Shown: in pieces, positions 1-64,000 of the stretch
Numbering within the stretch: the stretch's first letter is position 1
Layout of the letters: every line of letters starts with the position of its first letter
NCBI GenBank assembly: GCA_007713455.1
Contig: VMRT01000009.1
Location: 1 to 64,000, forward strand
Origin: Pseudomonas sp.
GTDB lineage: Bacteria; Pseudomonadota; Gammaproteobacteria; Pseudomonadales; Pseudomonadaceae
DNA: 64,000 nt
Direction: 5' to 3'
Notes under the pieces: model-generated
What the model saw: the letters and a program-made list of their open reading frames with translations, nothing else
The model's database searches: none
What the model was told of the DNA's origin: nothing
Made by a program: the position numbers and the translations under genes

Positions 1-382
1 GACCGACCTGCTGATCCTCGACGACTGGGGCCTGGCCCCGTTCACCGGCGAGCAACGGCGCGACATGCTGGAGCTACTGGACGACCGTTACGGCCAGCGC
101 TCGACCATCGTCACCAGCCAGATGCCGGTGGACAACTGGCACGAACTGATCGGCGATCCGACCCTGGCCGATGCCATCCTCGACCGCCTGGTGCACAACG
201 CTTATCGGATCAATCTGAAGGGTGAATCAATGCGCAAACGGACGCAGAAATTGACGACGCCAGCCAACCCGGACTAACAATGCCACCCCTGCGTCGCTGC
301 GCTCCGACTGCCTGTCCGAATGAGCGTGGAACAGGTGTCCGGATCAGCGTGGGCTGAGTGTCCGAATGGCGTGGAATCCGCA
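1..382 (+). mobile_element. Right end of an IS21-family insertion sequence
   Basis: The istB end is followed by about 100 bases with three imperfect copies of a TGTCCGAATnAGCGTGG-type motif, starting near 312, 335 and 356. The last copy runs into GTGGAATCCGCA, which ends at about 382. Repeated transposase-binding motifs inside the termini are typical of IS21 elements. The other end is outside the window, so neither the full length nor the target duplication can be read. The element abuts, and appears to be inserted into, an older transposase relic. Confidence 0.7.
2..277 (+). CDS. istB: IstB-like ATPase of an IS21-family element, C-terminal part (5' end outside window)
   Basis: This is the C-terminal part of the IS21-family helper ATPase, which works with the IstA transposase to choose and remodel target DNA. 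The reading frame is open from base 2 to the stop at 277, about 91 codons. It shows the AAA+ Walker B-like stretch LLILDDWGLAPF, the GQRSTIVTSQMP sensor segment and the typical end DRLVHNAYRINLKGESMRK. The P-loop and the istA gene must lie left of the window. The element's right terminus follows at about 382. The family is clear; whether the gene is intact cannot be judged from this part. Confidence 0.85.
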   Translation, partial: TDLLILDDWGLAPFTGEQRRDMLELLDDRYGQRSTIVTSQMPVDNWHELIGDPTLADAILDRLVHNAYRINLKGESMRKRTQKLTTPANPD

Positions 383-651
383 GCGATAGGCCAGGTTCAG
401 ATGCACCTCCTCGCACAACCGCCGCTCGGAACGGGCCGTAGCAGTAACCACCCACCAGCATGCGCACCACCAATTCCAGGTCAATCTGACGGGCGTCCGA
501 TGGGGCTTTAGAAATCGGCCAGGTGGGCGCGCAGGTCGTTGAGATCCAGGCGCTGGTCAATGCTGCGCAAGAGGTGTTGGGGCGGGACGTGCTCTTCCAG
601 ATTGAACGAGTAGAACAGCCGCTGCTGTCCTACCGGTAACTGCCCCGTCAT
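383..651 (-). pseudogene. Decayed IS1182/IS5-type transposase N-terminal relic
   Basis: On the minus strand, reading from the ATG at 651, the protein starts MTGQLPVGQQRLFYSFNLEE and continues with HLLRSIDQRLDLNDLRAHLADF. This is the N-terminal pattern of IS1182-like transposases. A TAA stop then interrupts it near 507. The homologous continuation appears in shifted frames as DLELVVRMLVGGYCYG and then RSERRLCEEVHLNLAYR, so there are at least one nonsense change and two frameshifts. The similarity stops at about 383, where the IS21 terminus begins. It is non-functional and marks repeated transposition at this site. Confidence 0.75.
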
Positions 652-826
652 GCTGCCTACCCCCATGCTTGCTGACGGCGTGATTTTGACGACGACACGG
701 GGCGACAGCCATTTTTTCAACAGAATCGGCCAGAAGCGGTCATTGACCAGTCGTAGTAATAGATCGACTGCACTACGATTGTGTCAAACAACTAAGGCTG
801 CTCAGGGAGCGGCAGGCCAGAAAAGC

Positions 827-2965
827 ATGCATATTTCTAAATTGACGCTGGTCAACTACCGAAACTTTAAGAATACGACCCTTCAGTTTCACAAGGGCGT
901 GAACACCATCATCGGCGAGAATGGCTCAGGTAAGTCGAACATACTGCGAGCGATCCGCCTTCTTCTAGACGACACAATGGTGCGCGCGGCTTACCGCTTG
1001 GATGAATCGGATTTCAGCCGCTCACTCGGTCAATGGCAGGGCCATTGGATCATCATCAGCATGGAATTCGAGGAGATCAGCACCGACGAATCAGTGCAGG
1101 CACTGTTCCTACACGGCACTGCCACGCTGGAAGATACGCCACTTCGCAAGGCGACTTATAACCTGATTTTCCGGCCCAAGAAAGAAATCCGGTTGAAGCT
1201 GGCTGACCTTGATCTTTTTGACGCTGACCAGCTCGCAGAGATCCGCGACACGATTACGATCGACGACTACGAAACGATTTTCACGGGGCGGAGCTGGGCT
1301 GACTTTAGCGATCCCGATGTGTACAAGGCCTTCGTTGGCGACTTCGATCTGTGTTGCTTCAACTCGGAGACGGAATTCCCGGACATCGGATCGAAGGTGC
1401 CCGGATTCCTCTCCGTTACCAAAGAGGTATCGCTGACTTTCATTCAAGCACTGCGTGACGTTGTTGCCGAGTTTCATAACAACCGTACCAACCCTTTGCT
1501 TACCCTGCTCAAGAGCAAAAGTGGGGAGATCAACCCCGCCACGATGCAACCGATTACTGAGTTGGTTCGCGAACTCAATACATCTATCGAGGATCTGGAT
1601 GATGTGCAGTCGGTTCGCAACCATATTCGCGAGACCATCAAGGACGCTGCGGGCGAAACCTACTCGCCGGCGTCACTTTCGATCAAATCTGATTTGCCCG
1701 AGGATGCCGATAAGCTTTTCCAGTCTCTACGGCTTTTCGTGGGCGAATCAGAAGAAGGGTACGAGGGTGCCATTCATGAATTGAGCCTGGGAGGGGCCAA
1801 CCTCATCTACCTGACGCTCAAGCTTCTGGAGTTCAAGTACCAGCGCGAAAAACTGGCCATGGCCAACTTCCTACTAATCGAGGAGCCGGAAGCGCACATC
1901 CATACCCACATCCAAAAAACCCTGTTCGACCGTATCGCATATAGCGATGCGCAGATCATTTACACCACCCATTCCACTCACATCTCCGAAGTGAGCAATG
2001 TCAGTAACGTCAACATTCTGGGACGTCACGGCTCCTTCTGTGAGGCCTACCAGCCAGCTGCAGGCCTTGAGCCCGTCCAGGTCACCAGCATCCAGCGTTA
2101 TCTTGATGCGGTACGTAGCAATCTACTCTTCGCCAAGAGTGTGATTCTCGTCGAAGGTGATGTGGAAGAAATCCTGATACCGATACTCGTCAAGCAGGTG
2201 CTGGGATTAAGCGTTGATGAACTGGGCATTAGCGTCATTAACATCCGCAGTACGGGCTTCAAAAATGTTGCAGTCCTGTTCCACGACCTGCGCATCCGAA
2301 AGCGGTGCGCTATCGTCACCGACCTCGATCAGGCCTTTTTCGACATCACACCACTACCCACCGATGCCCCTCCTACGGTAGCGAAAAAAGCCAAAGCGGC
2401 CGGTTCGCAGAAGTCAGGCTTGGAGCGAAAAGCTGATCTGGATGGGTTCATTACCGGCAACCCTTGGCTTGCGGCCTTCTACGCCAAACATACCTTCGAG
2501 GTCGACTTTGTCTCTGCCGGCAACCATGAGGCAGTTGTTCAGACTGTCCCGAAAGTCTACACGGACGATGCAACGATCAAGCAAGCCAAGGCGGAGCTCC
2601 AATCCGGAGAGTTAGGGCAAATGGGAAGCCGAACGCTGACGATGGCCAAGCAAGAGGGCAAGGGATGGTTCGCCATATTGCTTGCCGAGTATCTCACCAC
2701 TCAGATTCAGATCCCTGCCTACATCTTGCAAGCTATTCATTTTGCACACGGCCCCTTCTCCCACTCCCTGATTGGCAGAATCCTCCAGCATCGCGCCGAA
2801 TGCCTGTTCAGTTCCTGGCCTTCGTTCGCTACCCAGAAGAAGGATTTCCTGCTTGAGGTAGAGCGCTTTCAGCGAAACGAGATCAACCTGCAGGCCCTCA
2901 AAACAGCAGCCTTACTCATGATACCGGGGGACGCCATCAATGACTTTCTAGCGGAGATGACGTGA
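827..2965 (+). CDS. gajA: Gabija-like GajA: OLD-family ATPase/TOPRIM nuclease
   Basis: This 712-residue protein is an ABC-type ATPase fused to a TOPRIM nuclease, the architecture of OLD-family nucleases including GajA of the Gabija anti-phage system. The N-terminus reads MHISKLTLVNYRNF, with Walker A GENGSGKSN at residues 30-38. An ABC signature-like LSLGGANLIY is followed by Walker B LLIEEPEAHIH (Glu352) and the H-loop IIYTTHSTHIS. The TOPRIM part has VILVEGD (Glu443) and VTDLDQ (Asp499, Asp501). I chose the ATG at 827 because residues encoded upstream do not fit the family; its ribosome site is weak. The protein is longer than the Bacillus GajA (about 580 residues), with the extra length at the C-terminus. 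The UvrD-like partner overlaps its stop. The family is certain; the Gabija role is inferred from the pairing. Confidence 0.85.
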   Translation: MHISKLTLVNYRNFKNTTLQFHKGVNTIIGENGSGKSNILRAIRLLLDDTMVRAAYRLDESDFSRSLGQWQGHWIIISMEFEEISTDESVQALFLHGTATLEDTPLRKATYNLIFRPKKEIRLKLADLDLFDADQLAEIRDTITIDDYETIFTGRSWADFSDPDVYKAFVGDFDLCCFNSETEFPDIGSKVPGFLSVTKEVSLTFIQALRDVVAEFHNNRTNPLLTLLKSKSGEINPATMQPITELVRELNTSIEDLDDVQSVRNHIRETIKDAAGETYSPASLSIKSDLPEDADKLFQSLRLFVGESEEGYEGAIHELSLGGANLIYLTLKLLEFKYQREKLAMANFLLIEEPEAHIHTHIQKTLFDRIAYSDAQIIYTTHSTHISEVSNVSNVNILGRHGSFCEAYQPAAGLEPVQVTSIQRYLDAVRSNLLFAKSVILVEGDVEEILIPILVKQVLGLSVDELGISVINIRSTGFKNVAVLFHDLRIRKRCAIVTDLDQAFFDITPLPTDAPPTVAKKAKAAGSQKSGLERKADLDGFITGNPWLAAFYAKHTFEVDFVSAGNHEAVVQTVPKVYTDDATIKQAKAELQSGELGQMGSRTLTMAKQEGKGWFAILLAEYLTTQIQIPAYILQAIHFAHGPFSHSLIGRILQHRAECLFSSWPSFATQKKDFLLEVERFQRNEINLQALKTAALLMIPGDAINDFLAEMT

Positions 2966-4746
2966 TGTTCACCTGGGATCCCCAAGATCTTAATAGTGAG
3001 CAATCAGCGGCCGTCGTAGAGCCCTCGAGTGTTTTCCTGATTGCATGCCCTGGCAGCGGCAAGACGCGAACCCTGACCTACAAAATTGCCTACGAGCTGT
3101 CTCGACGCACTGACAAGCGGATCGTTGTAGCCATTACCTACACTCATCGCGCTGCCGATGAGATCCAAGAGCGTATCGAGGACCTAGGGATCGACACCTC
3201 CGGGCTATGGATCGGCACGATCCATGCTTTCTGCCTGGAGTGGATCATCAAGCCCTACGGCATTTACAGCCCCGCGCTCGCCCACGGCTACCGCGTCATC
3301 GACACACATGATCGCGAACTCCTGCTGGGAAGACTTTGCGAGCCATATCGAGGTGTCACCCACTGGGATTGCGATTACTACGTTACCGAAGCGGGGTATC
3401 ACCTTGGCTGTCCTGACACTCGAAAGCACGACGCAATACACAAGGTGCTAGCGGAGTACTTTAAAGAACTTACAGCGAGTCGACAGATCGACTTCGAGCA
3501 GATTCTGTGGCATGCCCATACCCTGATGCGAGATCAGGTGCACATCGCAGTTCTGCTCTCTCGAGTGTTTTCCCATGTTCTCGTGGATGAGTATCAGGAC
3601 ACCAAAAAGATCCAGTACAGCCTTGTGACGTCCATACTTCGCGCAGGCCGTGGGCAGACTAAGGCGTTCATCGTTGGCGACCCGAACCAAGCTATCTACG
3701 GCTCACTTGGTGGGTACGCGATGCCAGTGGCAGATTTTCGCGCCCAGGCTGGGATTCCGATTAAGGAAATGGCACTCAGCCGTAACTATCGATCCAGCGA
3801 GCGAATCATTAGCTACTTCTCGAATTTCAACGTGCATGCGACAAGTATCAAAAGCGCGGGCAAACATGCCGCGTTTCCCAGCCTGGTGACCTACAACCAG
3901 GAAGTAGCACATAGCGATGTGCATGACGAGCTGGTCAGATTGATTCAGTTGAGTCTCGCCGCCGGCAATTCACCCGAAAATATCTGCGTCCTAGGACCAT
4001 GGTGGATTCTGCTGGCCTCGACAACTCGCAAGCTGGTGACGATGCTACCTGACCAGCAATTCGATGGTCCGGGCCTAGTTCCTTTTAGCAACGACCCTGA
4101 TAACTTCTGGTTCAAGGTCTCCAAGATCTTGCTGACAGAGTCCTCTCCGAATCTGCTCGCTCGACGAATGCGCTGGGCAAATGACGTGATCAAAGACCTC
4201 GACGATTTCGGCGTCGACACCACACGACTGACGCCACGCATGCTGTTGCGGGAGTGCAACGCACTCGAAATCGATGAATCGGATGGACTCCGTTACCTGA
4301 ACCAGGCCTTCACCGACCTATTCGAGCGTCTCAACATCCCCCAAGAAAGCTTTCTTCCACTCCCGTCACTCCGGGAGGCTTTCTTCAGAAGCTCGGCAGC
4401 GAGAATTGAGAGGTTGCAGAGCGCTGGGGCGAGCTACATCAATCAAGTGTCATTCTTCAAGAAAGTGTTCCGTGAGCGGACCGGCATAACGGTTTCCACC
4501 ATCCATGGGGTCAAGGGGGCCGAGTTCGACGTTGTCATCGCCTTTGGCCTGTTGGAAGGCATGGTGCCGCACTTCAATGAAGCGAATGGGCACGTTGCCG
4601 CGAGCAAGCTCCTCTATGTATTGAGCTCACGTGCTCGCAAACATCTTCACTTGATCTCAGAGACGGGACGACCGCGAGGACGGTATGGGGTCTATTCCCC
4701 GACCGAGTCACTCGCGGCTTGCCACTTCATCTACGACTCGAACTAG
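2965..4746 (+). CDS. gajB: Gabija-like GajB: UvrD/Rep-type SF1A helicase
   Basis: This 593-residue superfamily 1A helicase has its motifs in order: Q-motif region LNSEQSAAV, Walker A ACPGSGKTRT, motif Ia TYTHRAADE, Walker B VLVDEYQDT, motif III GDPNQAIYG, motif IV SRNYRSS, motif V TIHGVKGAEFD and a motif VI-like LYVLSSRARKH. The ATG at 2965 overlaps the gajA stop (TGATG), implying translational coupling; a GTG at 2962 is the alternative. An OLD-type nuclease directly followed by a UvrD-like helicase defines Gabija, where the pair senses phage replication through nucleotide depletion and degrades DNA. That activity is known for Bacillus Gabija and inferred here. Base composition matches gajA and differs from the core genes. 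Confidence 0.85.
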   Translation: MFTWDPQDLNSEQSAAVVEPSSVFLIACPGSGKTRTLTYKIAYELSRRTDKRIVVAITYTHRAADEIQERIEDLGIDTSGLWIGTIHAFCLEWIIKPYGIYSPALAHGYRVIDTHDRELLLGRLCEPYRGVTHWDCDYYVTEAGYHLGCPDTRKHDAIHKVLAEYFKELTASRQIDFEQILWHAHTLMRDQVHIAVLLSRVFSHVLVDEYQDTKKIQYSLVTSILRAGRGQTKAFIVGDPNQAIYGSLGGYAMPVADFRAQAGIPIKEMALSRNYRSSERIISYFSNFNVHATSIKSAGKHAAFPSLVTYNQEVAHSDVHDELVRLIQLSLAAGNSPENICVLGPWWILLASTTRKLVTMLPDQQFDGPGLVPFSNDPDNFWFKVSKILLTESSPNLLARRMRWANDVIKDLDDFGVDTTRLTPRMLLRECNALEIDESDGLRYLNQAFTDLFERLNIPQESFLPLPSLREAFFRSSAARIERLQSAGASYINQVSFFKKVFRERTGITVSTIHGVKGAEFDVVIAFGLLEGMVPHFNEANGHVAASKLLYVLSSRARKHLHLISETGRPRGRYGVYSPTESLAACHFIYDSN

Positions 4747-5022
4747 GATCACTAGTCGACTTGGCCTCTAAGGGGGTCGACTGCGTTACCGTGAGAGACC
4801 TACATCCGCTTCTGGCCATCTTTTGCCTGATGCAACTGACCGCTGCGGGTCGCTCCCTGCCAGTCAGGGCACATGAAGCGTTCCGATCAGATTCGATGCA
4901 AATGACTGGTCAGGTCGAGTGCAAATGGGTGGGCAAGTCGGTGCAATTATCCAGGCAGATAAGGCTTCATACCATGTTGACGAGAAGCCGCCTCTCCCCG
5001 CGGACATTTCAGGAGCAATACC

Positions 5023-5301
5023 ATGACGATGGCCCATGAGCGCACCCGTAGCGTTGTTCAAACACGGGACTTCCTACAGGAGCTGGCTAGGGACACGAGC
5101 CTTCCTGAAAACGTACGGTACCAAGCAAATAATCTACTTCGGCATTACCCGACAGCAGAAGCCGTCTGGTTGGCTGGCCGAGTGGAAGAGCGATCCAAGC
5201 AAGAGCTTTCCCTATTGGCCGACAAGCATGGACCTCTACATCCGGTGTTAGTCAGCTGGCTGTTAAATGATCCGATGTTTTCTGATAACGGAACTAGCTG
5301 A
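5023..5301 (+). CDS. BPSL0761-family small protein
   Basis: This 92-residue protein starts MTMAHERTRSVVQTRDFL, with AGGAGC about ten bases before the ATG. The ERTR-V---R-FL-EL pattern, the SLPE--R--A--LLRHYP segment and the size match the uncharacterised BPSL0761 family, which in my experience is common in mobile islands of beta- and gammaproteobacteria. No enzymatic motif, signal peptide or membrane segment is visible, and the protein looks helical and charged. It lies 276 bases after gajB on the same strand, inside the island. Whether it belongs functionally to the defence module is unknown. Confidence 0.7.
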   Translation: MTMAHERTRSVVQTRDFLQELARDTSLPENVRYQANNLLRHYPTAEAVWLAGRVEERSKQELSLLADKHGPLHPVLVSWLLNDPMFSDNGTS

Positions 5302-5444
5302 GTCAGACCAAATGGGGGGCACTAGTACATTGCTTTACGTTGACCATGGTGAGCTTGTGAGGGCAAGCGGCGATCACCAGTCCATCAAACGTGATGAAGC
5401 TCTCTTTTTTTGACAAGAATTAAGATTTTTCGTGCATTTAGTAA

Positions 5445-5834
5445 TTCGTGGAATTCGTCGAAGATCACCAGGCCGACGCCTTCCAGCGCCGGGTCGTCCT
5501 GCAGCCGCCGCGCGAGAATGCCCTCGGTGACTACCTCGATGCGCGTGTTCGGCCCGACCTTGCTTTCCAGCCGGATGCGGTAGCCGACGGTTTCGCCGAC
5601 GCGCTCGCCCAGCTCACTGGCCAGCCGCTCAGCCGCTGCGCGGGCAGCCAGACGGCGCGGCTCCAGCATGATGATGCTCTGCCCGCCCAGCCAGGCTTCG
5701 TCGAGCAGCGCCAGCGGCACGCGAGTGGTCTTGCCGGCGCCGGGCGGTGCTTCGAGAACGGCTTCGTCGCGCTGTTGCAGGGCCTGGCGCAACGCCGGCA
5801 GGACTTCGTCGATCGGTAGGGAATTCATGGGCAC
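5445..5834 (-). pseudogene. hrpB: hrpB, ATP-dependent helicase, truncated after 130 codons by the island
   Basis: This is the N-terminal fragment of the DEAH-box helicase HrpB (normally about 830-850 residues). From the ATG at 5834 it shows the Walker A motif [13 protein letters not shown], motif Ia [16 protein letters not shown], the segment [15 protein letters not shown] and Walker [10 protein letters not shown]. Family members continue with HERSLQADL. Here, after Glu130 (about base 5445), the sequence changes abruptly to AT-rich DNA encoding [10 protein letters not shown] and stops at 5385. The remaining roughly 700 codons are not in the window. The gene is therefore broken and should encode no helicase unless an intact copy exists elsewhere. 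Confidence 0.9.
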
Positions 5835-5887
5835 TCGCTTCGGGCAGACGATTCAACAACCGAGGCGCCCGCCCGAAGCTGGGCGCA

Positions 5888-6388
5888 TCAGTTGACGCTA
5901 TAGCCGCGTCCGGTCAGGCAGGCGCCAAGGGCGCGCTTGTAGGTGTCGGCAACGCTCGCCGCCGGAGCCGTCCGAGCGCTGGCCGGATCGAAACCGCTCT
6001 GGCTCACGGCCCAGATATGACACTCGTAGCGGTCGCGGCTTTGCTGCTCGGCGCTCTGGTCCTTGGCCGGATAGGCGATGACATCATATCGCGTGGCCTC
6101 ACTGGCCGGCAGCGGCGGATGACTGACCGGCTCGTAGACATTGCGCTCTACATTCCACAGGTAATAGGTACCGGCGGCGATGAAGTAGAGCATGCTGCCG
6201 ATCCAGATTTCCCGCGCACCGGCCGGAAGACCGTGGCCGTGACGCGGACCCGGCACATGCTGCGGCCTCGGTCCCGCCGGCCCTCTATGCGCACCCGGCC
6301 CGGGACCGGGCGGTGCGGCGGTGACCGGCAAGGCGATGCAGAGGGAAAGAACGACGCCAAGCGCGGCGCGCGGCAGTGACCTGGGCAT
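5888..6388 (-). CDS. Secreted protein with Pro/Gly/His-rich N-region, DUF6515-like
   Basis: This 166-residue protein has a signal peptide (hydrophobic run ALGVVLSLCIALPVTA, cleavage near residue 24). A Pro/Gly/His-rich segment follows, then a short region with IWIGSMLYFIAAGTYYLW and a conserved motif QQSRDRYECHIWAVSQSGFDP near the C-terminus. The DRYECH-WAV-QSGFDP motif recurs in small periplasmic proteins of the DUF6515 type. No activity is known. It is divergent from the lipoprotein gene to its right and lies 53 bases from the hrpB remnant start, probably as its own transcription unit. Confidence 0.7.
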   Translation of the reverse strand: MPRSLPRAALGVVLSLCIALPVTAAPPGPGPGAHRGPAGPRPQHVPGPRHGHGLPAGAREIWIGSMLYFIAAGTYYLWNVERNVYEPVSHPPLPASEATRYDVIAYPAKDQSAEQQSRDRYECHIWAVSQSGFDPASARTAPAASVADTYKRALGACLTGRGYSVN

Positions 6389-6601
6389 GATTGAACTCCG
6401 GGATGGGATGAAATCGCAGCGCGCTTATCTGCCCGGCCGATGCAGCGGTCCGTCAGGCCTCGGTAAGGACTGGGTAAAGCCACCCCATGCGTCAGCGCAC
6501 ACGCCGAACACCCGAGCCCGCGGCATGGTCTGATATCGAGAAAACATCATCCAGCTGTCTTCCGGCCTTGTATAGTTGCGCCACTTTTCCAGGAGGTCCT
6601 T

Positions 6602-7018
6602 ATGCGTACTCGTAACCGAATCATCGGCGGCGTGTTGGCCGCTTCCCTGTTCACCCAGCTGACCGCCTGCGGCACGCTGTTCTACCCGGATCGCCGCGGG
6701 CAGATCGAAGGCCGCATCGACCCGGCCATCGCCGCGCTCAATGCGGTCGGGCTGCTGTTCTACGTCATCCCCGGCTTGATTGCCTTCGGCATCGACTTCG
6801 CCACCGGCGCGATCTACCTGCCCGACGACGAGTACTCCATGGCCCCGGAAAAGCTGCAGGAAGCCATCGGCGCCGACGGCCAGATCGATCAGGCCCGCCT
6901 GAAAGCCATCATCGAGAAGGAAATCGGCCGCAGCCTGCCGCTGGACGATCCGCGTCTGATCCAGCACAGCGGCAGCGTCGAGCAACTGGCCGCCTTCGGC
7001 CTGCGCCCTGCGGCCTGA
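6602..7018 (+). CDS. Small conserved lipoprotein
   Basis: This 138-residue protein begins with a lipoprotein signal peptide (MRTRNRIIGGVLAASLF) ending in a lipobox LTAC, so the mature protein would be anchored by Cys23. AGGAGG lies just before the ATG. The next part, DPAIAALNAVGLLFYVIPGLIAFGIDFATG, could be one or two membrane segments. The tail is acidic and helical. Pseudomonads carry many homologues of unknown function. It ends 25 bases before fieF on the same strand, so the two may be co-transcribed. Confidence 0.75.
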   Translation: MRTRNRIIGGVLAASLFTQLTACGTLFYPDRRGQIEGRIDPAIAALNAVGLLFYVIPGLIAFGIDFATGAIYLPDDEYSMAPEKLQEAIGADGQIDQARLKAIIEKEIGRSLPLDDPRLIQHSGSVEQLAAFGLRPAA

Positions 7019-7043
7019 TGACTCGCGCGGATAACGGCCAGCG

Positions 7044-7934
7044 ATGAGCATCAATCGTGACCACGCCCGGCTCATGCGCCGGGCGACCGCTGCGGCGCTG
7101 GCGACGGCGATCCTGCTGGCGCTGAGCAAGGCCGTGGCCTGGTGGCTGAGCGGCTCGGTGAGCCTGCTCGCCGGCCTCACCGATTCGCTGCTCGACGGCG
7201 CCGCGTCGCTGCTCAACCTGCTCGCGGTGCACTACTCGCTGCGCCCGGCCGACGACGACCATCGCTACGGCCACGGCAAGGCAGAGGCGCTGGCCGGGCT
7301 CGGCCAGGCGGCGTTCATCTGCGTCAGCGCGATCCTCGTCGGCGTGCAGGGCGTTGACCGCCTGCTGAACCCGCAACCGCTGGGCGCGCAGGGCTTGGGT
7401 ATCGCAGTGATGATCTTCTCGCTGTTGATGACCGCCATCCTGCTGAGCTACCAGCACCACGTGGTCAAGCTCACCGGCTCCACCGCCATACGCGCCGATT
7501 CGCTGCACTACCGCTCCGACCTGCTACTCAACACCAGCATCCTGCTCGCGCTGGTGCTGGCCAGCTTCGGCTGGGAGCGACTGGACGCACTGTTCGGCAT
7601 CGGTATCGCGCTGTACATCTTCTGGAGCGCCATCACCATCGTCCGTGAGGCCGGCGCGGTGCTGATGGATACCGAACTGTCGCCGGAGATCAGCGAGCAG
7701 ATGCAGAAGCTGGTCTGCGAAGTGCCGGGCGTGCATGGCTGCCATGACTTCCGCACACGCATTTCGGGCACCCGCTGGTTCGTGCAATTGCATCTGGAGC
7801 TGCCGGGGGACCTGCCGCTGTCGCAGGCGCATGATCTGTGTGTGGCGGTGGAGAACGCGATTCACGATCGCTATCCGAATGCGGAGGTGCTGGTGCATGC
7901 CGATCCGCTTGAGGTAGCGCCGCCGAAGCGGTGA
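7044..7934 (+). CDS. fieF: Cation diffusion facilitator (FieF/YiiP type), divalent metal efflux
   Basis: This 296-residue inner-membrane CDF transporter exports Zn(II)/Fe(II) in exchange for protons. Several hydrophobic helices fill residues 10-200, followed by a cytoplasmic metal-binding domain. The transport-site signatures are DSLLDG in TM2 (the D-x3-D pair) and HYRSD in TM5 (the H-x3-D pair). The DDDHRYGHGKAEALA loop is characteristic of FieF, and the C-terminal domain has the expected acidic and His residues (GCHDFRTR, VLVHADP). Length matches E. coli FieF (300). It lies just downstream of the small lipoprotein gene and before a strong inverted repeat. Confidence 0.93.
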   Translation: MSINRDHARLMRRATAAALATAILLALSKAVAWWLSGSVSLLAGLTDSLLDGAASLLNLLAVHYSLRPADDDHRYGHGKAEALAGLGQAAFICVSAILVGVQGVDRLLNPQPLGAQGLGIAVMIFSLLMTAILLSYQHHVVKLTGSTAIRADSLHYRSDLLLNTSILLALVLASFGWERLDALFGIGIALYIFWSAITIVREAGAVLMDTELSPEISEQMQKLVCEVPGVHGCHDFRTRISGTRWFVQLHLELPGDLPLSQAHDLCVAVENAIHDRYPNAEVLVHADPLEVAPPKR

Positions 7935-7988
7935 TTGGAGTTTTCGGATTCCATTTCCAAGGCACCACCACAACGCCCACAACGAAAA

Positions 7989-8010
7989 AGACCACGCCTG
8001 GGCGTGGTCT
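7989..8010. terminator. Perfect inverted repeat downstream of fieF
   Basis: The 9-10 bp perfect stem AGACCACGC/GCGTGGTCT has a tiny loop. The U-tract lies on the minus-strand side (TTTTT after the stem), while the plus side has only TCTCTTCG. It may terminate fieF, but it would work better for a leftward transcript. Confidence 0.65.
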
Positions 8011-8016
8011 CTTCGA

Positions 8017-8279
8017 TTCGTCTGGCCGATGATAACGGCTTCTTCGCGCGGCGCCTCGTGAGCACCGGGGGCCCGGACCGTCGGTCTTGGTAAGACCTTC
8101 GGTGGTCACGGCGGGGATGCTGCGCCGTGTCCGTTTCTGCCGGGGGCTGAAGTTGAGATAAAGCTTACGCCCCACCACCCGGCACCGGATTGCGAATATT
8201 GCTGATCAAGGCATCACTTGCGCAATAAATCACCCTGCATTCATCATCATGCGCAATCTGTTCCCAAACGAGCCTCACC
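8017..8279. other. Non-coding interval between fieF and the Lrp-family gene
   Basis: No convincing protein-coding gene was found. The interval must hold the promoter of the rightward Lrp-type gene. It also has an imperfect hairpin around GGTCTTGGTAAGACC (about 8080-8095). On the minus strand there is a possible promoter (TTGCGC, 18 bases, CAATAT near 8195-8224) pointing at the terminator-like repeat at 7989-8010, so a short leftward RNA is conceivable. Confidence 0.4.
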
Positions 8280-8759
8280 ATGAGCAAACTAGATCGCTAC
8301 GACCTGCGCATCCTCGCCGAATTGCAGCACGACGCCCGCATCTCCAACCAGGAACTGGCAGAACGCATCGGCCTGTCACCCTCGCCCTGCTCCCGCCGGG
8401 TCAAACAGCTGGAAGACGACGGCTACATTGCCCGCCAGGTCGCCCTGCTCGACCGCAAGAAGCTCGGCCTGACCCTTACCGCCTACGTGCTTATCGGCAT
8501 GGACCGGCACACACCGGAGCGCTTCGAGCACTTCGAAGGCGTGATCGGCAAATGCCCGGAGGTGCTCGAATGCAGCCTGGTCACGGGGATGGACGCCGAC
8601 TACCAACTCAAGGTCGTGGTGCCCGACATGGAGCATTACCAGCAGTTTCTGCTCGGCACCCTGACGCGCATCGAAGGCGTCTCCAGCGTGCGTTCCAGCT
8701 TCGTGTTGCGCCAGGTGTCATCGAGTACGGAGCTGCCGCTGGAGCATTTGCGCAGCTGA
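8280..8759 (+). CDS. Lrp/AsnC-family transcriptional regulator
   Basis: This 159-residue regulator has an N-terminal winged helix (residues 1-60: LDRYDLRILAELQHDARISN and ELAERIGLSPSPCSRRVKQL). It is followed by the RAM/AsnC ligand-binding domain with VLECSLVTGMDADYQLKVVV. Size and layout are standard for the family, whose members bind amino acids and control transport or catabolic genes as octamers. The target and effector cannot be told from the sequence. The nearest gene rightwards is the globin, 164 bases away; no divergent partner gene is present. Confidence 0.9.
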   Translation: MSKLDRYDLRILAELQHDARISNQELAERIGLSPSPCSRRVKQLEDDGYIARQVALLDRKKLGLTLTAYVLIGMDRHTPERFEHFEGVIGKCPEVLECSLVTGMDADYQLKVVVPDMEHYQQFLLGTLTRIEGVSSVRSSFVLRQVSSSTELPLEHLRS

Positions 8760-8923
8760 GACACCGCTCACAGCTTTCGCCCCACACTTCGCAGGGTTGC
8801 TGCCTATAATCCGCCCCCTTCTGCACCGCCTCGCATACGCTATGATCCCGGCCGGGGCGGATCGTCCATCGCCTGCTCACCGGCGGGCCTCGCTGCAAAA
8901 TGCCCTCGTGCAAGGGAATGCCC

Positions 8924-9316
8924 ATGAAAGACACCAACCGCGTCATGCAGAGCTACGGCCGCTGCTGCGCCAGTCCCGACTTCTTCGATGACTTCTATGC
9001 GTCCTTCCTCGCCAGCTCGCCTGCGATCCGGGAGAAGTTCGTGCGCACCGACATGACCGCGCAGAAACAGCTGCTGCGCGCCGGCATTCTCAATCTGGTG
9101 CTGTTCGCCCGCGGCATGCCGGATACCAAACTCCGCGCGCTGGGCAAAAGCCATTCACGCGAGCAGCTGAATATCCACCCGGAACTCTATGACCTGTGGA
9201 TCGCGGCGTTGCTGAAAACCATCGGCCAGCACGACGGGGAGCTGCAACAGCAGGACCTGCAGGCCTGGCGCACGGTGCTGAACAAGGGCATCGACGTGAT
9301 CAAGGCGGCCTACTGA
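8924..9316 (+). CDS. Single-domain globin
   Basis: This roughly 130-residue protein has a globin-like helical pattern. A-B helices include VMQSYGRCCASPDFFDDFY and the E helix region is TAQKQLLRAGILNLVLFA. A candidate proximal histidine lies in LGKSHSREQL, and a C-terminal H helix follows (WRTVLNKGIDVIKAAY). Start: the ATG at 8924 is preceded by AAGGG at good spacing, whereas the upstream in-frame ATGs at 8900 and 8918 lack a site. Proteins of this type in pseudomonads are labelled globin, with a heme-based sensing or detoxification role unproven. It is followed 175 bases later by a DUF2788 gene. Confidence 0.75.
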   Translation: MKDTNRVMQSYGRCCASPDFFDDFYASFLASSPAIREKFVRTDMTAQKQLLRAGILNLVLFARGMPDTKLRALGKSHSREQLNIHPELYDLWIAALLKTIGQHDGELQQQDLQAWRTVLNKGIDVIKAAY

Positions 9317-9491
9317 ATACCGGTGAGACATTTCGCCGCACCGGCGCCCGCCTCGCGCGATCCGAACGCTTTCCGAGCTCGACCGTCCAACCAGCGGTGG
9401 CACACGCGCCGACTAATGCCGGCGTATACTGCGCCGCTTTCGCGCCCGGCCTGCCACGGGCGCATTCGTCGAAGTCAGTCAGGAGATCCCT

Positions 9492-9710
9492 GTGGAGCCC
9501 GAAGTTTTCGAAAAGTGGATGATGATCGTGCTCGTCGGCGGGCTGATGGCCTTCATGGCGTTCATCATCTGGGACCTGGCCAAGAAGTCGAAGGCCGGTC
9601 GCCTCGGCACTGCCATTCTCTTTCTCGGCCTGGGCCTGTGCCTGTTCGCCTTTCTCGCCAAGCCGGTCATCGGTTACGTCATCGAAGTCACTCAGGGCAT
9701 CCCGCACTGA
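9492..9710 (+). CDS. DUF2788 small inner-membrane protein
   Basis: This 72-residue protein with a GTG start has CAGGAG six bases upstream. It has two hydrophobic helices, roughly residues 9-28 (WMMIVLVGGLMAFMAFII) and 40-60, separated by a KKSKAGR loop, and ends VIEVTQGIPH. Size and sequence fit the conserved DUF2788 family of gammaproteobacteria, whose function is not known. It converges with rluE, its stop lying 22 bases from the rluE stop. Confidence 0.8.
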   Translation: MEPEVFEKWMMIVLVGGLMAFMAFIIWDLAKKSKAGRLGTAILFLGLGLCLFAFLAKPVIGYVIEVTQGIPH

Positions 9711-9731
9711 GTTGAGCCGCCAGCCGGTGCA

Positions 9732-10370
9732 CTACAGCTGCGCCGGCACCTCCCGCCACTCACCCGGCTGCAGGCCATCGAGCGCCCACGGCCCGATGCG
9801 CACCCGCACCAGACGCAGGGTCGGCAACCCGACCGCCGCCGTCATGCGTCTGACCTGGCGATTACGCCCTTCGCGGATCACCAATTCCAGCCAGCTGGTC
9901 GGCACGCTCTTGCGAAAGCGCACCGGCGGGTTGCGCGGCCATAGCTCGGGCTCGTCCAGCTGCCGCGCTTCGGCGGGCAGGGTCAGGCCGTCATTGAGCT
10001 GGACGCCATCGCGCAAGCGCTGCAGCTGCTCGGCGCTGACCTCACCCTCCACCTGCACCCAGTAGGTCTTCGGCAGCTTGTGCTTGGGGTCGGCGATGCG
10101 CGCCTGCAACTGACCGTCGTTGGTCAAGAGCAGCAGCCCCTCGCTGTCGCGATCCAGCCGGCCAGCCGGATAGACGCCCGGCACCTGCACGTAATCCTTC
10201 AGCGTCCCGCGGCCATCGGCATCGTTGAATTGCGTAAGCACGTCGAACGGCTTGTTCAGCAACAACAGGCGCGGCTCGGCCGGCGGTGCCTTGGCCACGC
10301 GCCGCGGCGCGGATGGGCGCGCGGTTCGTGCAGGCGGACGCGAGGATGGAGGACGCGGTGGACGGGGCAT
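9732..10370 (-). CDS. rluE: 23S rRNA pseudouridine synthase RluE-type
   Basis: This 212-residue enzyme belongs to the RsuA/RluB/E/F pseudouridine synthase family. The catalytic motif is [19 protein letters not shown], with the Asp after RL as nucleophile. Further family motifs are [12 protein letters not shown] and [20 protein letters not shown]. There is no S4 domain. Instead the first 30 residues form a Pro/Arg-rich basic tail, as is usual for RluE (which modifies U2457 of 23S rRNA in E. coli). The gene is divergent from urtA, with 291 bases between the starts. Confidence 0.9.
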
Positions 10371-10581
10371 GGCGACGGGTCTCGATACGGGCCGGCCATG
10401 CTAGAAGTGACACCCGGCAGCTGCAAGTGGCGGAGCCACTCGGCGCGGCACTGAAATCGGGCAAAGCGGCCTCCCGCGGTGCACCACCGGCCTTCGCGTG
10501 CACCAGCATGGCTCACCGCGAAAGCAGCCCGATCAACCCCAGATCGGCGCAAAGCTGCGTCGCAGAAGGCTTTGAGCCATT

Positions 10582-10598
10582 TGGCACGGATGCTGCCA
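10582..10598 (+). promoter_or_regulatory. Candidate sigma-54 promoter of the urt operon
   Basis: TGGCACGGATGCTGCCA matches the -24/-12 consensus (TGGCACG-N4-TTGCA), with the invariant GG and GC exactly ten bases apart (10583-4 and 10595-6). It lies 64 bases before the urtA ATG. Two TGCACCA half-sites at about 10483 and 10498 resemble NtrC operator halves. This would explain nitrogen-limitation control of urea uptake; it is inferred from sequence only. Confidence 0.6.
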
Positions 10599-10661
10599 TT
10601 ACTCCTGGCGTTCCGATGTTTTCAGCCCACAGTTGCGCACGGACAGCCAAGGAGCCCCACA

Positions 10662-11930
10662 ATGAAACGCCGTCCTCTGATCAAGACCACCCTCGCCGCC
10701 AGCGCCCTGATGCTCAGCGGCCTGTTCCCGTTCACCCTGCAGGCCGCCGAGACCATCAAGGTCGGTATCCTGCATTCGCTGTCCGGCACCATGGCCATCT
10801 CCGAGACCTCGCTCAAGGACATGGCGCTGATGACCATCGACGAGATCAACGCCAAGGGCGGCGTGCTCGGCAAGCAGCTCGAGCCGGTGGTGGTCGACCC
10901 AGCCTCCAACTGGCCACTGTTCGCCGAGAAAGGGCGCCAGCTGCTGACTCAGGACAAGGTGGCGGTGACCTTCGGTTGCTGGACCTCGGTGTCGCGCAAG
11001 TCGGTACTGCCAGTCTATGAAGAACTCGACGGCCTGCTGTTCTACCCAGTGCAGTACGAGGGCGAAGAGCTGTCGCCGAACGTCTTCTACACCGGCGCGG
11101 CGCCAAACCAGCAGGCCATCCCGGCGGTCGAGTACCTGATGAGCGAAGACGGCGGCGGCGCCGAGCGCTTCTTCCTGCTCGGCACCGACTACGTCTACCC
11201 GCGCACCACCAACAAGATCCTGCGCGCCTTCCTGATCAGCAAGGGCGTGCCGGAATCCAGCATCGAAGAGGTCTACACCCCCTTCGGCCACAGCGATTAC
11301 CAGACCATCGTCGCCAACATCAAGAAGTTCTCCGCCGGCGGCAAGACCGCTGTGGTGTCGACCATCAACGGCGACTCCAACGTGCCCTTCTACAAGGAGC
11401 TGGCCAACCAGGGCCTGGAAGCCACTGACTTTCCGGTTGTCGCCTTCTCGGTCGGCGAGGAAGAACTGCGCGGCATCGACACCAAGCCGCTGGTCGGTCA
11501 CCTGGCCGCCTGGAACTACTTCCAGTCGGTGGAGAACCCGGTCAACGAAGCCTTCGTCAGCAAGTGGAAGGCTTACGCCAAGGCCCAGAACCTGCCGGGC
11601 GCCGACAAGGCGGTGACCAACGACCCGATGGAAGCGACCTACGTCGGCATCAACATGTGGGCGCAGGCAGTCGAGAAAGCTGGCACCACCGACGTAGGCA
11701 AGGTCCGCGACGCCCTCGCCGGCCAGACCTTCGAGGCGCCAAGCGGCTACACCCTGACCATGGACGAGAAGAACCACCACCTGCACAAGCCGGTGATGAT
11801 CGGCGAGGTCCAGGACGACGGCCAGTTCTCGGTGGTCTGGGAAACCGAAAGCCCGGTCCGCGCGCAGCCGTGGAGCCCCTACATCCCGGGCAACGACAAG
11901 AAGCCGGATCACGCGGTGAAGTCGAACTAA
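10662..11930 (+). CDS. urtA: Urea ABC transporter substrate-binding protein UrtA
   Basis: This 422-residue periplasmic protein binds urea for the UrtABCDE importer. The signal peptide is MKRRPLIKTTLAASALMLSG with cleavage after FTLQA. The mature protein starts AETIKVGILHSLSGTMAISE, diagnostic for the UrtA branch of type-I branched-chain amino-acid-like binding proteins. Other typical stretches are FGCWTSVSRKSVLPVYEE and GLLFYPVQYEGEE. The ATG at 10662 follows AAGGAG; the open frame upstream is not part of the protein. First gene of the urt operon, probably sigma-54 dependent. The 176-base gap to urtB contains another copy-like GATCCACCCTGCG repeat. Confidence 0.95.
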   Translation: MKRRPLIKTTLAASALMLSGLFPFTLQAAETIKVGILHSLSGTMAISETSLKDMALMTIDEINAKGGVLGKQLEPVVVDPASNWPLFAEKGRQLLTQDKVAVTFGCWTSVSRKSVLPVYEELDGLLFYPVQYEGEELSPNVFYTGAAPNQQAIPAVEYLMSEDGGGAERFFLLGTDYVYPRTTNKILRAFLISKGVPESSIEEVYTPFGHSDYQTIVANIKKFSAGGKTAVVSTINGDSNVPFYKELANQGLEATDFPVVAFSVGEEELRGIDTKPLVGHLAAWNYFQSVENPVNEAFVSKWKAYAKAQNLPGADKAVTNDPMEATYVGINMWAQAVEKAGTTDVGKVRDALAGQTFEAPSGYTLTMDEKNHHLHKPVMIGEVQDDGQFSVVWETESPVRAQPWSPYIPGNDKKPDHAVKSN

Positions 11931-12106
11931 CCGCTGCGGTCGCCGCGCTGGATGGATGACGCGCCAACTCCGCGTCCCGATCCACCCTGCGATCACTCGG
12001 CTTTCGTCGGGCGGATCGAGACGCGCAGTCGAGACGATCTCATCCGCCTGCCCACCGCCGCCAGCTCCGCCAAGAGAGCACACGGCGCCCCCTGGGGAAT
12101 GCACAG

Positions 12107-13678
12107 ATGAACACTGCCCTGCACCGATTATTGCTGCTGCTCCTGCTCGCCCTGCCCTGGGCGGCCCAGGCCGGAGACGCAGCCGACTATGCCAAGGCCA
12201 GCCCCGCCAAACGGGCCAAGCTGCTGGAAAGTTGGGCCGCCGTGCCCGCGCCTGAGCGCCTGCCGTTGATCGAAGCGCTGCGCGCCAGCCGCGTGGTGAT
12301 CGACCAGAACAAGACGCCCTTTATCGAGGAAAACGGGGTCTATCGTGCCCTCGAAGGTGATGCCGAGCCGGTCGGCACGCCGAAGAAGCTGCGCCTGAAC
12401 AACCGCCTACGCGGCCTGCTCAACACCGCCCAGGCCAGCCACCAGCTGTTCGCCGAAGACCCCGCGCAGCGTCTCGCTGCGGCCAAGCGCCTGCAGCGCG
12501 GCGGCAAGCCGGAACAGCTCAAGCTGCTCCAGCAGCGCCTGGACGTAGAGGAAGATGCTGCCGTCAGCGAAGCGCTGACCCTGGCGCTAGCCAACCTGCA
12601 GCTAACCGCGAGCGACCCGGCCGTGCGCCTCGCCGCCGTGCGGTTGCTTGGCGAAACCGGTGCTCCGCTGGCGCGGGTAAGGCTGGAAAACCTGCTGGCC
12701 GACGCGGCGGAAACCGACGCCGCCGTGCGCAAGGCCGCCGAGACCAGCCTGGCCCAGGTCAAACGCAAACTGCTGATCGGCGAGCTGCTCGGCCAGGCCT
12801 TCAGCGGCCTGTCGCTGGGCTCGATCCTGCTGCTCGCCGCCCTCGGGCTGGCGATCACCTTCGGCCTGCTCGGCGTGATCAACATGGCCCACGGCGAGAT
12901 GCTGATGCTCGGGGCCTATACCACCTATATGGTGCAGGTGCTGATGGCGCGGCTCGCACCCGACGCGCTGGCGTTCTACCCGCTGGTGGCGCTGCCGGTG
13001 GCCTTTTTCGTCACCGCCGCGATCGGCATGGCGCTGGAGCGCACGGTGATCCGCCATCTGTACGGCCGCCCGCTGGAAACATTGCTGGCGACCTGGGGCA
13101 TCAGCCTGATCCTGATCCAGCTGGTGCGCGTGCTGTTCGGCGCGCAGAACGTCGAAGTCGCCAACCCCGGCTGGCTCTCCGGCGGCCTGCAGGTATTGCC
13201 GAACCTGGTGCTGCCGTACAACCGCATGGTGATCATCGGCTTCGCGCTGTTCGTGGTGCTCCTGACCTGGCTCTTGCTGAACAAGACACGTCTGGGCCTG
13301 AACGTGCGCGCGGTCACGCAGAACCGCAACATGGCCGCCTGCTGCGGCGTGCCCACCGGGCGTATCGACATGATGGCCTTCGGGCTGGGCTCCGGTATCG
13401 CCGGCCTCGGTGGTGTTGCCTTGAGCCAGATCGGCAACGTCGGCCCAGATCTCGGCCAGAGCTACATCATCGACTCCTTTCTGGTGGTGGTGCTCGGCGG
13501 TGTCGGCCAGCTGGCCGGCAGCATCTTCGCCGCCTTCGGCCTGGGCATCGCCAACAAGATCCTCGAACCGCAGATCGGCGCCGTGCTGGGCAAGATCCTC
13601 ATCCTCGCGCTGATCATCCTCTTCATCCAGAAGCGTCCCCAGGGACTATTCGCTCTCAAGGGGAGGGTCATCGATTGA
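12107..13678 (+). CDS. urtB: Urea ABC transporter permease UrtB
   Basis: This 523-residue permease subunit has a cleavable signal (LLLLLLLALPWAAQA). A soluble periplasmic region of about 200 residues follows, with Ala/Leu-rich HEAT-like repeats (VRLAAVRLLGETG). The LivH-type membrane domain runs from about residue 225 on, with LGLAITFGLLGVINMAHGEMLMLGAYTTYM as its first diagnostic helices. The N-terminal soluble extension is normal for UrtB and distinguishes it from LivH. It ends in TTGA, overlapping the TTG start of urtC. Confidence 0.95.
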   Translation: MNTALHRLLLLLLLALPWAAQAGDAADYAKASPAKRAKLLESWAAVPAPERLPLIEALRASRVVIDQNKTPFIEENGVYRALEGDAEPVGTPKKLRLNNRLRGLLNTAQASHQLFAEDPAQRLAAAKRLQRGGKPEQLKLLQQRLDVEEDAAVSEALTLALANLQLTASDPAVRLAAVRLLGETGAPLARVRLENLLADAAETDAAVRKAAETSLAQVKRKLLIGELLGQAFSGLSLGSILLLAALGLAITFGLLGVINMAHGEMLMLGAYTTYMVQVLMARLAPDALAFYPLVALPVAFFVTAAIGMALERTVIRHLYGRPLETLLATWGISLILIQLVRVLFGAQNVEVANPGWLSGGLQVLPNLVLPYNRMVIIGFALFVVLLTWLLLNKTRLGLNVRAVTQNRNMAACCGVPTGRIDMMAFGLGSGIAGLGGVALSQIGNVGPDLGQSYIIDSFLVVVLGGVGQLAGSIFAAFGLGIANKILEPQIGAVLGKILILALIILFIQKRPQGLFALKGRVID

Positions 13679-14747
13679 ACCAGCCACTCACCCTCACCGC
13701 CGCACAGAAAGCCGGGCCGAAACTCACCGCCGTCGCCCTCGGTATCGCTTTGGTCGTGTTGCTGGCCATGCCGCTGCTGCACCTGCTGCCGGCCGAGCAT
13801 GCCCTGCACGTCTCGGCCTACACCCTGACCCTAGTGGGCAAGATCCTCTGCTACGCCATCGTCGCCCTGGCGCTGGATCTGGTCTGGGGCTACGCGGGGC
13901 TCTTGTCCCTCGGCCACGGCCTGTTCTTCGCCCTTGGCGGTTACGCCATGGGCATGTACCTGATGCGGCAGAGCGCCGGTGACGGCCTGCCGGCATTCAT
14001 GAGCTTCCTCGCCTGGAACGAACTGCCCTGGTACTGGTACGGCACGTCGAGCTTTCTCTGGGCCATGTGCCTGGTGGTGCTGGTGCCCGGCGTGCTGGCC
14101 TTCGTCTTCGGCTTCTTCGCCTTCCGCTCGCGGATCAAGGGCGTGTACTTCTCGATCATGACCCAGGCGCTGACCTTCGCCGGCATGCTGCTGTTCTTCC
14201 GGAACGAAACCGGCTTCGGCGGCAACAATGGCTTCACCGACTTCAAGACCATTCTCGGCTTCTCGATCTCGGCTCCGGCAACCCGCGCCACGCTGTTCCT
14301 GGCCACCGTCGCCCTGCTGGTTGGCAGCCTGCTCCTTGGATGGCGGCTGGCACGTAGCAAGTTCGGCCGGGTGCTCACAGCGCTGCGTGATGCCGAGAAC
14401 CGGCTGATGTTCTGCGGCTACGATCCGCGCGGTTATAAGCTGTTCATCTGGACGCTGTCGGCCGTGCTCTGCGGCCTCGCCGGTGCGCTCTATGTGCCGC
14501 AGGTCGGGATCATCAACCCCAGCGAGATGGCGCCGACGCAATCCATCGAGGCCGCCGTCTGGGTCGCCCTCGGCGGGCGCGGCACGCTGATCGGCCCACT
14601 GCTTGGCGCCGGTATCGTCAACGGTATGAAGAGCTGGTTCACCGTGGCCTTCCCCGAATACTGGCTGTTCGCCCTCGGCGCGCTGTTCATCGTCGTCACC
14701 CTGTACCTGCCCAAGGGCGTCATCGGCCTTATCAAGCGGAGGGGCGA

Positions 14748-14751
<4 letters not shown>
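13675..14751 (+). CDS. urtC: Urea ABC transporter permease UrtC
   Basis: This 358-residue LivM-type permease has about ten hydrophobic helices and the family segments ALALDLVWGYAGLLSLGHGLFFALGGYAMG and VWVALGGRGTLIGPLLGAGIV. The TTG start at 13675 overlaps the urtB stop by four bases (TTGA) and is preceded by GGGGAGGG, so translational coupling is likely. Its own stop overlaps the urtD start (ATGATGA). Length and order are those of the conserved urtABCDE cluster. Confidence 0.94.
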
Positions 14752-15602
<851 letters not shown>

Positions 15603-15639
15603 GTGGTTTGACGCCATTTAGCCCCCGATGGCGCTTCGC

Positions 15640-15742
15640 GGTGGATGGGTGAAGCGTCATCCACCCTACGCCCGCCGAACGCCCATGCCCGCATCAACGC
15701 GGGCCTAATCGTAGGGTGGATAACGCCAGAGGCTTGTCCACC
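15640..15742. repeat. Two palindromic GGTGGAT...TCCACC repeats between urtD and urtE
   Basis: Two copies of a short palindromic element: 15640-15665 (GGTGGATG ... CATCCACC followed by CTACG) and 15715-15742 (preceded by CGTAG, GGTGGA ... TCCACC). They form hairpins just upstream of the urtE ribosome-binding site. Related copies occur at 17517-17544 and 17606-17631. They may be small non-autonomous repeats and could affect RNA stability between the ATPase genes. Confidence 0.7.
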
Positions 15743-15759
15743 AAGTGAAGGAGTCGCAC

Positions 15760-16458
15760 ATGCTGCAAGTCCAGCAACTGCACCAGTACTACGGCGGCAG
15801 CCACATCCTGCGCGGCCTGTCGTTCGAGGCTAAGGTCGGCGAAGTCACCTGCCTGCTCGGGCGCAACGGTGTCGGCAAAACCACCCTGCTCAAGTGCCTG
15901 ATGGGCCTGATTCCGGCCAAGGAAGGCGCGGTGAACTGGGAGGGCAAGCCGATCACCGGCTTCAAGCCGCACCAGCGCGTGCACGCCGGCATCGCCTACG
16001 TGCCGCAGGGTCGGGAAATCTTCGGGCGCCTGACCGTCGAGGAAAACCTGCTGATGGGCCTGTCCCGCTTCAGCGCCAAGGAAGCCAAGGAAGTACCCGA
16101 GTTCATCTACGAGCTGTTCCCGGTTTTGAAGGAAATGAAGCACCGCCGCGGCGGCGACCTCTCCGGCGGTCAGCAACAGCAACTGGCCATCGGCCGCGCG
16201 CTGGCGAGCAAGCCGCGCCTGTTGATCCTCGACGAACCCACCGAAGGCATCCAGCCCTCGGTGATCAAGGAGATTGGTGCGGTGATCAGGAAGCTCGCCG
16301 CCCGCGGCGACATGGCGATCCTCCTGGTGGAACAGTTCTACGACTTCGCCGCCGAACTGGCCGACCAGTACCTGGTGATGAGCCGCGGCGAAATCATCCA
16401 GCAGGGGCGCGGCGAGACGATGGAGGCCGAAGGCATACGCGGGCTGGTCGCGATCTGA
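15760..16458 (+). CDS. urtE: Urea ABC transporter ATPase UrtE
   Basis: This 232-residue LivF-type ATPase starts MLQVQQLHQYYGGSHILRGL. It has Walker A LLGRNGVGKTTLLKCLMG, signature LSGGQQQQLAIGRAL, Walker B LLILDEPTEGIQPS and H-loop ILLVEQFYDF. I chose the ATG at 15760, which has AAGGAG six bases upstream; the in-frame GTG at 15745 overlaps that site. It forms the heterodimeric ATPase with UrtD. It is the last gene of urt; ureD follows after 219 bases. Confidence 0.94.
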   Translation: MLQVQQLHQYYGGSHILRGLSFEAKVGEVTCLLGRNGVGKTTLLKCLMGLIPAKEGAVNWEGKPITGFKPHQRVHAGIAYVPQGREIFGRLTVEENLLMGLSRFSAKEAKEVPEFIYELFPVLKEMKHRRGGDLSGGQQQQLAIGRALASKPRLLILDEPTEGIQPSVIKEIGAVIRKLAARGDMAILLVEQFYDFAAELADQYLVMSRGEIIQQGRGETMEAEGIRGLVAI

Positions 16459-16677
16459 CCGGAAGAATGCACCACAACGGCGCATAAAAAGCTCAACGCA
16501 CCAGCCCGAAGCACAGGAGCACCAGCAGAGACGCCTGATCAGGACGCCAACTCGCGGCGGAAAGCGCTGCAGCGCCGTGCTATCAGGCCGCGCCACAGGA
16601 CGACGCACCAGGGCAGCGCACAACAGGCATGGCGATTGCTCTGCTTTCCTGACCGACAGATCGAAAAGCCTGCGCCC

Positions 16678-17511
16678 ATGAACGCTCCTGCACCGCTGTT
16701 CACCCCCCACTGGCATGCCGAGCTCGAGCTCGGTTATGCGCTGTGCGCCAGTGCCACGCGGCCGGTGCTGCGTCGACACAGCGGGCCGCTGCGAGTGCAG
16801 AAGCATCTCTACCCAGAGGGACCTGAGGTCTGTCAGCACATCATCGTGCACCCGCCGGGTGGCATTGCCGGTGGGGATCGGCTGGATATCAGCGCCTCGG
16901 TTGCCGCCGGTGCCTGGGCGCAGCTGACCAGCCCCGGTGCGGCCAAGTGGTATCGCGCAGTCGGCCCGGCGTTTCAGGACCTGCGCCTGCGCGTCGAAGC
17001 CGGCGCCACGCTGGAATGGCTACCGCAGGAGACCATCGTCTACTCCGCGGCGCAGGCCGAGCTGAGCACGGTCATCGAGCTGGAAGGCGACGCGCGGCTG
17101 TTCTACTGGGACATGGTGGCGCTCGGCCGGCCGGCCGCAGGCGAGCGCTTCGACGCCGGGCATTTCCAGGCGCGCCTGGATATCCGCCGCGATGGTCAGC
17201 TCATCTGGCACGAACGCCAGCGCATCGCCGGCGGCGACGGCCTGCTGGATTCACCGATCGGCCTGGACGGGCATTCGGTGTTTGCGACCCTGATCGTCAG
17301 CGGCGAAATCGATGCCGAGCTGATGAAACGCTGCCGTGAATTGCCCAGCCGCGTGCGTGGCGACCTGACCCAGCTGCCGGGCTTGGTGGTAGCGCGCTGC
17401 CTGGCCGACGAAGCGCTGCATGCGCGCGCCTGGCTGATCGATCTGTGGCGGCTGTTGCGCCCTGAACTGCTGGGCCGCGAGGCAGTGCTACCGAGGATAT
17501 GGAGTACATGA
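16678..17511 (+). CDS. ureD: Urease accessory protein UreD
   Basis: This 277-residue urease maturation scaffold binds apo-urease and recruits UreF and UreG for nickel insertion. Diagnostic stretches are [35 protein letters not shown] and [11 protein letters not shown]. The ATG at 16678 gives the family N-terminus. A weak GG-N10-GC motif (TGGCGATTGCTCTGCT, 16630-16645) lies 32 bases upstream and might be a sigma-54 promoter. The next gene, ureA, is 137 bases away behind two palindromic repeats. Confidence 0.94.
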
Positions 17512-17516
17512 ACAAC

Positions 17517-17631
17517 GGTGGGTAAGGCTGCGCCGTTACCCACCCTACCCAGCGCGCCTGTGTGCACGCTGCCTGAATGACGCTGCGTGGTCTCGACCAC
17601 GAGCCGGTGGATGCGAAAAGCGACGTCCACC
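17517..17631. repeat. Two palindromic repeats between ureD and ureA
   Basis: 17517-17544 is GGTGGGTAA ... TTACCCACC and 17606-17631 is GGTGGA ... TCCACC followed by CTACG. They are similar in layout and sequence to the pair between urtD and urtE. They occupy most of the ureD-ureA gap. They are probably members of one dispersed repeat family and could form hairpins in the operon mRNA. Confidence 0.65.
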
Positions 17632-17648
17632 CTACGACTGGAGCTGTT

Positions 17649-17951
17649 ATGGATCTGTCACCAAGAGAGAAGGACAAGCTGCTGATCTTCACCGCCGGCC
17701 TGGTGGCCGAACGCCGTCTGGCGCGCGGGTTGCAGCTCAACTACCCGGAAGCCATGGCCTACATTTCCGCGGCACTGCTCGAAGGTGCGCGCGACGGCCG
17801 AACGGTCGCCGAGTTGATGCACTTCGGCACCACCCTGCTCAGCCGCGAGCAGGTGATGGAAGGCGTGCCGGAGATGATCCCGGAGATCCAGGTCGAGGCC
17901 ACCTTCCCGGATGGCACCAAGCTGGTCACCGTGCATCAACCTATTCCCTGA
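17649..17951 (+). CDS. ureA: Urease gamma subunit UreA
   Basis: This 100-residue gamma subunit of the nickel urease starts [20 protein letters not shown] and continues [19 protein letters not shown], which are typical UreA sequences. It has the usual C-terminus with [14 protein letters not shown]. The ATG at 17649 was chosen from the family N-terminus; the longer open frame from 17577 is not conserved. Structural subunit, no catalytic residues. It is followed by an acetyltransferase gene before ureB, as in Pseudomonas aeruginosa. Confidence 0.96.
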
Positions 17952-18007
17952 AACGCGGGTCAATGTCTACTGCGAACGACCTTGAACCGCTTTTGAAGGA
18001 ACTCAAC

Positions 18008-18517
18008 GTGCAGATACGCGACGCCCTGGACACCGACCTCGCAGGCATCCTGCGGATCTACAACGACGCGGTAGAGAACAGCACGGCAATCTGGAACGAC
18101 CGGATCGTCGACCTCGACAACCGCCGCGCCTGGCTGGCCGAGCGCCACGATCAGGGTTACCCGGTGCTGGTGGCCATCGACGAGGGGGGCCAGGTGGCCG
18201 GCTATGCCTCGTTCGGCCCCTGGCGCCCGCATGACGGCTTTCGCCACACCGTGGAGAACTCGGTGTACGTGAGCCCCGACCACCGCGGCAGCGGCATCGG
18301 CCGCAGTCTGATGAAGGCGCTGATCGAGCGGGCCCGGATGCTCGAGAAGCACGTGATGGTCGCCTTCATCGAAAGCGAGAACCGCGCCTCGGTGCATATG
18401 CACCAGCAGCTCGGCTTCATCCACGTCGGCCAGATGCGCCAGGTCGGCTGCAAGTTCGGCCGCTGGCTGGACCTGACCATGATGCAACTGACCCTGAACA
18501 GGACGTCCCAACCATGA
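18008..18517 (+). CDS. mddA: PA4866-type GNAT acetyltransferase (methionine sulfoximine/phosphinothricin acetyltransferase, MddA)
   Basis: This 169-residue GNAT enzyme closely resembles P. aeruginosa PA4866, which acetylates toxic methionine derivatives and phosphinothricin. It shows [20 protein letters not shown], the acetyl-CoA loop [32 protein letters not shown] and the end [17 protein letters not shown]. The GTG at 18008 is preceded by GAAGGA and matches the family N-terminus; the ATG at 17963 would add 15 residues and has a poor site. It overlaps the ureB start (ATGA). Its place inside the urease genes is conserved in pseudomonads; the link to urea metabolism is unclear. Confidence 0.85.
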
Positions 18518-18819
18518 TTCCCGGCGAATACCAGATCCAGGACGGCGAGATCGAGCTCAACGCCGGCCGCCGCACCCTGACCCTCTGCGTGGCCAACAGC
18601 GGCGACCGGCCGATCCAGGTCGGTTCGCACTACCACTTCCTCGAAACCAACGACGCGCTCACCTTCGACCGCGCCGCCACGCGCGGCATGCGTCTGAACA
18701 TCCCGGCCGGCACCGCGGTGCGCTTCGAGCCGGGACAGAGCCGCGAGGTGGAACTGGTCGAGCTGGCCGGCGATCGCCGGGTGTTCGGTTTCGCCGGGCG
18801 AGTGATGGGCGCGCTTTAA
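18514..18819 (+). CDS. ureB: Urease beta subunit UreB
   Basis: This 101-residue beta subunit starts [19 protein letters not shown] and contains [19 protein letters not shown] and [20 protein letters not shown], both diagnostic for UreB. The start overlaps the acetyltransferase stop, so the two are translationally coupled. It is separated from ureC by 148 bases containing a long inverted repeat. Structural subunit of the (alpha-beta-gamma)3 urease. Confidence 0.96.
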
Positions 18820-18821
18820 AA

Positions 18822-18934
18822 GCCCCTCACCCCAGCCCTCTCCCAAAGGGAGAGGGAGAAAAGCAGCCACCGCGACGGAATGGACCAACGCCGATCAGCC
18901 CCCTCTCCCTCCGGGAGAGGGTTGGGGTGAGGGC
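18822..18934. repeat. Long inverted repeat (CCCTCACCCCAGCCCTCTCCC type) between ureB and ureC
   Basis: 18822-18843 (CCCCTCACCCCAGCCCTCTC) is the near reverse complement of 18913-18934 (GGGAGAGGGTTGGGGTGAGG), with smaller hairpins inside each arm (CTCCCAAAGGGAG and CTCCCTCCGGGAG). Sequences of this form are dispersed in many proteobacterial genomes. It ends 33 bases before ureC and could fold in the mRNA between the beta and alpha subunit genes. Confidence 0.8.
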
Positions 18935-18967
18935 AGAGCCAATACAGGGACCGACCAAGGAGCCCCG

Positions 18968-20668
18968 ATGAAGATCAGCAGACAAGCCTACGCCGACATG
19001 TTCGGCCCCACCGTCGGCGACAAGGTACGCCTGGCCGATACCGAGCTGTGGATCGAGGTCGAAAAGGACTTCACCACTTACGGCGAGGAAGTGAAGTTCG
19101 GCGGCGGCAAGGTTATCCGTGACGGCATGGGCCAGGGCCAGCTGTGCGCCGCCGACGTGGTCGACACCCTGATCACCAACGCGCTGATCCTCGACCACTG
19201 GGGCATCGTCAAGGCCGACGTCGGCCTGAAGGACGGCCGTATCGCCGCCATCGGCAAGGCCGGCAACCCGGACATCCAGCCGGACGTGACCATCGCCATC
19301 GGCGCCGCGACGGAAGTGATTGCCGGCGAAGGGATGATCCTCACAGCCGGCGGCATCGACTCGCACATCCACTTCATCTGCCCGCAGCAGATCGAAGAGG
19401 CCTTGATGAGCGGCGTCACCACCATGATTGGCGGCGGCACCGGACCGGCCACCGGCACCAACGCCACCACGGTCACGCCCGGCCCCTGGCACATGGCGAT
19501 GATGCTCAAGGCCGCCGATGCCTTCCCGATGAACATCGGCTTCACCGGCAAGGGCAACGCCTCGCTGCCCGAGCCGCTGATCGAGCAGGTCAAGGCCGGC
19601 GCCATCGGCCTCAAGCTGCACGAAGACTGGGGCACCACCCCGGCGGCCATCGACAACTGCCTGAACGTGGCGGACCAGTACGACGTGCAGGTGGCGATCC
19701 ATACCGACACCCTCAACGAATCCGGTTTCGTCGAGACCACCCTCGGCGCGTTCAAGGGCCGCACCATCCACACCTACCACACCGAGGGTGCCGGCGGCGG
19801 CCACGCGCCGGACATCATCAAGGCCTGCGGCTTCCCCAACGTGCTGCCCAGCTCGACCAACCCGACCCGGCCGTTCACGCGCAACACCATCGACGAGCAC
19901 CTGGACATGCTCATGGTCTGCCACCACTTGGACCCGAGCATTGCCGAGGACGTGGCGTTCGCCGAGAGCCGGATTCGCCGCGAGACGATTGCGGCCGAAG
20001 ACATCCTGCATGACCTCGGCGCGTTCTCGATGATCAGCTCCGACAGTCAGGCCATGGGCCGCGTCGGCGAGGTGATCACCCGCACCTGGCAGACCGCCGA
20101 CAAGATGAAGAAGCAGCGCGGCGCCCTGCCCGGCGACGGCGCGGGCAACGACAACTTCCGCGCCAAGCGCTACATCGCCAAGTACACCATCAACCCGGCG
20201 ATCACCCACGGCGTCAGCCACGAGGTGGGCTCGGTCGAAGTGGGCAAGTGGGCCGACCTGGTGCTCTGGCGCCCGGCCTTCTTCGGCATGAAGCCGACGC
20301 TGATCCTCAAGGGCGGCGCCATTGCCGCGAGCCTGATGGGCGACGCCAACGCCTCGATCCCCACACCGCAACCGGTGCACTACCGGCCGATGTTCGCCAG
20401 TTACGGCGGCTCGCTACATGCATCGAGCTTCACCTTCATCAGCCAGGCCGCGTTCGACGCTGGCGTACCCGAAAAGCTGGAACTGAAGAAGAAGATCGGC
20501 GTGGTGAAGGGCTGCCGCCAGGTGCAGAAGAAGGACTTGATCCACAACGACTACACGCCGGACATCCAGGTCGACCCGCAGAACTATCAGGTGCGTGCCG
20601 ACGGCCAGCTGCTCTGGTGCGAACCGGCCGAGGTGCTGCCGATGGCGCAGCGGTACTTTTTGTTCTGA
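18968..20668 (+). CDS. ureC: Urease alpha subunit UreC (catalytic)
   Basis: This 566-residue catalytic subunit hydrolyses urea to ammonia and carbamate with two nickel ions. Visible active-site features are HIHFICPQQ (nickel His pair), the carbamylated lysine in GLKLHEDWG (Lys216), [22 protein letters not shown], the mobile-flap segment [20 protein letters not shown] and [12 protein letters not shown] with the nickel-binding Asp. Start, length and the C-terminal RYFLF are as expected. AAGGAG precedes the ATG. The stop codon lies in the first unit of a 14-bp tandem repeat. Confidence 0.97.
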
Positions 20669-20702
20669 TCAACCTGTTCTGATCGACCTGTTCTGATCGG
20701 CA
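20661..20702. repeat. Three tandem 14-bp units across the ureC stop
   Basis: TGTTCTGATCAACC, TGTTCTGATCGACC and TGTTCTGATCGGCA follow each other without spacing. The ureC stop TGA is inside the first unit. Each unit carries an in-phase TGATC core. Copy-number change would leave the UreC sequence intact because the stop is in unit one. Confidence 0.85.
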
Positions 20703-21027
20703 GCGCGCCGGGACGGAGGGCCAATTGCCTTCCAGTCAGCGCGCGTTTTGCCATCACCGCAAGGTCGATGCTCGCGCTGCACTTCGTCGGTTCGCGAGTG
20801 AATCAACCGTTCGATGGATTGGGAAAGTCGGGCATGGAATTACCGTCTGACAACCCAAGCGCAACGCTCTACCCAGGGATGCATGGATGCGCAGCGACCA
20901 CCGGCTACCGTGGCTGGCGGGAGGCATTGCCGGTGTCGCGCTCGAGGGGAAAGCGGGCGATTTCGGGTAACCGCGTCAGCTGAAAAACCAGCGGCGCGAT
21001 TGACTGAATCCTACGGAGAAACAATCG
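20703..21027. other. Intergenic region between ureC and the curlin-like gene
   Basis: About 325 bases without a supportable gene. It holds no obvious terminator with a U-tract after ureC. The ribosome site GGAG lies at 21014-21017 before the next gene, and the upstream 100 bases presumably contain its promoter, which I cannot pinpoint. Confidence 0.4.
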
Positions 21028-21756
21028 ATGTTCAAAACCAACGCGCTTTTCGCTGCTGTCCTCGCCGTCTCTGCCACCCAGGCTATTGCGGCCAGCAGTG
21101 AAGCGGTTATCGAACAAAACGGTGTTGACCAGATCGCCGATGTCTATCAGGAAGGCGTCGGCCAGGCTTCGTACATTTATCAGACCGGCGCTTCGCAGCA
21201 GAACAGCGCCACGACCACCCAGCTCGGCCAGGACAACTTTTCCGAGGTGACTCAGCAGGGTGCCTTGCACCAGGCCGATGTCATTCAAACCGGCGTCGAG
21301 GGCGAGGTGTTCATCAGTCAGTACGACCGGGACAACAGCACGATCGTCGAGCAGGCCGGCTTTGCCAACAGCGCCGACGTGACCCAGGACGGCGTGAGCA
21401 ACGATGTGGTGCTGATCCAGGACGGCGCGTACAACAGCACCATTGCCGATCAGTTCGGGGAGGGCAACGAAGCGCTGATCTCCCAGAGCGGCCAGGAAGG
21501 CATCGTCGATCTCATCCAGACCGGCAACATGAACGTGGCCGATATCGATCAGGCCGGAATCGGCAACTCCGTCGATCTGGAGCAGCAGGGCGACGGCAAC
21601 CTCGCGCTGGTCGATCAGTTCGGTGATTCCAGCCAGGCCGTGCTGCTGCAGACAGGCGCCGACAACTTCGCGACCGTGACCCAGGCAGGCTTCGCCGACT
21701 ACGCCAGCGTCAGCCAGACCGGCAGCAACAACACCGCGATCGTTACCCAGCAGTAA
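21028..21756 (+). CDS. Curlin-repeat (CsgA/CsgB-like) putative secreted amyloid protein
   Basis: This 242-residue secreted protein has a signal peptide (MFKTNALFAAVLAVSATQAIA). The rest is about 19-20 units of an 11-residue curlin-type repeat of the pattern xQxGxxNxAxVx, for example QQGDGNLALVDQ, QTGADNFATVTQ and QTGSNNTAIVTQ. Such repeats stack into a beta-solenoid amyloid in curli. The protein is rich in Gln, Asn, Gly and Asp, and nearly free of Lys and Arg, so strongly acidic. No csgB, csgD, csgE, csgF or csgG is visible nearby, so it is an orphan; export would need a CsgG channel elsewhere. It has its own terminator. The name rests on repeat pattern, not on full CsgA similarity. Confidence 0.8.
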   Translation: MFKTNALFAAVLAVSATQAIAASSEAVIEQNGVDQIADVYQEGVGQASYIYQTGASQQNSATTTQLGQDNFSEVTQQGALHQADVIQTGVEGEVFISQYDRDNSTIVEQAGFANSADVTQDGVSNDVVLIQDGAYNSTIADQFGEGNEALISQSGQEGIVDLIQTGNMNVADIDQAGIGNSVDLEQQGDGNLALVDQFGDSSQAVLLQTGADNFATVTQAGFADYASVSQTGSNNTAIVTQQ

Positions 21757-21782
21757 TCGCGTCCATCGGCCGATTCGGTCGG

Positions 21783-21814
21783 AAAGCCAGGCCCCACGCA
21801 GGCCTGGCTTTTTT
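21783..21814 (+). terminator. Rho-independent terminator after the curlin-like gene
   Basis: An 11-bp perfect stem AAAGCCAGGCC/GGCCTGGCTTT with a 7-base loop, followed by TTTTT. It lies 27 bases after the curlin-like stop codon. Confidence 0.9.
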
Positions 21815-21925
21815 ATGTGCCATCGGAAAGCACCCTGCTGGTGCACTGCACGCACCTCAGTCTCTCGAGCGGCGCATCCACAGACAGGGCTTTGCACTCT
21901 ACCCGCCTAAACTCGCCACCCTTTC

Positions 21926-22060
21926 TGTATACAAAAAATCCAGGCGAACTGTCTGGGAGCGCCTAGAATCCAGGGGTTGTCGACGTAGCGCGCTGCGCCA
22001 CAGCCGGTCAATTCGCGAGCTCTGCCTTACGCGGAACAAGAACTGCATACAAAAAATCCA
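21926..22060 (+). promoter_or_regulatory. Two 17-bp direct repeats TG(T/C)ATACAAAAAATCCA upstream of the NCS1 permease
   Basis: Nearly identical 17-mers lie at 21926-21942 and 22044-22060, one base different and 118 bases apart. The first contains the palindrome TGTATACA, a core common in GntR (FadR-type) operators. The second lies 24 bases before the permease ATG. They are probably paired operator sites controlling the transporter; no GntR gene is in the window. Confidence 0.6.
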
Positions 22061-22084
22061 CAGTCTTGCTCAGAGCGCCCTCCC

Positions 22085-23557
22085 ATGAACCATGACGATT
22101 TCCAGATCAAGCAGATCGATCCCAGCCTGTACAACGCCGATCTCGCGCCACTTGCCCCGGCTGAGCGCAAATGGGGCTGGTTCGAGATCTTCAATGTGTG
22201 GTCCAACGACATCCAGAGCCTGTTCGGCTACACCCTCGCAGCCACGCTGTTCATCAGTTACGGCCTCAATGGCTGGGCGGTCCTGGCGGGCATCGTGCTG
22301 GCCGGTTTCATCGTCATGGGCCTGGTGCAGCTCACCGGCAAGCCCAGCGTGAAGTACGGCATTCCGTTCCCGGTGATGGCGCGGGCGAGCATGGGGGTAC
22401 GCGGCGCGAATTTCCCGGCGATGGTACGCGGCATCGTCGCGATCTTCTGGTACGGCGTGCAGACCTATTTCGCCTCGACCGCGGTGGCCCTGCTGCTGCG
22501 GACACTGCTCGGCAGCGAGCCACAGGCCGCCACGCTGCTCGGCCTGACGGCCACCGACTGGGCCGCCTACGTGATCGTCTGCGTGTTCCAGGTGGCGCTG
22601 TTCGTCCGTGGCGTCGACTGGGTAACGCGCTTTCTCAACTGGGCCGGCCCGCTGGTCTACCTGGTGATGATCGTACTGATGATCGCCATCTGGTATCAGG
22701 CCGGCCCGAGCCTGCTCGGCGCCCTCGGCGACATCTTCAGCGGCAGCGGAGAGCACGCCGGCGGACCGATCGCCGCGTTCGCCGCGGTGGTCGGCACCAT
22801 GGTCGCCTACTTCGCCGCCGTGGTGATCAACTACGGTGACTTCGCCCGTTTCGTGAAGAGCGAACGGCAGATGCGCATCGGCAACTTCCTCGGTCTGCCG
22901 GTGAGCCTGGCGATCTTCTCGATGATTGCGCTGGTGATCACTGCCGGAACCGTAGTGGTGTTCGGCGAAACGCTGACCAACCCGACCGACATCGTCGCGC
23001 GCATCGACAACGTGACCCTGACAGTGGTGGCCGCCATCACCTTCTTTGCCGCCACGGTCGGCATCAACCTGGTCGCCAACTTCATCCCGCCGGCCTACGA
23101 CATCGCCAACCTGGCGCCAGCCAAAATCAGCGCGCGTACCGGCGGTTTCATTACCGCGGCCATCGCCTTCTTCATCGGCGCGCTGTGGGTGGCCTTCATC
23201 AGCGAGGTGGGTATCGCCGCCTTCGTCGACACGCTGGGCGCGGTGCTGGCGCCGCTGTACGGCATCATCGTCGCCGACTATTACCTGGTTCGCCGCCAGC
23301 ACCTGGACCTGCAGCAGCTGTTCTCCACCGAGCGCAGCGGGATCTACCACTTCAATGCCGGCTGGAACCGCAAGGCGATGATCGCCTTCGGCGTCAGCGC
23401 TGTGTTCTCCGTGGCCTCGGTGTGGGTGCCGGGCCTGGAGAGCCTGTCCGGCTTCGCGTGGCTGCTCGGCGCGCTGTTCGGCGGCGTGCTGCACTTCGGA
23501 CTGATGCGTAACCAGTCGTTGCTCGCTCGGGCGGTGCAACCCGCTCCGCTCGGCTGA
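22085..23557 (+). CDS. NCS1-family nucleobase/hydantoin/allantoin-type permease
   Basis: This 490-residue inner-membrane transporter of the NCS1 family has about 12 helices. The N-terminal segment KWGWFEIFNVWSNDIQSLFGYTLAA is diagnostic (the first-helix substrate and sodium-site region), followed by GIPFPVMARASMGVRGANFPAMVRGIVAIFWYG. The family imports cytosine, uracil, hydantoin, allantoin or thiamine with Na+ or H+; the substrate cannot be fixed here. Its place between the two urease gene blocks would fit uptake of a urea-yielding compound (allantoin, hydantoin, pyrimidine), which is inference. Two putative operator repeats lie upstream. Confidence 0.88.
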   Translation: MNHDDFQIKQIDPSLYNADLAPLAPAERKWGWFEIFNVWSNDIQSLFGYTLAATLFISYGLNGWAVLAGIVLAGFIVMGLVQLTGKPSVKYGIPFPVMARASMGVRGANFPAMVRGIVAIFWYGVQTYFASTAVALLLRTLLGSEPQAATLLGLTATDWAAYVIVCVFQVALFVRGVDWVTRFLNWAGPLVYLVMIVLMIAIWYQAGPSLLGALGDIFSGSGEHAGGPIAAFAAVVGTMVAYFAAVVINYGDFARFVKSERQMRIGNFLGLPVSLAIFSMIALVITAGTVVVFGETLTNPTDIVARIDNVTLTVVAAITFFAATVGINLVANFIPPAYDIANLAPAKISARTGGFITAAIAFFIGALWVAFISEVGIAAFVDTLGAVLAPLYGIIVADYYLVRRQHLDLQQLFSTERSGIYHFNAGWNRKAMIAFGVSAVFSVASVWVPGLESLSGFAWLLGALFGGVLHFGLMRNQSLLARAVQPAPLG

Positions 23558-23625
23558 CCGGCGCCTGCTGCAGAGGTCGGCCATGTTAAAGTGGCCGGCC
23601 TTTTTACGTCGCTCAGGGCCTGCAG

Positions 23626-24807
23626 ATGGTGCGATCCATCCTCGACGACCTGCTCACCGTCCAACGCATCAGCGCCGTCCCGGCCATTCTGCAAGTCGTC
23701 AGCGAAACAACCGGATTGCGCTTCGCTGCGGTCGCTCGGGTTACCGAAAATTCCTGGACGGCCTGCGCCGTGCTCGACCGCATCGAGTTCGGTCTGAAGG
23801 TTGGCGGTGAACTCGACGTGACCACCACGCTGTGCAGCGAAATCCACGCTTCGCAGCAGCCGATCATCATCAGCCAGGTGAGCGCGGACCCCGACTACTG
23901 CAAGCATCACACACCGCAGATGTACGGCTTCGAAAGCTATATCTCGGTGCCGGTGCTGCGCGCCGACGGCAGTTTCTTCGGCACGCTCTGTGCGCTCGAC
24001 CCGCTACCGCGAAATCTCTCGGATCCAGCCACACTGGCGATGTTCGAATCTTTCGCGCGCCTGCTGACGCTGCAGATCGACGCCGAGGAGCAGCAGCAGG
24101 CCACGCGTGCGGCGCTGGCCGACGAGCGCACCACTGGCCACCAGCGCGAACAGTTCATCGCCCTGCTCGGTCATGACCTGCGCACGCCGCTCGCTTCGAT
24201 CCAGGCGGCCAGCGATCTGCTGGTTCGTCGCTCCGCCGAGCGTGACACGAAGCAGCTAGCCGAGCATGTACGCGCTTCCAGCCAGCGCGCCTCTCGGATG
24301 GTCGACGATCTGCTGGATTTCGCCCGCGGGCAGCTGGGTAATGGCATTCCCCTGAACTGGACGGCGGCAGCCAACCTGCACCTCACCCTGCTGCAGGTGG
24401 TCAACGAACTGCGCACCGCCCATCCACGCCGAGTCATTCTCGAACAAGTGCCGGAGCTGCCGGTGTTCGCGTGCGACCCGGACCGGCTCGCCCAGCTGCT
24501 GGCCAACCTGATCACCAACGCGCTGCACCACGGCGCGAGCACTGGTCCGGTAATCGTGAGGGCGGAGGTGGTTAACGGGCATTTCCAGCTAGCGGTGCAC
24601 AACCGCGGTACGCCGATTCCAGCGCAACGACTGGAACGGCTGTTCCGCGCCTACTCGCAGGAAGACGATACGTCGCGCAGCGGCCTGGGACTTGGACTGT
24701 TCATCGTCGATCAGGTAGCCAAAGCCCATGGCGGTGGCATGCAGGTGAGTTCCAGCGCCGAAGCCGGTACCACCTTCACCTTCCGCATGCCGCTCAACCG
24801 CACCTGA
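23626..24807 (+). CDS. GAF-domain sensor histidine kinase (orphan)
   Basis: This 393-residue soluble kinase has an N-terminal GAF domain (about residues 20-150, with FESYISVPVLRADGSFFGTLCALDP). The HisKA domain has the phosphoacceptor motif LLGHDLRTPLASIQ (His183), and the HATPase domain has N-box LANLITNALHHGAS and G-box SGLGLGLFIVDQVAKAHGG. No membrane segments or receiver domain are present, and no response regulator gene is adjacent, so the partner is unknown. The ATG lies 68 bases after the permease stop, so the two may be in one transcript. Confidence 0.9.
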   Translation: MVRSILDDLLTVQRISAVPAILQVVSETTGLRFAAVARVTENSWTACAVLDRIEFGLKVGGELDVTTTLCSEIHASQQPIIISQVSADPDYCKHHTPQMYGFESYISVPVLRADGSFFGTLCALDPLPRNLSDPATLAMFESFARLLTLQIDAEEQQQATRAALADERTTGHQREQFIALLGHDLRTPLASIQAASDLLVRRSAERDTKQLAEHVRASSQRASRMVDDLLDFARGQLGNGIPLNWTAAANLHLTLLQVVNELRTAHPRRVILEQVPELPVFACDPDRLAQLLANLITNALHHGASTGPVIVRAEVVNGHFQLAVHNRGTPIPAQRLERLFRAYSQEDDTSRSGLGLGLFIVDQVAKAHGGGMQVSSSAEAGTTFTFRMPLNRT

Positions 24808-25074
24808 TCAACGCAGCTGGCTGTCCTTGCTGCCACGGCGGTTGTAGCCGCTGAACCTGGCGTCTTCCTTGTCCTGCTCGGCCTGGCACTTGATGCACAG
24901 CCTGACGCCGGGCACTGCCTGGCGCCGCGCTTCGGGAATGGCCGCGCCGCACTCCTCGCAATGCCTGAGGCTCTCGCCGCGGGCGAGCTTGCTGCGGGCG
25001 CGCTGCACTGCGTCTTCGACGGTACTGTCGATCTGCTCCTGGACGGCACCGTCACCTGCCCAACCTGTAGCCAT
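24808..25074 (-). CDS. DksA/TraR-type zinc-finger protein (YbiI-like)
   Basis: This 88-residue protein starts MATGWAGDGAVQEQIDSTVE and has the four-cysteine finger CEECGAAIPEARRQAVPGVR-LCIKC, as in E. coli YbiI and other short DksA/TraR relatives. The ATG at 25074 is preceded by GGAGGTGAGC; the longer frame from 25119 is less likely. It lacks the DksA coiled coil with the DxxDxA tip, so classical RNA-polymerase secondary-channel action is uncertain. It converges tail-to-tail with the histidine kinase, the two ends touching at 24807/24808. Confidence 0.88.
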   Translation of the reverse strand: MATGWAGDGAVQEQIDSTVEDAVQRARSKLARGESLRHCEECGAAIPEARRQAVPGVRLCIKCQAEQDKEDARFSGYNRRGSKDSQLR

Positions 25075-25276
25075 GCTCACCTCCCGCATCGGTTCGATGC
25101 TGTTCTGCTTTGGAGTCATTGCGCGGGCGGATGCTCACCCCAGGCGATACCGCCCATCGCATGACGCCGGGCAATCGACGGATGGCGCTGACCGAGCGGC
25201 ACAGTCGCCTATCCTGCCCCGGTTCACGCCGACGGCTCAGCGCCTCGGGCATTTGCGAACCGGCAGGGCAGCCAGC

Positions 25277-26002
25277 ATGAAGCGCATCTTACCGATCATA
25301 ACCAGCCTGCTCCTGGCAGCGGGCTGCGCCAGCGAACCACAGGTGCTTGAGCGCGAACTGGGCACCTTCGACCTCAAGCTGAGCACCGAGCCCGCCCGCA
25401 GCATGGCTCAGGGGCTGGTGCAACCGAGCACCGGCAATGCATTCCATGGCGGACTCGATCTCACCCATGCCAGCGGGCTGTATGTCGGGCAGTGGTCCCC
25501 CAGCGTCGGATTGGTCGACGGAAGGCAACTCGAGGTGAATTCCTATCTCGGCTATGCGCAGCAGAACGATCATGACCAACTCGGCTACGAGATCGGCCTG
25601 ATGCGCTACAGCTTTCCGGAACTGCCCGAATGGGATCGTCACGAATACTACGGTGGCCTGACGCTGGGCGACCGGCGCCTCGGCGCGGCGCTGAACAGCG
25701 CCGCCGGGCGTACCGACAGCACGCTTTATCTGGACCTGGGCACGGTGACGCCTTTCGCCGTCGGCGTCCGCGTGAAGTACTCAAGCCACGCGCTGGCCGC
25801 ACCGCATTATCTCGGCGGTGGCGACAGCGTGGACCTGTTCAGCGACTGGTCGCTGGACCTCTCGCGGCCCTGGCTGGGCCTGCAGCTGAACCTGTCCTAC
25901 AGCGACTCCAGCCTGAGCGGCCAGGCGTGCAGCGCCTACTCGGGACAGAACCCGCGCTGCGACGGCCTGCTGACCTTCCGCGCCGAGCGGCAGCTGTTCT
26001 GA
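25277..26002 (+). CDS. TorF-family putative porin (Gcw_chp domain) with lipoprotein-like signal
   Basis: This 241-residue protein has the leader MKRILPIITSLLLAAGCASE, which contains a possible lipobox (AAGC). After that the sequence alternates as in beta-strands (GGLDLTHASGLYVGQWSP, EVNSYLGYAQ, LGYEIGLMRYSFP, YYGGLTLGD) and ends in an aromatic residue (RAERQLF), typical of outer-membrane barrels. The pattern GLD--H-SGLY-G-W-S is that of the Gcw_chp/TorF family of uncharacterised porins. The ATG at 25277 follows a plausible site; the open frame from 24869 is not real. It ends six bases from the convergent oxaloacetate decarboxylase gene. Confidence 0.78.
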   Translation: MKRILPIITSLLLAAGCASEPQVLERELGTFDLKLSTEPARSMAQGLVQPSTGNAFHGGLDLTHASGLYVGQWSPSVGLVDGRQLEVNSYLGYAQQNDHDQLGYEIGLMRYSFPELPEWDRHEYYGGLTLGDRRLGAALNSAAGRTDSTLYLDLGTVTPFAVGVRVKYSSHALAAPHYLGGGDSVDLFSDWSLDLSRPWLGLQLNLSYSDSSLSGQACSAYSGQNPRCDGLLTFRAERQLF

Positions 26003-26008
26003 GCGCGG

Positions 26009-26872
26009 CTATTCCTTGACCTGCATGTATTCCTCGGCCCAGACGACGTATTCATCGGCCGTGGAGTATTTTACCGACAGCTGCGAAGCGTTCAGGTCCA
26101 GCGCATCGACCTGGCGTTGCTCGCGCAGGCAGTCGTAGGTGGCCTTGATCGCCGCGAAGTAGGCCGCGTGGCCGTTGACCACGATGCGCACGCCGAGCGC
26201 CGCCAGCCGAGCGTTGTCGCGCAGGTTGGGGTTGCCGTAGGTGACCAGCATCAGCGGCTTGCTGAGCTGGCTGGCGATGCTTTCCAGATGGTCGAAGTCC
26301 TCGATGCCGACCAGACAGATGGCATCGGCGCCGGCCTTCTCGTAGGCCTGGGCGCGGGCGATGACTTCCTCGAAGCCGATCACCCCGGCATTCGTCCGGC
26401 CGATGATGGCCATTTCCGGATCGACTCGCGCCTCCAGCGCCGCACGGATCTTGCCAACCGCCTCGAACATGCCGATGAGGTCGGTGGAGCGGCGACCGAA
26501 TTTGGGCGGCAGCAGGGTGTCCTCGATGGTCAGCGCGGAAATCCCGGCGCGCTCCAGTTCGGAGACGGTGCGCATCACGTTCAGCGCGTTGCCGTAGCCA
26601 TGGTCGGCGTCGGCCAGTACCGGCAGCTGAGCGACGCGGCAGATACGCGTGGCCTGCTCGACGAACTCGCTCAAGGTGATGAGGTTGAAGTCCGGCGCGG
26701 CGAGGACCTGCAGCGAGGCCACCGAGCCGCCGAGGATGCCCACTTCGAAACCGAGGTCGGCGGCGATGCGCGCGGACATCGGGTCGAACACCGAGGCGGT
26801 GTGGAAGCAGCGGTCGGCGTTGAGCAGCTCGCGAAAGTTGCGGCGCAGGTCGTGATGAGAGAGTCGCGGCAT
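26009..26872 (-). CDS. Oxaloacetate decarboxylase (isocitrate lyase/PEP mutase superfamily, PA4872 type)
   Basis: This 287-residue enzyme of the PEP mutase/isocitrate lyase fold is similar to P. aeruginosa PA4872, characterised as an oxaloacetate decarboxylase. Visible are [20 protein letters not shown], the Mg-binding [27 protein letters not shown] and IIGRTNAGV. The start [17 protein letters not shown] at 26872 matches the family; the upstream extension is not conserved. It decarboxylates oxaloacetate to pyruvate. Likely a single gene; the EamA transporter gene is 100 bases upstream on the same strand. Confidence 0.88.
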
Positions 26873-26972
26873 ATAGGCTCCATGGGTGCACGCAAGGGTC
26901 GATTCGCCCTGTCTTTTCATTTCAGTGTTGTTGAGAAGCTGCCTGGTCGGCCGAATGGCACATTTTCGCTGT

Positions 26973-27845
26973 TTATCCCTCGGCCGGCCCCTGGCGGCGC
27001 TGCACATAGGCCATGCACAGGCCGCTGGCGATGATCACCGCCATACCGATCAGCGCCCCGGCATCCGGCGCGTGATCGAAGGCGACATAGCCGACGACCC
27101 CGGCGAACACGATCTGCCCGTAGGTAAACGGCGCCAGGGTCGCCGCGCTGGCGAAGCGGAAGGCATTGGTCAGCAGCAGGTGGCCGAGCATCGCCATGCC
27201 GCCGAGCGCGCCCATCAGCAGCGCGTCGTGCAGCGTTGGCGTCCGCCAGTTGAAGACCACCAGCACGCTCAGGGTCACGCAGCCGACCAGGCTGGTCAGG
27301 TAGTTGCTGGTCACCGGGTGGTCGGTACCGGCCAGGCGCCGGGTCACTAGCTGATACACGGTGAACGACAGCGCCGCGCCGAAGGGCAACAGCACCGCCG
27401 GCGTGAACAGCGCCGAACCGGGCCGCACGATGATCACCACCCCGAGCAGACCGAAGCCCACAGCCAGCCACTGGCTGCGGCTGACCCGCTCGCCCAACAG
27501 CGCCGAAGCGATGGTTACCAGCACCGGGGTCAGAAAGATCACCGCGGTGGCCTCGGCCAGGGGGATGAAATGCAGGCCGTTGATGAACAGCAGGCTCACG
27601 CTGACCAGGCTCAACCCGCGCAGCAACTGTGGCCACGGGCGCAGGGTGCGAAACACGCGCTGGCCCATGCGCGGCACGAACAGCGCGGTCATCAGCACCG
27701 TCTGCGCGACGTAACGAGCCCAGATAACCAGGAACACCGGGTAGATTTCCGAGAGGTGTTTGGCCAGCCCGTCATGACTGGCCAGCAACAGACCCGACAG
27801 CAATATCAGCAGAACGCCGTAGAGCGGGTGATGGTGATCGTTCAA
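26973..27845 (-). CDS. EamA/DMT-family transporter
   Basis: This 290-residue membrane protein has ten predicted helices arranged as two EamA repeats. The first contains [29 protein letters not shown] and the second [23 protein letters not shown]. The family exports or imports amino acids, nucleotides or drugs; the substrate is not predictable. It starts [18 protein letters not shown] and ends GPAEG. It is upstream of the oxaloacetate decarboxylase gene on the minus strand. A 245-base divergent region with no gene separates it from the GNAT gene. Confidence 0.85.
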
Positions 27846-28093
27846 CGCAGGCCTCAGCCACTTGTTAGCAGGCTAACCATTATGCCTGTCATCTTGTCGC
27901 ACCGCTGCACCAATCAGCTGAAACCATTCAGCCCAGCGAGGACGGTGGCGCCACTGCCCTGTCCGTTCCGCTGCGTGCGCTGACTGAGCCCGGACGCGCC
28001 GCCCGGCGGCAAGCGGAACGCCGGCATTTCGCGTATGATCGCCGGCTTTTTGCCGAGCCGCGTGGCGTTTCGCGGCGTTCGAGTGTAGTCGTG

Positions 28094-28597
28094 ATGTACC
28101 AGTTGAGAGCGATGCAGGAGCGCGATATCCCTGCCGTCCTGGCGATCCAGGAAGAATCCTATGCCGCCGAGGTCCTGGAAGACGAGGCGGTGATCCGCTC
28201 ACGTCTGGCGACATTTCCGCAGTTGGCGTGGGTGGCCGAGGATGACGAGGGTGTGTGCGCCTATCTGTTCGCCTACCACTCGCGACTGGGTAAGGTGACG
28301 CCGCTGTACGGGGAGTTCTGCACCGACGGCGAAGCCGATTGCCTTTACCTGCATGACCTGGCCGTGGCCGGACGGGCCGCCGGCCGCGGCATCGGCCCGG
28401 CACTGGTGCGGCACAACCTGCAACAGGCTGGTGCCGCACAGCTGCGTTATTCGGCACTGGTGTCGGTGCAGGATTCCACCGGTTTCTGGTCGCGTCTGGG
28501 CTACGAAGCCCACGACGAACTCGACCCGCCGCAGGCCGGCAACCTGGCCAGCTACCAGATCCCTGCCGTGTACATGGTGCGCGACCTGCACCAGTAA
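28094..28597 (+). CDS. GNAT-family N-acetyltransferase
   Basis: This 167-residue acetyltransferase has an N-terminal beta-alpha core (YQLRAMQERDIPAVLAIQEES), the segment DCLYLHDLAVAGRAAGRGIGPALVRHNL carrying the acetyl-CoA pyrophosphate loop, and YSALVSVQDSTGFWSRLGYEAHDELD. The start is either GTG at 28091 or ATG at 28094; no strong ribosome site distinguishes them. The substrate is unknown. It precedes ureE by 163 bases, within which a sigma-54 promoter candidate lies, so it is probably transcribed separately. Confidence 0.85.
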   Translation: MYQLRAMQERDIPAVLAIQEESYAAEVLEDEAVIRSRLATFPQLAWVAEDDEGVCAYLFAYHSRLGKVTPLYGEFCTDGEADCLYLHDLAVAGRAAGRGIGPALVRHNLQQAGAAQLRYSALVSVQDSTGFWSRLGYEAHDELDPPQAGNLASYQIPAVYMVRDLHQ

Positions 28598-28708
28598 GGC
28601 GCACGCACCTTCCCCGACCCCTACTGGCGCACTATGACGGTGCGCTCAAAGCCCCATTATCAGGCACGCAGGCCCGAATGGCGCCGCGATCGCGATATAT
28701 GGGCCCGG

Positions 28709-28725
28709 TTGGCAAGCCACTTGCT
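28709..28725 (+). promoter_or_regulatory. Candidate sigma-54 promoter upstream of ureEFG
   Basis: TTGGCAAGCCACTTGCT agrees with the -24/-12 consensus (TTGGCACG-N4-TTGCT), with GG at 28711-2 and GC at 28723-4, exactly ten bases between. It is 36 bases before the ureE ATG. With the similar site before urtA it suggests common RpoN/NtrC control of urea uptake and nickel-enzyme maturation. Confidence 0.65.
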
Positions 28726-28760
28726 CTTGTTCCGGAAACGATCCGACCGGAACTCTGCAC

Positions 28761-29261
28761 ATGCTGGTGATTCGCCAACGCATCGACGCCCGCCCCGAGT
28801 GGCAGGCTGAACTTGAACTGACCTACGACGCGCGCAGCAAGAGTCGCCTGCGCTGCTTCAGTACCAGCGGCGAAGACGTCGGCCTGTTTCTCGAACGCGG
28901 CCAGCCGCCGCTGCACGATGGTGAATGCCTGCTCGCCGGTGATGGCCGTGTCGTGCGCGTGCGTGCTCGGCCTGAGCAACTGCTGCACGTCACCTGCGCC
29001 AGCGCTTTCGAACTGACCCGCGCGGCGTATCACCTGGGCAACCGCCATGTCGCCCTGCAGGTCGGCGATGGCTGGCTGCGGCTGCTCGACGACTACGTGC
29101 TCAAGGACATGCTGTTGCAGCTGGGCGCCGGCGTCGAACACATCGAAGCCCCCTTCCAGCCGGAGCATGGCGCCTACGGCGGAGGTCATCACCATTCCCA
29201 CGCGGGTGAGGCAGAGTTCAGCTACGCACCGCGCCTGCACCAGTTCGGCGTACGGACGTGA
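28761..29261 (+). CDS. ureE: Urease accessory nickel metallochaperone UreE
   Basis: This 166-residue metallochaperone delivers nickel to the UreDFG-apourease complex. It starts MLVIRQRIDARPEWQAELEL and contains RGQPPLHDGECLLAGDGRVV, YHLGNRHVALQV with the conserved metal-binding His, and LGAGVEHIEAPFQPEHGAYGGG. The C-terminal tail has a short histidine cluster (GGGHHHSHAGE), less extended than in Klebsiella UreE. Its stop overlaps the GTG start of ureF. Confidence 0.94.
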   Translation: MLVIRQRIDARPEWQAELELTYDARSKSRLRCFSTSGEDVGLFLERGQPPLHDGECLLAGDGRVVRVRARPEQLLHVTCASAFELTRAAYHLGNRHVALQVGDGWLRLLDDYVLKDMLLQLGAGVEHIEAPFQPEHGAYGGGHHHSHAGEAEFSYAPRLHQFGVRT

Positions 29262-29950
29262 ACGCGACGGCCGCTCCCGGCTCGGCCTGGGCGCTGCTCC
29301 GGCTGGCCAGCCCGCAGCTGCCGATCGGCGGCTACAGCTATTCCCAGGGGCTGGAAATGGCGGTGGAGGACGGCCGGGTGAGCGACGCCGACAGCGCTCG
29401 TCGTTGGCTGGAGGATCAGCTGCTGCTCAACCTCGCGCGCTTCGAGGCGCCGCTGCTGCTCGCACATTGCGAAGCAGCGGCACAGGACAACTGGCCGCGC
29501 CTGTTGCAGCTCGCCGCCGAGCACCGCGCCAGCCGCGAAACCCGCGAACTGCAGCTGGAGAGCCGGCAGATGGGCTATTCCCTGACGCAGCTACTCGACG
29601 GCCTGCCGGAACTCGACCAGCCAGCGCGCGACTGCCTGGCCGCTACCGACGAGCCCGGTCTGGCACTGGCCTGGGCGCTGGCCGCCCGCGCCTGGCAGAT
29701 CACGCCCGCCGACGCTCTCGCCGCCTGGTTGTGGGGCTGGCTGGAAAACCAGCTGGCGGTGCTGATGAAGACACTGCCGCTGGGGCAGCAGGCGGCGCAG
29801 CGGTTGACCTCGCAGCTGTTGCCGGTCCTGAGCCAGGCGCAGCGGGAGGCCAGTCAGCTGCCGGAAGCGGCCTGGGGCAGCGCGCCGTTCGGGTTGGTGC
29901 TGACCAGCATGGCGCATGAGCGGCAGTACAGTCGGTTGTTTAGGTCATGA
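29258..29950 (+). CDS. ureF: Urease accessory protein UreF
   Basis: This 230-residue helical accessory protein links UreD to UreG and acts as a fidelity checkpoint in nickel insertion. Diagnostic are [21 protein letters not shown] near the N-terminus and the C-terminal [21 protein letters not shown]. The GTG start at 29258 overlaps the ureE stop by four bases (GTGA). The 361 bases to ureG are unusually long for this operon and contain a repeat element. Confidence 0.93.
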
Positions 29951-30311
29951 GAGGTGTTGGCACGTGGGTGCTGGCGGCACCTTTTGCGGCGGCCGGCTCG
30001 ACAGCGCCAACGGCGGATGGCTTAGGTTTCGCCCTGCTGGGCAAGTTCCTTTTGGCAATCGCCCGGATGGCCGGCCCCTCAAAAGGAACCAAAAAGTCTC
30101 GCCCCTGCATCCGGGCCTCGCTGCGCTCGACTTCCCTCGTTTCATCGCTGCTCCGAGGGTCGCCGCGCAAAGGCCATCCCTGGCCCTTCACGGCTCTCGC
30201 GGCACGATCACCACACTCAGCCAACGAATCCCATGCCTGCCCAAATCGGCAGCGGCACGCCCTTCGCATCAACCCCAAGGCTGCCACACGGCCTTCCAGA
30301 GGAGACCACCC
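29951..30311. repeat. Repetitive palindromic element filling the ureF-ureG gap
   Basis: The interval has no credible gene. It contains a perfect 10-bp inverted repeat GTTCCTTTTG (30045-30054) / CAAAAGGAAC (30080-30089) around a GC-rich loop, followed by CAAAAAGTCTCGCCCCTGCA. Sequences of this style (CAAAAGGAACCAAAAAG, often with ...GCCCAAAAAGG...) recur between genes in pseudomonads. This suggests a mobile repeat that entered the operon. Start and end of the element are not defined. Confidence 0.6.
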
Positions 30312-30926
30312 ATGAACACCCAACCCCTGCGCGTCGGCATTGGCGGGCCGGTCGGTTCCGGCAAGACCGCCCTGACCCTCGCTCTGTGCCAGGCCCTGCG
30401 CGACCGCTACAACCTCGCCGTGGTGACCAACGATATCTACACCCAGGAAGACGCCCAGTTCCTCGTGCGTAACGAGGCCCTGGAGCCCGAGCGGATCATC
30501 GGTGTGGAAACCGGCGGCTGCCCGCATACCGCGATCCGCGAGGACGCCTCGATCAACCTCGAAGCCGTCGACCAGCTCAACCGGCGCTTTCCCGGCCTGG
30601 ACCTGATCATCGTCGAATCCGGCGGCGACAACCTCTCGGCGACCTTCAGCCCGGAGCTGTCGGACCTGACCATCTACGTGATCGACGTCTCCGCCGGCGA
30701 CAAGCTGCCACGCAAGGGTGGCCCGGGCATCTGCAAGTCCGACCTGCTGGTGATCAACAAGATCGACCTGGCGCCCATGGTCGGTGCCTCGCTGGAGGTG
30801 ATGGATCGCGACGCCCGCAAGATGCGCGGCGAGCGGCCGTTCGTCTTCAGCAACCAGAAGATCGGCCAGGGTCTCGAGGAAATCATCGCCTTTATCGAGA
30901 AACAGGGAATGCTCAGCGCCGCGTGA
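30312..30926 (+). CDS. ureG: Urease accessory GTPase UreG
   Basis: This 204-residue SIMIBI-class GTPase powers nickel insertion into urease. It starts [21 protein letters not shown], with the P-loop [23 protein letters not shown], the metal-binding [13 protein letters not shown] (Cys-Pro-His), VESGGDNL and the base-recognition VINKIDLAP follow. The ATG at 30312, after AGAGGAGACC, gives the family length; longer upstream frames are spurious. Confidence 0.96.
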
Positions 30927-31002
30927 CCTCGCCCATCAATGGAAATCGACCGAGTGCCCGCTTCTCGGTCCAGCTCTCAGCCTTGCAATCAGAGGAAATC
31001 GC

Positions 31003-31575
31003 ATGAACGTACAGAAAATCCTGGTCACCTCCGCCCTGCTGCTCAGCCCGGCGCTGGCCCTGGCTCACCCTGGGCATGACCACACCGGCGTGCTGTCCGG
31101 TATCGCCCACCCGATCTTCGGTCTCGACCATCTGCTGGCCATGCTCGCGGTGGGTCTATGGGCTGCCCAGCAGACTGGCAAGGCGCGCTGGGCGCTACCG
31201 CTGACCTTCGTCGCGACCATGCTGTTCGGTGGGCTGAGCGGCTTTGCCGGGATCGAGATGCCGCTGATGGAAACCGGCATTGCCGGCTCGGTACTAGCCC
31301 TAGGCCTGCTGGTTGCCCTGGCGGTGCGCCCACCGCTGGTAGTGGCTGCCGCACTGACCGCGCTGTTCGCCGCCAGCCACGGCGTTGCCCACGGCCTGGA
31401 ACTGCCAGAGCTATCCAGCCCGTGGGGTTATGCCGCCGGCTTCGTTATCGCCACTGCCGCTCTGCATGCCGCCGGTTATGCGCTGGTGCGTTACCTGCCG
31501 CAGGCCGCCGCGCCACTGGTGCGCATCGCCGGTGCTGCTTCAGCAGTCACGGGCGCCTGGCTGCTGGCCAGCTGA
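31003..31575 (+). CDS. HupE/UreJ-family nickel transporter
   Basis: This 190-residue membrane protein has a signal peptide (MNVQKILVTSALLLSPALALA) followed by a metal-binding HPGHDH motif at the mature N-terminus. About six helices follow. HPIFGLDHLLAMLAVGLWAA and ASHGVAHGLELP are HupE/UreJ signatures with conserved His and Asp for Ni(II)/Co(II). It sits 76 bases after ureG on the same strand and most likely supplies nickel to urease. Confidence 0.92.
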   Translation: MNVQKILVTSALLLSPALALAHPGHDHTGVLSGIAHPIFGLDHLLAMLAVGLWAAQQTGKARWALPLTFVATMLFGGLSGFAGIEMPLMETGIAGSVLALGLLVALAVRPPLVVAAALTALFAASHGVAHGLELPELSSPWGYAAGFVIATAALHAAGYALVRYLPQAAAPLVRIAGAASAVTGAWLLAS

Positions 31576-31590
31576 GAACTAGGCCATGCC

Positions 31591-31833
31591 TCAGTGATAG
31601 CGCCGTCGCAGCGCAACATTGAGGCGATCGACCACTTCGGCCCAGTCGGCATCCTCGAGGATTTCCTCGCGCAGGAAAGCCGCCTGGGCTGGCGTCCAGA
31701 ACGACGCATCGGCCAGATAGACGTCTTCGGCCAGGGGTGAGTGGGTTTCGATAAAACGCCTGATCGAGACATCATCGTTGGGCAGGCCCAATTGCTCGAA
31801 CAGGTTATGGAAGGCGTGGATCGACTGTTCCAT
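31591..31833 (-). CDS. DUF2789 family protein
   Basis: This 80-residue soluble acidic protein starts MEQSIHAFHNLFEQLGLPND and contains IRRFIETHSPLAEDVYLADASFWTPAQAAFLREE. This is the conserved pattern of DUF2789, a small helical family of gammaproteobacteria with unknown function. A GGAGG-like site (GGAGGTTCAAC) precedes the ATG at 31833. Its stop is 15 bases from the convergent HupE/UreJ stop. Confidence 0.88.
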   Translation of the reverse strand: MEQSIHAFHNLFEQLGLPNDDVSIRRFIETHSPLAEDVYLADASFWTPAQAAFLREEILEDADWAEVVDRLNVALRRRYH

Positions 31834-31916
31834 GTTGAACCTCCGGTGCTGACGCGGGAATGAACGATGTGAGTATCGTCCATTCCCACGAAAGCGCCGT
31901 GGCAGCGCATGCTGAT

Positions 31917-33392
31917 TCAGCGGAACGGCGGCTCGTCAAAGCTGCGTAGCTTGCGCGAATGCAGCGAGTTGAGCTGGCTGCGCAGCAGTTCCAGTGCGGT
32001 GATGCCGATTTTCAGGTGCTGGGTCACGGCCCGCTCGTAGAACGCATTGGCCGAGCCCGGCAGCTTGATCTCGCTGTGCAGCGGCTTGTCCGATACGCAG
32101 AGCAAGGTGCCGTACGGCACCCGCAGGCGGTAGCCCTGGGCGGCGATGGTGCCGCTTTCCATGTCCACCGCTACCGCGCGCGACAGGTTGATCAGCGGCC
32201 GTTCCTGCGCCCAGCGCAGCTCCCAGTTGCGGTCGTCATAGGTCAGCACGGTGCCGGTACGCAGGCGCTTCTTCAACGCTTCGCCCTGTTCGCCGGTGAC
32301 CGTCGCGGCGGCATCCTGCAGCGCCTGCTGCACCTCGGCCAGTGCAGGCAGCGGGATGTGCGGCGGCAGCACGCGATCGAGGATGCCATCGCGGCGCATG
32401 TAGGCGTGGGCCAGCACGTAGTCGCCGATGGATTGCGACTGCCGCAGCCCGCCGCAGTGACCGATCATCAGCCAGCAGTGCGGGCGCAGCACGGCGAGGT
32501 GGTCGGTGATGTTCTTCGCATTGGACGGGCCGACGCCGATGTTGACCAGGGTGATGCCGTGGCCGTCCTCGGCGATCAGGTGATAGGCCGGCATCTGGTA
32601 GCGGTGCCACATCACGCCACCGATGATCGCCTGCGCCTCGCCCTCCTCCATGCCGCGCTCGATGATCACGTTGCCCGGCAAGACCATGCGCGTGAAGCGG
32701 GTGTCGTCGCGCAGCATGTCGAGGCCGTGGCGGATGAACTGGTCGACGTAGCGGTGGTAGTTGGTCAGCAGGATCCACGGCTGTACGTGGCGCCAATCGC
32801 TGCCGGTGTAGTGCACCAGCCGGCGCAGCGAGAAGTCCACCCGCGCGCCATCGAACAGTGCCAGCGGATAGGGATCGGCGTGCTCCCAGTCGTAGAGCCC
32901 GTCGGCGATATCGTCGGTAGCGGCGGACAGGTCGGTGCTGGGGAATACCCGCGCCAGCTCGGCGGCGGTCACGCCGGTGCCGGCCAGCTCGTCGCCCTGC
33001 TCGATGACGTACGGATAAGGGATGTTGCGGTCGCTCATGCCGACCTCAACGGTGACGTTGAAGTCCTGGATCAGCGGTTTCAGCTGATCGAGCAGATAGG
33101 CGCGGAACGCCGCCGGATGGGTCACGGTGACGCTGTACACGCCGGGCGCCTGGACCTTGGCGTAGGCACGGGTCGAGGCCGGCACTTCGCCGTGGCACTC
33201 GTAGGTCAGGCGCAGCTGCGGGTAGCGGAACAGGTTGCGCTCCGCGGCACTGGGCTCGGTGCGGCTGGTTACGTAGCGTTTGAGCGCCTGGTTGAGGGCC
33301 GCTGTGGCCTGCGCGTGCAGCTCGGCCAGCTTGTCGACCGCCTCCTCAGCGCAGGTGGCGACGGTGAAGGTTCTGGATTCGTTGGAAGTCAT
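31917..33392 (-). CDS. amn: AMP nucleosidase
   Basis: This 491-residue enzyme cleaves AMP to adenine and ribose 5-phosphate. N-terminal regulatory domain: residues 1-170, with AEEAVDKLAELHAQATAALN. The C-terminal nucleoside phosphorylase-like domain has the segments ITLVNIGVGPSNAKNITDHL, WLMIGHCGGLRQSQSIGDYVLAHAY and AVDMESGTIAAQGYRLRVPYGTLLCVSDKPLH. Length matches E. coli Amn (484). It is monocistronic, with a terminator on the minus strand between it and the CoA-transferase upstream. Purine salvage and adenylate-pool control. Confidence 0.95.
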   Translation of the reverse strand: MTSNESRTFTVATCAEEAVDKLAELHAQATAALNQALKRYVTSRTEPSAAERNLFRYPQLRLTYECHGEVPASTRAYAKVQAPGVYSVTVTHPAAFRAYLLDQLKPLIQDFNVTVEVGMSDRNIPYPYVIEQGDELAGTGVTAAELARVFPSTDLSAATDDIADGLYDWEHADPYPLALFDGARVDFSLRRLVHYTGSDWRHVQPWILLTNYHRYVDQFIRHGLDMLRDDTRFTRMVLPGNVIIERGMEEGEAQAIIGGVMWHRYQMPAYHLIAEDGHGITLVNIGVGPSNAKNITDHLAVLRPHCWLMIGHCGGLRQSQSIGDYVLAHAYMRRDGILDRVLPPHIPLPALAEVQQALQDAAATVTGEQGEALKKRLRTGTVLTYDDRNWELRWAQERPLINLSRAVAVDMESGTIAAQGYRLRVPYGTLLCVSDKPLHSEIKLPGSANAFYERAVTQHLKIGITALELLRSQLNSLHSRKLRSFDEPPFR

Positions 33393-33521
33393 GGCTCATC
33401 CTGGCTTAACACACGGGCCTATCTTGGCTGCATTTGGTGACGGATGTATACGCAGCCGAGCGGTTGGAGCCGCATCCGAGACGCCGGCGCGCTGGAAATG
33501 AGCGCCGTCATCGGCGAAAAA

Positions 33522-33550
33522 AATCCGACGCCAGAGCCTGGCGTCGGATT
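33522..33550 (-). terminator. Rho-independent terminator of the CoA-transferase gene (minus strand)
   Basis: A perfect 12-bp stem (AATCCGACGCCA / TGGCGTCGGATT) with a five-base loop. Read leftward it is followed by a run of seven T residues. It lies 63 bases after the stop of the acetyl-CoA hydrolase/transferase gene. Confidence 0.9.
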
Positions 33551-33612
33551 CGGGCACCGCTTCGAGCCCGCCGCCGATGCATTGCTGCATCAGCCGCACA
33601 GGCTCCTACCGA

Positions 33613-35124
33613 TTACTTGTCCAGCAGCATGGTGCCGTTCTTGGCGAAGTTGGCATGCCAGGAGAAGGCTTTTTCCAGCACGTGCGGGGTGTGGCCGCCA
33701 CGCTGTTTCGCCTCTTCGAGGTAGGCGAGCGCCTGGGCCCTGTAGTCCGGGTGCATGCAGTTGTTGATGACTCGCGCCGCCGCCTCGACGGGCGCCAGCC
33801 CGCGCAGATCGGCATAGCCCTGCTCGGTGATGATCACGTCGACGTCGTGGTTGGTGTGATCCACGTGCGTGACGAACGGTACGATGGAGGAGATCTTGCC
33901 GTCCTTCGCCGTCGAGGTCGTCACGAAGATGCTGATACGTGCGTTGCGGGCGAAGTCACCCGAGCCGCCGATACCATTCATCATGTGGGTGCCGTTGACG
34001 TGCGTGGAGTTCACGTTGCCGTAGATGTCGGCTTCCAGCGCGGTGTTGAAGGAGATGATCCCCAGCCGGCGGATCACTTCCGGATGGTTGGAGATCTCCT
34101 GCGGACGGAACACCACCTTGCCGGCGTACTTGGCGAGGTCCGAGGCCAGGTTGTCCACGCGCTTCTTCGACAGGGAGAAGGCGGTGGCGGCGGCGAACTT
34201 CACCACTCCGGCGTCGATCAGGTCGAAAACGCCGTCCTGCAGCACTTCGGAAGCGACGGTCAGGTCCTTGAACTCGGAAGTCTTCATGCCGGCCAGCACC
34301 GCGTTGGCCACCGAGCCCACACCGGACTGCAGCGGAGCCAGGCTGTTGGTCAGGCGTCCCAGCTTCACTTCCTCACGCAGGAAGTCCAGCAGGTTGTCGG
34401 CGATCTTCTGGGTTTCGGCGTTCGGCTCGAACAGCGGGGAAGGAATGTCCGGCTCGCTGGACAGCACGATACCGCGCACCTTGGCCGGATCGACCGGGAT
34501 ACCGATCGATCCGATGCGCTTGCTGACGTTGTAGACCGGGATGTCCTTGCGCGAATCCTCGCCGGCCGGGCCGGGAATGTAGATGTCGTGCATGCCTTCG
34601 TACTCGCGCGGAGCAGAAGTGTTCAGCTCGATGATCACGTGCTTGGCGTTCTGCACGAAGATCGGCGAGTTACCGACCGAACCGGTCGGAATGATCTGGC
34701 CATCCTCGGTGATGGCCGCCGCCTCGATGATGGCGTAGTCGACCTGTGGCAGCACGCCTTGACGCAGCAGTTCCGCGGTATGGGACAGGTGCTGGTCGAT
34801 GTAGAGCACTTCGCCGGCGTTGATCTTCTTGCGCTGCACCGGGTTGCCCTGATACGGAATGCGCTTGTTGATGATGCCGGCTTCGGCCATCGACTGGTCG
34901 GCTGCCGGGCCCATGGACGCGCCGGTGAACAGGTTGACCTTGAATTTCTCGCGCTGGCCGCGTTCGGACAGAGCCTTCGGAAACACCTTCGGCTCCCCGA
35001 ACAGGGTGAAGCCGCTCATGCCCAGCGTCATGCCGTCCTCGATCCACGACGCGGCCTCTTCTGCCGAGACGACCTTGTCGAGAAACGCTGCGTTGCGGAT
35101 GTACTTGTTTAGATCGGTTGCCAT
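33613..35124 (-). CDS. Acetyl-CoA hydrolase / succinate:acetate CoA-transferase family protein
   Basis: This 503-residue class I CoA-transferase family enzyme is like the SucCoA:acetate transferases and P. aeruginosa PA5445. Seen: MTLGMSGFTLFGEPKVFP, FTGASMGPAADQSMAEAGII, YIDQHLSHTAELLRQG and VFRPQEISNHPEVIRRLGII. Near the C-terminus come THVNGTHMMNGIGGSGDFARNA and the segment VIITEQGYADLRGLAP. It probably exchanges CoA between succinyl-CoA and acetate, or hydrolyses acetyl-CoA. Regulation is not visible. Transcribed leftward as a single gene with a strong terminator. Confidence 0.9.
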   Translation of the reverse strand: MATDLNKYIRNAAFLDKVVSAEEAASWIEDGMTLGMSGFTLFGEPKVFPKALSERGQREKFKVNLFTGASMGPAADQSMAEAGIINKRIPYQGNPVQRKKINAGEVLYIDQHLSHTAELLRQGVLPQVDYAIIEAAAITEDGQIIPTGSVGNSPIFVQNAKHVIIELNTSAPREYEGMHDIYIPGPAGEDSRKDIPVYNVSKRIGSIGIPVDPAKVRGIVLSSEPDIPSPLFEPNAETQKIADNLLDFLREEVKLGRLTNSLAPLQSGVGSVANAVLAGMKTSEFKDLTVASEVLQDGVFDLIDAGVVKFAAATAFSLSKKRVDNLASDLAKYAGKVVFRPQEISNHPEVIRRLGIISFNTALEADIYGNVNSTHVNGTHMMNGIGGSGDFARNARISIFVTTSTAKDGKISSIVPFVTHVDHTNHDVDVIITEQGYADLRGLAPVEAAARVINNCMHPDYRAQALAYLEEAKQRGGHTPHVLEKAFSWHANFAKNGTMLLDK

Positions 35125-35654
35125 GAACTCACCTCAGAAACTCATCGAATGCTCGTCCGTGAAGGCTCTGCAAAGAAATTCGCCAGGCCTGACGAGGCAG
35201 GGAGACGGCCACTTGATGTCCGGAGACAAAGCGCCCATGTCTTTTGCCGCTCAATATCGGAACCTCAAAAAATCATGCGGCACTTGCAACCCCGTAACGT
35301 AGTCGCTCGCCCCATTCTAGGAGCACCAGCTCGTTTGGCTGTTATACAAAGGTACTAGCAGGCCGCAGCACAGGAGAGGTCATAGCCGGTATCGACGCCC
35401 AGCGCAACCGCGACCGGCAGGCGGCGAGGCGGCGAGGCGTTCGCAGGCCGCACTTCCCGCGGTAAACCGGGCCATTCAGGCTGTCGCCGCGCTCAAAGCG
35501 CCGCCTGAACGCTGTCAAATGAGGAAACGAACCGGGCACCGCCGTCACTTCCCCGCGCCGGTCTTCGCCACCATACTCGCGCCCGCCCGACTGTATTCAA
35601 CGGTCGCCCCACGGTCGCGGGCAGGGCGATGATCGAAACAGACAGGTAGGTATC
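35125..35654. other. 530-base intergenic region between the CoA-transferase and the channel gene
   Basis: Divergent promoter region with no gene I can support. It has a short GGCGAGGCGGCGAGGC direct repeat near 35420-35440 and some AT-richer DNA at 35250-35360, where a promoter for the leftward gene could lie. No RNA gene, riboswitch or mobile element was recognised. Confidence 0.4.
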
Positions 35655-36839
35655 ATGCAAGCAACACCCGTGGAAACGAGCACTCGTCGTCGACTGCAAC
35701 AGGTCATCGAGCAGCCAGCCGTTCAGCGCAGCATTCTGCTGCTGATCGTGATCAACGCGGCCATCCTCGGCATGCAGACCTCGCCGGCACTGGTGGCCAG
35801 CTGGGGCGAGCTGCTAAGAGTGCTCGACATGTTGATCCTCGGCGTATTCGTGGTGGAAATCGCAGCGCGCATCTACGTTCATCGCGCGGCGTTTTTCCGT
35901 GATCCCTGGAGCCTGTTCGATTTCACCGTGGTTGCCATCGCGCTGGTGCCCGCCAGCGGCCCGTTCAGCGTTCTACGTGCCCTGCGCGTACTGCGGGTGA
36001 TGCGCATGGTCACCATGGTACCGTCGATGCGCCGTGTGGTCGGCGCGCTGCTGTCGGCCATTCCCGGCCTGGGCTCGATTGCCATGGTGCTGGCGCTGGT
36101 CTTCTACGTTTCCGCGGTGATCGCCACCGGGCTGTTCGGCGCCGACTTCCCCGAGTGGTTCGGCAACCTCGGCCGTTCGGTGTACACGCTATTCCAGGTG
36201 ATGACGCTGGAAAGCTGGTCGATGGGCATCGTGCGCCCGCTGATGGACGTATTCCCCTACGCCTGGGTGTTCTTCATCCCGTTCATCCTGATTGCCACCT
36301 TCACCATGCTCAACCTGTTCATCGCCATCATCGTCAACGCGATGCAGACGGTTACCGATGCGGAGCACGAAGCCACCCAGGCGAGCATCGAGGCGGCGCG
36401 CGAGCACATCGAGGCCGACCTGCATGAAGAGAGGTCCGCGCTCTGCGTGGGGAAATCGCCGAGCTCAAGGACCTGCTACGCGGGCAGGCGCGCCGCTAGG
36501 CGACGCAACCCTGCCACGGAGTCACAGCTGCGGCGCACTGCGCGCCAGCAGCGCGTCGATGTCGAGCCCGCGCGGCAACGTTCCATAAACCCGCCCATGC
36601 ACTTCCAGGCGACTGGCGATGAAGGCATCCGAAACGGCGGCGTTGCCCGCTTCGAGCAGCAGTTTGGCCTGCAGGCCGACGGCAACGTCCTCGGTGAGCT
36701 GACGGGCGCGGTACTGGATGTCCTCGGTGTCGCCGAAGGCCGCCTTCAGCCGCCGGATATGCGCCTTCAGGCGGGCGTCGCCGTGACCGTCGCCGAGCTC
36801 GGCGAACAGTACTTCGAGCACGCCCGGCTCCTTCGATAG
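35655..36839 (+). CDS. Bacterial voltage-gated sodium channel (NaChBac/BacNaV type), C-terminus frameshifted
   Basis: This six-helix ion-channel protein has voltage-sensor S4 FSVLRALRVLRVMRMVTMVP (Arg every third residue) and pore with selectivity filter TLESWS (residues 184-189), as in NaChBac. The S6 helix is PFILIATFTMLNLFIAIIVNAM. The expected cytoplasmic coiled coil EVRALRGEIAELKDLLRG is present in the DNA, but two bases out of frame after Glu259, within GAAGAGAGG (36426-36434). In that frame the gene would end at 36499 (280 residues). As given, the frame instead runs 135 residues further, antisense to the acyl-CoA dehydrogenase gene. Pore and sensor are intact; the tetramer-stabilising tail is lost, unless the shift is a sequencing error. 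Confidence 0.85.
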   Translation: MQATPVETSTRRRLQQVIEQPAVQRSILLLIVINAAILGMQTSPALVASWGELLRVLDMLILGVFVVEIAARIYVHRAAFFRDPWSLFDFTVVAIALVPASGPFSVLRALRVLRVMRMVTMVPSMRRVVGALLSAIPGLGSIAMVLALVFYVSAVIATGLFGADFPEWFGNLGRSVYTLFQVMTLESWSMGIVRPLMDVFPYAWVFFIPFILIATFTMLNLFIAIIVNAMQTVTDAEHEATQASIEAAREHIEADLHEERSALCVGKSPSSRTCYAGRRAARRRNPATESQLRRTARQQRVDVEPARQRSINPPMHFQATGDEGIRNGGVARFEQQFGLQADGNVLGELTGAVLDVLGVAEGRLQPPDMRLQAGVAVTVAELGEQYFEHARLLR

Positions 36840-38168
36840 CGCGCGCAAGACGTCGAGGCACTGCACGTTGCCGGAACCTTCCCAGATGGAATTCACCGGC
36901 GCCTCGCGGTACAGCCGCGGCAGGATGGTTTCCTCGACATAACCAGCGCCGCCCAGGCATTCGCTGGCCTCGGCGATCATGTTCGGTGCGCGCTTGCAGA
37001 TCCAGTATTTGCCGACGGCGGTGACCAGCCGGGCGAACTTGTCTTCATGTTCGTCGTGGCGATTGTCCTGGGCGCGGCCCATGCGCAGGGTCAGCGCGAG
37101 CGCCGCTTCGCTTTCCAGGGCGAGATCGGCCAGCACGTTCTGCATCAGCGGCTGCTCCAGCAGGACCCGGCCGCTGACCTGGCGGTGCGCGCAGTGATGC
37201 AGGGCCTGGGTCAGTGCCTGACGCATCAGCGAGCTGGAGCCGATCATGCAGTCGAAACGGGTCGAGGAGACCATTTCGATGATGGTCGGCACGCCGCGCC
37301 CTTCCTCACCGACCATCCAGGCCAGCGCGCCACGGTACTCGATCTCGCTGGAGGCGTTGGCCCAGTTACCCAGCTTGTTCTTCAGACGCTGGATGTAGAA
37401 CTGGTTGCGCGTGCCGTCCGGGCGATGCCGCGGCAGCAGGAAGCAGGTCAGGCCCTTGTCGGTCTGCGCCAGGGTGAGGAAGGCATCGCACATCGGCGCC
37501 GAGCAGAACCACTTGTGCCCGGTCAGTTCGTAGGTCTGCCCGGGGCCACCGGCGCCAACCGGATACGCGCGCGTGCTGTTGGCGCGCACGTCGGTGCCGC
37601 CCTGTTTCTCGGTCATCGCCATACCGATGGTGCCGCCGGCCTTCTGCTCCATCGGAAGGTTGCGCGGGTCATATTCGCGGGCGAGGATCTTCGGCAGCCA
37701 GCGCTCGGCGAGATCCGGCTGCAGGCGCAGGGCGGGCACGCTGGCGTAGGTCATGGTCAGCGGGCAGCTGCTGCCGGCCTCGGCCTGGTTGTGCAGGTAC
37801 ATCAAGGCGGCACGCGCCACCTGGGCACCGGGTTGCGGGTCGCTCCAGGGCAGCGACGGAATACCGTGCTCGACGGCGCTGCGCATCAGCTCGTGATAAG
37901 CGGGATGAAACTCCACCAGATCGATGCGATGGCCATAGCGGTCATGACTCTTGAACACCGGCCTGTTCTCGTTGGCGAGAAAGCCGGCCTGCATCAGCGG
38001 CCCACCGGCAAGCGCGCCGTAGACGTCCAGCCGCGCCTGCGCCCAGCCCGCCTGATATCGCTGTACCCACTGCTGCAACGGCAAGTCGATGCGATAGAGA
38101 TTGGCACCGTCGAGTGGCGGAACCTGGTTGGTGACCTCATGGGTTTCGGCGCAGCTCTGCAGATTCAT
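36522..38168 (-). CDS. AidB-type acyl-CoA dehydrogenase
   Basis: This 548-residue flavoprotein is of the AidB/acyl-CoA dehydrogenase superfamily (E. coli AidB is 541). Features: MAMTEKQGGTDVRANSTRAY, YELTGHKWFCSAPMCDAFL, FIQRL-like segment NQFYIQRLKNKLGNWANAS, and SECLGGAGYVEETILPRLYRE with VNSIWEGSGNVQCLDVLRAL, both diagnostic. The start at 38168 follows AAGGAGGACG. AidB limits alkylation damage in E. coli; whether this one does, or acts in fatty or branched-acyl catabolism, is not clear. It is transcribed leftward, downstream of the LadS-like gene. Confidence 0.9.
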   Translation of the reverse strand: MNLQSCAETHEVTNQVPPLDGANLYRIDLPLQQWVQRYQAGWAQARLDVYGALAGGPLMQAGFLANENRPVFKSHDRYGHRIDLVEFHPAYHELMRSAVEHGIPSLPWSDPQPGAQVARAALMYLHNQAEAGSSCPLTMTYASVPALRLQPDLAERWLPKILAREYDPRNLPMEQKAGGTIGMAMTEKQGGTDVRANSTRAYPVGAGGPGQTYELTGHKWFCSAPMCDAFLTLAQTDKGLTCFLLPRHRPDGTRNQFYIQRLKNKLGNWANASSEIEYRGALAWMVGEEGRGVPTIIEMVSSTRFDCMIGSSSLMRQALTQALHHCAHRQVSGRVLLEQPLMQNVLADLALESEAALALTLRMGRAQDNRHDEHEDKFARLVTAVGKYWICKRAPNMIAEASECLGGAGYVEETILPRLYREAPVNSIWEGSGNVQCLDVLRALSKEPGVLEVLFAELGDGHGDARLKAHIRRLKAAFGDTEDIQYRARQLTEDVAVGLQAKLLLEAGNAAVSDAFIASRLEVHGRVYGTLPRGLDIDALLARSAPQL

Positions 38169-38312
38169 CTGGGCGTCCTCCTTCGATACCGGCGCAGCTG
38201 CCAGCAAGCGTAGTCGGCCTGGGCGATGCGTCAGCCGCGCGGCAATGGATCGGCAGTGAAACATGCTGCGCGGCGAGGATTGAAGCGAGGTATCTGCCAA
38301 AAGGTCCGCGCG

Positions 38313-40313
38313 TCAGGCAATCGGCGCGCTGGGCGGAAGTCCGTTGGCACGGCCCGCGGCGAGCCCATCCGCGGCGCTCAGCGGCAGGCGCAGGCGCACG
38401 CAGAAGCGGCTACCCAGCCCAGGTCGCGATTGCTGATCGAGCTGTCCACCCATCACTTCGATCAGCCCCCGACTGATAGCCAGGCCGATGCCGAGGCCGC
38501 CGTAGCGCCGGGTCATGGAGCCGTCGACTTGACGGAACTGGTGATAGAGGAAGGCCTGATCGGCGTCGCTGAAACCGATGCCGCTGTCTACGACCTCGAT
38601 ATTCAGCAGCAGCTCGCGCTGCTCCACCGCGCCGGCGAAACGCAGCGTGACGGCTCCGCGGGAAGTGAACTTGACGGCGTTGTCGAGCAGATGACAGATG
38701 CTCTGTTCCAGCTTCTCGCCATCGCCGTACACGCGGTCGGGCAGTTTCTCGTCGAACTCGAGATCGAAGGCCAGGCCCTTGTCCTGCGCCCGCGGGTCGA
38801 ACTGCTGCTGCAGCCGTGCCGCAGTTTCCCGCAGACTGAAACGCTGATCCTGCAGGCGCAGCTTGCCGGCGCGCAGTTCGCTGAGCACCAGGATGTTGTT
38901 GACCAAGCGCATCATGTCGCGTGCCGAGCCGGTGGCGATGTGCTGGTATTGCTGCAGCTCTTCCGCCGTATCCGAGCTCGGCAACAGCTCCAGGGCGCCC
39001 ATGACGCCCATCATCGGCGTGCGCAGTTCGTGGCTGATATTGGAGAGAAACTCGTCCTTGAGTCGGTTGCTCTCGGCCAGCTCGCAGTTCAGCTGTTCCA
39101 GCTCGGCTCGAGCGTTTTCCAGGATCTTCGCCCGTTCGTCCTTCAGCGCGTTGATGCGATCGGCCAGCGCCATCGACAGCAGCACCACCTCCAGCGCGGC
39201 ACCCAGCTGGCTGGCGTACATCGTCAGGAAGTTGTGCGGCAGGTGCCCGAGTACCATCAGCGTGTTGATCTGCCCGCCGACTAGCAGCGCGCTCCAGGCG
39301 ATGATGAAGTAGCGCGCCACGCGCATGCCTCGCAGCCAGGCCAGGATGCCGGCGGCAAACACCGCCAGGGTGAACAGCAGCGCCAGCGCGGTGGCCAGGC
39401 GCAGGGCCACTCCGTAATCGGCGGCCATTGCGAGCGCCATCACCAGCACCGAGAAGACAATGATCAGCCGCAGCAGCCAGTCCACCCAGCGGCTGTGCTC
39501 GGCGGTGCGCAGAAAGCTGCGGGTGAACAGGCAGCCGAACAGCCCGGTGGCGCCGATCAGCAGCGGCGTCGCGGCATTGGCCCACCACGGACGATCCGGC
39601 CAGAGGAACTGCACGCCGGCGCCGTTCACCGAGACCTGGTAGAGGCCGAACGCGGCGATGTAGAGGATGTAGTAGAGATAGCTGGGATCGCGGATGCTGA
39701 TATAGATGAACAGGTTGTAGACCAGCATCGCCAGCAGTACGCCGTAGATCATGCCCAGCACATAGAGCCGCCCGGGTTGCGCCTCAAGATAGGCGTGATG
39801 CGACCAGAGACTCAGGGGCACCTGGATCGAACCCTCGCTTTGCACGCGCAGGTACAGGCGCTGGGGCCGATCAGTCGGCAGCTGCACTTCGAACAGGTAG
39901 TTGCCCTGGCCGATCTCGCGGCTGGCCCAGGGCCGGGTGTCGCCGGTGTCACGCGCCAGGCGGTAACCGCCTTTGCCGTCCGGCAGGTACAGCTGCAGGC
40001 TGTCGAGCGGCGGATAGGCCACCTCCAGCAACCAGCGTCGCGCGCCTTGCACGGTTTGCGGACGGTAATGCAGATCGACGCGCACCCAATGCGCGGAGCG
40101 CGAATAGCCGGCGTTGAACACCGCGGTCCGGTGAGGCAGGAAGTGACTTTCGAACGCGGGCGAGGCGACCTCGTCGATCTGCGCGTTGCCTAGTGGATCC
40201 TCGAACACCCGCATGTGCTGCCCGAGTGGCAGGTGACGGGTGTGTTCGTCCAGTTCGACGGCAGCGGCCAGCGCCGGCAAGAGGGCCAGGATAAGCAGGA
40301 AGACGTACCGCAT
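38313..40313 (-). CDS. ladS: LadS-like 7TMR-DISM sensor histidine kinase (no receiver domain)
   Basis: This 666-residue membrane kinase has a signal peptide (MRYVFLLILALLPALAAA). A periplasmic 7TMR-DISMED2 domain (about 25-165) and seven helices (about 180-385, LYVLGMIYGVLLAMLVYNLFIYISIRDP) come next. HisKA with FLSNISHELRTPMMG (His428) and HATPase with GGLGIGLAISRGLIEVMGG follow. Position beside thiD and the acyl-CoA dehydrogenase, and the architecture, match LadS (PA3974), which controls biofilm and virulence through GacS/GacA. P. aeruginosa LadS ends in a receiver domain (about 795 residues); here the protein stops right after the ATPase domain. The symbol is by synteny and may be too specific. 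Confidence 0.82.
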   Translation of the reverse strand: MRYVFLLILALLPALAAAVELDEHTRHLPLGQHMRVFEDPLGNAQIDEVASPAFESHFLPHRTAVFNAGYSRSAHWVRVDLHYRPQTVQGARRWLLEVAYPPLDSLQLYLPDGKGGYRLARDTGDTRPWASREIGQGNYLFEVQLPTDRPQRLYLRVQSEGSIQVPLSLWSHHAYLEAQPGRLYVLGMIYGVLLAMLVYNLFIYISIRDPSYLYYILYIAAFGLYQVSVNGAGVQFLWPDRPWWANAATPLLIGATGLFGCLFTRSFLRTAEHSRWVDWLLRLIIVFSVLVMALAMAADYGVALRLATALALLFTLAVFAAGILAWLRGMRVARYFIIAWSALLVGGQINTLMVLGHLPHNFLTMYASQLGAALEVVLLSMALADRINALKDERAKILENARAELEQLNCELAESNRLKDEFLSNISHELRTPMMGVMGALELLPSSDTAEELQQYQHIATGSARDMMRLVNNILVLSELRAGKLRLQDQRFSLRETAARLQQQFDPRAQDKGLAFDLEFDEKLPDRVYGDGEKLEQSICHLLDNAVKFTSRGAVTLRFAGAVEQRELLLNIEVVDSGIGFSDADQAFLYHQFRQVDGSMTRRYGGLGIGLAISRGLIEVMGGQLDQQSRPGLGSRFCVRLRLPLSAADGLAAGRANGLPPSAPIA

Positions 40314-40537
40314 GATGCCTCGTGCAGGCCAGGCGACGAAAACGGATTCACGCCCCGCGAACCCCGCCACCCGGTCCGAAAACCAAAGTGCCAGCAATCT
40401 ACCACAGCGATGGTTGCAGCCGGAAAAGGCGAATGCCTGCGGGATCGATCGTCCGATGGCCGGCGAGCGCCGCGGTGGCGACTAAACGCACAACTGCCGC
40501 GTCCCGCCAGCGCTGTTTGGTGATAAGCTCGCACGCC

Positions 40538-41332
40538 ATGAAAAACCCTACTTCAAGACCCGTCGTCCTCTGTCTGTCCGGCCATGATCCCAGTGGCGGC
40601 GCCGGCCTGCAGGCGGACATCGAAGCCCTCCTGGCGCAAGCCTGTCACGCCGCACCGACGGTCACCGCGCTGACCGTGCAGGACACTGTCAACGTCACCG
40701 ACTTCCGCGTCCTCGACCGCGAATGGGTGCTCGCCCAGGCCAACGCAGTGATCGCCGATATGCCGATCGCGGCAGTCAAGCTCGGCATGCTCGGCTCGGT
40801 GGAAATGGTCGAGACCGTTCTCGAGATCATGGCCAGGCTGCCCGGCGTGCCGCTGGTCTGCGATCCGGTGCTGCGCGCCGGTGGCGGCGGCGCGCTGGGC
40901 AAGGATGATGTCGGCTTCGCCATGCGCGAACGGTTGTTCCCGGTGTCGACCATCGCCACACCGAACCTGCCGGAAGCCCGCATCCTCGCCGAGCTGCCCG
41001 AGGGCAGCGCCGACGAATGTGCCGAACGCCTGCTGCCGCACATCCGCCACCTGCTGATCACCGGCGGCCACGGCGATGAAAGCGAAGTGCATAACCGTCT
41101 TTACTGCCGCGATGGTAGCCGCCACGATTTCACCTGCGCGCGCCTGCCCGGCAGCTATCACGGTTCCGGCTGCACACTGGCCAGCGCCCTGGCCGGCCGT
41201 CTGGCGCTGGGCGAGGAGCTGACCAGTGCCGTCCGTTCGGCGCTCGACTACACCTGGCGCACTCTGCGCGATGCCGAGGCGCCCGGCCACGGGCAATTCG
41301 TCCCGCGGCGCCTGCCACTGGACCTGGTCTGA
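40538..41332 (+). CDS. thiD: Hydroxymethylpyrimidine/phosphomethylpyrimidine kinase ThiD
   Basis: This 264-residue ribokinase-fold enzyme phosphorylates HMP and HMP-P in thiamine synthesis. Seen: [70 protein letters not shown] and the C-terminal catalytic [18 protein letters not shown]. The ATG at 40538 gives the family start; upstream frame is not conserved. It is followed 14 bases later by thiE, so they form an operon. The leader is 224 bases; I see no convincing TPP riboswitch. Confidence 0.95.
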
Positions 41333-41346
41333 CTGGAGAGCAGCGC

Positions 41347-41988
41347 ATGAAGGATTCGACCCGCCTGCGCGGCCTGTACGGCATCACCGACAGCAAGTTG
41401 CTCGCCGAGGGCCGTTTGCTGCCGTATGTCGAAGCCGCGTTGAAAGGTGGCGCCCGCCTGCTGCAGTACCGCGACAAATCCAGTGACGAGGCCCGTCGCT
41501 TGCGTGAGGCCGATGCGTTGCAGGAACTCTGCGCCCGCCATGGCGCGCAACTGATCATCAACGACGACGCCGAGCTGGCGGCGCGACTGGGTGTCGGCCT
41601 GCACTTAGGCCAGGAGGATGGCTCGCTGGCCGCTGCCCGCGCCCTGCTCGGCCGCCAGGCAATCATCGGCGCCACCTGCCATGCGCAGCTGCCGCTGGCC
41701 GAGCAGGCCGCGCGTGAGGGCGCCAGCTATGTCGCCTTCGGCCGCTTCTTCCAGTCGCAGACAAAGCCGGGCGCACCCTCGGCCGATCCCGAGCTGCTGC
41801 GCGAAGCCCGCGCCCGCATTGGCCTGCCGATTGTTGCCATTGGCGGCATCACGCCGGAAACGGCACCAAGCCTGATCGCCGAGGGCGTGCAGATGATCGC
41901 CGTGGTGCACGCGCTGTTCGCCGCTGACAGCCCCGCCGAGGTCGAGCGCCGCGCCAGAGCGTTCAGCCAGTTGTTCAATACCCCCTGA
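41347..41988 (+). CDS. thiE: Thiamine-phosphate synthase ThiE
   Basis: This 213-residue TIM-barrel enzyme joins HMP-PP and thiazole phosphate. Typical motifs: [84 protein letters not shown] and [26 protein letters not shown] site lies before the ATG. It is co-transcribed with thiD; hemL begins 55 bases later. Confidence 0.95.
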
Positions 41989-42043
41989 TTCCGCCACGGC
42001 TGACCCGCCACATGGCGGTCAGCCCCTGTTCTGCGAGGCCCGC

Positions 42044-43327
42044 ATGTCCCGTTCCGAAACCCTTTTTGCCAGCGCCCAGACCCACATCCCTGGCGGCGTC
42101 AATTCCCCCGTGCGCGCCTTTCGCAGCGTCGGCGGCACGCCGCTGTTCCTCAAGCACGCCGAAGGCGCCTACGTGATCGACGAGGACGACAAGCGCTATG
42201 TCGACTACGTCGGCTCCTGGGGCCCGATGATCCTCGGCCACAGCCATCCCGAAGTGCTCGACGCGGTACGCCGCCAGCTCGACCACGGGCTGTCCTATGG
42301 CGCGCCGACCGCGATGGAAACCCAGATGGCCGAACTGGTCTGCAGCCTGGTGCCGTCGATGGAGATGGTGCGCATGGTCAGCTCCGGTACCGAGGCGACC
42401 ATGAGCGCGATCCGTCTGGCCCGTGGCTACACCGGCCGTGATGCGATCATCAAGTTCGAGGGCTGCTACCACGGCCATTCCGACAGCCTGCTGGTCAAAG
42501 CCGGCTCCGGCGCGCTGACCCAGGGCGTACCCAGTTCGGCCGGCGTGCCGGCAGACTTCGCCAAGCACACCCTGACGCTGGCCTATAACGACCTCGCCGA
42601 AGTCGAGGCCACGCTGCAGGAGAAGGGCGAGCAGGTCGCCTGCATCATCGTCGAGCCAGTGGCAGGCAACATGAACTGCGTGCCGCCGGCACCAGGCTTC
42701 CTCGCAGGCCTGCGTCGCCTGTGTGACGAGCACGGCGTGGTGCTGATCTTCGACGAGGTGATGACCGGCTTCCGCGTCGCCCTCGGCGGTGCGCAGGCGC
42801 ACTTCGGCGTGACGCCGGACCTGTCCACCTTCGGCAAGATCATCGGTGGCGGCATGCCGGTCGGCTGCTTCGGCGGCAAGCGCGCCATCATGGAATGCGT
42901 CGCGCCGCTTGGCCCGGTCTACCAGGCCGGTACGCTGTCGGGTAACCCGCTGGCCATGGCCGCCGGCCTGACCACGCTGAAGCTGATCAGCCGCCCGGGC
43001 TTCCACGCCGAGCTGACCGATTACACCAGCCGCATGCTGCAGGGCCTGCAGGATCGCGCCGATGCCGCTGGCGTTCCGTTCGTCACCACTCAGGTGGGCG
43101 GCATGTTCGGCCTGTACTTCAGCGGCGCCGACGACATCGTCACCTTCGCCGACGTGATGGCCAGCGACGCCGAGCGCTTCAAGCGCTTCTTCCACCTGAT
43201 GCTGGACGGCGGCGTCTACCTGGCGCCCAGTGCATTCGAGGCCGGGTTCACCTCCATCGCCCACGGCGAGGCCGAGCTGAAGATCACCCTGGACGCTGCC
43301 GAGCGGGCCTTCGCCAAGCTCAAGTGA
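42044..43327 (+). CDS. hemL: Glutamate-1-semialdehyde 2,1-aminomutase HemL
   Basis: This 427-residue PLP enzyme of tetrapyrrole synthesis converts glutamate-1-semialdehyde to 5-aminolevulinate. Seen: [53 protein letters not shown], the cofactor segment [18 protein letters not shown] and the PLP lysine in [14 protein letters not shown]. The length is standard. Its stop overlaps a possible GTG start of the next membrane-protein gene. The thiDE-hemL order is conserved in Pseudomonas. Confidence 0.97.
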
Positions 43328-43959
43328 GCCCGACGATGGAATTGCTGCAGAGCATCCTGCTCGCCCTGACTGCCGGCGTCAGCGCATTGCTGATCGGCCG
43401 CGCCCGGCGCCGTTACGGCGAGGCGGACCAGCCAGCGCTGTTCAGCGCACTGCTTGGCTTCATCCTGACGGCCGCCAGCGCTGCGTGCGCCGCGGCGAGC
43501 CTGTTTGGCATGGATCTGGAGGAGGCGCACCAGTGGCTGGAGCGCGCCAGCCTGCTGCTCGGTTTGCCGCTGATAGCGGTGGCTGCGCTGACCCTGGCGC
43601 GGCGCTGGGTGTGGAGTCGACCGAACTGGGGTCGCGTGGTGTTGGGGCTGTGCGTGTTCTTCGAACTTGCGCGACAGCTGGGCTGGAGCGAGCCCTACGC
43701 CTTCGGCCTGATGCTGACCAGTGCGCTGCTGGTGGTCTACGCCGGCGCGCTGCAATGGCCGGCAAGCCTGCCGACCCTTGCCGGCCTGGCGGCTGGCGCG
43801 CTTCTGCTGGGCGCGGCACCGCTGCCGAACGGCGTGTCGATCGTCCATCCGCTCGGCGACCTGAGACCGCTGCTGTTGGCCATCGCCAGCCCGCTGCTGA
43901 CCATTCTGCTGGTGCGCCTGCCGGGCAGCACACGCGAGGACAGTCCGGCAGTCGCATAA
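43324..43959 (+). CDS. Conserved membrane protein of unknown function
   Basis: This 211-residue protein has about six hydrophobic helices (for example [61 protein letters not shown] and [18 protein letters not shown]) and short basic loops such as GRARRRYG. It starts at GTG 43324, overlapping the hemL stop, or at ATG 43336. I recognise no family or motif. Close coupling to hemL suggests the same transcript; a role in heme synthesis is not implied by anything in the sequence. Confidence 0.7.
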
Positions 43960-44076
43960 AAAGCCGATGACAGGCGGTTAAAGGCTTTGTAAGCAGGCTG
44001 CAGCTTATCCATAATGTGACGGCTGGCTCGTTCCAGCCTTTCATTACCGCCCTGCTCCTCGAGGCGCCAGATTTTC

Positions 44077-44613
44077 ATGATCCGCACCGGCCGCATCCTG
44101 TCTTTGGGCTGTCTGCTGCTTCTCTCGCCTCTCACGGCCTTGGCCGGCGGGAATACCCTGCTGATCCCGGCGACCGCGCGCTGCGCGCTCGACACGCTTC
44201 CCGAAGAACTCCCCGAAGCCCTGAGAAACTGCCAGCAGGCCGCCAGCGAAGGCGACGTGCAAGCCGCCTACGAGCTCGGCGAATTCCACTACGACGGCAA
44301 GCGTGCGCCACGCGACCTGGCCAAGGCGCTGTACTGGTTCGAGCAGGCCTCACTTCACGGTCATGCGGCCGCGCAACACCGGCTCGGCGTGATGTTCTTC
44401 CGCGGTGAAGGGGTCAAGGCCAACAACGTGCAGGCCTACATCGTGCTGAAGATGGCCGCCGTGAATGGCGAGGACGATGCACTGGACACCGCCGACCGCG
44501 TCTCCGGACAGATGCGTCGCGACGAGCTGGAAATCGCCACCCAGGTTCTCGGGCAGATCTTCCGCGACTACCTGATGCAGCTGCAGGCCGCCGACGCGCC
44601 GCAGATCCCCTGA
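44077..44613 (+). CDS. Sel1-like repeat periplasmic protein
   Basis: This 178-residue protein has a signal peptide (MIRTGRILSLGCLLLLSPLTALA). Two to three Sel1-like repeats follow: ASEGDVQAAYELGEFHYDGK, DLAKALYWFEQASLHGHAAAQHRLGVMFFRGEGV and the NVQAYIVLKMAAVNGEDDA segment. Such TPR-like arrays bind other proteins. Its position before miaB matches P. aeruginosa PA3979. Function unknown; probably periplasmic. Confidence 0.82.
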   Translation: MIRTGRILSLGCLLLLSPLTALAGGNTLLIPATARCALDTLPEELPEALRNCQQAASEGDVQAAYELGEFHYDGKRAPRDLAKALYWFEQASLHGHAAAQHRLGVMFFRGEGVKANNVQAYIVLKMAAVNGEDDALDTADRVSGQMRRDELEIATQVLGQIFRDYLMQLQAADAPQIP

Positions 44614-44710
44614 ACAATCGAGATGCCCTGCGGCATCCGTCCGCGCTTTCCCCTGCTCGGTCGTGGGCATATAATCGCCGGTCATTTTTTGCACAACGCC
44701 GGCCCGTAAC

Positions 44711-46024
44711 ATGACCCGCAAGCTTTTCATCGAAACCCATGGCTGCCAGATGAACGAGTACGACAGCTCGCGCATGGTGGACCTGCTGGGCGAACACCAG
44801 GCCATGGAGATCACCGAGAACCCGGCAGAAGCCGACGTGATTCTTCTCAATACCTGCTCGATCCGCGAAAAGGCCCAGGAAAAGGTCTTCTCGCAACTGG
44901 GTCGCTGGCGCGAACTGAAGCTGGACAATCCGCAACTGGTGATCGGCGTCGGCGGCTGCGTGGCCAGCCAGGAAGGCGCGGCCATTCGCGACCGCGCCCC
45001 GTACGTCGACGTGGTCTTCGGGCCGCAGACCCTGCATCGTCTGCCGGAAATGATCGACGCCGCGCGCACCACCAAGAAACCGCAGGTGGACATTTCGTTC
45101 CCCGAGATCGAGAAGTTCGACCGCCTGCCAGAGCCGCGCGTCGACGGCCCCAGTGCTTTCGTTTCGGTCATGGAAGGCTGCAGCAAGTACTGCACCTTCT
45201 GCGTGGTGCCCTACACCCGCGGCGAAGAAGTCAGCCGCCCGCTGGCCGACGTGCTGGCGGAAGTCGTCCACCTGGCCGAAAACGGCGTGAAGGAAGTCAC
45301 CCTGCTGGGGCAGAACGTCAATGGCTATCGCTACGACGGGCATGACTTCGCCGACCTGCTGCACGCCGTCGCCGCAGTAGAAGGCATCGGCCGTATCCGC
45401 TACACCACCAGCCATCCACTGGAGTTCTCCGACGCGATCATCCAGGCCCATGCGGACATCCCGCAGCTGGTGAAATATCTGCATCTGCCGGTGCAGGCCG
45501 GGTCCGACCGCATCCTCGCGGCGATGAAGCGCAACCACACCGCCCTGGAGTACAAGTCGCGCATCCGCCGGCTCAAGGCCGCAGTGCCGGACATCCTGAT
45601 CAGCTCGGACTTCATCGTCGGCTTCCCCGGCGAGACCGACAAGGACTTCGAGCAGACCATGAAGCTGATTGAGGACGTCGGCTTCGACTTTTCCTACTCC
45701 TTCGTCTACAGCTCGCGCCCCGGCACCCCGGCCGCGGATCTGGCCGACGACACCCCGGACGAGGTGAAAAAGCAGCGCCTGGCGATCCTCCAGCAGCGCA
45801 TCAATCAGCAGGGCTTCGAGAACAGCCGACGGATGGTAGGTACCACTCAGCGCATCCTCGTCAGCGACTACTCGAAGAAGGACCCTGGCATGCTGCAGGG
45901 CCGTACCGAGCACAATCGCATCGTCAACTTCCGCTGCGACAACCCGCGGCTGATCGGCCAGTTCGTCGACGTGCACATCGACGACGCGCTGCCGCACTCG
46001 CTACGTGGCACCTTGCTAGGTTGA
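44711..46024 (+). CDS. miaB: tRNA-2-methylthio-N6-dimethylallyladenosine synthase MiaB
   Basis: This 437-residue radical-SAM methylthiotransferase modifies i6A37 of tRNAs. N-terminal domain: [18 protein letters not shown] with Cys ligands (also NTCSIREKA and GVGGCVAS). The radical-SAM cluster motif is [20 protein letters not shown], with LLGQNVNGY and [14 protein letters not shown] following. The C-terminal TRAM domain is present ([11 protein letters not shown]). The length is standard. It heads the miaB-ybeZ-ybeY-corC-lnt cluster. Confidence 0.97.
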
Positions 46025-46036
46025 GAACCGGGTATG

Positions 46037-46064
46037 CGGCCCCCATGTGATTGCATCGGGGCCG
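46037..46064. terminator. GC-rich hairpin between miaB and ybeZ
   Basis: The 8-bp stem GCGGCCCC/GGGGCCGC has a 14-base loop, 13 bases after the miaB stop. No U-run follows, so it is a weak terminator or an RNA-processing hairpin rather than a clear intrinsic terminator. Confidence 0.4.
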
Positions 46065-46143
46065 CGACTGCGCTTTCCGCTTTGCGCCCGCGGCGCTATT
46101 CTTCCCTCACCACTTCGCCGACCACGGCCACATATAAAAGCCC

Positions 46144-47151
46144 TTGAACGCACCCATAGAACCGCATCGTTTCACCCTCGAACCCTTTGAAGCCCGTCGC
46201 TTCGCCAATCTCTGCGGCCAATTCGACGAGCATCTGCGCCTGATCGAACAGCGCCTGGAACTGGAAATCCGCAACCGCGGCAACCAGTTCGAGCTGATCG
46301 GCCCAACCGACGCGGCCAAGTCTGCCGAACAGCTGCTGCGCCGGCTGTACCGGGAAACCAAGAACACCGAGCTCTCTCCGGACATGGTGCATCTGTACCT
46401 GCAGGAATCCGGAATGGAGGAGCTGGCCAATCCGAATGCGCACCAGGGCGTCGCCCTGCGCACCAAGAAGGGCATGATCCGCCCCCGCGGTGCGAATCAG
46501 CAGCGCTACGTCAAAGCCATCCTCGACAACGACATCAACTTCGGCGTCGGCCCGGCCGGTACCGGCAAGACCTACCTCGCCGTCGCCTGTGCCGTGGACG
46601 CGCTGGAGCGCGAACAGGTGCGCCGCATTCTCCTTGTACGCCCGGCGGTGGAAGCTGGCGAAAAGCTCGGTTTCCTGCCCGGCGACCTGGCACAGAAGAT
46701 CGACCCCTACCTGCGCCCCCTCTACGACGCGCTCTACGAGATGCTCGGTTTCGAACATGTGGCACGGCTGATCGAGAAACAGGTGATCGAGATCGCCCCG
46801 CTGGCCTACATGCGCGGCCGCACGCTGAACAACAGCTTCATCATCCTCGATGAAAGCCAGAACACCACCCAGGAACAGATGAAGATGTTCCTTACGCGGA
46901 TCGGCTTCGGCTCCACCGCGGTGATAACCGGCGACATCACCCAGGTCGACCTGCCCCGCGGCACCAAGAGCGGTCTGGCGCACGTCATCGAGGTGCTCAA
47001 GGACGTCAACGGCATCAGCTTCACCCACTTCAAGCCAAAGGACGTCGTTCGCCATCCGCTGGTGCAGCGCATCGTCGAGGCCTACGAGTCCTTCGAGGAT
47101 CGCCAGTCGCCGGCCAGCAAGCGTGCCGCGCAGGACGCCAGCGATGATTGA
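46144..47151 (+). CDS. ybeZ: PhoH-like ATPase YbeZ
   Basis: This 335-residue PhoH-family ATPase/RNA helicase-like protein works with YbeY. Walker A is [13 protein letters not shown]; Walker B is [21 protein letters not shown], followed by [15 protein letters not shown]. The N-terminal part (residues 1-110) is KH-like. The start is TTG at 46144 (protein [15 protein letters not shown]), the conserved Pseudomonas start; there is no nearby ATG. It overlaps ybeY by 8 bases. Confidence 0.93.
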
Positions 47152-47626
47152 GCTCGACCTGCAGTGCGCCAGCACGGGCGCTGCGCCGGCCCTCGCCGAT
47201 CTGCAGCGCTGCTGCGAACTGGCGCTACGCCAGCGTAGCGGCGACTCGGAGCTGACCATTCGCCTGGTGGACGAGGAAGAAGGGCGCGAGCTGAACCGCA
47301 CCTGGCGGCAGAAGGACTACGCGACCAACGTGCTGTCGTTCCCGGCAGACGTTCCCGACGAACTGCTGGACATCCCGCTGCTCGGCGACCTGGTCATCTG
47401 CGTCCCGGTGGTCGAGCGCGAAGCCGCGGAACAGGGCAAGGCACTGGCGGCACACTGGGCGCATCTGGTCATCCATGGCTGTCTGCATCTGCTCGGCTAC
47501 GATCATATCGACGATGTCGAAGCGGAAGAGATGGAAGAGCTGGAGCGTCAACTGCTGGCCGAGCTGGGTCATCCCGACCCCTATGCCGAAGAATCGCCCG
47601 TCATGGGCACTTGCAAGGACTCCTGA
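47144..47626 (+). CDS. ybeY: Endoribonuclease YbeY
   Basis: This 160-residue zinc endoribonuclease acts in 16S rRNA maturation and ribosome quality control. The metal site is [24 protein letters not shown] (H-x3-H-x5-H). Upstream are [20 protein letters not shown] and [19 protein letters not shown], both conserved. The ATG at 47144 overlaps the end of ybeZ; an ATG at 47123 would add seven residues and is less likely. corC follows after nine bases. Confidence 0.95.
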
Positions 47627-47635
47627 GTCAACGAC

Positions 47636-48478
47636 ATGAGCGAAGATCGATCGATCAGCGGGCAGAAGACCTGGCTGGAAAAAATCACCCAGGCTTTTGC
47701 CCATGAGCCCAAGAATCGCCAGGAGCTGCTGGAAATCCTGCGCGAAGCCCATCAGAACAAGCTGCTCGACAGCGAGGCGCTGGCCATCGTCGAAGGTGCC
47801 ATCCAGGTCGCCGACCTGCAGGTACGCGACATCATGGTGCCACGCTCGCAGGTGATCAGCATCAAGGCCGATCAATCCCCCCGCGAGTTTCTGCCGGCCA
47901 TCATCGGTGCCGCACACTCGCGTTATCCGGTCGTCGGTGAAAGCCTCGATGAAGTGATCGGCGTGCTGCTGGCCAAAGACCTGCTGCCGCTGATCCTCAA
48001 GGACGAACACCACAGTTTCGACATCAAGGATCTGCTGCGCCCGGCCACCTTCGTGCCGGAGTCCAAGCGTCTCAACGTACTGCTGCGCGAATTCCGCGCC
48101 AACCACAACCACATGGCCATCGTCATCGACGAGTACGGCGGCGTGGCCGGCCTGGTGACCATCGAAGACGTGCTGGAGCAGATCGTCGGCGACATCGAGG
48201 ACGAGCATGACGTCGAGGAAGACAGCTACATCCGCCCGCTGCCCAGCGGCGACTTCCTGGTCAAGGCGCTAACCCCGATCGACAGCTTCAACGAATACTT
48301 CGGCAGCGCCTTCCCCGACGACGAATTCGATACCGTCGCCGGCCTGGTGATGAGCACCTTCGGGCACCTGCCCAAGCGCAACGAAGTCACCGAGATCGAC
48401 GGGTTCCGCGTGCGTGTGCTCAACGCCGACAGCCGCCGTGTGCATATGCTGCGCCTGAGCCGTACCGCGGGCGCGTAA
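47636..48478 (+). CDS. corC: CorC/HlyC-family CBS-domain protein
   Basis: This 280-residue cytoplasmic protein has two CBS domains (about residues 70-190, with VRDIMVPRSQVISIKADQSP and MAIVIDEYGGVAGLVTIEDVLEQIVGDIEDEHD). A C-terminal CorC_HlyC domain follows (YFGSAFPDDEFDTVAGLVMSTFGHLPKRNE). There is no DUF21 membrane domain, as in E. coli CorC/YbeX. It is linked to Mg/Co efflux and, through this gene cluster, to ribosome metabolism. Lnt starts 117 bases later. Confidence 0.93.
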   Translation: MSEDRSISGQKTWLEKITQAFAHEPKNRQELLEILREAHQNKLLDSEALAIVEGAIQVADLQVRDIMVPRSQVISIKADQSPREFLPAIIGAAHSRYPVVGESLDEVIGVLLAKDLLPLILKDEHHSFDIKDLLRPATFVPESKRLNVLLREFRANHNHMAIVIDEYGGVAGLVTIEDVLEQIVGDIEDEHDVEEDSYIRPLPSGDFLVKALTPIDSFNEYFGSAFPDDEFDTVAGLVMSTFGHLPKRNEVTEIDGFRVRVLNADSRRVHMLRLSRTAGA

Positions 48479-48595
48479 GCCGGCACGAGCCGTTCCGCGC
48501 AGCCGGCCCTGCGCGGACGCTCGTCCGCCAGCTGCTTGCCGGCCAACTTCATCGCCCTTAGCCTCACTCCCCGCACCGCTGCGCAAGGAACTTCC

Positions 48596-50104
48596 ATGCA
48601 CTGGATCACCCGTCCCGGATGGCCGGGCAACCTGCTGGCACTGGTCGCCGGCACACTGACCACGCTGTCGCTGGCGCCTTTCGACATCTGGCCGCTGGCG
48701 CTGCTCTCGGTGGCGCTGCTGTACCTTGGCCTGCGCGAAGCCGCAGCGAAGCAGGCGGCGCAGCGCGGCTGGTGCTACGGCTTTGGGCTATTCGCCTCGG
48801 GGGTCAGCTGGGTCTACGTCAGCATCCATGACTTCGGCGCGGCCTCGCCGGCGCTGGCCGGATTGCTCACCCTCGGCTTCGTCGCCGGCCTGGCGCTGTT
48901 CTTCGCCCTGCTCGGCTGGCTCTGGGTGCGCCTGCTGCGCAATCGCCATTCCGCACTTGGCGATGCGCTGGCCTTCGCCGCACTCTGGCTGGCGCTGGAT
49001 GCGCTGCGTGGCTGGATTCTCACCGGCTTTCCCTGGCTGTACATCGGCTACAGCCAGCTGGATGGTCCGCTGGCCGGACTGGCTCCGCTCGGCGGGGTCT
49101 GGTTGCTGAGCTTTGCCGTCGCACTGAGCGCCACCCTGCTCGTGGCGATCTCGCGACTGCTTGCCGACAAAGCACGCCTGGCCGCCGCCGTCGTGCTGAT
49201 GCTTTCCCCCTGGCTGGCAGGCCTGGCACTCAAGGACCATGCCTGGACGACCAGCAAGGGCGAACCGCTGACCGTTGCCGCAGTGCAGGGCAACGTCGCA
49301 CAAAGCATGAAGTGGGACCCGAAGAAGCTCGAGATGCAGCTGCTGCTGTATCGCGACATGACCTTCGGTAGTCGCCCCGCAGACCTGATCGTCTGGCCGG
49401 AAACCGCCGTGCCGATCCTCAAGGATCATGCCGAAGGCTATCTGCAGATGATGGCCGGCTTCGCCGAGCAGCGCGACGCGGCACTGATCACCGGCGTACC
49501 GGTACGCCAGCCCAACCCGGAGGGCGAGCTGCGCTATTACAACGGGCTGACCAGCACCGGTGACGGTGCCGGCACCTACCTCAAGCAGAAACTGGTGCCG
49601 TTCGGCGAGTACGTACCGCTGCAGGATCTGCTGCGCGGCCTGATCGCCTTCTTCGACCTGCCGATGTCCGACTTCGCCCGCGGCGAATCCGGCCAACCAC
49701 TGTTGCAGGCGAAGGGCCTGCAGATCGCGCCATACATCTGCTACGAGGTGGTCTACCCGGAGTTCGCCGCCGGCCTCGCGGCGCAGAGCGATCTGCTGCT
49801 GACGGTGAGCAACGACGCCTGGTTCGGCCGCTCCATCGGCCCGCTGCAGCACCTGCAGATGGCGCAGATGCGCGCTCTGGAAGCCGGGCGCTGGATGATC
49901 CGCGCGACGAACAACGGCATCACTGTGCTGATCGACCCCTACGGGCAGATCACCGAGCAGATTCCGCAGTTTGAACAGGCCGTGCTGTATGGCGACGTCA
50001 CCCCGATGCAGGGGCTGACGCCGCATCTGCGCTGGCGCTCCTGGCCGCTGATCGCGGTATGCGTGCTGCTGCTCGGCTGGGCACTGATCAGGCGCAAGGC
50101 ATAG
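48596..50104 (+). CDS. lnt: Apolipoprotein N-acyltransferase Lnt
   Basis: This 502-residue inner-membrane enzyme adds the third acyl chain to lipoproteins. Six to seven N-terminal helices (residues 10-210) are followed by a periplasmic nitrilase domain with the triad in VWPETAVPIL (Glu), LKQKLVPFGEYVPL (Lys) and APYICYEVVYPE (Cys). A final C-terminal helix (LIAVCVLLLGWALI) closes the protein. The ATG at 48596 follows AAGGAAC; the longer open frame is not conserved. Confidence 0.95.
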   Translation: MHWITRPGWPGNLLALVAGTLTTLSLAPFDIWPLALLSVALLYLGLREAAAKQAAQRGWCYGFGLFASGVSWVYVSIHDFGAASPALAGLLTLGFVAGLALFFALLGWLWVRLLRNRHSALGDALAFAALWLALDALRGWILTGFPWLYIGYSQLDGPLAGLAPLGGVWLLSFAVALSATLLVAISRLLADKARLAAAVVLMLSPWLAGLALKDHAWTTSKGEPLTVAAVQGNVAQSMKWDPKKLEMQLLLYRDMTFGSRPADLIVWPETAVPILKDHAEGYLQMMAGFAEQRDAALITGVPVRQPNPEGELRYYNGLTSTGDGAGTYLKQKLVPFGEYVPLQDLLRGLIAFFDLPMSDFARGESGQPLLQAKGLQIAPYICYEVVYPEFAAGLAAQSDLLLTVSNDAWFGRSIGPLQHLQMAQMRALEAGRWMIRATNNGITVLIDPYGQITEQIPQFEQAVLYGDVTPMQGLTPHLRWRSWPLIAVCVLLLGWALIRRKA

Positions 50105-50354
50105 CCTCAGCTATGCGAAGCTGCTGGGACCTGAACGGGTCTTTTGACTGCCGCTGAGAGGGCTTCATCGCAAGCCAGGCGGTTATGCCGAGCGATACGC
50201 CGCTCTTGACTGCGAAAGTCCAGCTCCGAGCTGGCTTTGCTCGCGGCCAAGGCCGCTCCTACAGCCGCCAACGTGGGGGCGACCTTGACCGCGAATGGCG
50301 AGTTGCGGGCTGAGGCTCACCCCACGACCGTACACTCAGGTTAATGCGTTCGAC
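50105..50354. repeat. Lnt-YdcF gap with a GCGGCCAAGGCCGC-type repeat
   Basis: 250 bases between convergent genes. 50243-50256 is the palindrome GCGGCCAAGGCCGC followed by TCCTACAG, a motif dispersed in Pseudomonas intergenic DNA (REP-like). No gene or U-tract terminator was recognised. Confidence 0.5.
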
Positions 50355-51128
50355 TCAGTCGTTCGCGGAGCGGTACACAAGCGGGTAAACCGCCATACCG
50401 ACGACCTCGTTGAGCAACATGCCGTTCTGCCAGAAGGCCTTGGCCTCCGGCAACCAGCCATTCAACGGCCGACCATTGGGCACGCCCATGAAGCCCACTG
50501 GCGCAGCGATCACCTCGATCCCGTTCTGCTCGAAGCACCAGCGCGAGCGCGGCATGTGCGAGGCGGATGTCACCAGCACCACCCGCTCGATGCCCGCCGC
50601 ACGCAGCATCTCGGCGCTGAAAACCGCGTTCTCCCAGGTCGTCCGGCTACGCTCCTCGAGCCAGCGCGTGGCGACGCCAAAGTCGCGCTGCAGCACCTCC
50701 GCGCCGAGCATCGCCTCGCTGGGTGGCTGGCCGTAGTGCAGCCCGCCACTGGTGAGAATCGGCAGGCCGCTGGTCTTGGCTAACCGCGCCGCATAACGCA
50801 AGCGCTCCAGCGCGATGTAGCCGGGCTGATCGCCGCCCCATGCCGGATCACTCTGCTCGCGCCCGGCCCCCAGCACCACGATGGCGCCGGCCTCTTCATC
50901 CAGCTGCATCCACTGCGCCTCGACCAGCGCCGGCTCGCGCTCAACCAGCCGCGCCGTCCATTCGACGACGACCGGCAGGCTCATCAACCAGAGCCCAACC
51001 AACCCCGTGACGAAGCACAGCGCCGCCAGCCTTGGCGCGCGCCGGCGCAGCCACCATCCGAGCAACAGCAGGAGTAGCAGCACGCCCGGCGGCAAAAGCA
51101 GCTGCTTGAAGAAATAGCGAATAGGCAT
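50355..51128 (-). CDS. YdcF/ElyC-family (DUF218) membrane protein
   Basis: This 257-residue protein has two N-terminal helices (LLLPPGVLLLLLLLGWWL and LAALCFVTGLVGLWLMSL) and a DUF218 domain. The latter has AGAIVVLGAGREQSDPAWGG, GLPILTSGGLHYGQPPSEAM, WENAVFSAEMLRAAGIERVVLVTSASHMPRS and the end. This matches ElyC/SanA-type envelope proteins, where ElyC affects peptidoglycan and enterobacterial antigen lipid carriers. Position between lnt and leuS corresponds to P. aeruginosa PA3985-3986. Specific role unknown. Confidence 0.85.
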   Translation of the reverse strand: MPIRYFFKQLLLPPGVLLLLLLLGWWLRRRAPRLAALCFVTGLVGLWLMSLPVVVEWTARLVEREPALVEAQWMQLDEEAGAIVVLGAGREQSDPAWGGDQPGYIALERLRYAARLAKTSGLPILTSGGLHYGQPPSEAMLGAEVLQRDFGVATRWLEERSRTTWENAVFSAEMLRAAGIERVVLVTSASHMPRSRWCFEQNGIEVIAAPVGFMGVPNGRPLNGWLPEAKAFWQNGMLLNEVVGMAVYPLVYRSAND

Positions 51129-51188
51129 CCGACCTCCGCGGCAAAGGCAGACACTCTAGCCGCAGCCGGCGGATTTGTCGGCCACTGC

Positions 51189-51641
51189 TCAATGCCGCGG
51201 ATAGGTGTGCAGACGCTGCCTGGCGCGCAGCAGCTGTGACCCGCAGACGTGACAGGCTGCGGGGCCGGCGCCTTCCGGCCAACTCACTTCGGCGTTGCAC
51301 AGCGCGCAACTCAGCGTCTGTTGCAAAGCCAGCGGCGCGTGGCGGCCATGCGCGCCGTGCCGTTGTCGACTACCGCTGCGCACAGCCGGACGCAGTGCCT
51401 GGCGCGACAGGTGAGCCTGCTCCTCCGCCGCGGCATGCCAGCCCGAGAGCCATTGGGAATCACGCTGCAGATACGCACGGATCAGCTCGAATTCCGCCGG
51501 CGTCAAACCGCGTACTTCCAGCTCGCCAGCACCGTCCGCATCAGCGGACGTGGCACGTTCGGCCTCCTGCAGGGCCGAGCTCAGTCGCTGCAACACCCTT
51601 GCATAAAGACTACTGTCCTCAGATCGTGGCTCTCGGTCCAT
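51189..51641 (-). CDS. Zinc-ribbon-containing protein (YbeL-like, DUF1451)
   Basis: This 150-residue protein has a helical N-terminal part (LYARVLQRLSSALQEAER and LTPAEFELIRAYLQRDSQWLSGW). A C-terminal zinc ribbon follows with CALCNAEVSWPEGAGPAACHVCGSQL (two CxxC pairs). The layout fits the DUF1451/YbeL family. I prefer the ATG at 51641, with AGGTGAGG upstream; a longer form from 51677 is possible. Function is unknown. Confidence 0.8.
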   Translation of the reverse strand: MDREPRSEDSSLYARVLQRLSSALQEAERATSADADGAGELEVRGLTPAEFELIRAYLQRDSQWLSGWHAAAEEQAHLSRQALRPAVRSGSRQRHGAHGRHAPLALQQTLSCALCNAEVSWPEGAGPAACHVCGSQLLRARQRLHTYPRH

Positions 51642-51754
51642 CAACCTCACCTCACATTCGTCCCGCCCCTGGATCAAGCGTAGCTCAGCCTGACGCGCTC
51701 AAGCCGCGCACGACGGACGGAGCTCTGGAGCAGCGGCAAATGGGGTTTCCCTAG

Positions 51755-54508
<2,754 letters not shown>

Positions 54509-54551
54509 TTCGGCCCCGGCGTCCGCGCCGGGCCTGCAAGGGGATAACAAG

Positions 54552-55157
54552 ATGAACAAACGGAATCTGGTGGTGCTGGGCCTGACACTGCTGCTGAGCG
54601 CTTGTGGCTTCCAGCTGCGCGGCACCGGTGACGTGGAGTTCGGTCTCAAGGAGATCGACCTGCAGGCGCGCAACAGCTACGGCGAAACGGTGCAACAGCT
54701 CGAAGACCTACTCAAGAGCAATGGCGTGCGGGTTTACCCGGGCGCCAAGTACAGCCTGAACCTTGCCCGCGAGCAGACCCGCCAGCGCACCGCCAGCTAC
54801 ACCAGCTCGGCACGCAGCGCCGAGTATGAGCTGACCAGCACCCTCGATTACGAATTCCGCGGCCCGCAGAACATGCTGCTGCTCGAGGACAGCATCGAAG
54901 TGCAGAAGGTCTACGTGCACGACAGCAACAACCTGATCGGCTCGTCCCAGGAAGGTGATCAGCTGCGCCAGGAAATGCGCCGCGAGCTGCTGCAGCAGCT
55001 GACCCTGCGTATCCAGCGCATCACCCCGGCGCAGCTCGACCGCCTGCAACAGGAAGCCGAAGCCAAGGCCCGCGCCGAGGCTGAAGCCATGGAAGCTGCC
55101 CGTCATGCCCAGGACGCGCAGCCGCAACAGTCGCCCATCCAGCTGCCCATCCAGTAA
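54552..55157 (+). CDS. lptE: LPS-assembly lipoprotein LptE
   Basis: This 201-residue outer-membrane lipoprotein plugs the LptD barrel for lipopolysaccharide export. Lipoprotein signal MNKRNLVVLGLTLLLSACGF, lipid Cys19. GFQLRGTGDVEFGLKEIDLQ and SAEYELTSTLDYEFRGPQNM are LptE-like. It has a charged, Ala/Glu-rich coiled C-terminus and a Gln/Pro tail. It follows leuS by 43 bases; holA follows by 36, as in most gammaproteobacteria. Confidence 0.92.
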   Translation: MNKRNLVVLGLTLLLSACGFQLRGTGDVEFGLKEIDLQARNSYGETVQQLEDLLKSNGVRVYPGAKYSLNLAREQTRQRTASYTSSARSAEYELTSTLDYEFRGPQNMLLLEDSIEVQKVYVHDSNNLIGSSQEGDQLRQEMRRELLQQLTLRIQRITPAQLDRLQQEAEAKARAEAEAMEAARHAQDAQPQQSPIQLPIQ

Positions 55158-55193
55158 CAGGTAACGGGGCCTCAAGGCCCCCGTCTTCGTACC

Positions 55194-56222
55194 ATGAAGC
55201 TTTCTCCCGCTCAGCTCGGCAAACACCTGCAAGGCCCGCTGGCGCCCGTGTACGTCGTCTGTGGCGACGAGCACCTGCTGTGCCAGGAAGCCTGCGATGC
55301 GATCCGCGCAGCGACCCGAGCGCAGGGCTTCAGTGAGCGTCAGGTCTTTCACGTGGAGACCGGCTTCGACTGGAGCCAGTTGATCGAAGCCGGTGCGAGT
55401 CTTTCGCTGTTCGCCGAGAAGCGCCTGCTCGAACTGCGCATCCCCAACGGCAAGCCCGGTGACAAGGGTGCCGCGGCGCTGCTGGAATATCTCGCACGCC
55501 CCGCCGAGGACACCGTGCTGCTGGTCAGTCTGCCCAAGCTCGACGGCAGCACCCAGAAGACCAAATGGGCCAAGGCGCTGATCGATGGCAAGGACGTGCA
55601 GTTCCTGCAGATCTGGCCAGTGGATGCCGCGCAGCTGCCGCAGTGGATACGTCAGCGGCTGGCCCAGGCGGGCCTGTCCGCGGACCAGGAAGCCGTCGAA
55701 CTGATCAGCGCCCGGGTCGAAGGCAACCTGTTGGCCGCAGCGCAGGAAATCGAAAAGCTCAAGCTGCTGGCCGAAGCCGGACAGGTCACCGCGGAAACCG
55801 TCCAGGCCGCGGTGGCTGATAGCGCCCGTTACGATGTATTCGGCCTGATCGACGCAGCCCTGCACGGCCAGGCGGCCCATGCGCTGCACATGCTGGAGGG
55901 CCTGCGCGGTGAAGGCGTCGAGGCACCGGTGATCCTCTGGGCGCTGGCCCGCGAACTGCGCCTGCTGGCCAATATTGCGCAGCAATATGCCCAGGGCACT
56001 CCGCTTGAGCGTGCCTTCAGCCAGGCCCGCCCGCCGGTCTGGGATAAGCGTCGCCCGCTGGTTTCCAAAGCACTGCAAAGGCATAACGCGGCCGGCTGGA
56101 ACCAGTTGCTGAGAGACGCGCAACACATCGACGAGCAGATCAAGGGCCAGGCCGCCGGGGATCCTTGGATCGGTCTGGCGGACATTTGCCTGCAACTGAG
56201 TGGCCGCCGGATCGGTACCTGA
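55194..56222 (+). CDS. holA: DNA polymerase III delta subunit HolA
   Basis: This 342-residue clamp-loader delta subunit opens the beta clamp. Features: MKLSPAQLGKHLQGPLAPVYVVCGDEHLL, the beta-binding region ASLSLFAEKRLLELRIPNG, LLVSLPKLDGSTQKTKWAKAL, EGNLLAAAQEIEKLKLLAEAG and YDVFGLIDAALHG. No Walker motif, as expected for delta. It is the third gene of leuS-lptE-holA; length is standard. Confidence 0.95.
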   Translation: MKLSPAQLGKHLQGPLAPVYVVCGDEHLLCQEACDAIRAATRAQGFSERQVFHVETGFDWSQLIEAGASLSLFAEKRLLELRIPNGKPGDKGAAALLEYLARPAEDTVLLVSLPKLDGSTQKTKWAKALIDGKDVQFLQIWPVDAAQLPQWIRQRLAQAGLSADQEAVELISARVEGNLLAAAQEIEKLKLLAEAGQVTAETVQAAVADSARYDVFGLIDAALHGQAAHALHMLEGLRGEGVEAPVILWALARELRLLANIAQQYAQGTPLERAFSQARPPVWDKRRPLVSKALQRHNAAGWNQLLRDAQHIDEQIKGQAAGDPWIGLADICLQLSGRRIGT

Positions 56223-56326
56223 CGAGCGAATCGCGGAGAGCGAGTTCACGCCGCAGCGCACTGGACATTTTTTGTACAAGGCCTATGATTCCCTCGCCCG
56301 ATAGCGGGCCATTTGAGGAAATCGAA

Positions 56327-56485
56327 ATGAGCACACGCAAGAAACGGCCGAACAAGGCCAAGCACCTGGTTGCGCACCCCCTGTTCCGCCTCCGCCAGGA
56401 AACGCCGAAAAAAGGCAAAGGCAGCTACCGCCGCGAAGCCTCCCAGTCCACCAACTGGGAGGCTTCGGTCCTTCTGGCAGCCTGA
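56327..56485 (+). CDS. arfA: Alternative ribosome-rescue factor ArfA
   Basis: This 52-residue basic protein starts MSTRKKRPNKAKHLVAHPLF and continues RLRQETPKKGKGSYRRE, the diagnostic ArfA sequence. ArfA recruits RF2 to stalled ribosomes as a backup for tmRNA. A GAGGAAATCG site precedes the ATG. Inside the coding sequence a perfect 13-bp hairpin (56435-56466) sits before the stop codon, as in other arfA genes. There, RNase III cleavage or termination yields non-stop mRNA, so that the protein is tagged and degraded when tmRNA works. The functional protein is then the truncated one, of roughly 36-40 residues. Confidence 0.92.
   Translation: MSTRKKRPNKAKHLVAHPLFRLRQETPKKGKGSYRREASQSTNWEASVLLAA
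56435..56466 (+). promoter_or_regulatory. arfA intragenic hairpin (RNase III/termination element)
   Basis: GAAGCCTCCCAGT (56435-56447) pairs perfectly with ACTGGGAGGCTTC (56454-56466) around the loop CCACCA, upstream of the arfA stop. This structure makes the arfA message non-stop and places it under tmRNA control in other bacteria. Confidence 0.85.
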
Positions 56486-56547
56486 AAACCCAACACCGCC
56501 AAAGCGTGATAATGTCTGCGGCCGACGACACGTTTCGAGAGCGGTGC

Positions 56548-57843
56548 ATGTATCACACCTTCGTTCCCGTTCTGCTGCTACGTACCCTGGTTGCCGCTTC
56601 GGCGATGAGCCTGGTCGTTGCCTGTGCAGCCGAACCCCTCGCGCAGTCCACTCTGGTCAGCAACGTCCCCGCCGCCAGCCAGCCTAGCGACGCCACCATC
56701 GCCGATGTCCGTTCGGAAGCCACTCACCTGAGCTTCAGCCAGTGGCGCGAGCAGTTCCGCGCTGAAGCCCTTGCGGCCGGTATCTCCGCCGCAACCTTCG
56801 ACCAGGCCTTCGCCGGCGTCCAGCCCGATCCAGCGGTGATTGAGGCGGACCGTAGCCAGCCCGAGTTCACCCGGCCCGTCTGGCAGTACCTGGAAGGCGC
56901 CATTTCGCCACAGCGCGTGCGCAGCGGCCGCCGCTTGCTTAGCGAGCACGCCACCACACTGGATCAGATCGAGGCCCGCTACGGCGTCGATCGCGAAACC
57001 TTGGTTGCCGTCTGGGGACTGGAAAGCAGCTTCGGCCAGATCATGGGCGACAAGTCGGTGATTCGTTCCCTTGCGACCCTCGCCCACGAGGGTCGCCGTC
57101 CGGCATTCGCCAAGAGTCAGCTGATTGCAGCGCTGGAAATCCTCCAGCACGGCGACGTCGAGCCACAGCGCATGCGCGGCTCCTGGGCTGGCGCCATGGG
57201 GCAGACGCAGTTCATTCCGACCACTTACAACACCCATGCCGTGGATTTCGATGGCGACGGCAAGCGCGATATCTGGAATAGCTCGGCCGATGCCCTTGCC
57301 TCCGCCGCGCATTACCTTCAGGCATCCGGCTGGAAACAGGGTAAGGCCTGGGGCTTCGAGGTAGAGCTACCCGAAGGGTTCGACTACGCCTTGGCCGACA
57401 CCGAGATTCGCAAGCCGCTGGCCGAATGGCGCCGCCTCGGCCTGCGCAACCTGCCCGGCGACCAGGAAGAAGCCAGCGCCAGCCTGCTGCTGCCTGCCGG
57501 CCATCGTGGCCCGGCATTCCTCATCATGGACAATTTCCGCGCCATCCTGCGCTACAACAACTCCTCGGCATATGCCCTGGCGATCGGCCTGCTGGCAGAG
57601 AATTTCCAGGGCAAGGGCGAGGTCGCGGGCAGCTGGCCACGCGGCGAACAGCCACTCAGCCGCTCCGAGCGCCTTGAACTGCAGGAACGTCTCGTCGCTC
57701 AGGGCTTCGACCCGGGCACCCCGGACGGCATCATCGGCGCCAATACCCGCAAGGCTATCCGCGGCTTCCAGCAACGCCTGGGTTGGCCGGCCGATGGCCA
57801 TCCCACTCAGGAGCTGCTCGGGCGACTGCGCGCCCACAACTGA
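56548..57843 (+). CDS. Lytic murein transglycosylase (MltB family) with C-terminal peptidoglycan-binding domain
   Basis: This 431-residue protein has a lipoprotein-like leader (MYHTFVPVLLLRTLVAASAM ... VVAC). The catalytic domain of the MltB/SLT_2 type spans about residues 50-345, with the active-site Glu in VAVWGLESSFGQIMGD, RMRGSWAGAMGQTQFIPTTY and VDFDGDGKRDIWNSSADALAS. A PG_binding_1 domain follows (LQERLVAQGFDPGTPDGIIG ... TRKAIRGFQQRLGWPADG). It cleaves glycan strands to 1,6-anhydro products. The ATG at 56548 was chosen for the leader peptide. A strong terminator follows. Confidence 0.92.
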   Translation: MYHTFVPVLLLRTLVAASAMSLVVACAAEPLAQSTLVSNVPAASQPSDATIADVRSEATHLSFSQWREQFRAEALAAGISAATFDQAFAGVQPDPAVIEADRSQPEFTRPVWQYLEGAISPQRVRSGRRLLSEHATTLDQIEARYGVDRETLVAVWGLESSFGQIMGDKSVIRSLATLAHEGRRPAFAKSQLIAALEILQHGDVEPQRMRGSWAGAMGQTQFIPTTYNTHAVDFDGDGKRDIWNSSADALASAAHYLQASGWKQGKAWGFEVELPEGFDYALADTEIRKPLAEWRRLGLRNLPGDQEEASASLLLPAGHRGPAFLIMDNFRAILRYNNSSAYALAIGLLAENFQGKGEVAGSWPRGEQPLSRSERLELQERLVAQGFDPGTPDGIIGANTRKAIRGFQQRLGWPADGHPTQELLGRLRAHN

Positions 57844-57871
57844 TCGCGGTGGGCTTGGCGCCAAACACAAA

Positions 57872-57901
57872 AGCCCCGGCAGACAGCCGGGGCTTTTTTT
57901 T
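57872..57901 (+). terminator. Rho-independent terminator after the lytic transglycosylase gene
   Basis: A 9-bp perfect stem AGCCCCGGC/GCCGGGGCT (longer with flanking A/T pairs) and eight T residues, 28 bases after the stop. The A-run on the left may let it act for the leftward gene too. Confidence 0.93.
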
Positions 57902-57916
57902 ATCCCTGCAACAAGG

Positions 57917-58261
57917 TCAGTGTTTGATGGCTACTTCGTAGAGGTAGTCCGGCAGCGGGTCGATGATTACCTGCTGGCCTTGATAGTGGGCCTTCACTGC
58001 CTCGCGCGCGACCACGCCATGTGGCACGCGCTGATCACCACCAAGGCGCTGGCGTGCGCGGTAGTCGATCACGCAGCCGTCGGTCTCGACCCAGAAGTGC
58101 GGTGAAACCACCTTACCGTCCAGTTCGACCTGCCCCAACATCGCTCGGTATGGAATGTGCTGCTTGGCCAGCCGCGTCACCACCAAGCGGCTCATCGCGT
58201 CGCACTCGACCTTCGCGGCATCCAGATCGTCAAGCAAGTCCTTCAATTGGGGTTCGTTCAT
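57917..58261 (-). CDS. Hypothetical protein
   Basis: This 114-residue soluble protein starts MNEPQLKDLLDDLDAAKVEC. The middle part (HIPYRAMLGQVELDGKVVSPHFWVETDGCVIDYRARQ) looks like a small alpha/beta fold with a histidine and cysteine that could be catalytic or metal-binding. I recognise no named family. The start at 58261 was preferred to 58315, since the extra 18 residues look non-coding. Flanked by terminators on both sides, it is probably a single-gene unit. Confidence 0.65.
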   Translation of the reverse strand: MNEPQLKDLLDDLDAAKVECDAMSRLVVTRLAKQHIPYRAMLGQVELDGKVVSPHFWVETDGCVIDYRARQRLGGDQRVPHGVVAREAVKAHYQGQQVIIDPLPDYLYEVAIKH

Positions 58262-58413
58262 CTGCAGTGGCCCTCGGTTGGCCTCATGGTGTAAACGAAC
58301 GTCACTATAGACCAAAGTCTAATGCGGCGTAATGCCGCAATTTTCTTGCCAACCGTCTGGCAGTTCCCGCGCCATGCGCTTTCGCAAGGCGCATGGTGGA
58401 CGGAAAAGAAAAA

Positions 58414-58445
58414 ACCGCGCAGACAGCCTGGACTGTCTACGCGGT
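58414..58445 (-). terminator. Rho-independent terminator downstream of lipA (minus strand)
   Basis: Arms ACCGCGCAGACAG (58414-58426) and CTGTCTACGCGGT (58433-58445) pair with one mismatch. Read leftward, they are followed by TTTTTTC. It lies 28 bases after the lipA stop. Confidence 0.9.
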
Positions 58446-58473
58446 CTTCAAGAGCCGCAACAACTTTACGGTT

Positions 58474-59451
58474 TCAGTCTTTTTTGGCTCCGTGCGCCTG
58501 CTGATCGGCATGGTACGACGAGCGCACCAGCGGGCCTGAGGCGATGTTCTTGAAGCCCATCTTCATCCCCTCTTCGGCAAACCAGGCGAAGGTGTCGGGA
58601 TGAACGAAGCGCTGCACCGGGAGGTGGTTACGCGAAGGCTGCAGGTACTGACCCAGGGTCAGCATGTCGATATCGTGCTCGCGCATGCGGTGCATGACCT
58701 CGATGACCTCCTCGTCGGTCTCGCCGAGGCCGAGCATCAGTCCCGACTTGGTCGGCACGCCCGGCACGCGCTGCTTGAACTTCTCCAGAAGATCCAGTGA
58801 CCACTCGAAATCCGAGCCCGGCCGCGACGACTTGTATAGCCGCGGTACGGTCTCCAGATTGTGGTTGAACACATCCGGCGGCTCGCTGGCAGTGATATCC
58901 AAAGCGATATCCATGCGCCCACGGTAGTCGGGCACCAAGGTTTCCAGCTGGATCGACGGCGACAGCTTGCGAATCTCGCGCAGGCAATCGGCAAAGTGCT
59001 GGGCGCCACCGTCGCGCAGATCGTCGCGATCCACCGAGGTGATGACCACGTACTTCAGGCGCATGTCGGCGATGGCCTGGGCCAGGTTCTTCGGCTCATC
59101 CGGGTCCAGCGCATTCGGCCGGCCGTGGCCGACGTCGCAGAACGGGCAGCGACGGGTGCAGATGTCGCCCATGATCATGAAAGTCGCGGTTCCGCTGGAG
59201 AAGCACTCGCCCAGGTTGGGGCAGGAGGCTTCCTCGCAGACGCTGTGCAGTTTGTGCTTGCGCAGGGTCTGCTTGATCTGGTCGACCTCTGGGGAAACCG
59301 GAATGCGCACGCGAATCCAGTCCGGCTTCTTCGGCAGCTCATCGGTGGGGATGATCTTCACCGGAATACGCGCAACCTTCTCGGCACCACGCAATTTGAC
59401 GCCTGCCTCTACCTTGGCCGGGCGCTTGCCTGCCGTTTCTACACTACTCAT
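58474..59451 (-). CDS. lipA: Lipoyl synthase LipA
   Basis: This 325-residue radical-SAM enzyme inserts two sulfurs into octanoyl-lysine domains. Auxiliary cluster: [12 protein letters not shown]; radical-SAM cluster: [13 protein letters not shown]; then [27 protein letters not shown] and [21 protein letters not shown]. The C-terminal RSSYHAD carries the conserved cluster-ligand Ser. The ATG at 59451 overlaps the end of lipB. Operon ybeD-lipB-lipA. Confidence 0.97.
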
Positions 59452-60100
59452 ATGCTTCGATTCCGCCCGCGAGGGTCTTCTGTTGCGCGTATCCGAGCTG
59501 CCGGACCAGATGATCACGCAGTCGATCGGCCACTTCAGAGATGTCGATCGGCCCGATCAGGTCACGCAGCTGGGTCATGGGCAGCCCTGCATAACCGCAG
59601 GGGTTGATGCGCCGGAAAGGTTCGAGATCCATGTCCACGTTCAGCGCCAGGCCGTGGAAGGAACGGCCATTGCGAATGCGCAGGCCCAGAGACGCGATCT
59701 TCGCACCGTTGACGTAAACGCCCGGCGCATCCGCTTTGGCAGCCGCCTCGATGCCATAGCCGGCGAGCAGATCGATCAGGCTCTGCTCGATACGATTCAC
59801 CAGCTCGCGCACACCGATACCGAGTCGGCGCACATCGAGCAACAGATAACCAACCAGTTGGCCGGGCCCGTGATAGGTCACCTGACCGCCTCGATCCACC
59901 TGCACTACCGGAATTTCGCCAGGGAACAGCAGGTGCTCGGCCTTGCCGGCCTGGCCCTGAGTGAATACGGGCGGGTGCTGCAGCAGCCAGATTTCGTCGC
60001 CACTGTCTGCATCGCGCGTGTTGGTGAAGTGCTGCATGGCCTGCCAGGCAGTCCGGTACTCGATCTGGCCGAGCTCACGCACGCCCACTTCGAGGGTCAT
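59444..60100 (-). CDS. lipB: Octanoyl-ACP:protein N-octanoyltransferase LipB
   Basis: This 218-residue transferase moves octanoate from ACP to lipoyl domains, the first step before LipA. Motifs: [40 protein letters not shown], catalytic Lys in [11 protein letters not shown] and catalytic Cys in [14 protein letters not shown]. The ATG at 60100 (or GTG at 60103) overlaps the ybeD stop, and the gene ends inside the lipA start region, so all three genes are translationally coupled. Confidence 0.95.
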
Positions 60101-60381
60101 CACAGCACCATGTGAACACGGCCAGTGGCGCGCAGGTCGACGTGAATGGCCTGCAGCTGCTCTACGCCGGTGGCGGTGATCAGCACCTGCAGCGAAAGGA
60201 ATCGCCCGTTGCGGCTGTCGCGGGTGACGACGGTGGCTTCGTCGAAATCCGGCGCGTGGCGCTGGATGACTTCGATCACGACCTCACGGAAGCCTTCGCC
60301 AGCGTCGCCGATCACCTTGATCGGGTAGCGCTCGCAGGGAAAGTCAATCTTGGGTGCTGCGACATCTTGGTTATCGGTCAT
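60100..60381 (-). CDS. ybeD: DUF493 family protein YbeD
   Basis: This 93-residue protein contains [35 protein letters not shown] and a C-terminal segment [28 protein letters not shown], characteristic of the ACT-like DUF493/YbeD family. It lies between dacC and lipB, its usual place in gammaproteobacteria, and is probably a regulatory protein of the lipoate or envelope cluster. Function unproven. Confidence 0.93.
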
Positions 60382-60448
60382 GGGCGTAACGGACTCGTGA
60401 TCCGCACGTGCGCCGCGGCGGGATCAGCCGCGGTGCACTCGCGCGTGG

Positions 60449-61606
60449 TCAGTTGAACAGGCTGTAGAAGAAGAGGCGAATGCTATCCCAAAACCGGCGG
60501 AACAGCCCACCCTCTTCGATGGTTTCCAGCGCGACCAGGTCGGTGCTGCGAACCACCTTGTCCTCCAGCTTGACCTCGACCTTGCCGATGACGTCACCCT
60601 GCTGGATCGGTGCGGTGAGTGTGCCGTTGAAGCTCATGACCGCTTGCAACTTCTCTGCCTGGCCACGCGGCAGGGTCATGGTCAGGTCCTGTGCCAGGCC
60701 CGCCTTAAGCTTGTCCTGCTGGCCTTTCCAGACCTGCGCCTGAGCCAGCTCGGTGCCCTTCTGGTAGAAGGTGCGGGTCTCGAAGAAGCGGAAGCCATAG
60801 GTCAGCAGCTTCTGGGTCTCCGCCGCGCGGGCCTGCTCGCTGTCGGTACCAAACACCACCGAGATCAGGCGCATGTTGTCACGCACGGCAGAGGCCACCA
60901 GGCAGTAGCCGGCCTCTTCGGTATGGCCGGTTTTCAGGCCATCGACGGTCTTGTCGCGCCACAGCAGCAGGTTGCGGTTGGGCTGCTTGATGTTGTTCCA
61001 GAAGAACTCTTTCTGCGCGTAGATGGCGTAGTGCGCCGGGTCTTCGTAGATGATCGCGCGAGCCAGCTTGGCCATGTCGTTGGCCGAGGAATAATGATCC
61101 GGGTCCGGCAGGCCGGTGGCATTCATGAAATGGCTGTTGGTCATGCCCAGGCGCTGAGCCGTGCTGTTCATCAGGTCGGCAAAGGCCTCTTCGCTGCCGG
61201 CGATGTGCTCGGCCATGGCAACGCTGGCGTCGTTGCCCGACTGAATGATGATGCCATGCAGCAGATCGTCGACCGACACCTGCGTGTTGACCTGGATGAA
61301 CATCCGCGAGCCGCCGGTACGCCAGGCCTTCTCGCTCACCGTGACCATGTCGCTGTCGCTGATCTGACCCTTCTGGATTTCCAGGGTGGCGATATAGGCG
61401 GTCATCAGCTTGGTCAGGCTCGCTGGCGGCAGGCGCTCGTCACCGTTGTGCTCGACCAGTACCTCGCCGCTGGCGGCGTCCATCAGCATGTAGGACTTGG
61501 CCGCCAGCTGCGGGGCGGACGGTACGATCTGCGCTGCCCAGACGGTCGGGGTGACCGTCAGTACTGCCAGGACTATGAAGCGTTGCACGAGGCTGGTGAT
61601 GTTCAT
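60449..61606 (-). CDS. dacC: D-alanyl-D-alanine carboxypeptidase (PBP5/6, DacC/DacA type)
   Basis: This 385-residue serine carboxypeptidase trims peptidoglycan pentapeptides. Signal peptide FIVLAVLTVTPTVWA; active-site SxxK in PPASLTKLMTAYIA, SxN in IIQSGNDASVAMAEHIAGSE and KTG in VDGLKTGHTEEAGY. PBP5 C-terminal beta-domain and a terminal amphipathic helix (FRRFWDSIRLFFYSLFN) that anchors it to the inner membrane. It lies 47 bases upstream of rlpA on the operon's 3' side. Confidence 0.95.
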   Translation of the reverse strand: MNITSLVQRFIVLAVLTVTPTVWAAQIVPSAPQLAAKSYMLMDAASGEVLVEHNGDERLPPASLTKLMTAYIATLEIQKGQISDSDMVTVSEKAWRTGGSRMFIQVNTQVSVDDLLHGIIIQSGNDASVAMAEHIAGSEEAFADLMNSTAQRLGMTNSHFMNATGLPDPDHYSSANDMAKLARAIIYEDPAHYAIYAQKEFFWNNIKQPNRNLLLWRDKTVDGLKTGHTEEAGYCLVASAVRDNMRLISVVFGTDSEQARAAETQKLLTYGFRFFETRTFYQKGTELAQAQVWKGQQDKLKAGLAQDLTMTLPRGQAEKLQAVMSFNGTLTAPIQQGDVIGKVEVKLEDKVVRSTDLVALETIEEGGLFRRFWDSIRLFFYSLFN

Positions 61607-61653
61607 CCGAATCTCAAATTAGTCAGGTAAAACGAAGGCAAGGTTTGCAGCGG

Positions 61654-62646
61654 TCAGTCAGCGGCAACGCGCCGCGGCTGTCCGAGGTTGGCCAGGCGTA
61701 CGCTCTCTTCGAGCTGCATGGCCTCATCCGGTGTGTCGATGGGCCCCAGGCGCACGCGGTGCAGGGTCTGCTGGTTGTGTACCACCGAGCTGATGAACAC
61801 CGGGGCAGAGACCACGCCGCTCAGCTTGTCCTTGAGCAACTGCGCTGCATCCGGATTGGCGAAGGCGCCAACCTGGAGAAACAGGCCAGAGGCTGCGGGC
61901 GAAGCGTTTTTTTTTGCATCGACTTCCAGCGGCACCGTGGCCGCAGCGTGCTGCTGGGGCGGCGGCGTGTACTGTTCGATCGGCTGCGCGACATTGCTGG
62001 CGGGCTTGCTCGCAACCATCTCCGGCTGCGCCATCATCGTCGGCACCGGTCGGCCCTGGTCGGCCCACCATTGCTGAGGGTCGATGCCTTCGACCTTTAC
62101 CCGCGCCGTTCCGCTCTCGGCATAGCCGAGCTTCTTCGCCGCGGCGAAAGACAGATCAATGATCCGATCGGAGTAGAACGGACCACGGTCATTGACGCGC
62201 AAGACCACGGTGCGCCCGTTATCCAGATTGGTGACCTTGACGTAAGTGGGCAAGGGCAGCGTCTTGTGCGCCGCACTCATGCCATAAAGGTCGTACTTCT
62301 CGCCATTGGCGGTGGGCTGGCCGTGAAACTTGGTGCCATACCAGGATGCCGTCCCGGTAGCCGAATAACGTCGACCATCGCTGATTGGAAAGTAGGTTTT
62401 GCCCAGCACCGTATAGGGATTGGCCTTGTAACGGCCGTAATGCGGCATCGGCGTGGCATCGGGGATCTGCGAAACGTCGACGTCCCACCAGGGCGCGCCG
62501 TCCTTGTGCGGACGGCTGTAGTCGCCGGGACCACTGATACCGGTACTCTTGCTTGGTGCACTGCTCGGTGTCGGCGTCGATGAGCAGCTCGCCAGCAGCG
62601 CTCCGGCGACACCCAGCGCGACCAGCCTTGTCCAGATCACGGTCAT
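61654..62646 (-). CDS. rlpA: Septal ring lytic transglycosylase RlpA
   Basis: This 330-residue outer-membrane lipoprotein has signal and lipobox in ALGVAGALLASCSS. The RlpA double-psi beta-barrel follows, with GTASWYGTKFHGQPTANGEKYDLYGMSAAHKTLPL and RTVVLRVNDRGPFYSDRIIDLSFAAAKKLG. The C-terminal SPOR domain starts near residue 255 (GLFLQVGAFANPDAAQLLKDKL) and binds denuded glycans at the septum. It cleaves naked glycan strands in P. aeruginosa. It overlaps the mltB stop by four bases. Confidence 0.95.
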   Translation of the reverse strand: MTVIWTRLVALGVAGALLASCSSTPTPSSAPSKSTGISGPGDYSRPHKDGAPWWDVDVSQIPDATPMPHYGRYKANPYTVLGKTYFPISDGRRYSATGTASWYGTKFHGQPTANGEKYDLYGMSAAHKTLPLPTYVKVTNLDNGRTVVLRVNDRGPFYSDRIIDLSFAAAKKLGYAESGTARVKVEGIDPQQWWADQGRPVPTMMAQPEMVASKPASNVAQPIEQYTPPPQQHAAATVPLEVDAKKNASPAASGLFLQVGAFANPDAAQLLKDKLSGVVSAPVFISSVVHNQQTLHRVRLGPIDTPDEAMQLEESVRLANLGQPRRVAAD

Positions 62647-63662
62647 TGTTCGCCTCGCGCTTCGACCAGCAGCTGGGACAGCTGATGCACGGCCATCGCA
62701 TACATCACGCTACGGTTGTAGCGGGTAATGACATAGAAATTCGGCAGGCCCAGCCAGTACTCATCACCCTCTGCGCCATCCAGGCGGAAAGCGGTAATGG
62801 CCGTATCGTCGGCCACCGACTTGTCGAACTGCCAGCCCAGGCTACGCATTTCGCCGGCATTCTTCTGCGACTCCAGGCCGACGGTCAGCCCTTCTTCATA
62901 ACGCTCGCCGCCTACCTTGGCCCGTGCCACCACCGGCTCGCCCGCAGCCCAGCCATGTTGGTTGAAGTAGCTGGCCGCACTGCCGATGGCATCGGTGGGG
63001 TTGTTCCAGATATCGATGTGCCCGTCACCGTCGAAATCCACCGCGTAGGCGCGGAAGCTGCTCGGCATGAACTGCGGCAGTCCCATCGCACCCGCGTAGG
63101 AGCCCTTGAGCGTAAGCGGGTCGACCTGCTCCTCACGGGTCAGCAGCAGGAACTCCTTGAGCTGCTGACGGAAAAACGGCTGACGCGGAGGGTAATCGAA
63201 GCCCAGCGTCGACAGCGCATCGATTACCCGATGGCTACCGGTATTGCGGCCGTAGAAGGTTTCCACGCCGATGATTGCGACGATGATTTCCGCCGGCACG
63301 CCGTATTCGGTTTCCGCACGAGTCAGCGCGGCTTCATTCTCCCGCCAGAAGTCGACGCCCTGGGCGATGCGCGAGTCGGTGAGGAAGATAGGTCGATATT
63401 CCTTCCACGGCTTGACCCGCTCCGCAGGACGCGAAATGGCATCGAGAATTGCCTGCTTGCGCTCGGCCTGCTTGAACAGATCACGCAGCTGCTCGCCGGC
63501 AAATCCGTAGTCGCGGGTCATCTCCGCGATGAACTCGTCCACGTTGGCGCCGGTGTAATCGGCCGCCTGCAACGGCAGGCTTCCCAGCACAGCGCCGGCC
63601 AAAGCCACGCCCCCTAGCATCCGCGCCATCAAGCCACGCCGTAATGAAGTCAACAAATTCAC
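62643..63662 (-). CDS. mltB: Lytic murein transglycosylase B (MltB/SltB1)
   Basis: This roughly 339-residue protein has a signal peptide (LMARMLGGVALAGAVLGSLPLQA) and the catalytic Glu in IIVAIIGVETFYGRNTGSH. YAGAMGLPQFMPSSFRAYAVDFDGDG and the end WLGLPNFYVITRYNRSVMYAMAVHQLS are typical of MltB. The start is uncertain: a GTG at 63662 (used here) or one at 63686 that overlaps rodA. It is coupled with rlpA (ATGA overlap) and follows rodA by five bases, an envelope operon rodA-mltB-rlpA-dacC. Confidence 0.93.
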   Translation of the reverse strand: MNLLTSLRRGLMARMLGGVALAGAVLGSLPLQAADYTGANVDEFIAEMTRDYGFAGEQLRDLFKQAERKQAILDAISRPAERVKPWKEYRPIFLTDSRIAQGVDFWRENEAALTRAETEYGVPAEIIVAIIGVETFYGRNTGSHRVIDALSTLGFDYPPRQPFFRQQLKEFLLLTREEQVDPLTLKGSYAGAMGLPQFMPSSFRAYAVDFDGDGHIDIWNNPTDAIGSAASYFNQHGWAAGEPVVARAKVGGERYEEGLTVGLESQKNAGEMRSLGWQFDKSVADDTAITAFRLDGAEGDEYWLGLPNFYVITRYNRSVMYAMAVHQLSQLLVEARGEQ

Positions 63663-63667
63663 TCTCG

Positions 63668-64000
63668 TCAAACCTGCGCGATCCACTTGCGATGGGTGTG
63701 GATCGACATCAAAACCCCGAACCCTGACAGCAGGGTCACCAATGAAGTTCCGCCATAACTAATGAAGGGCAATGGCACCCCCACCACCGGCAACAACCCA
63801 CTGACCATACCGATATTGACGAAAACGTAAACAAAGAAGGTCATCGTCAGCGCACCGGCCAGCAGTTTTCCAAACAGCGTTTGCGCCTGCACGGTGATAA
63901 CAAGGCCGCGAGTGATCAGCAGACCATACACCAGCAGCAGCAGGCAGACCCCGACCAGGCCGAACTCTTCAGCGAGCACGGCGATGATAAAGTCCGTGTG
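63668..64000 (-). CDS. rodA: RodA, C-terminal part (5' end outside window)
   Basis: The last 111 codons of the SEDS glycosyltransferase RodA, which polymerises peptidoglycan with PBP2. The fragment begins [17 protein letters not shown] and contains helices with [26 protein letters not shown], the SEDS signature, ending [10 protein letters not shown]. The reading frame is open to the window edge. Confidence 0.96.

Follow-up and report, generated by a model that had tools for sequence, protein, structure and literature searches.

The gene pair at positions 827 to 4,746 of the window, which here means the whole stretch of 64,000 nucleotides of Pseudomonas sp. DNA that was analysed, is very probably a complete Gabija anti-phage system. 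We consider it the cargo of a tyrosine-recombinase island that is inserted in hrpB, has a spare hrpB of its own in recoded form and probably came from a megaplasmid similar to pPUV-14.

The Gabija gene pair

The gene gajA (827..2965, forward strand) encodes a protein of 712 aa with an ABC ATPase, a Toprim domain with helical insert and a C-terminal helical domain. Its start M1 at 827 sits inside a longer frame (650-2965) and is backed by the relatives, which match from residue 1 in 79 of 80 rows, the exception (L013) being at a contig edge. The gene gajB (2962..4746, forward strand) encodes a UvrD-like helicase of 594 aa from GTG at 2962 or 593 aa from ATG at 2965. The two genes overlap at 2962-2965, the ATG start sharing TGATG with the stop of gajA, and the sequence-only reading, an OLD-family ATPase/TOPRIM protein followed by an overlapping UvrD-like helicase, is confirmed as two complete genes.

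The same reading had proposed a search of both proteins with defence-system models, and in PADLOC both were matched at full length: GajA by PDLC00072 (1048.7 bits, residues 1-711 on profile 1-708 of 709) and GajB by PDLC00127 (824.9 bits, residues 2-593 on profile 1-593 of 594). Such scores mean that the matches are not chance, and these end-to-end matches support the claimed pairing as Gabija. In Pfam, GajA matched AAA_15 (6.5e-33, residues 1-386) and OLD-like_TOPRIM (1.6e-16), with the Toprim at residues 434-501 and on, and GajB matched UvrD-helicase (5.3e-45), all over the cut-off.

Walker A of GajA is GENGSGKS (residues 30-37). In an alignment of 49 sequences, window GajA and 48 of its 80 relatives, Glu443, Asp499 and Asp501, the residues named in the sequence-only reading, were invariant, and so were G30, E31, N32, G35 and K36 of Walker A. 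The Toprim catalytic residues of Bacillus cereus GajA are given as E379, D432 and D434 in the available part of PMC10781630; their counterparts here are E443, taken from an alignment, and D499 and D501, recognised from their position and DxD motif. The equivalence of E379 with E443 places 64 extra residues ahead of the Toprim glutamate.

The gene gajB adjoins gajA in 78 of 81 loci, which according to their record titles come from several phyla; because only complete gajB ORFs were counted, the two loci without one at a contig end (L019, L081) may have a truncated gajB. There were 109 plasmid records with a relative at E<=1e-50. The gene pair, its domains, catalytic residues, predicted fold and conserved pairing are observed directly, and sequence profiles together with the structure model support its assignment as a probable Gabija. 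Like Gabija of B. cereus VD045, it is a two-gene operon of an ABC ATPase-Toprim nuclease and a UvrD-like helicase, sharing the catalytic residues and the fold over residues 1-644. Gabija of P. aeruginosa PA14 is also borne on an island (PAPI-1), where defence needs both genes (PMC12407980); likened by description it is the same system, although its vehicle differs from that in the window.

By analogy with these systems, GajA, a class 2 OLD nuclease, would assemble into a tetramer with clustered ATPases and peripheral Toprim nucleases, which would bind the UvrD-like GajB. Bound nucleotide would keep GajA shut, and on release it would act on phage DNA by cutting or blocking it, the most likely target being linear DNA ends free of RecBCD. 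The oligomer, gating, target and protection of the window Gabija are all inferred in this way.

Size and fold of GajA

Window GajA is 134 residues longer than B. cereus GajA. The sequence-only reading had placed all of the added length C-terminal to the TOPRIM core, which holds for a 68-residue helical domain (residues 645-712; 2759..2962, forward strand) beyond the end of the solved B. cereus chain at model residue 644. The remainder, about 68 residues, falls inside 1-644 and chiefly in the ATPase half. GajB too exceeds its B. cereus counterpart, a chain of 494 residues, by about 100 aa, whereas PDLC00072 and PDLC00127 show no length difference from the window proteins. GajA length was 709-713 aa in 69 of the 80 fetched relatives. 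By these sequence comparisons the large GajA belongs to a known, widespread and length-constant subfamily already covered by PDLC00072 (709 positions). The suggested subtype is thus real as a subfamily but is not new.

Sequence E-values of GajA against solved GajA chains are about 1e-10. Its predicted structure aligned with B. cereus GajA (8x5i_D) over residues 1..644 with Z 20.7 and rmsd 4.8 (489 aligned), and among the fold matches covering 1-644 of the model the solved GajA chains rank best. SMC and cohesin heads reach almost the same score when only the ATPase part is aligned (8rok_C: Z 19.2, rmsd 16.9, 298 aligned), and the model is weak in this half, with pLDDT <50 at 95-103, 209-221, 279-281, 307-314 and 356-362. 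Identity in the structural alignments with solved GajA is only 14-20%, so gating and specificity may differ. The C-terminal region of BpOLD matched residues 434-642 with Z 18.1, rmsd 2.5 and 27% identity (183 aligned). Helix 515-542 of the model is the helical insert of the Toprim, as in the class 2 OLD nucleases BpOLD and XccOLD, whose solved region stops where the GajA tail starts.

The tail is modelled as helices 646-661, 665-682, 688-698 and 703-709, with pLDDT 81-94 in successive ten-residue blocks starting at 641, and residues 631-712 modelled alone gave five helices at pLDDT 93.7. The alignment of 80 sequences has gaps <20% per column in the tail except at the last residue. It is also the least conserved part of the protein, as its mean column majority is 0.41, compared with 0.85 in residues 431-505. 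Foldseek found no significant fold (best E 2.8), the best VIA match (Z 7.1, rmsd 3.6, 78 aligned) is in a range common for helical bundles, and no separate domain was found in the tail in Pfam or among the best 25 families each of NCBIfam and PADLOC. Because the prediction gives the tail a compact helical fold, the earlier idea that a domain was added is plausible. This domain belongs integrally to the long subfamily, and we can only guess that it might serve in protein contact, between GajA and GajB or within the tetramer.

It is conceivable, though unlikely, that long GajA proteins form a subtype by function, in which this domain confers a new activity or partner and the mechanism is not that of Gabija proper. 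The few gaps, the confident fold predicted for the tail alone, its position beyond the B. cereus end and the longer GajB would suit such a subtype, but the low conservation of the tail, the lack of a significant fold or Pfam match for it and the invariant catalytic residues of GajA argue against it. Far less probable, and largely refuted, is a non-Gabija OLD protein beside an unrelated helicase: low identity to solved GajA and sequence E-values of about 1e-10 would fit, but the full-length matches to paired PADLOC models, the pairing across several phyla and the Toprim helical insert, a class 2 OLD feature according to the available text of PMC10568477, speak for Gabija. A better match to an OLD clade without helicases, named earlier as a possible refutation, was checked on sequence profiles and the Gabija reading was retained.

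The island in hrpB

The expected flanks, transposon debris and a broken core gene, were identified. On the left is the C-terminal end of an IS21-family istB (2..277, forward strand; NCBIfam NF038214 IstB, 2.6e-33), cut by the contig edge, as base 1 of the window is base 1 of contig C20. On the right is an N-terminal remnant of chromosomal hrpB (5449..5834, reverse strand; TIGR01970 positions 1-125, E 7e-65), broken after the codons FDEFH, with the other half on contig C29 (134198-136348). In a same-species genome one contiguous locus joins both halves. Between gajB and the remnant is a BPSL0761-family small protein (5023..5301, forward strand; NF041728, 1.3e-25), whose DNA is matched at 92-98% identity in 13 hrpB-island loci, some of them cut by the locus edge. 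The right (cargo) end of the island is at 5424..5448: plasmid identity ends at 5448 and hrpB identity begins at 5446-5449. GC per kb is 0.525-0.584 over window 1-5000 and 0.595-0.695 beyond, in agreement with the lower GC noticed before.

Among the matches listed, the recombinase was found in 13 of 56 genus genomes, all 13 with split hrpB, and 14 of the 56 share the codons at which hrpB is broken; one genome (G041) has split hrpB without the recombinase. The island junctions have related terminal sequences in common. The Gabija pair is accordingly read as cargo of an island that a tyrosine recombinase inserts site-specifically into hrpB. That hrpB simply decayed and Gabija arrived nearby by IS21 transposition is very improbable, since the IS21 end 550 bp upstream of gajA and the draft state of the assembly, in which the window is one contig and the island is not joined end to end, are outweighed by the identical break codons, the split hrpB in all 13 genomes with the recombinase, the related termini, the same-species locus joining the hrpB halves and the plasmid identity that stops at the hrpB junction.

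An intact hrpB is also present on the island, with changed coding where the insertion would occur. Against the 17-letter site consensus GARTTCYWCGARCGCAG, 16 island copies have 5-8 mismatches and three chromosomal copies 0-1; because the scored sites themselves supplied the consensus, what counts is solely how far the island copies differ from it. The 16 copies include those of L140 and L141a, from genomes without a recombinase match, and of L146, aligned in pieces near the N-terminus, and the island pieces are spread over several contigs of a draft assembly. One sentence in the accessible part of PMC8373256 names hrpB as an island site, and two of the four sources cited for it (PMC4821235 and PMC7809047) do not mention hrpB. 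The literature searched, partly as excerpts, gave no description of a replacement hrpB, which is no proof of absence.

Related elements and the megaplasmid pPUV-14

At the recombinase end the genes encode 767, 695, 201 and 473 aa, the 473-aa recombinase adjoining the cargo. In Tn554, too, several tyrosine-recombinase-like genes and one for a small protein form an operon at one end, insertion is site-specific and cargo is carried. NCBIfam includes models of the Gamma-mobile-trio (Gmt), and none was among the NCBIfam matches of the island's four genes. GInt islands, as far as the excerpt of PMC5385486 goes, have three integrase genes followed by a small one that borders the cargo (ginABCD). The hrpB island works like them, with several such genes in an operon, a small protein, site-specific insertion and cargo, but is set apart by gene order, and we did not assign it to GInt because its small gene (201 aa) is third. 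SE elements, in the sections available of PMC10214605, have the core intA-tfp-intB-srap, with a 6-bp spacer between inverted ends. They share the recombinase-like operon with a small protein at one end, the specific insertion and the cargo. A travelling hexamer would fit as well, but it lies at the far end in SE and would sit at the recombinase end here. What sets the hrpB island apart from GInt, SE and Tn554, besides its gene order, is that it brings along its target gene in recoded form.

Over positions 1-5448 the window and the megaplasmid pPUV-14 have the same sequence, and the identity stops at the hrpB junction. A complete istAB, annotated there as ISPpu7 family, stands on the plasmid at the place of the window istB end; pPUV-14 was not found by name in the literature search. 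The empty site of the plasmid is similar to hrpB, and the hexamer there, TCTTCG, is seen again at the far junction in the chromosome (6/6), which together suggest movement from plasmid to chromosome. TCTTCG equals the TCCACG of hrpB itself in 4/6 letters, as does TCGTCG at the unrelated locus L148. The other 15 far junctions include TGCGTG in nine and TGCTTG in two; one hexamer recurs across many hosts. The 473-aa recombinase is absent from pPUV-14 (10 plasmid records matched it overall), and among the best 12 of 22 plasmid records the match to the recombinase-hrpB stretch covers at most about 1% of it; the pPUV-14 copy is therefore incomplete and the direction of movement is an interpretation. 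These sequence identities suggest that the island reached the chromosome from a pPUV-14-like megaplasmid.

On balance we favour a wider proposal for the family. On entry the hrpB islands would kill hrpB at its conserved DExH box and substitute their own complete hrpB, whose recoding across the attachment site would prevent insertion of the island into itself. Defence systems such as Gabija would travel with them as cargo, back and forth between the hrpB of chromosomes and pseudo-sites similar to it on conjugative megaplasmids, with the far-junction hexamer as a record of the donor replicon.

The Gabija part of this analysis settles a question: long GajA is known and widespread, and its C-terminal domain is real in prediction. 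The island part, if true, shows clearly a mobile element knocking out a conserved host gene and supplying a substitute for it, and the spare hrpB would give a direct handle on why insertion in hrpB is tolerated. The island may hold a trace of its donor replicon, and points to one way in which defence genes could pass from a megaplasmid to a chromosome.

The Gabija gene pair and its neighbours

The gajA gene (827-2965, + strand, 712 aa) was followed on the same strand by gajB (2962 or 2965-4746), whose start overlaps the gajA stop at TGATG. The end of an IS21 istB gene lay upstream of gajA, and downstream of gajB there were a BPSL0761-family ORF (5023-5301, + strand) and, on the - strand, a hrpB remnant encoding the first 125 positions of HrpB. 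GC content per kb was 0.525-0.584 in the first 5 kb of the window versus 0.595-0.695 further on.

The sequence-only reading had called this pair Gabija, and the model searches agreed. GajA matched PADLOC PDLC00072 (E 0, 1048.7 bits; residues 1-711 on model 1-708 of 709) and GajB matched PDLC00127 (E 9.3e-249, 824.9 bits; residues 2-593 on model 1-593 of 594). Above the Pfam cut-offs were AAA_15 (6.5e-33) and OLD-like_TOPRIM (1.6e-16) in GajA, and UvrD-helicase (5.3e-45) and UvrD_C (1.9e-11) in GajB. By these full-length and domain matches the pair is classed as Gabija. The top solved relatives by sequence were, for GajA, a class 2 OLD C-terminal region (6nk8, Burkholderia pseudomallei by structure title; 8.9e-14) and then B. 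cereus GajA (~1e-10), and for GajB, UvrD (1.5e-32), with GajB chains at ~1e-12. E443, D499 and D501 are the counterparts of E379, D432 and D434 reported for B. cereus GajA (PMC10781630), and were invariant in 49 aligned sequences (the window and 48 of the best 80 relatives).

In characterised Gabija, GajB dimers brace a GajA tetramer (PMC10781630), and, according to PMC12796447, the Toprim nuclease is gated by the ATPase part in response to nucleotide. The reported target of PA14 Gabija is linear DNA unattended by RecBCD, and its action is reported as non-abortive, while an earlier report had abortive action (PMC12407980). By analogy, the window pair would form a GajA tetramer with GajB dimers, its ATPase part would gate the Toprim nuclease in response to nucleotide, and it would act non-abortively, as in PA14, on linear DNA without RecBCD. 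The trigger is the least certain part of this transferred mechanism.

A protein query of the genome collection returned 213 loci, and the best 80 were kept. With the window counted, gajB followed gajA in 78 of 81 loci, the exceptions being L006 and two loci close to contig ends, L019 and L081. Three kinds of gene recurred beside the pair. An exonuclease-type gene (median 306 aa) was found in 10/81 loci (e.g. L024:4789-5709, matching PRK09182 3'-5' exonuclease, and L036:8880-9944, matching RNase_T), ending ≤202 bases upstream of gajA in eight and starting ≤260 bases downstream of gajB in two; a three-gene form of Gabija is possible. A Shedu SduA-type gene, profile-tested in two loci, lay upstream of gajA in seven (L025-L029, L031, at 8486-9895 or equivalent, and L059), six of which share one near-identical arrangement in different genera. 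Members of an AbiJ_NTD4-domain family (domain tested in L054) ended 102-143 bases upstream of gajA in three loci (L050, L054 and a third).

The enlarged GajA and its tail

Among the best 80 of 213 loci, GajA had 709-713 aa in 69, 717 in one and 736-738 in eight, and was short in two (L006, where the frame is broken, and L013, which lies at a contig edge). The eight proteins about 25 residues longer than the others were in L063, L067, L068, L073, L074, L076, L077 and L081.

The predicted GajA model, built on the 49-sequence alignment, had a mean pLDDT of 79.1 and aligned with solved GajA 8x5i_D (Z 20.7, rmsd 4.8, 489 aligned); SMC heads came near GajA in Z, but over the ATPase part only. Because this alignment places model residues 1-644 on chain 1-576, about 68 of the 134 residues extra to B. 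cereus GajA are dispersed within 1-644, and the rest form a 68-residue tail. The surplus was 4 by residue 93, 61 by 334, 64 at Glu443 and 67 at Asp499. The earlier placing of the excess at the C-terminus was therefore half right, holding for the tail beyond 644 but not for the residues within 1-644. Residues 631-712, predicted alone from the window and 61 of the 80 relatives, gave five helices (pLDDT 93.7). The tail had the lowest conservation in GajA, 0.41 versus 0.85 for 431-505 (window and 79 of 80 relatives, L006 left out), and structure searches against known folds gave no significant match for it.

The split hrpB and the plasmid link

HrpB positions 121-825 are on contig C29 of the source genome (134198-136348) and positions 1-125 in the window. 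A same-species genome in which hrpB is uninterrupted has a single stretch of 16.5 kb that matched both the window, from 5446 outwards, at 96.1% and the C29 side at 97.5%. The alignments overlapped by three bases, so an insert has split what was a single gene. Four co-directional genes (767, 695, 201 and 473 aa) adjoin the C29 half, followed by an intact divergent hrpB (12952-15492 of L089, the locus with these genes) and an AbiEi-like gene. Phage_integrase was above cut-off in the 473-aa product (1.9e-17) and weak, below cut-off, in the 695-aa product (0.032), and the domain search gave no such domain in the 767-aa product; we infer that all three are tyrosine recombinases.

Over window 1-5448 there were 0 mismatches to pPUV-14 (NZ_MT732192.1), a 421,847-bp P. 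aeruginosa plasmid typed conjugative; the identity ends at the hrpB junction. Another contig of the source genome, C27, carries 7,202 bp at 99.99% to the neighbouring pPUV-14 stretch; two pPUV-14 backbone stretches gave ~100-bp matches at 72-77% in this genome and nothing more. The plasmid flank is present in 111 plasmid records, and the two examined have the empty site GAGTTCTTCGAACGCAG, which is near the hrpB sequence GAATTCCACGAGCGCAG. The C29 junction reads AAAG-TCTTCG-AGCGCAG, with the plasmid hexamer and not the hrpB TCCACG (four letters common to both). In Tn554 the spacer travels. It also travels with SE elements, where, however, the donor hexamer is said to be at the opposite end (PMC10214605). 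The plasmid hexamer at this junction, as in travelling-spacer elements, points to a move of the island from plasmid to chromosome.

At E<=1e-50 the long GajA subfamily was on 109 plasmid records, 78 of them typed conjugative. Only the source genome, 1 of 56 genus genomes, had a GajA match over the whole profile, so Gabija is variable cargo of the island.

Recurrence of the island and its recoded hrpB

A hrpB fragment ending at position 124-126 was found in 14/56 genus genomes, 12 of which also had a C-terminal fragment starting at 121-124. The 695-aa recombinase was in 13/56, all within these 14 (the exception is G041), and the 473-aa recombinase in 25/298 sampled family genomes, in 5/19 genera. 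In the islands of G003, G009 and G043 (L120, L122, L134) the 695-aa recombinase matched in two adjoining pieces, so these may no longer be mobile. G047 had one and the same recombinase on two contigs (C1:4991358-4992710 and C2:21488-22840), the C2 coordinates being nearly those of the match on plasmid CP136011.1; among matches listed, its hrpB was an N-terminal piece alone.

The island hrpB was 100% identical (to rounding) in nine genomes (L116, L118, L120, L122, L124, L126, L128, L134, L136), whereas their chromosomal remnants were only 74-97% identical, which means that the copy travels with the island. The source genome's island copy had 95-96% identity to two other copies and 68% to the nine. 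The peptide at the insertion point was DE[YF]H-LR in 16 island-type copies versus DEFH-ER in three uninterrupted chromosomal copies; DExH is helicase motif II. Mismatches to the site consensus were 5-8 versus 0-1, respectively, where only the contrast carries weight since the consensus was drawn from the scored sites. Two hrpB genes lie ~8 kb from each other in L141 (G054:C33:272500-284600), an HLR-type gene and a HER-type gene whose match ends near its 3' end. The recombinase search had no match in L141, which may be a related element with a different target site.

hrpB as an island site has a one-sentence mention in PMC8373256. The subtype suggested for the long GajA exists, but PADLOC already has a model of it, and the Gabija system is of known kind. 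It is the mobile context, and above all the recoded replacement hrpB, that is worth following.
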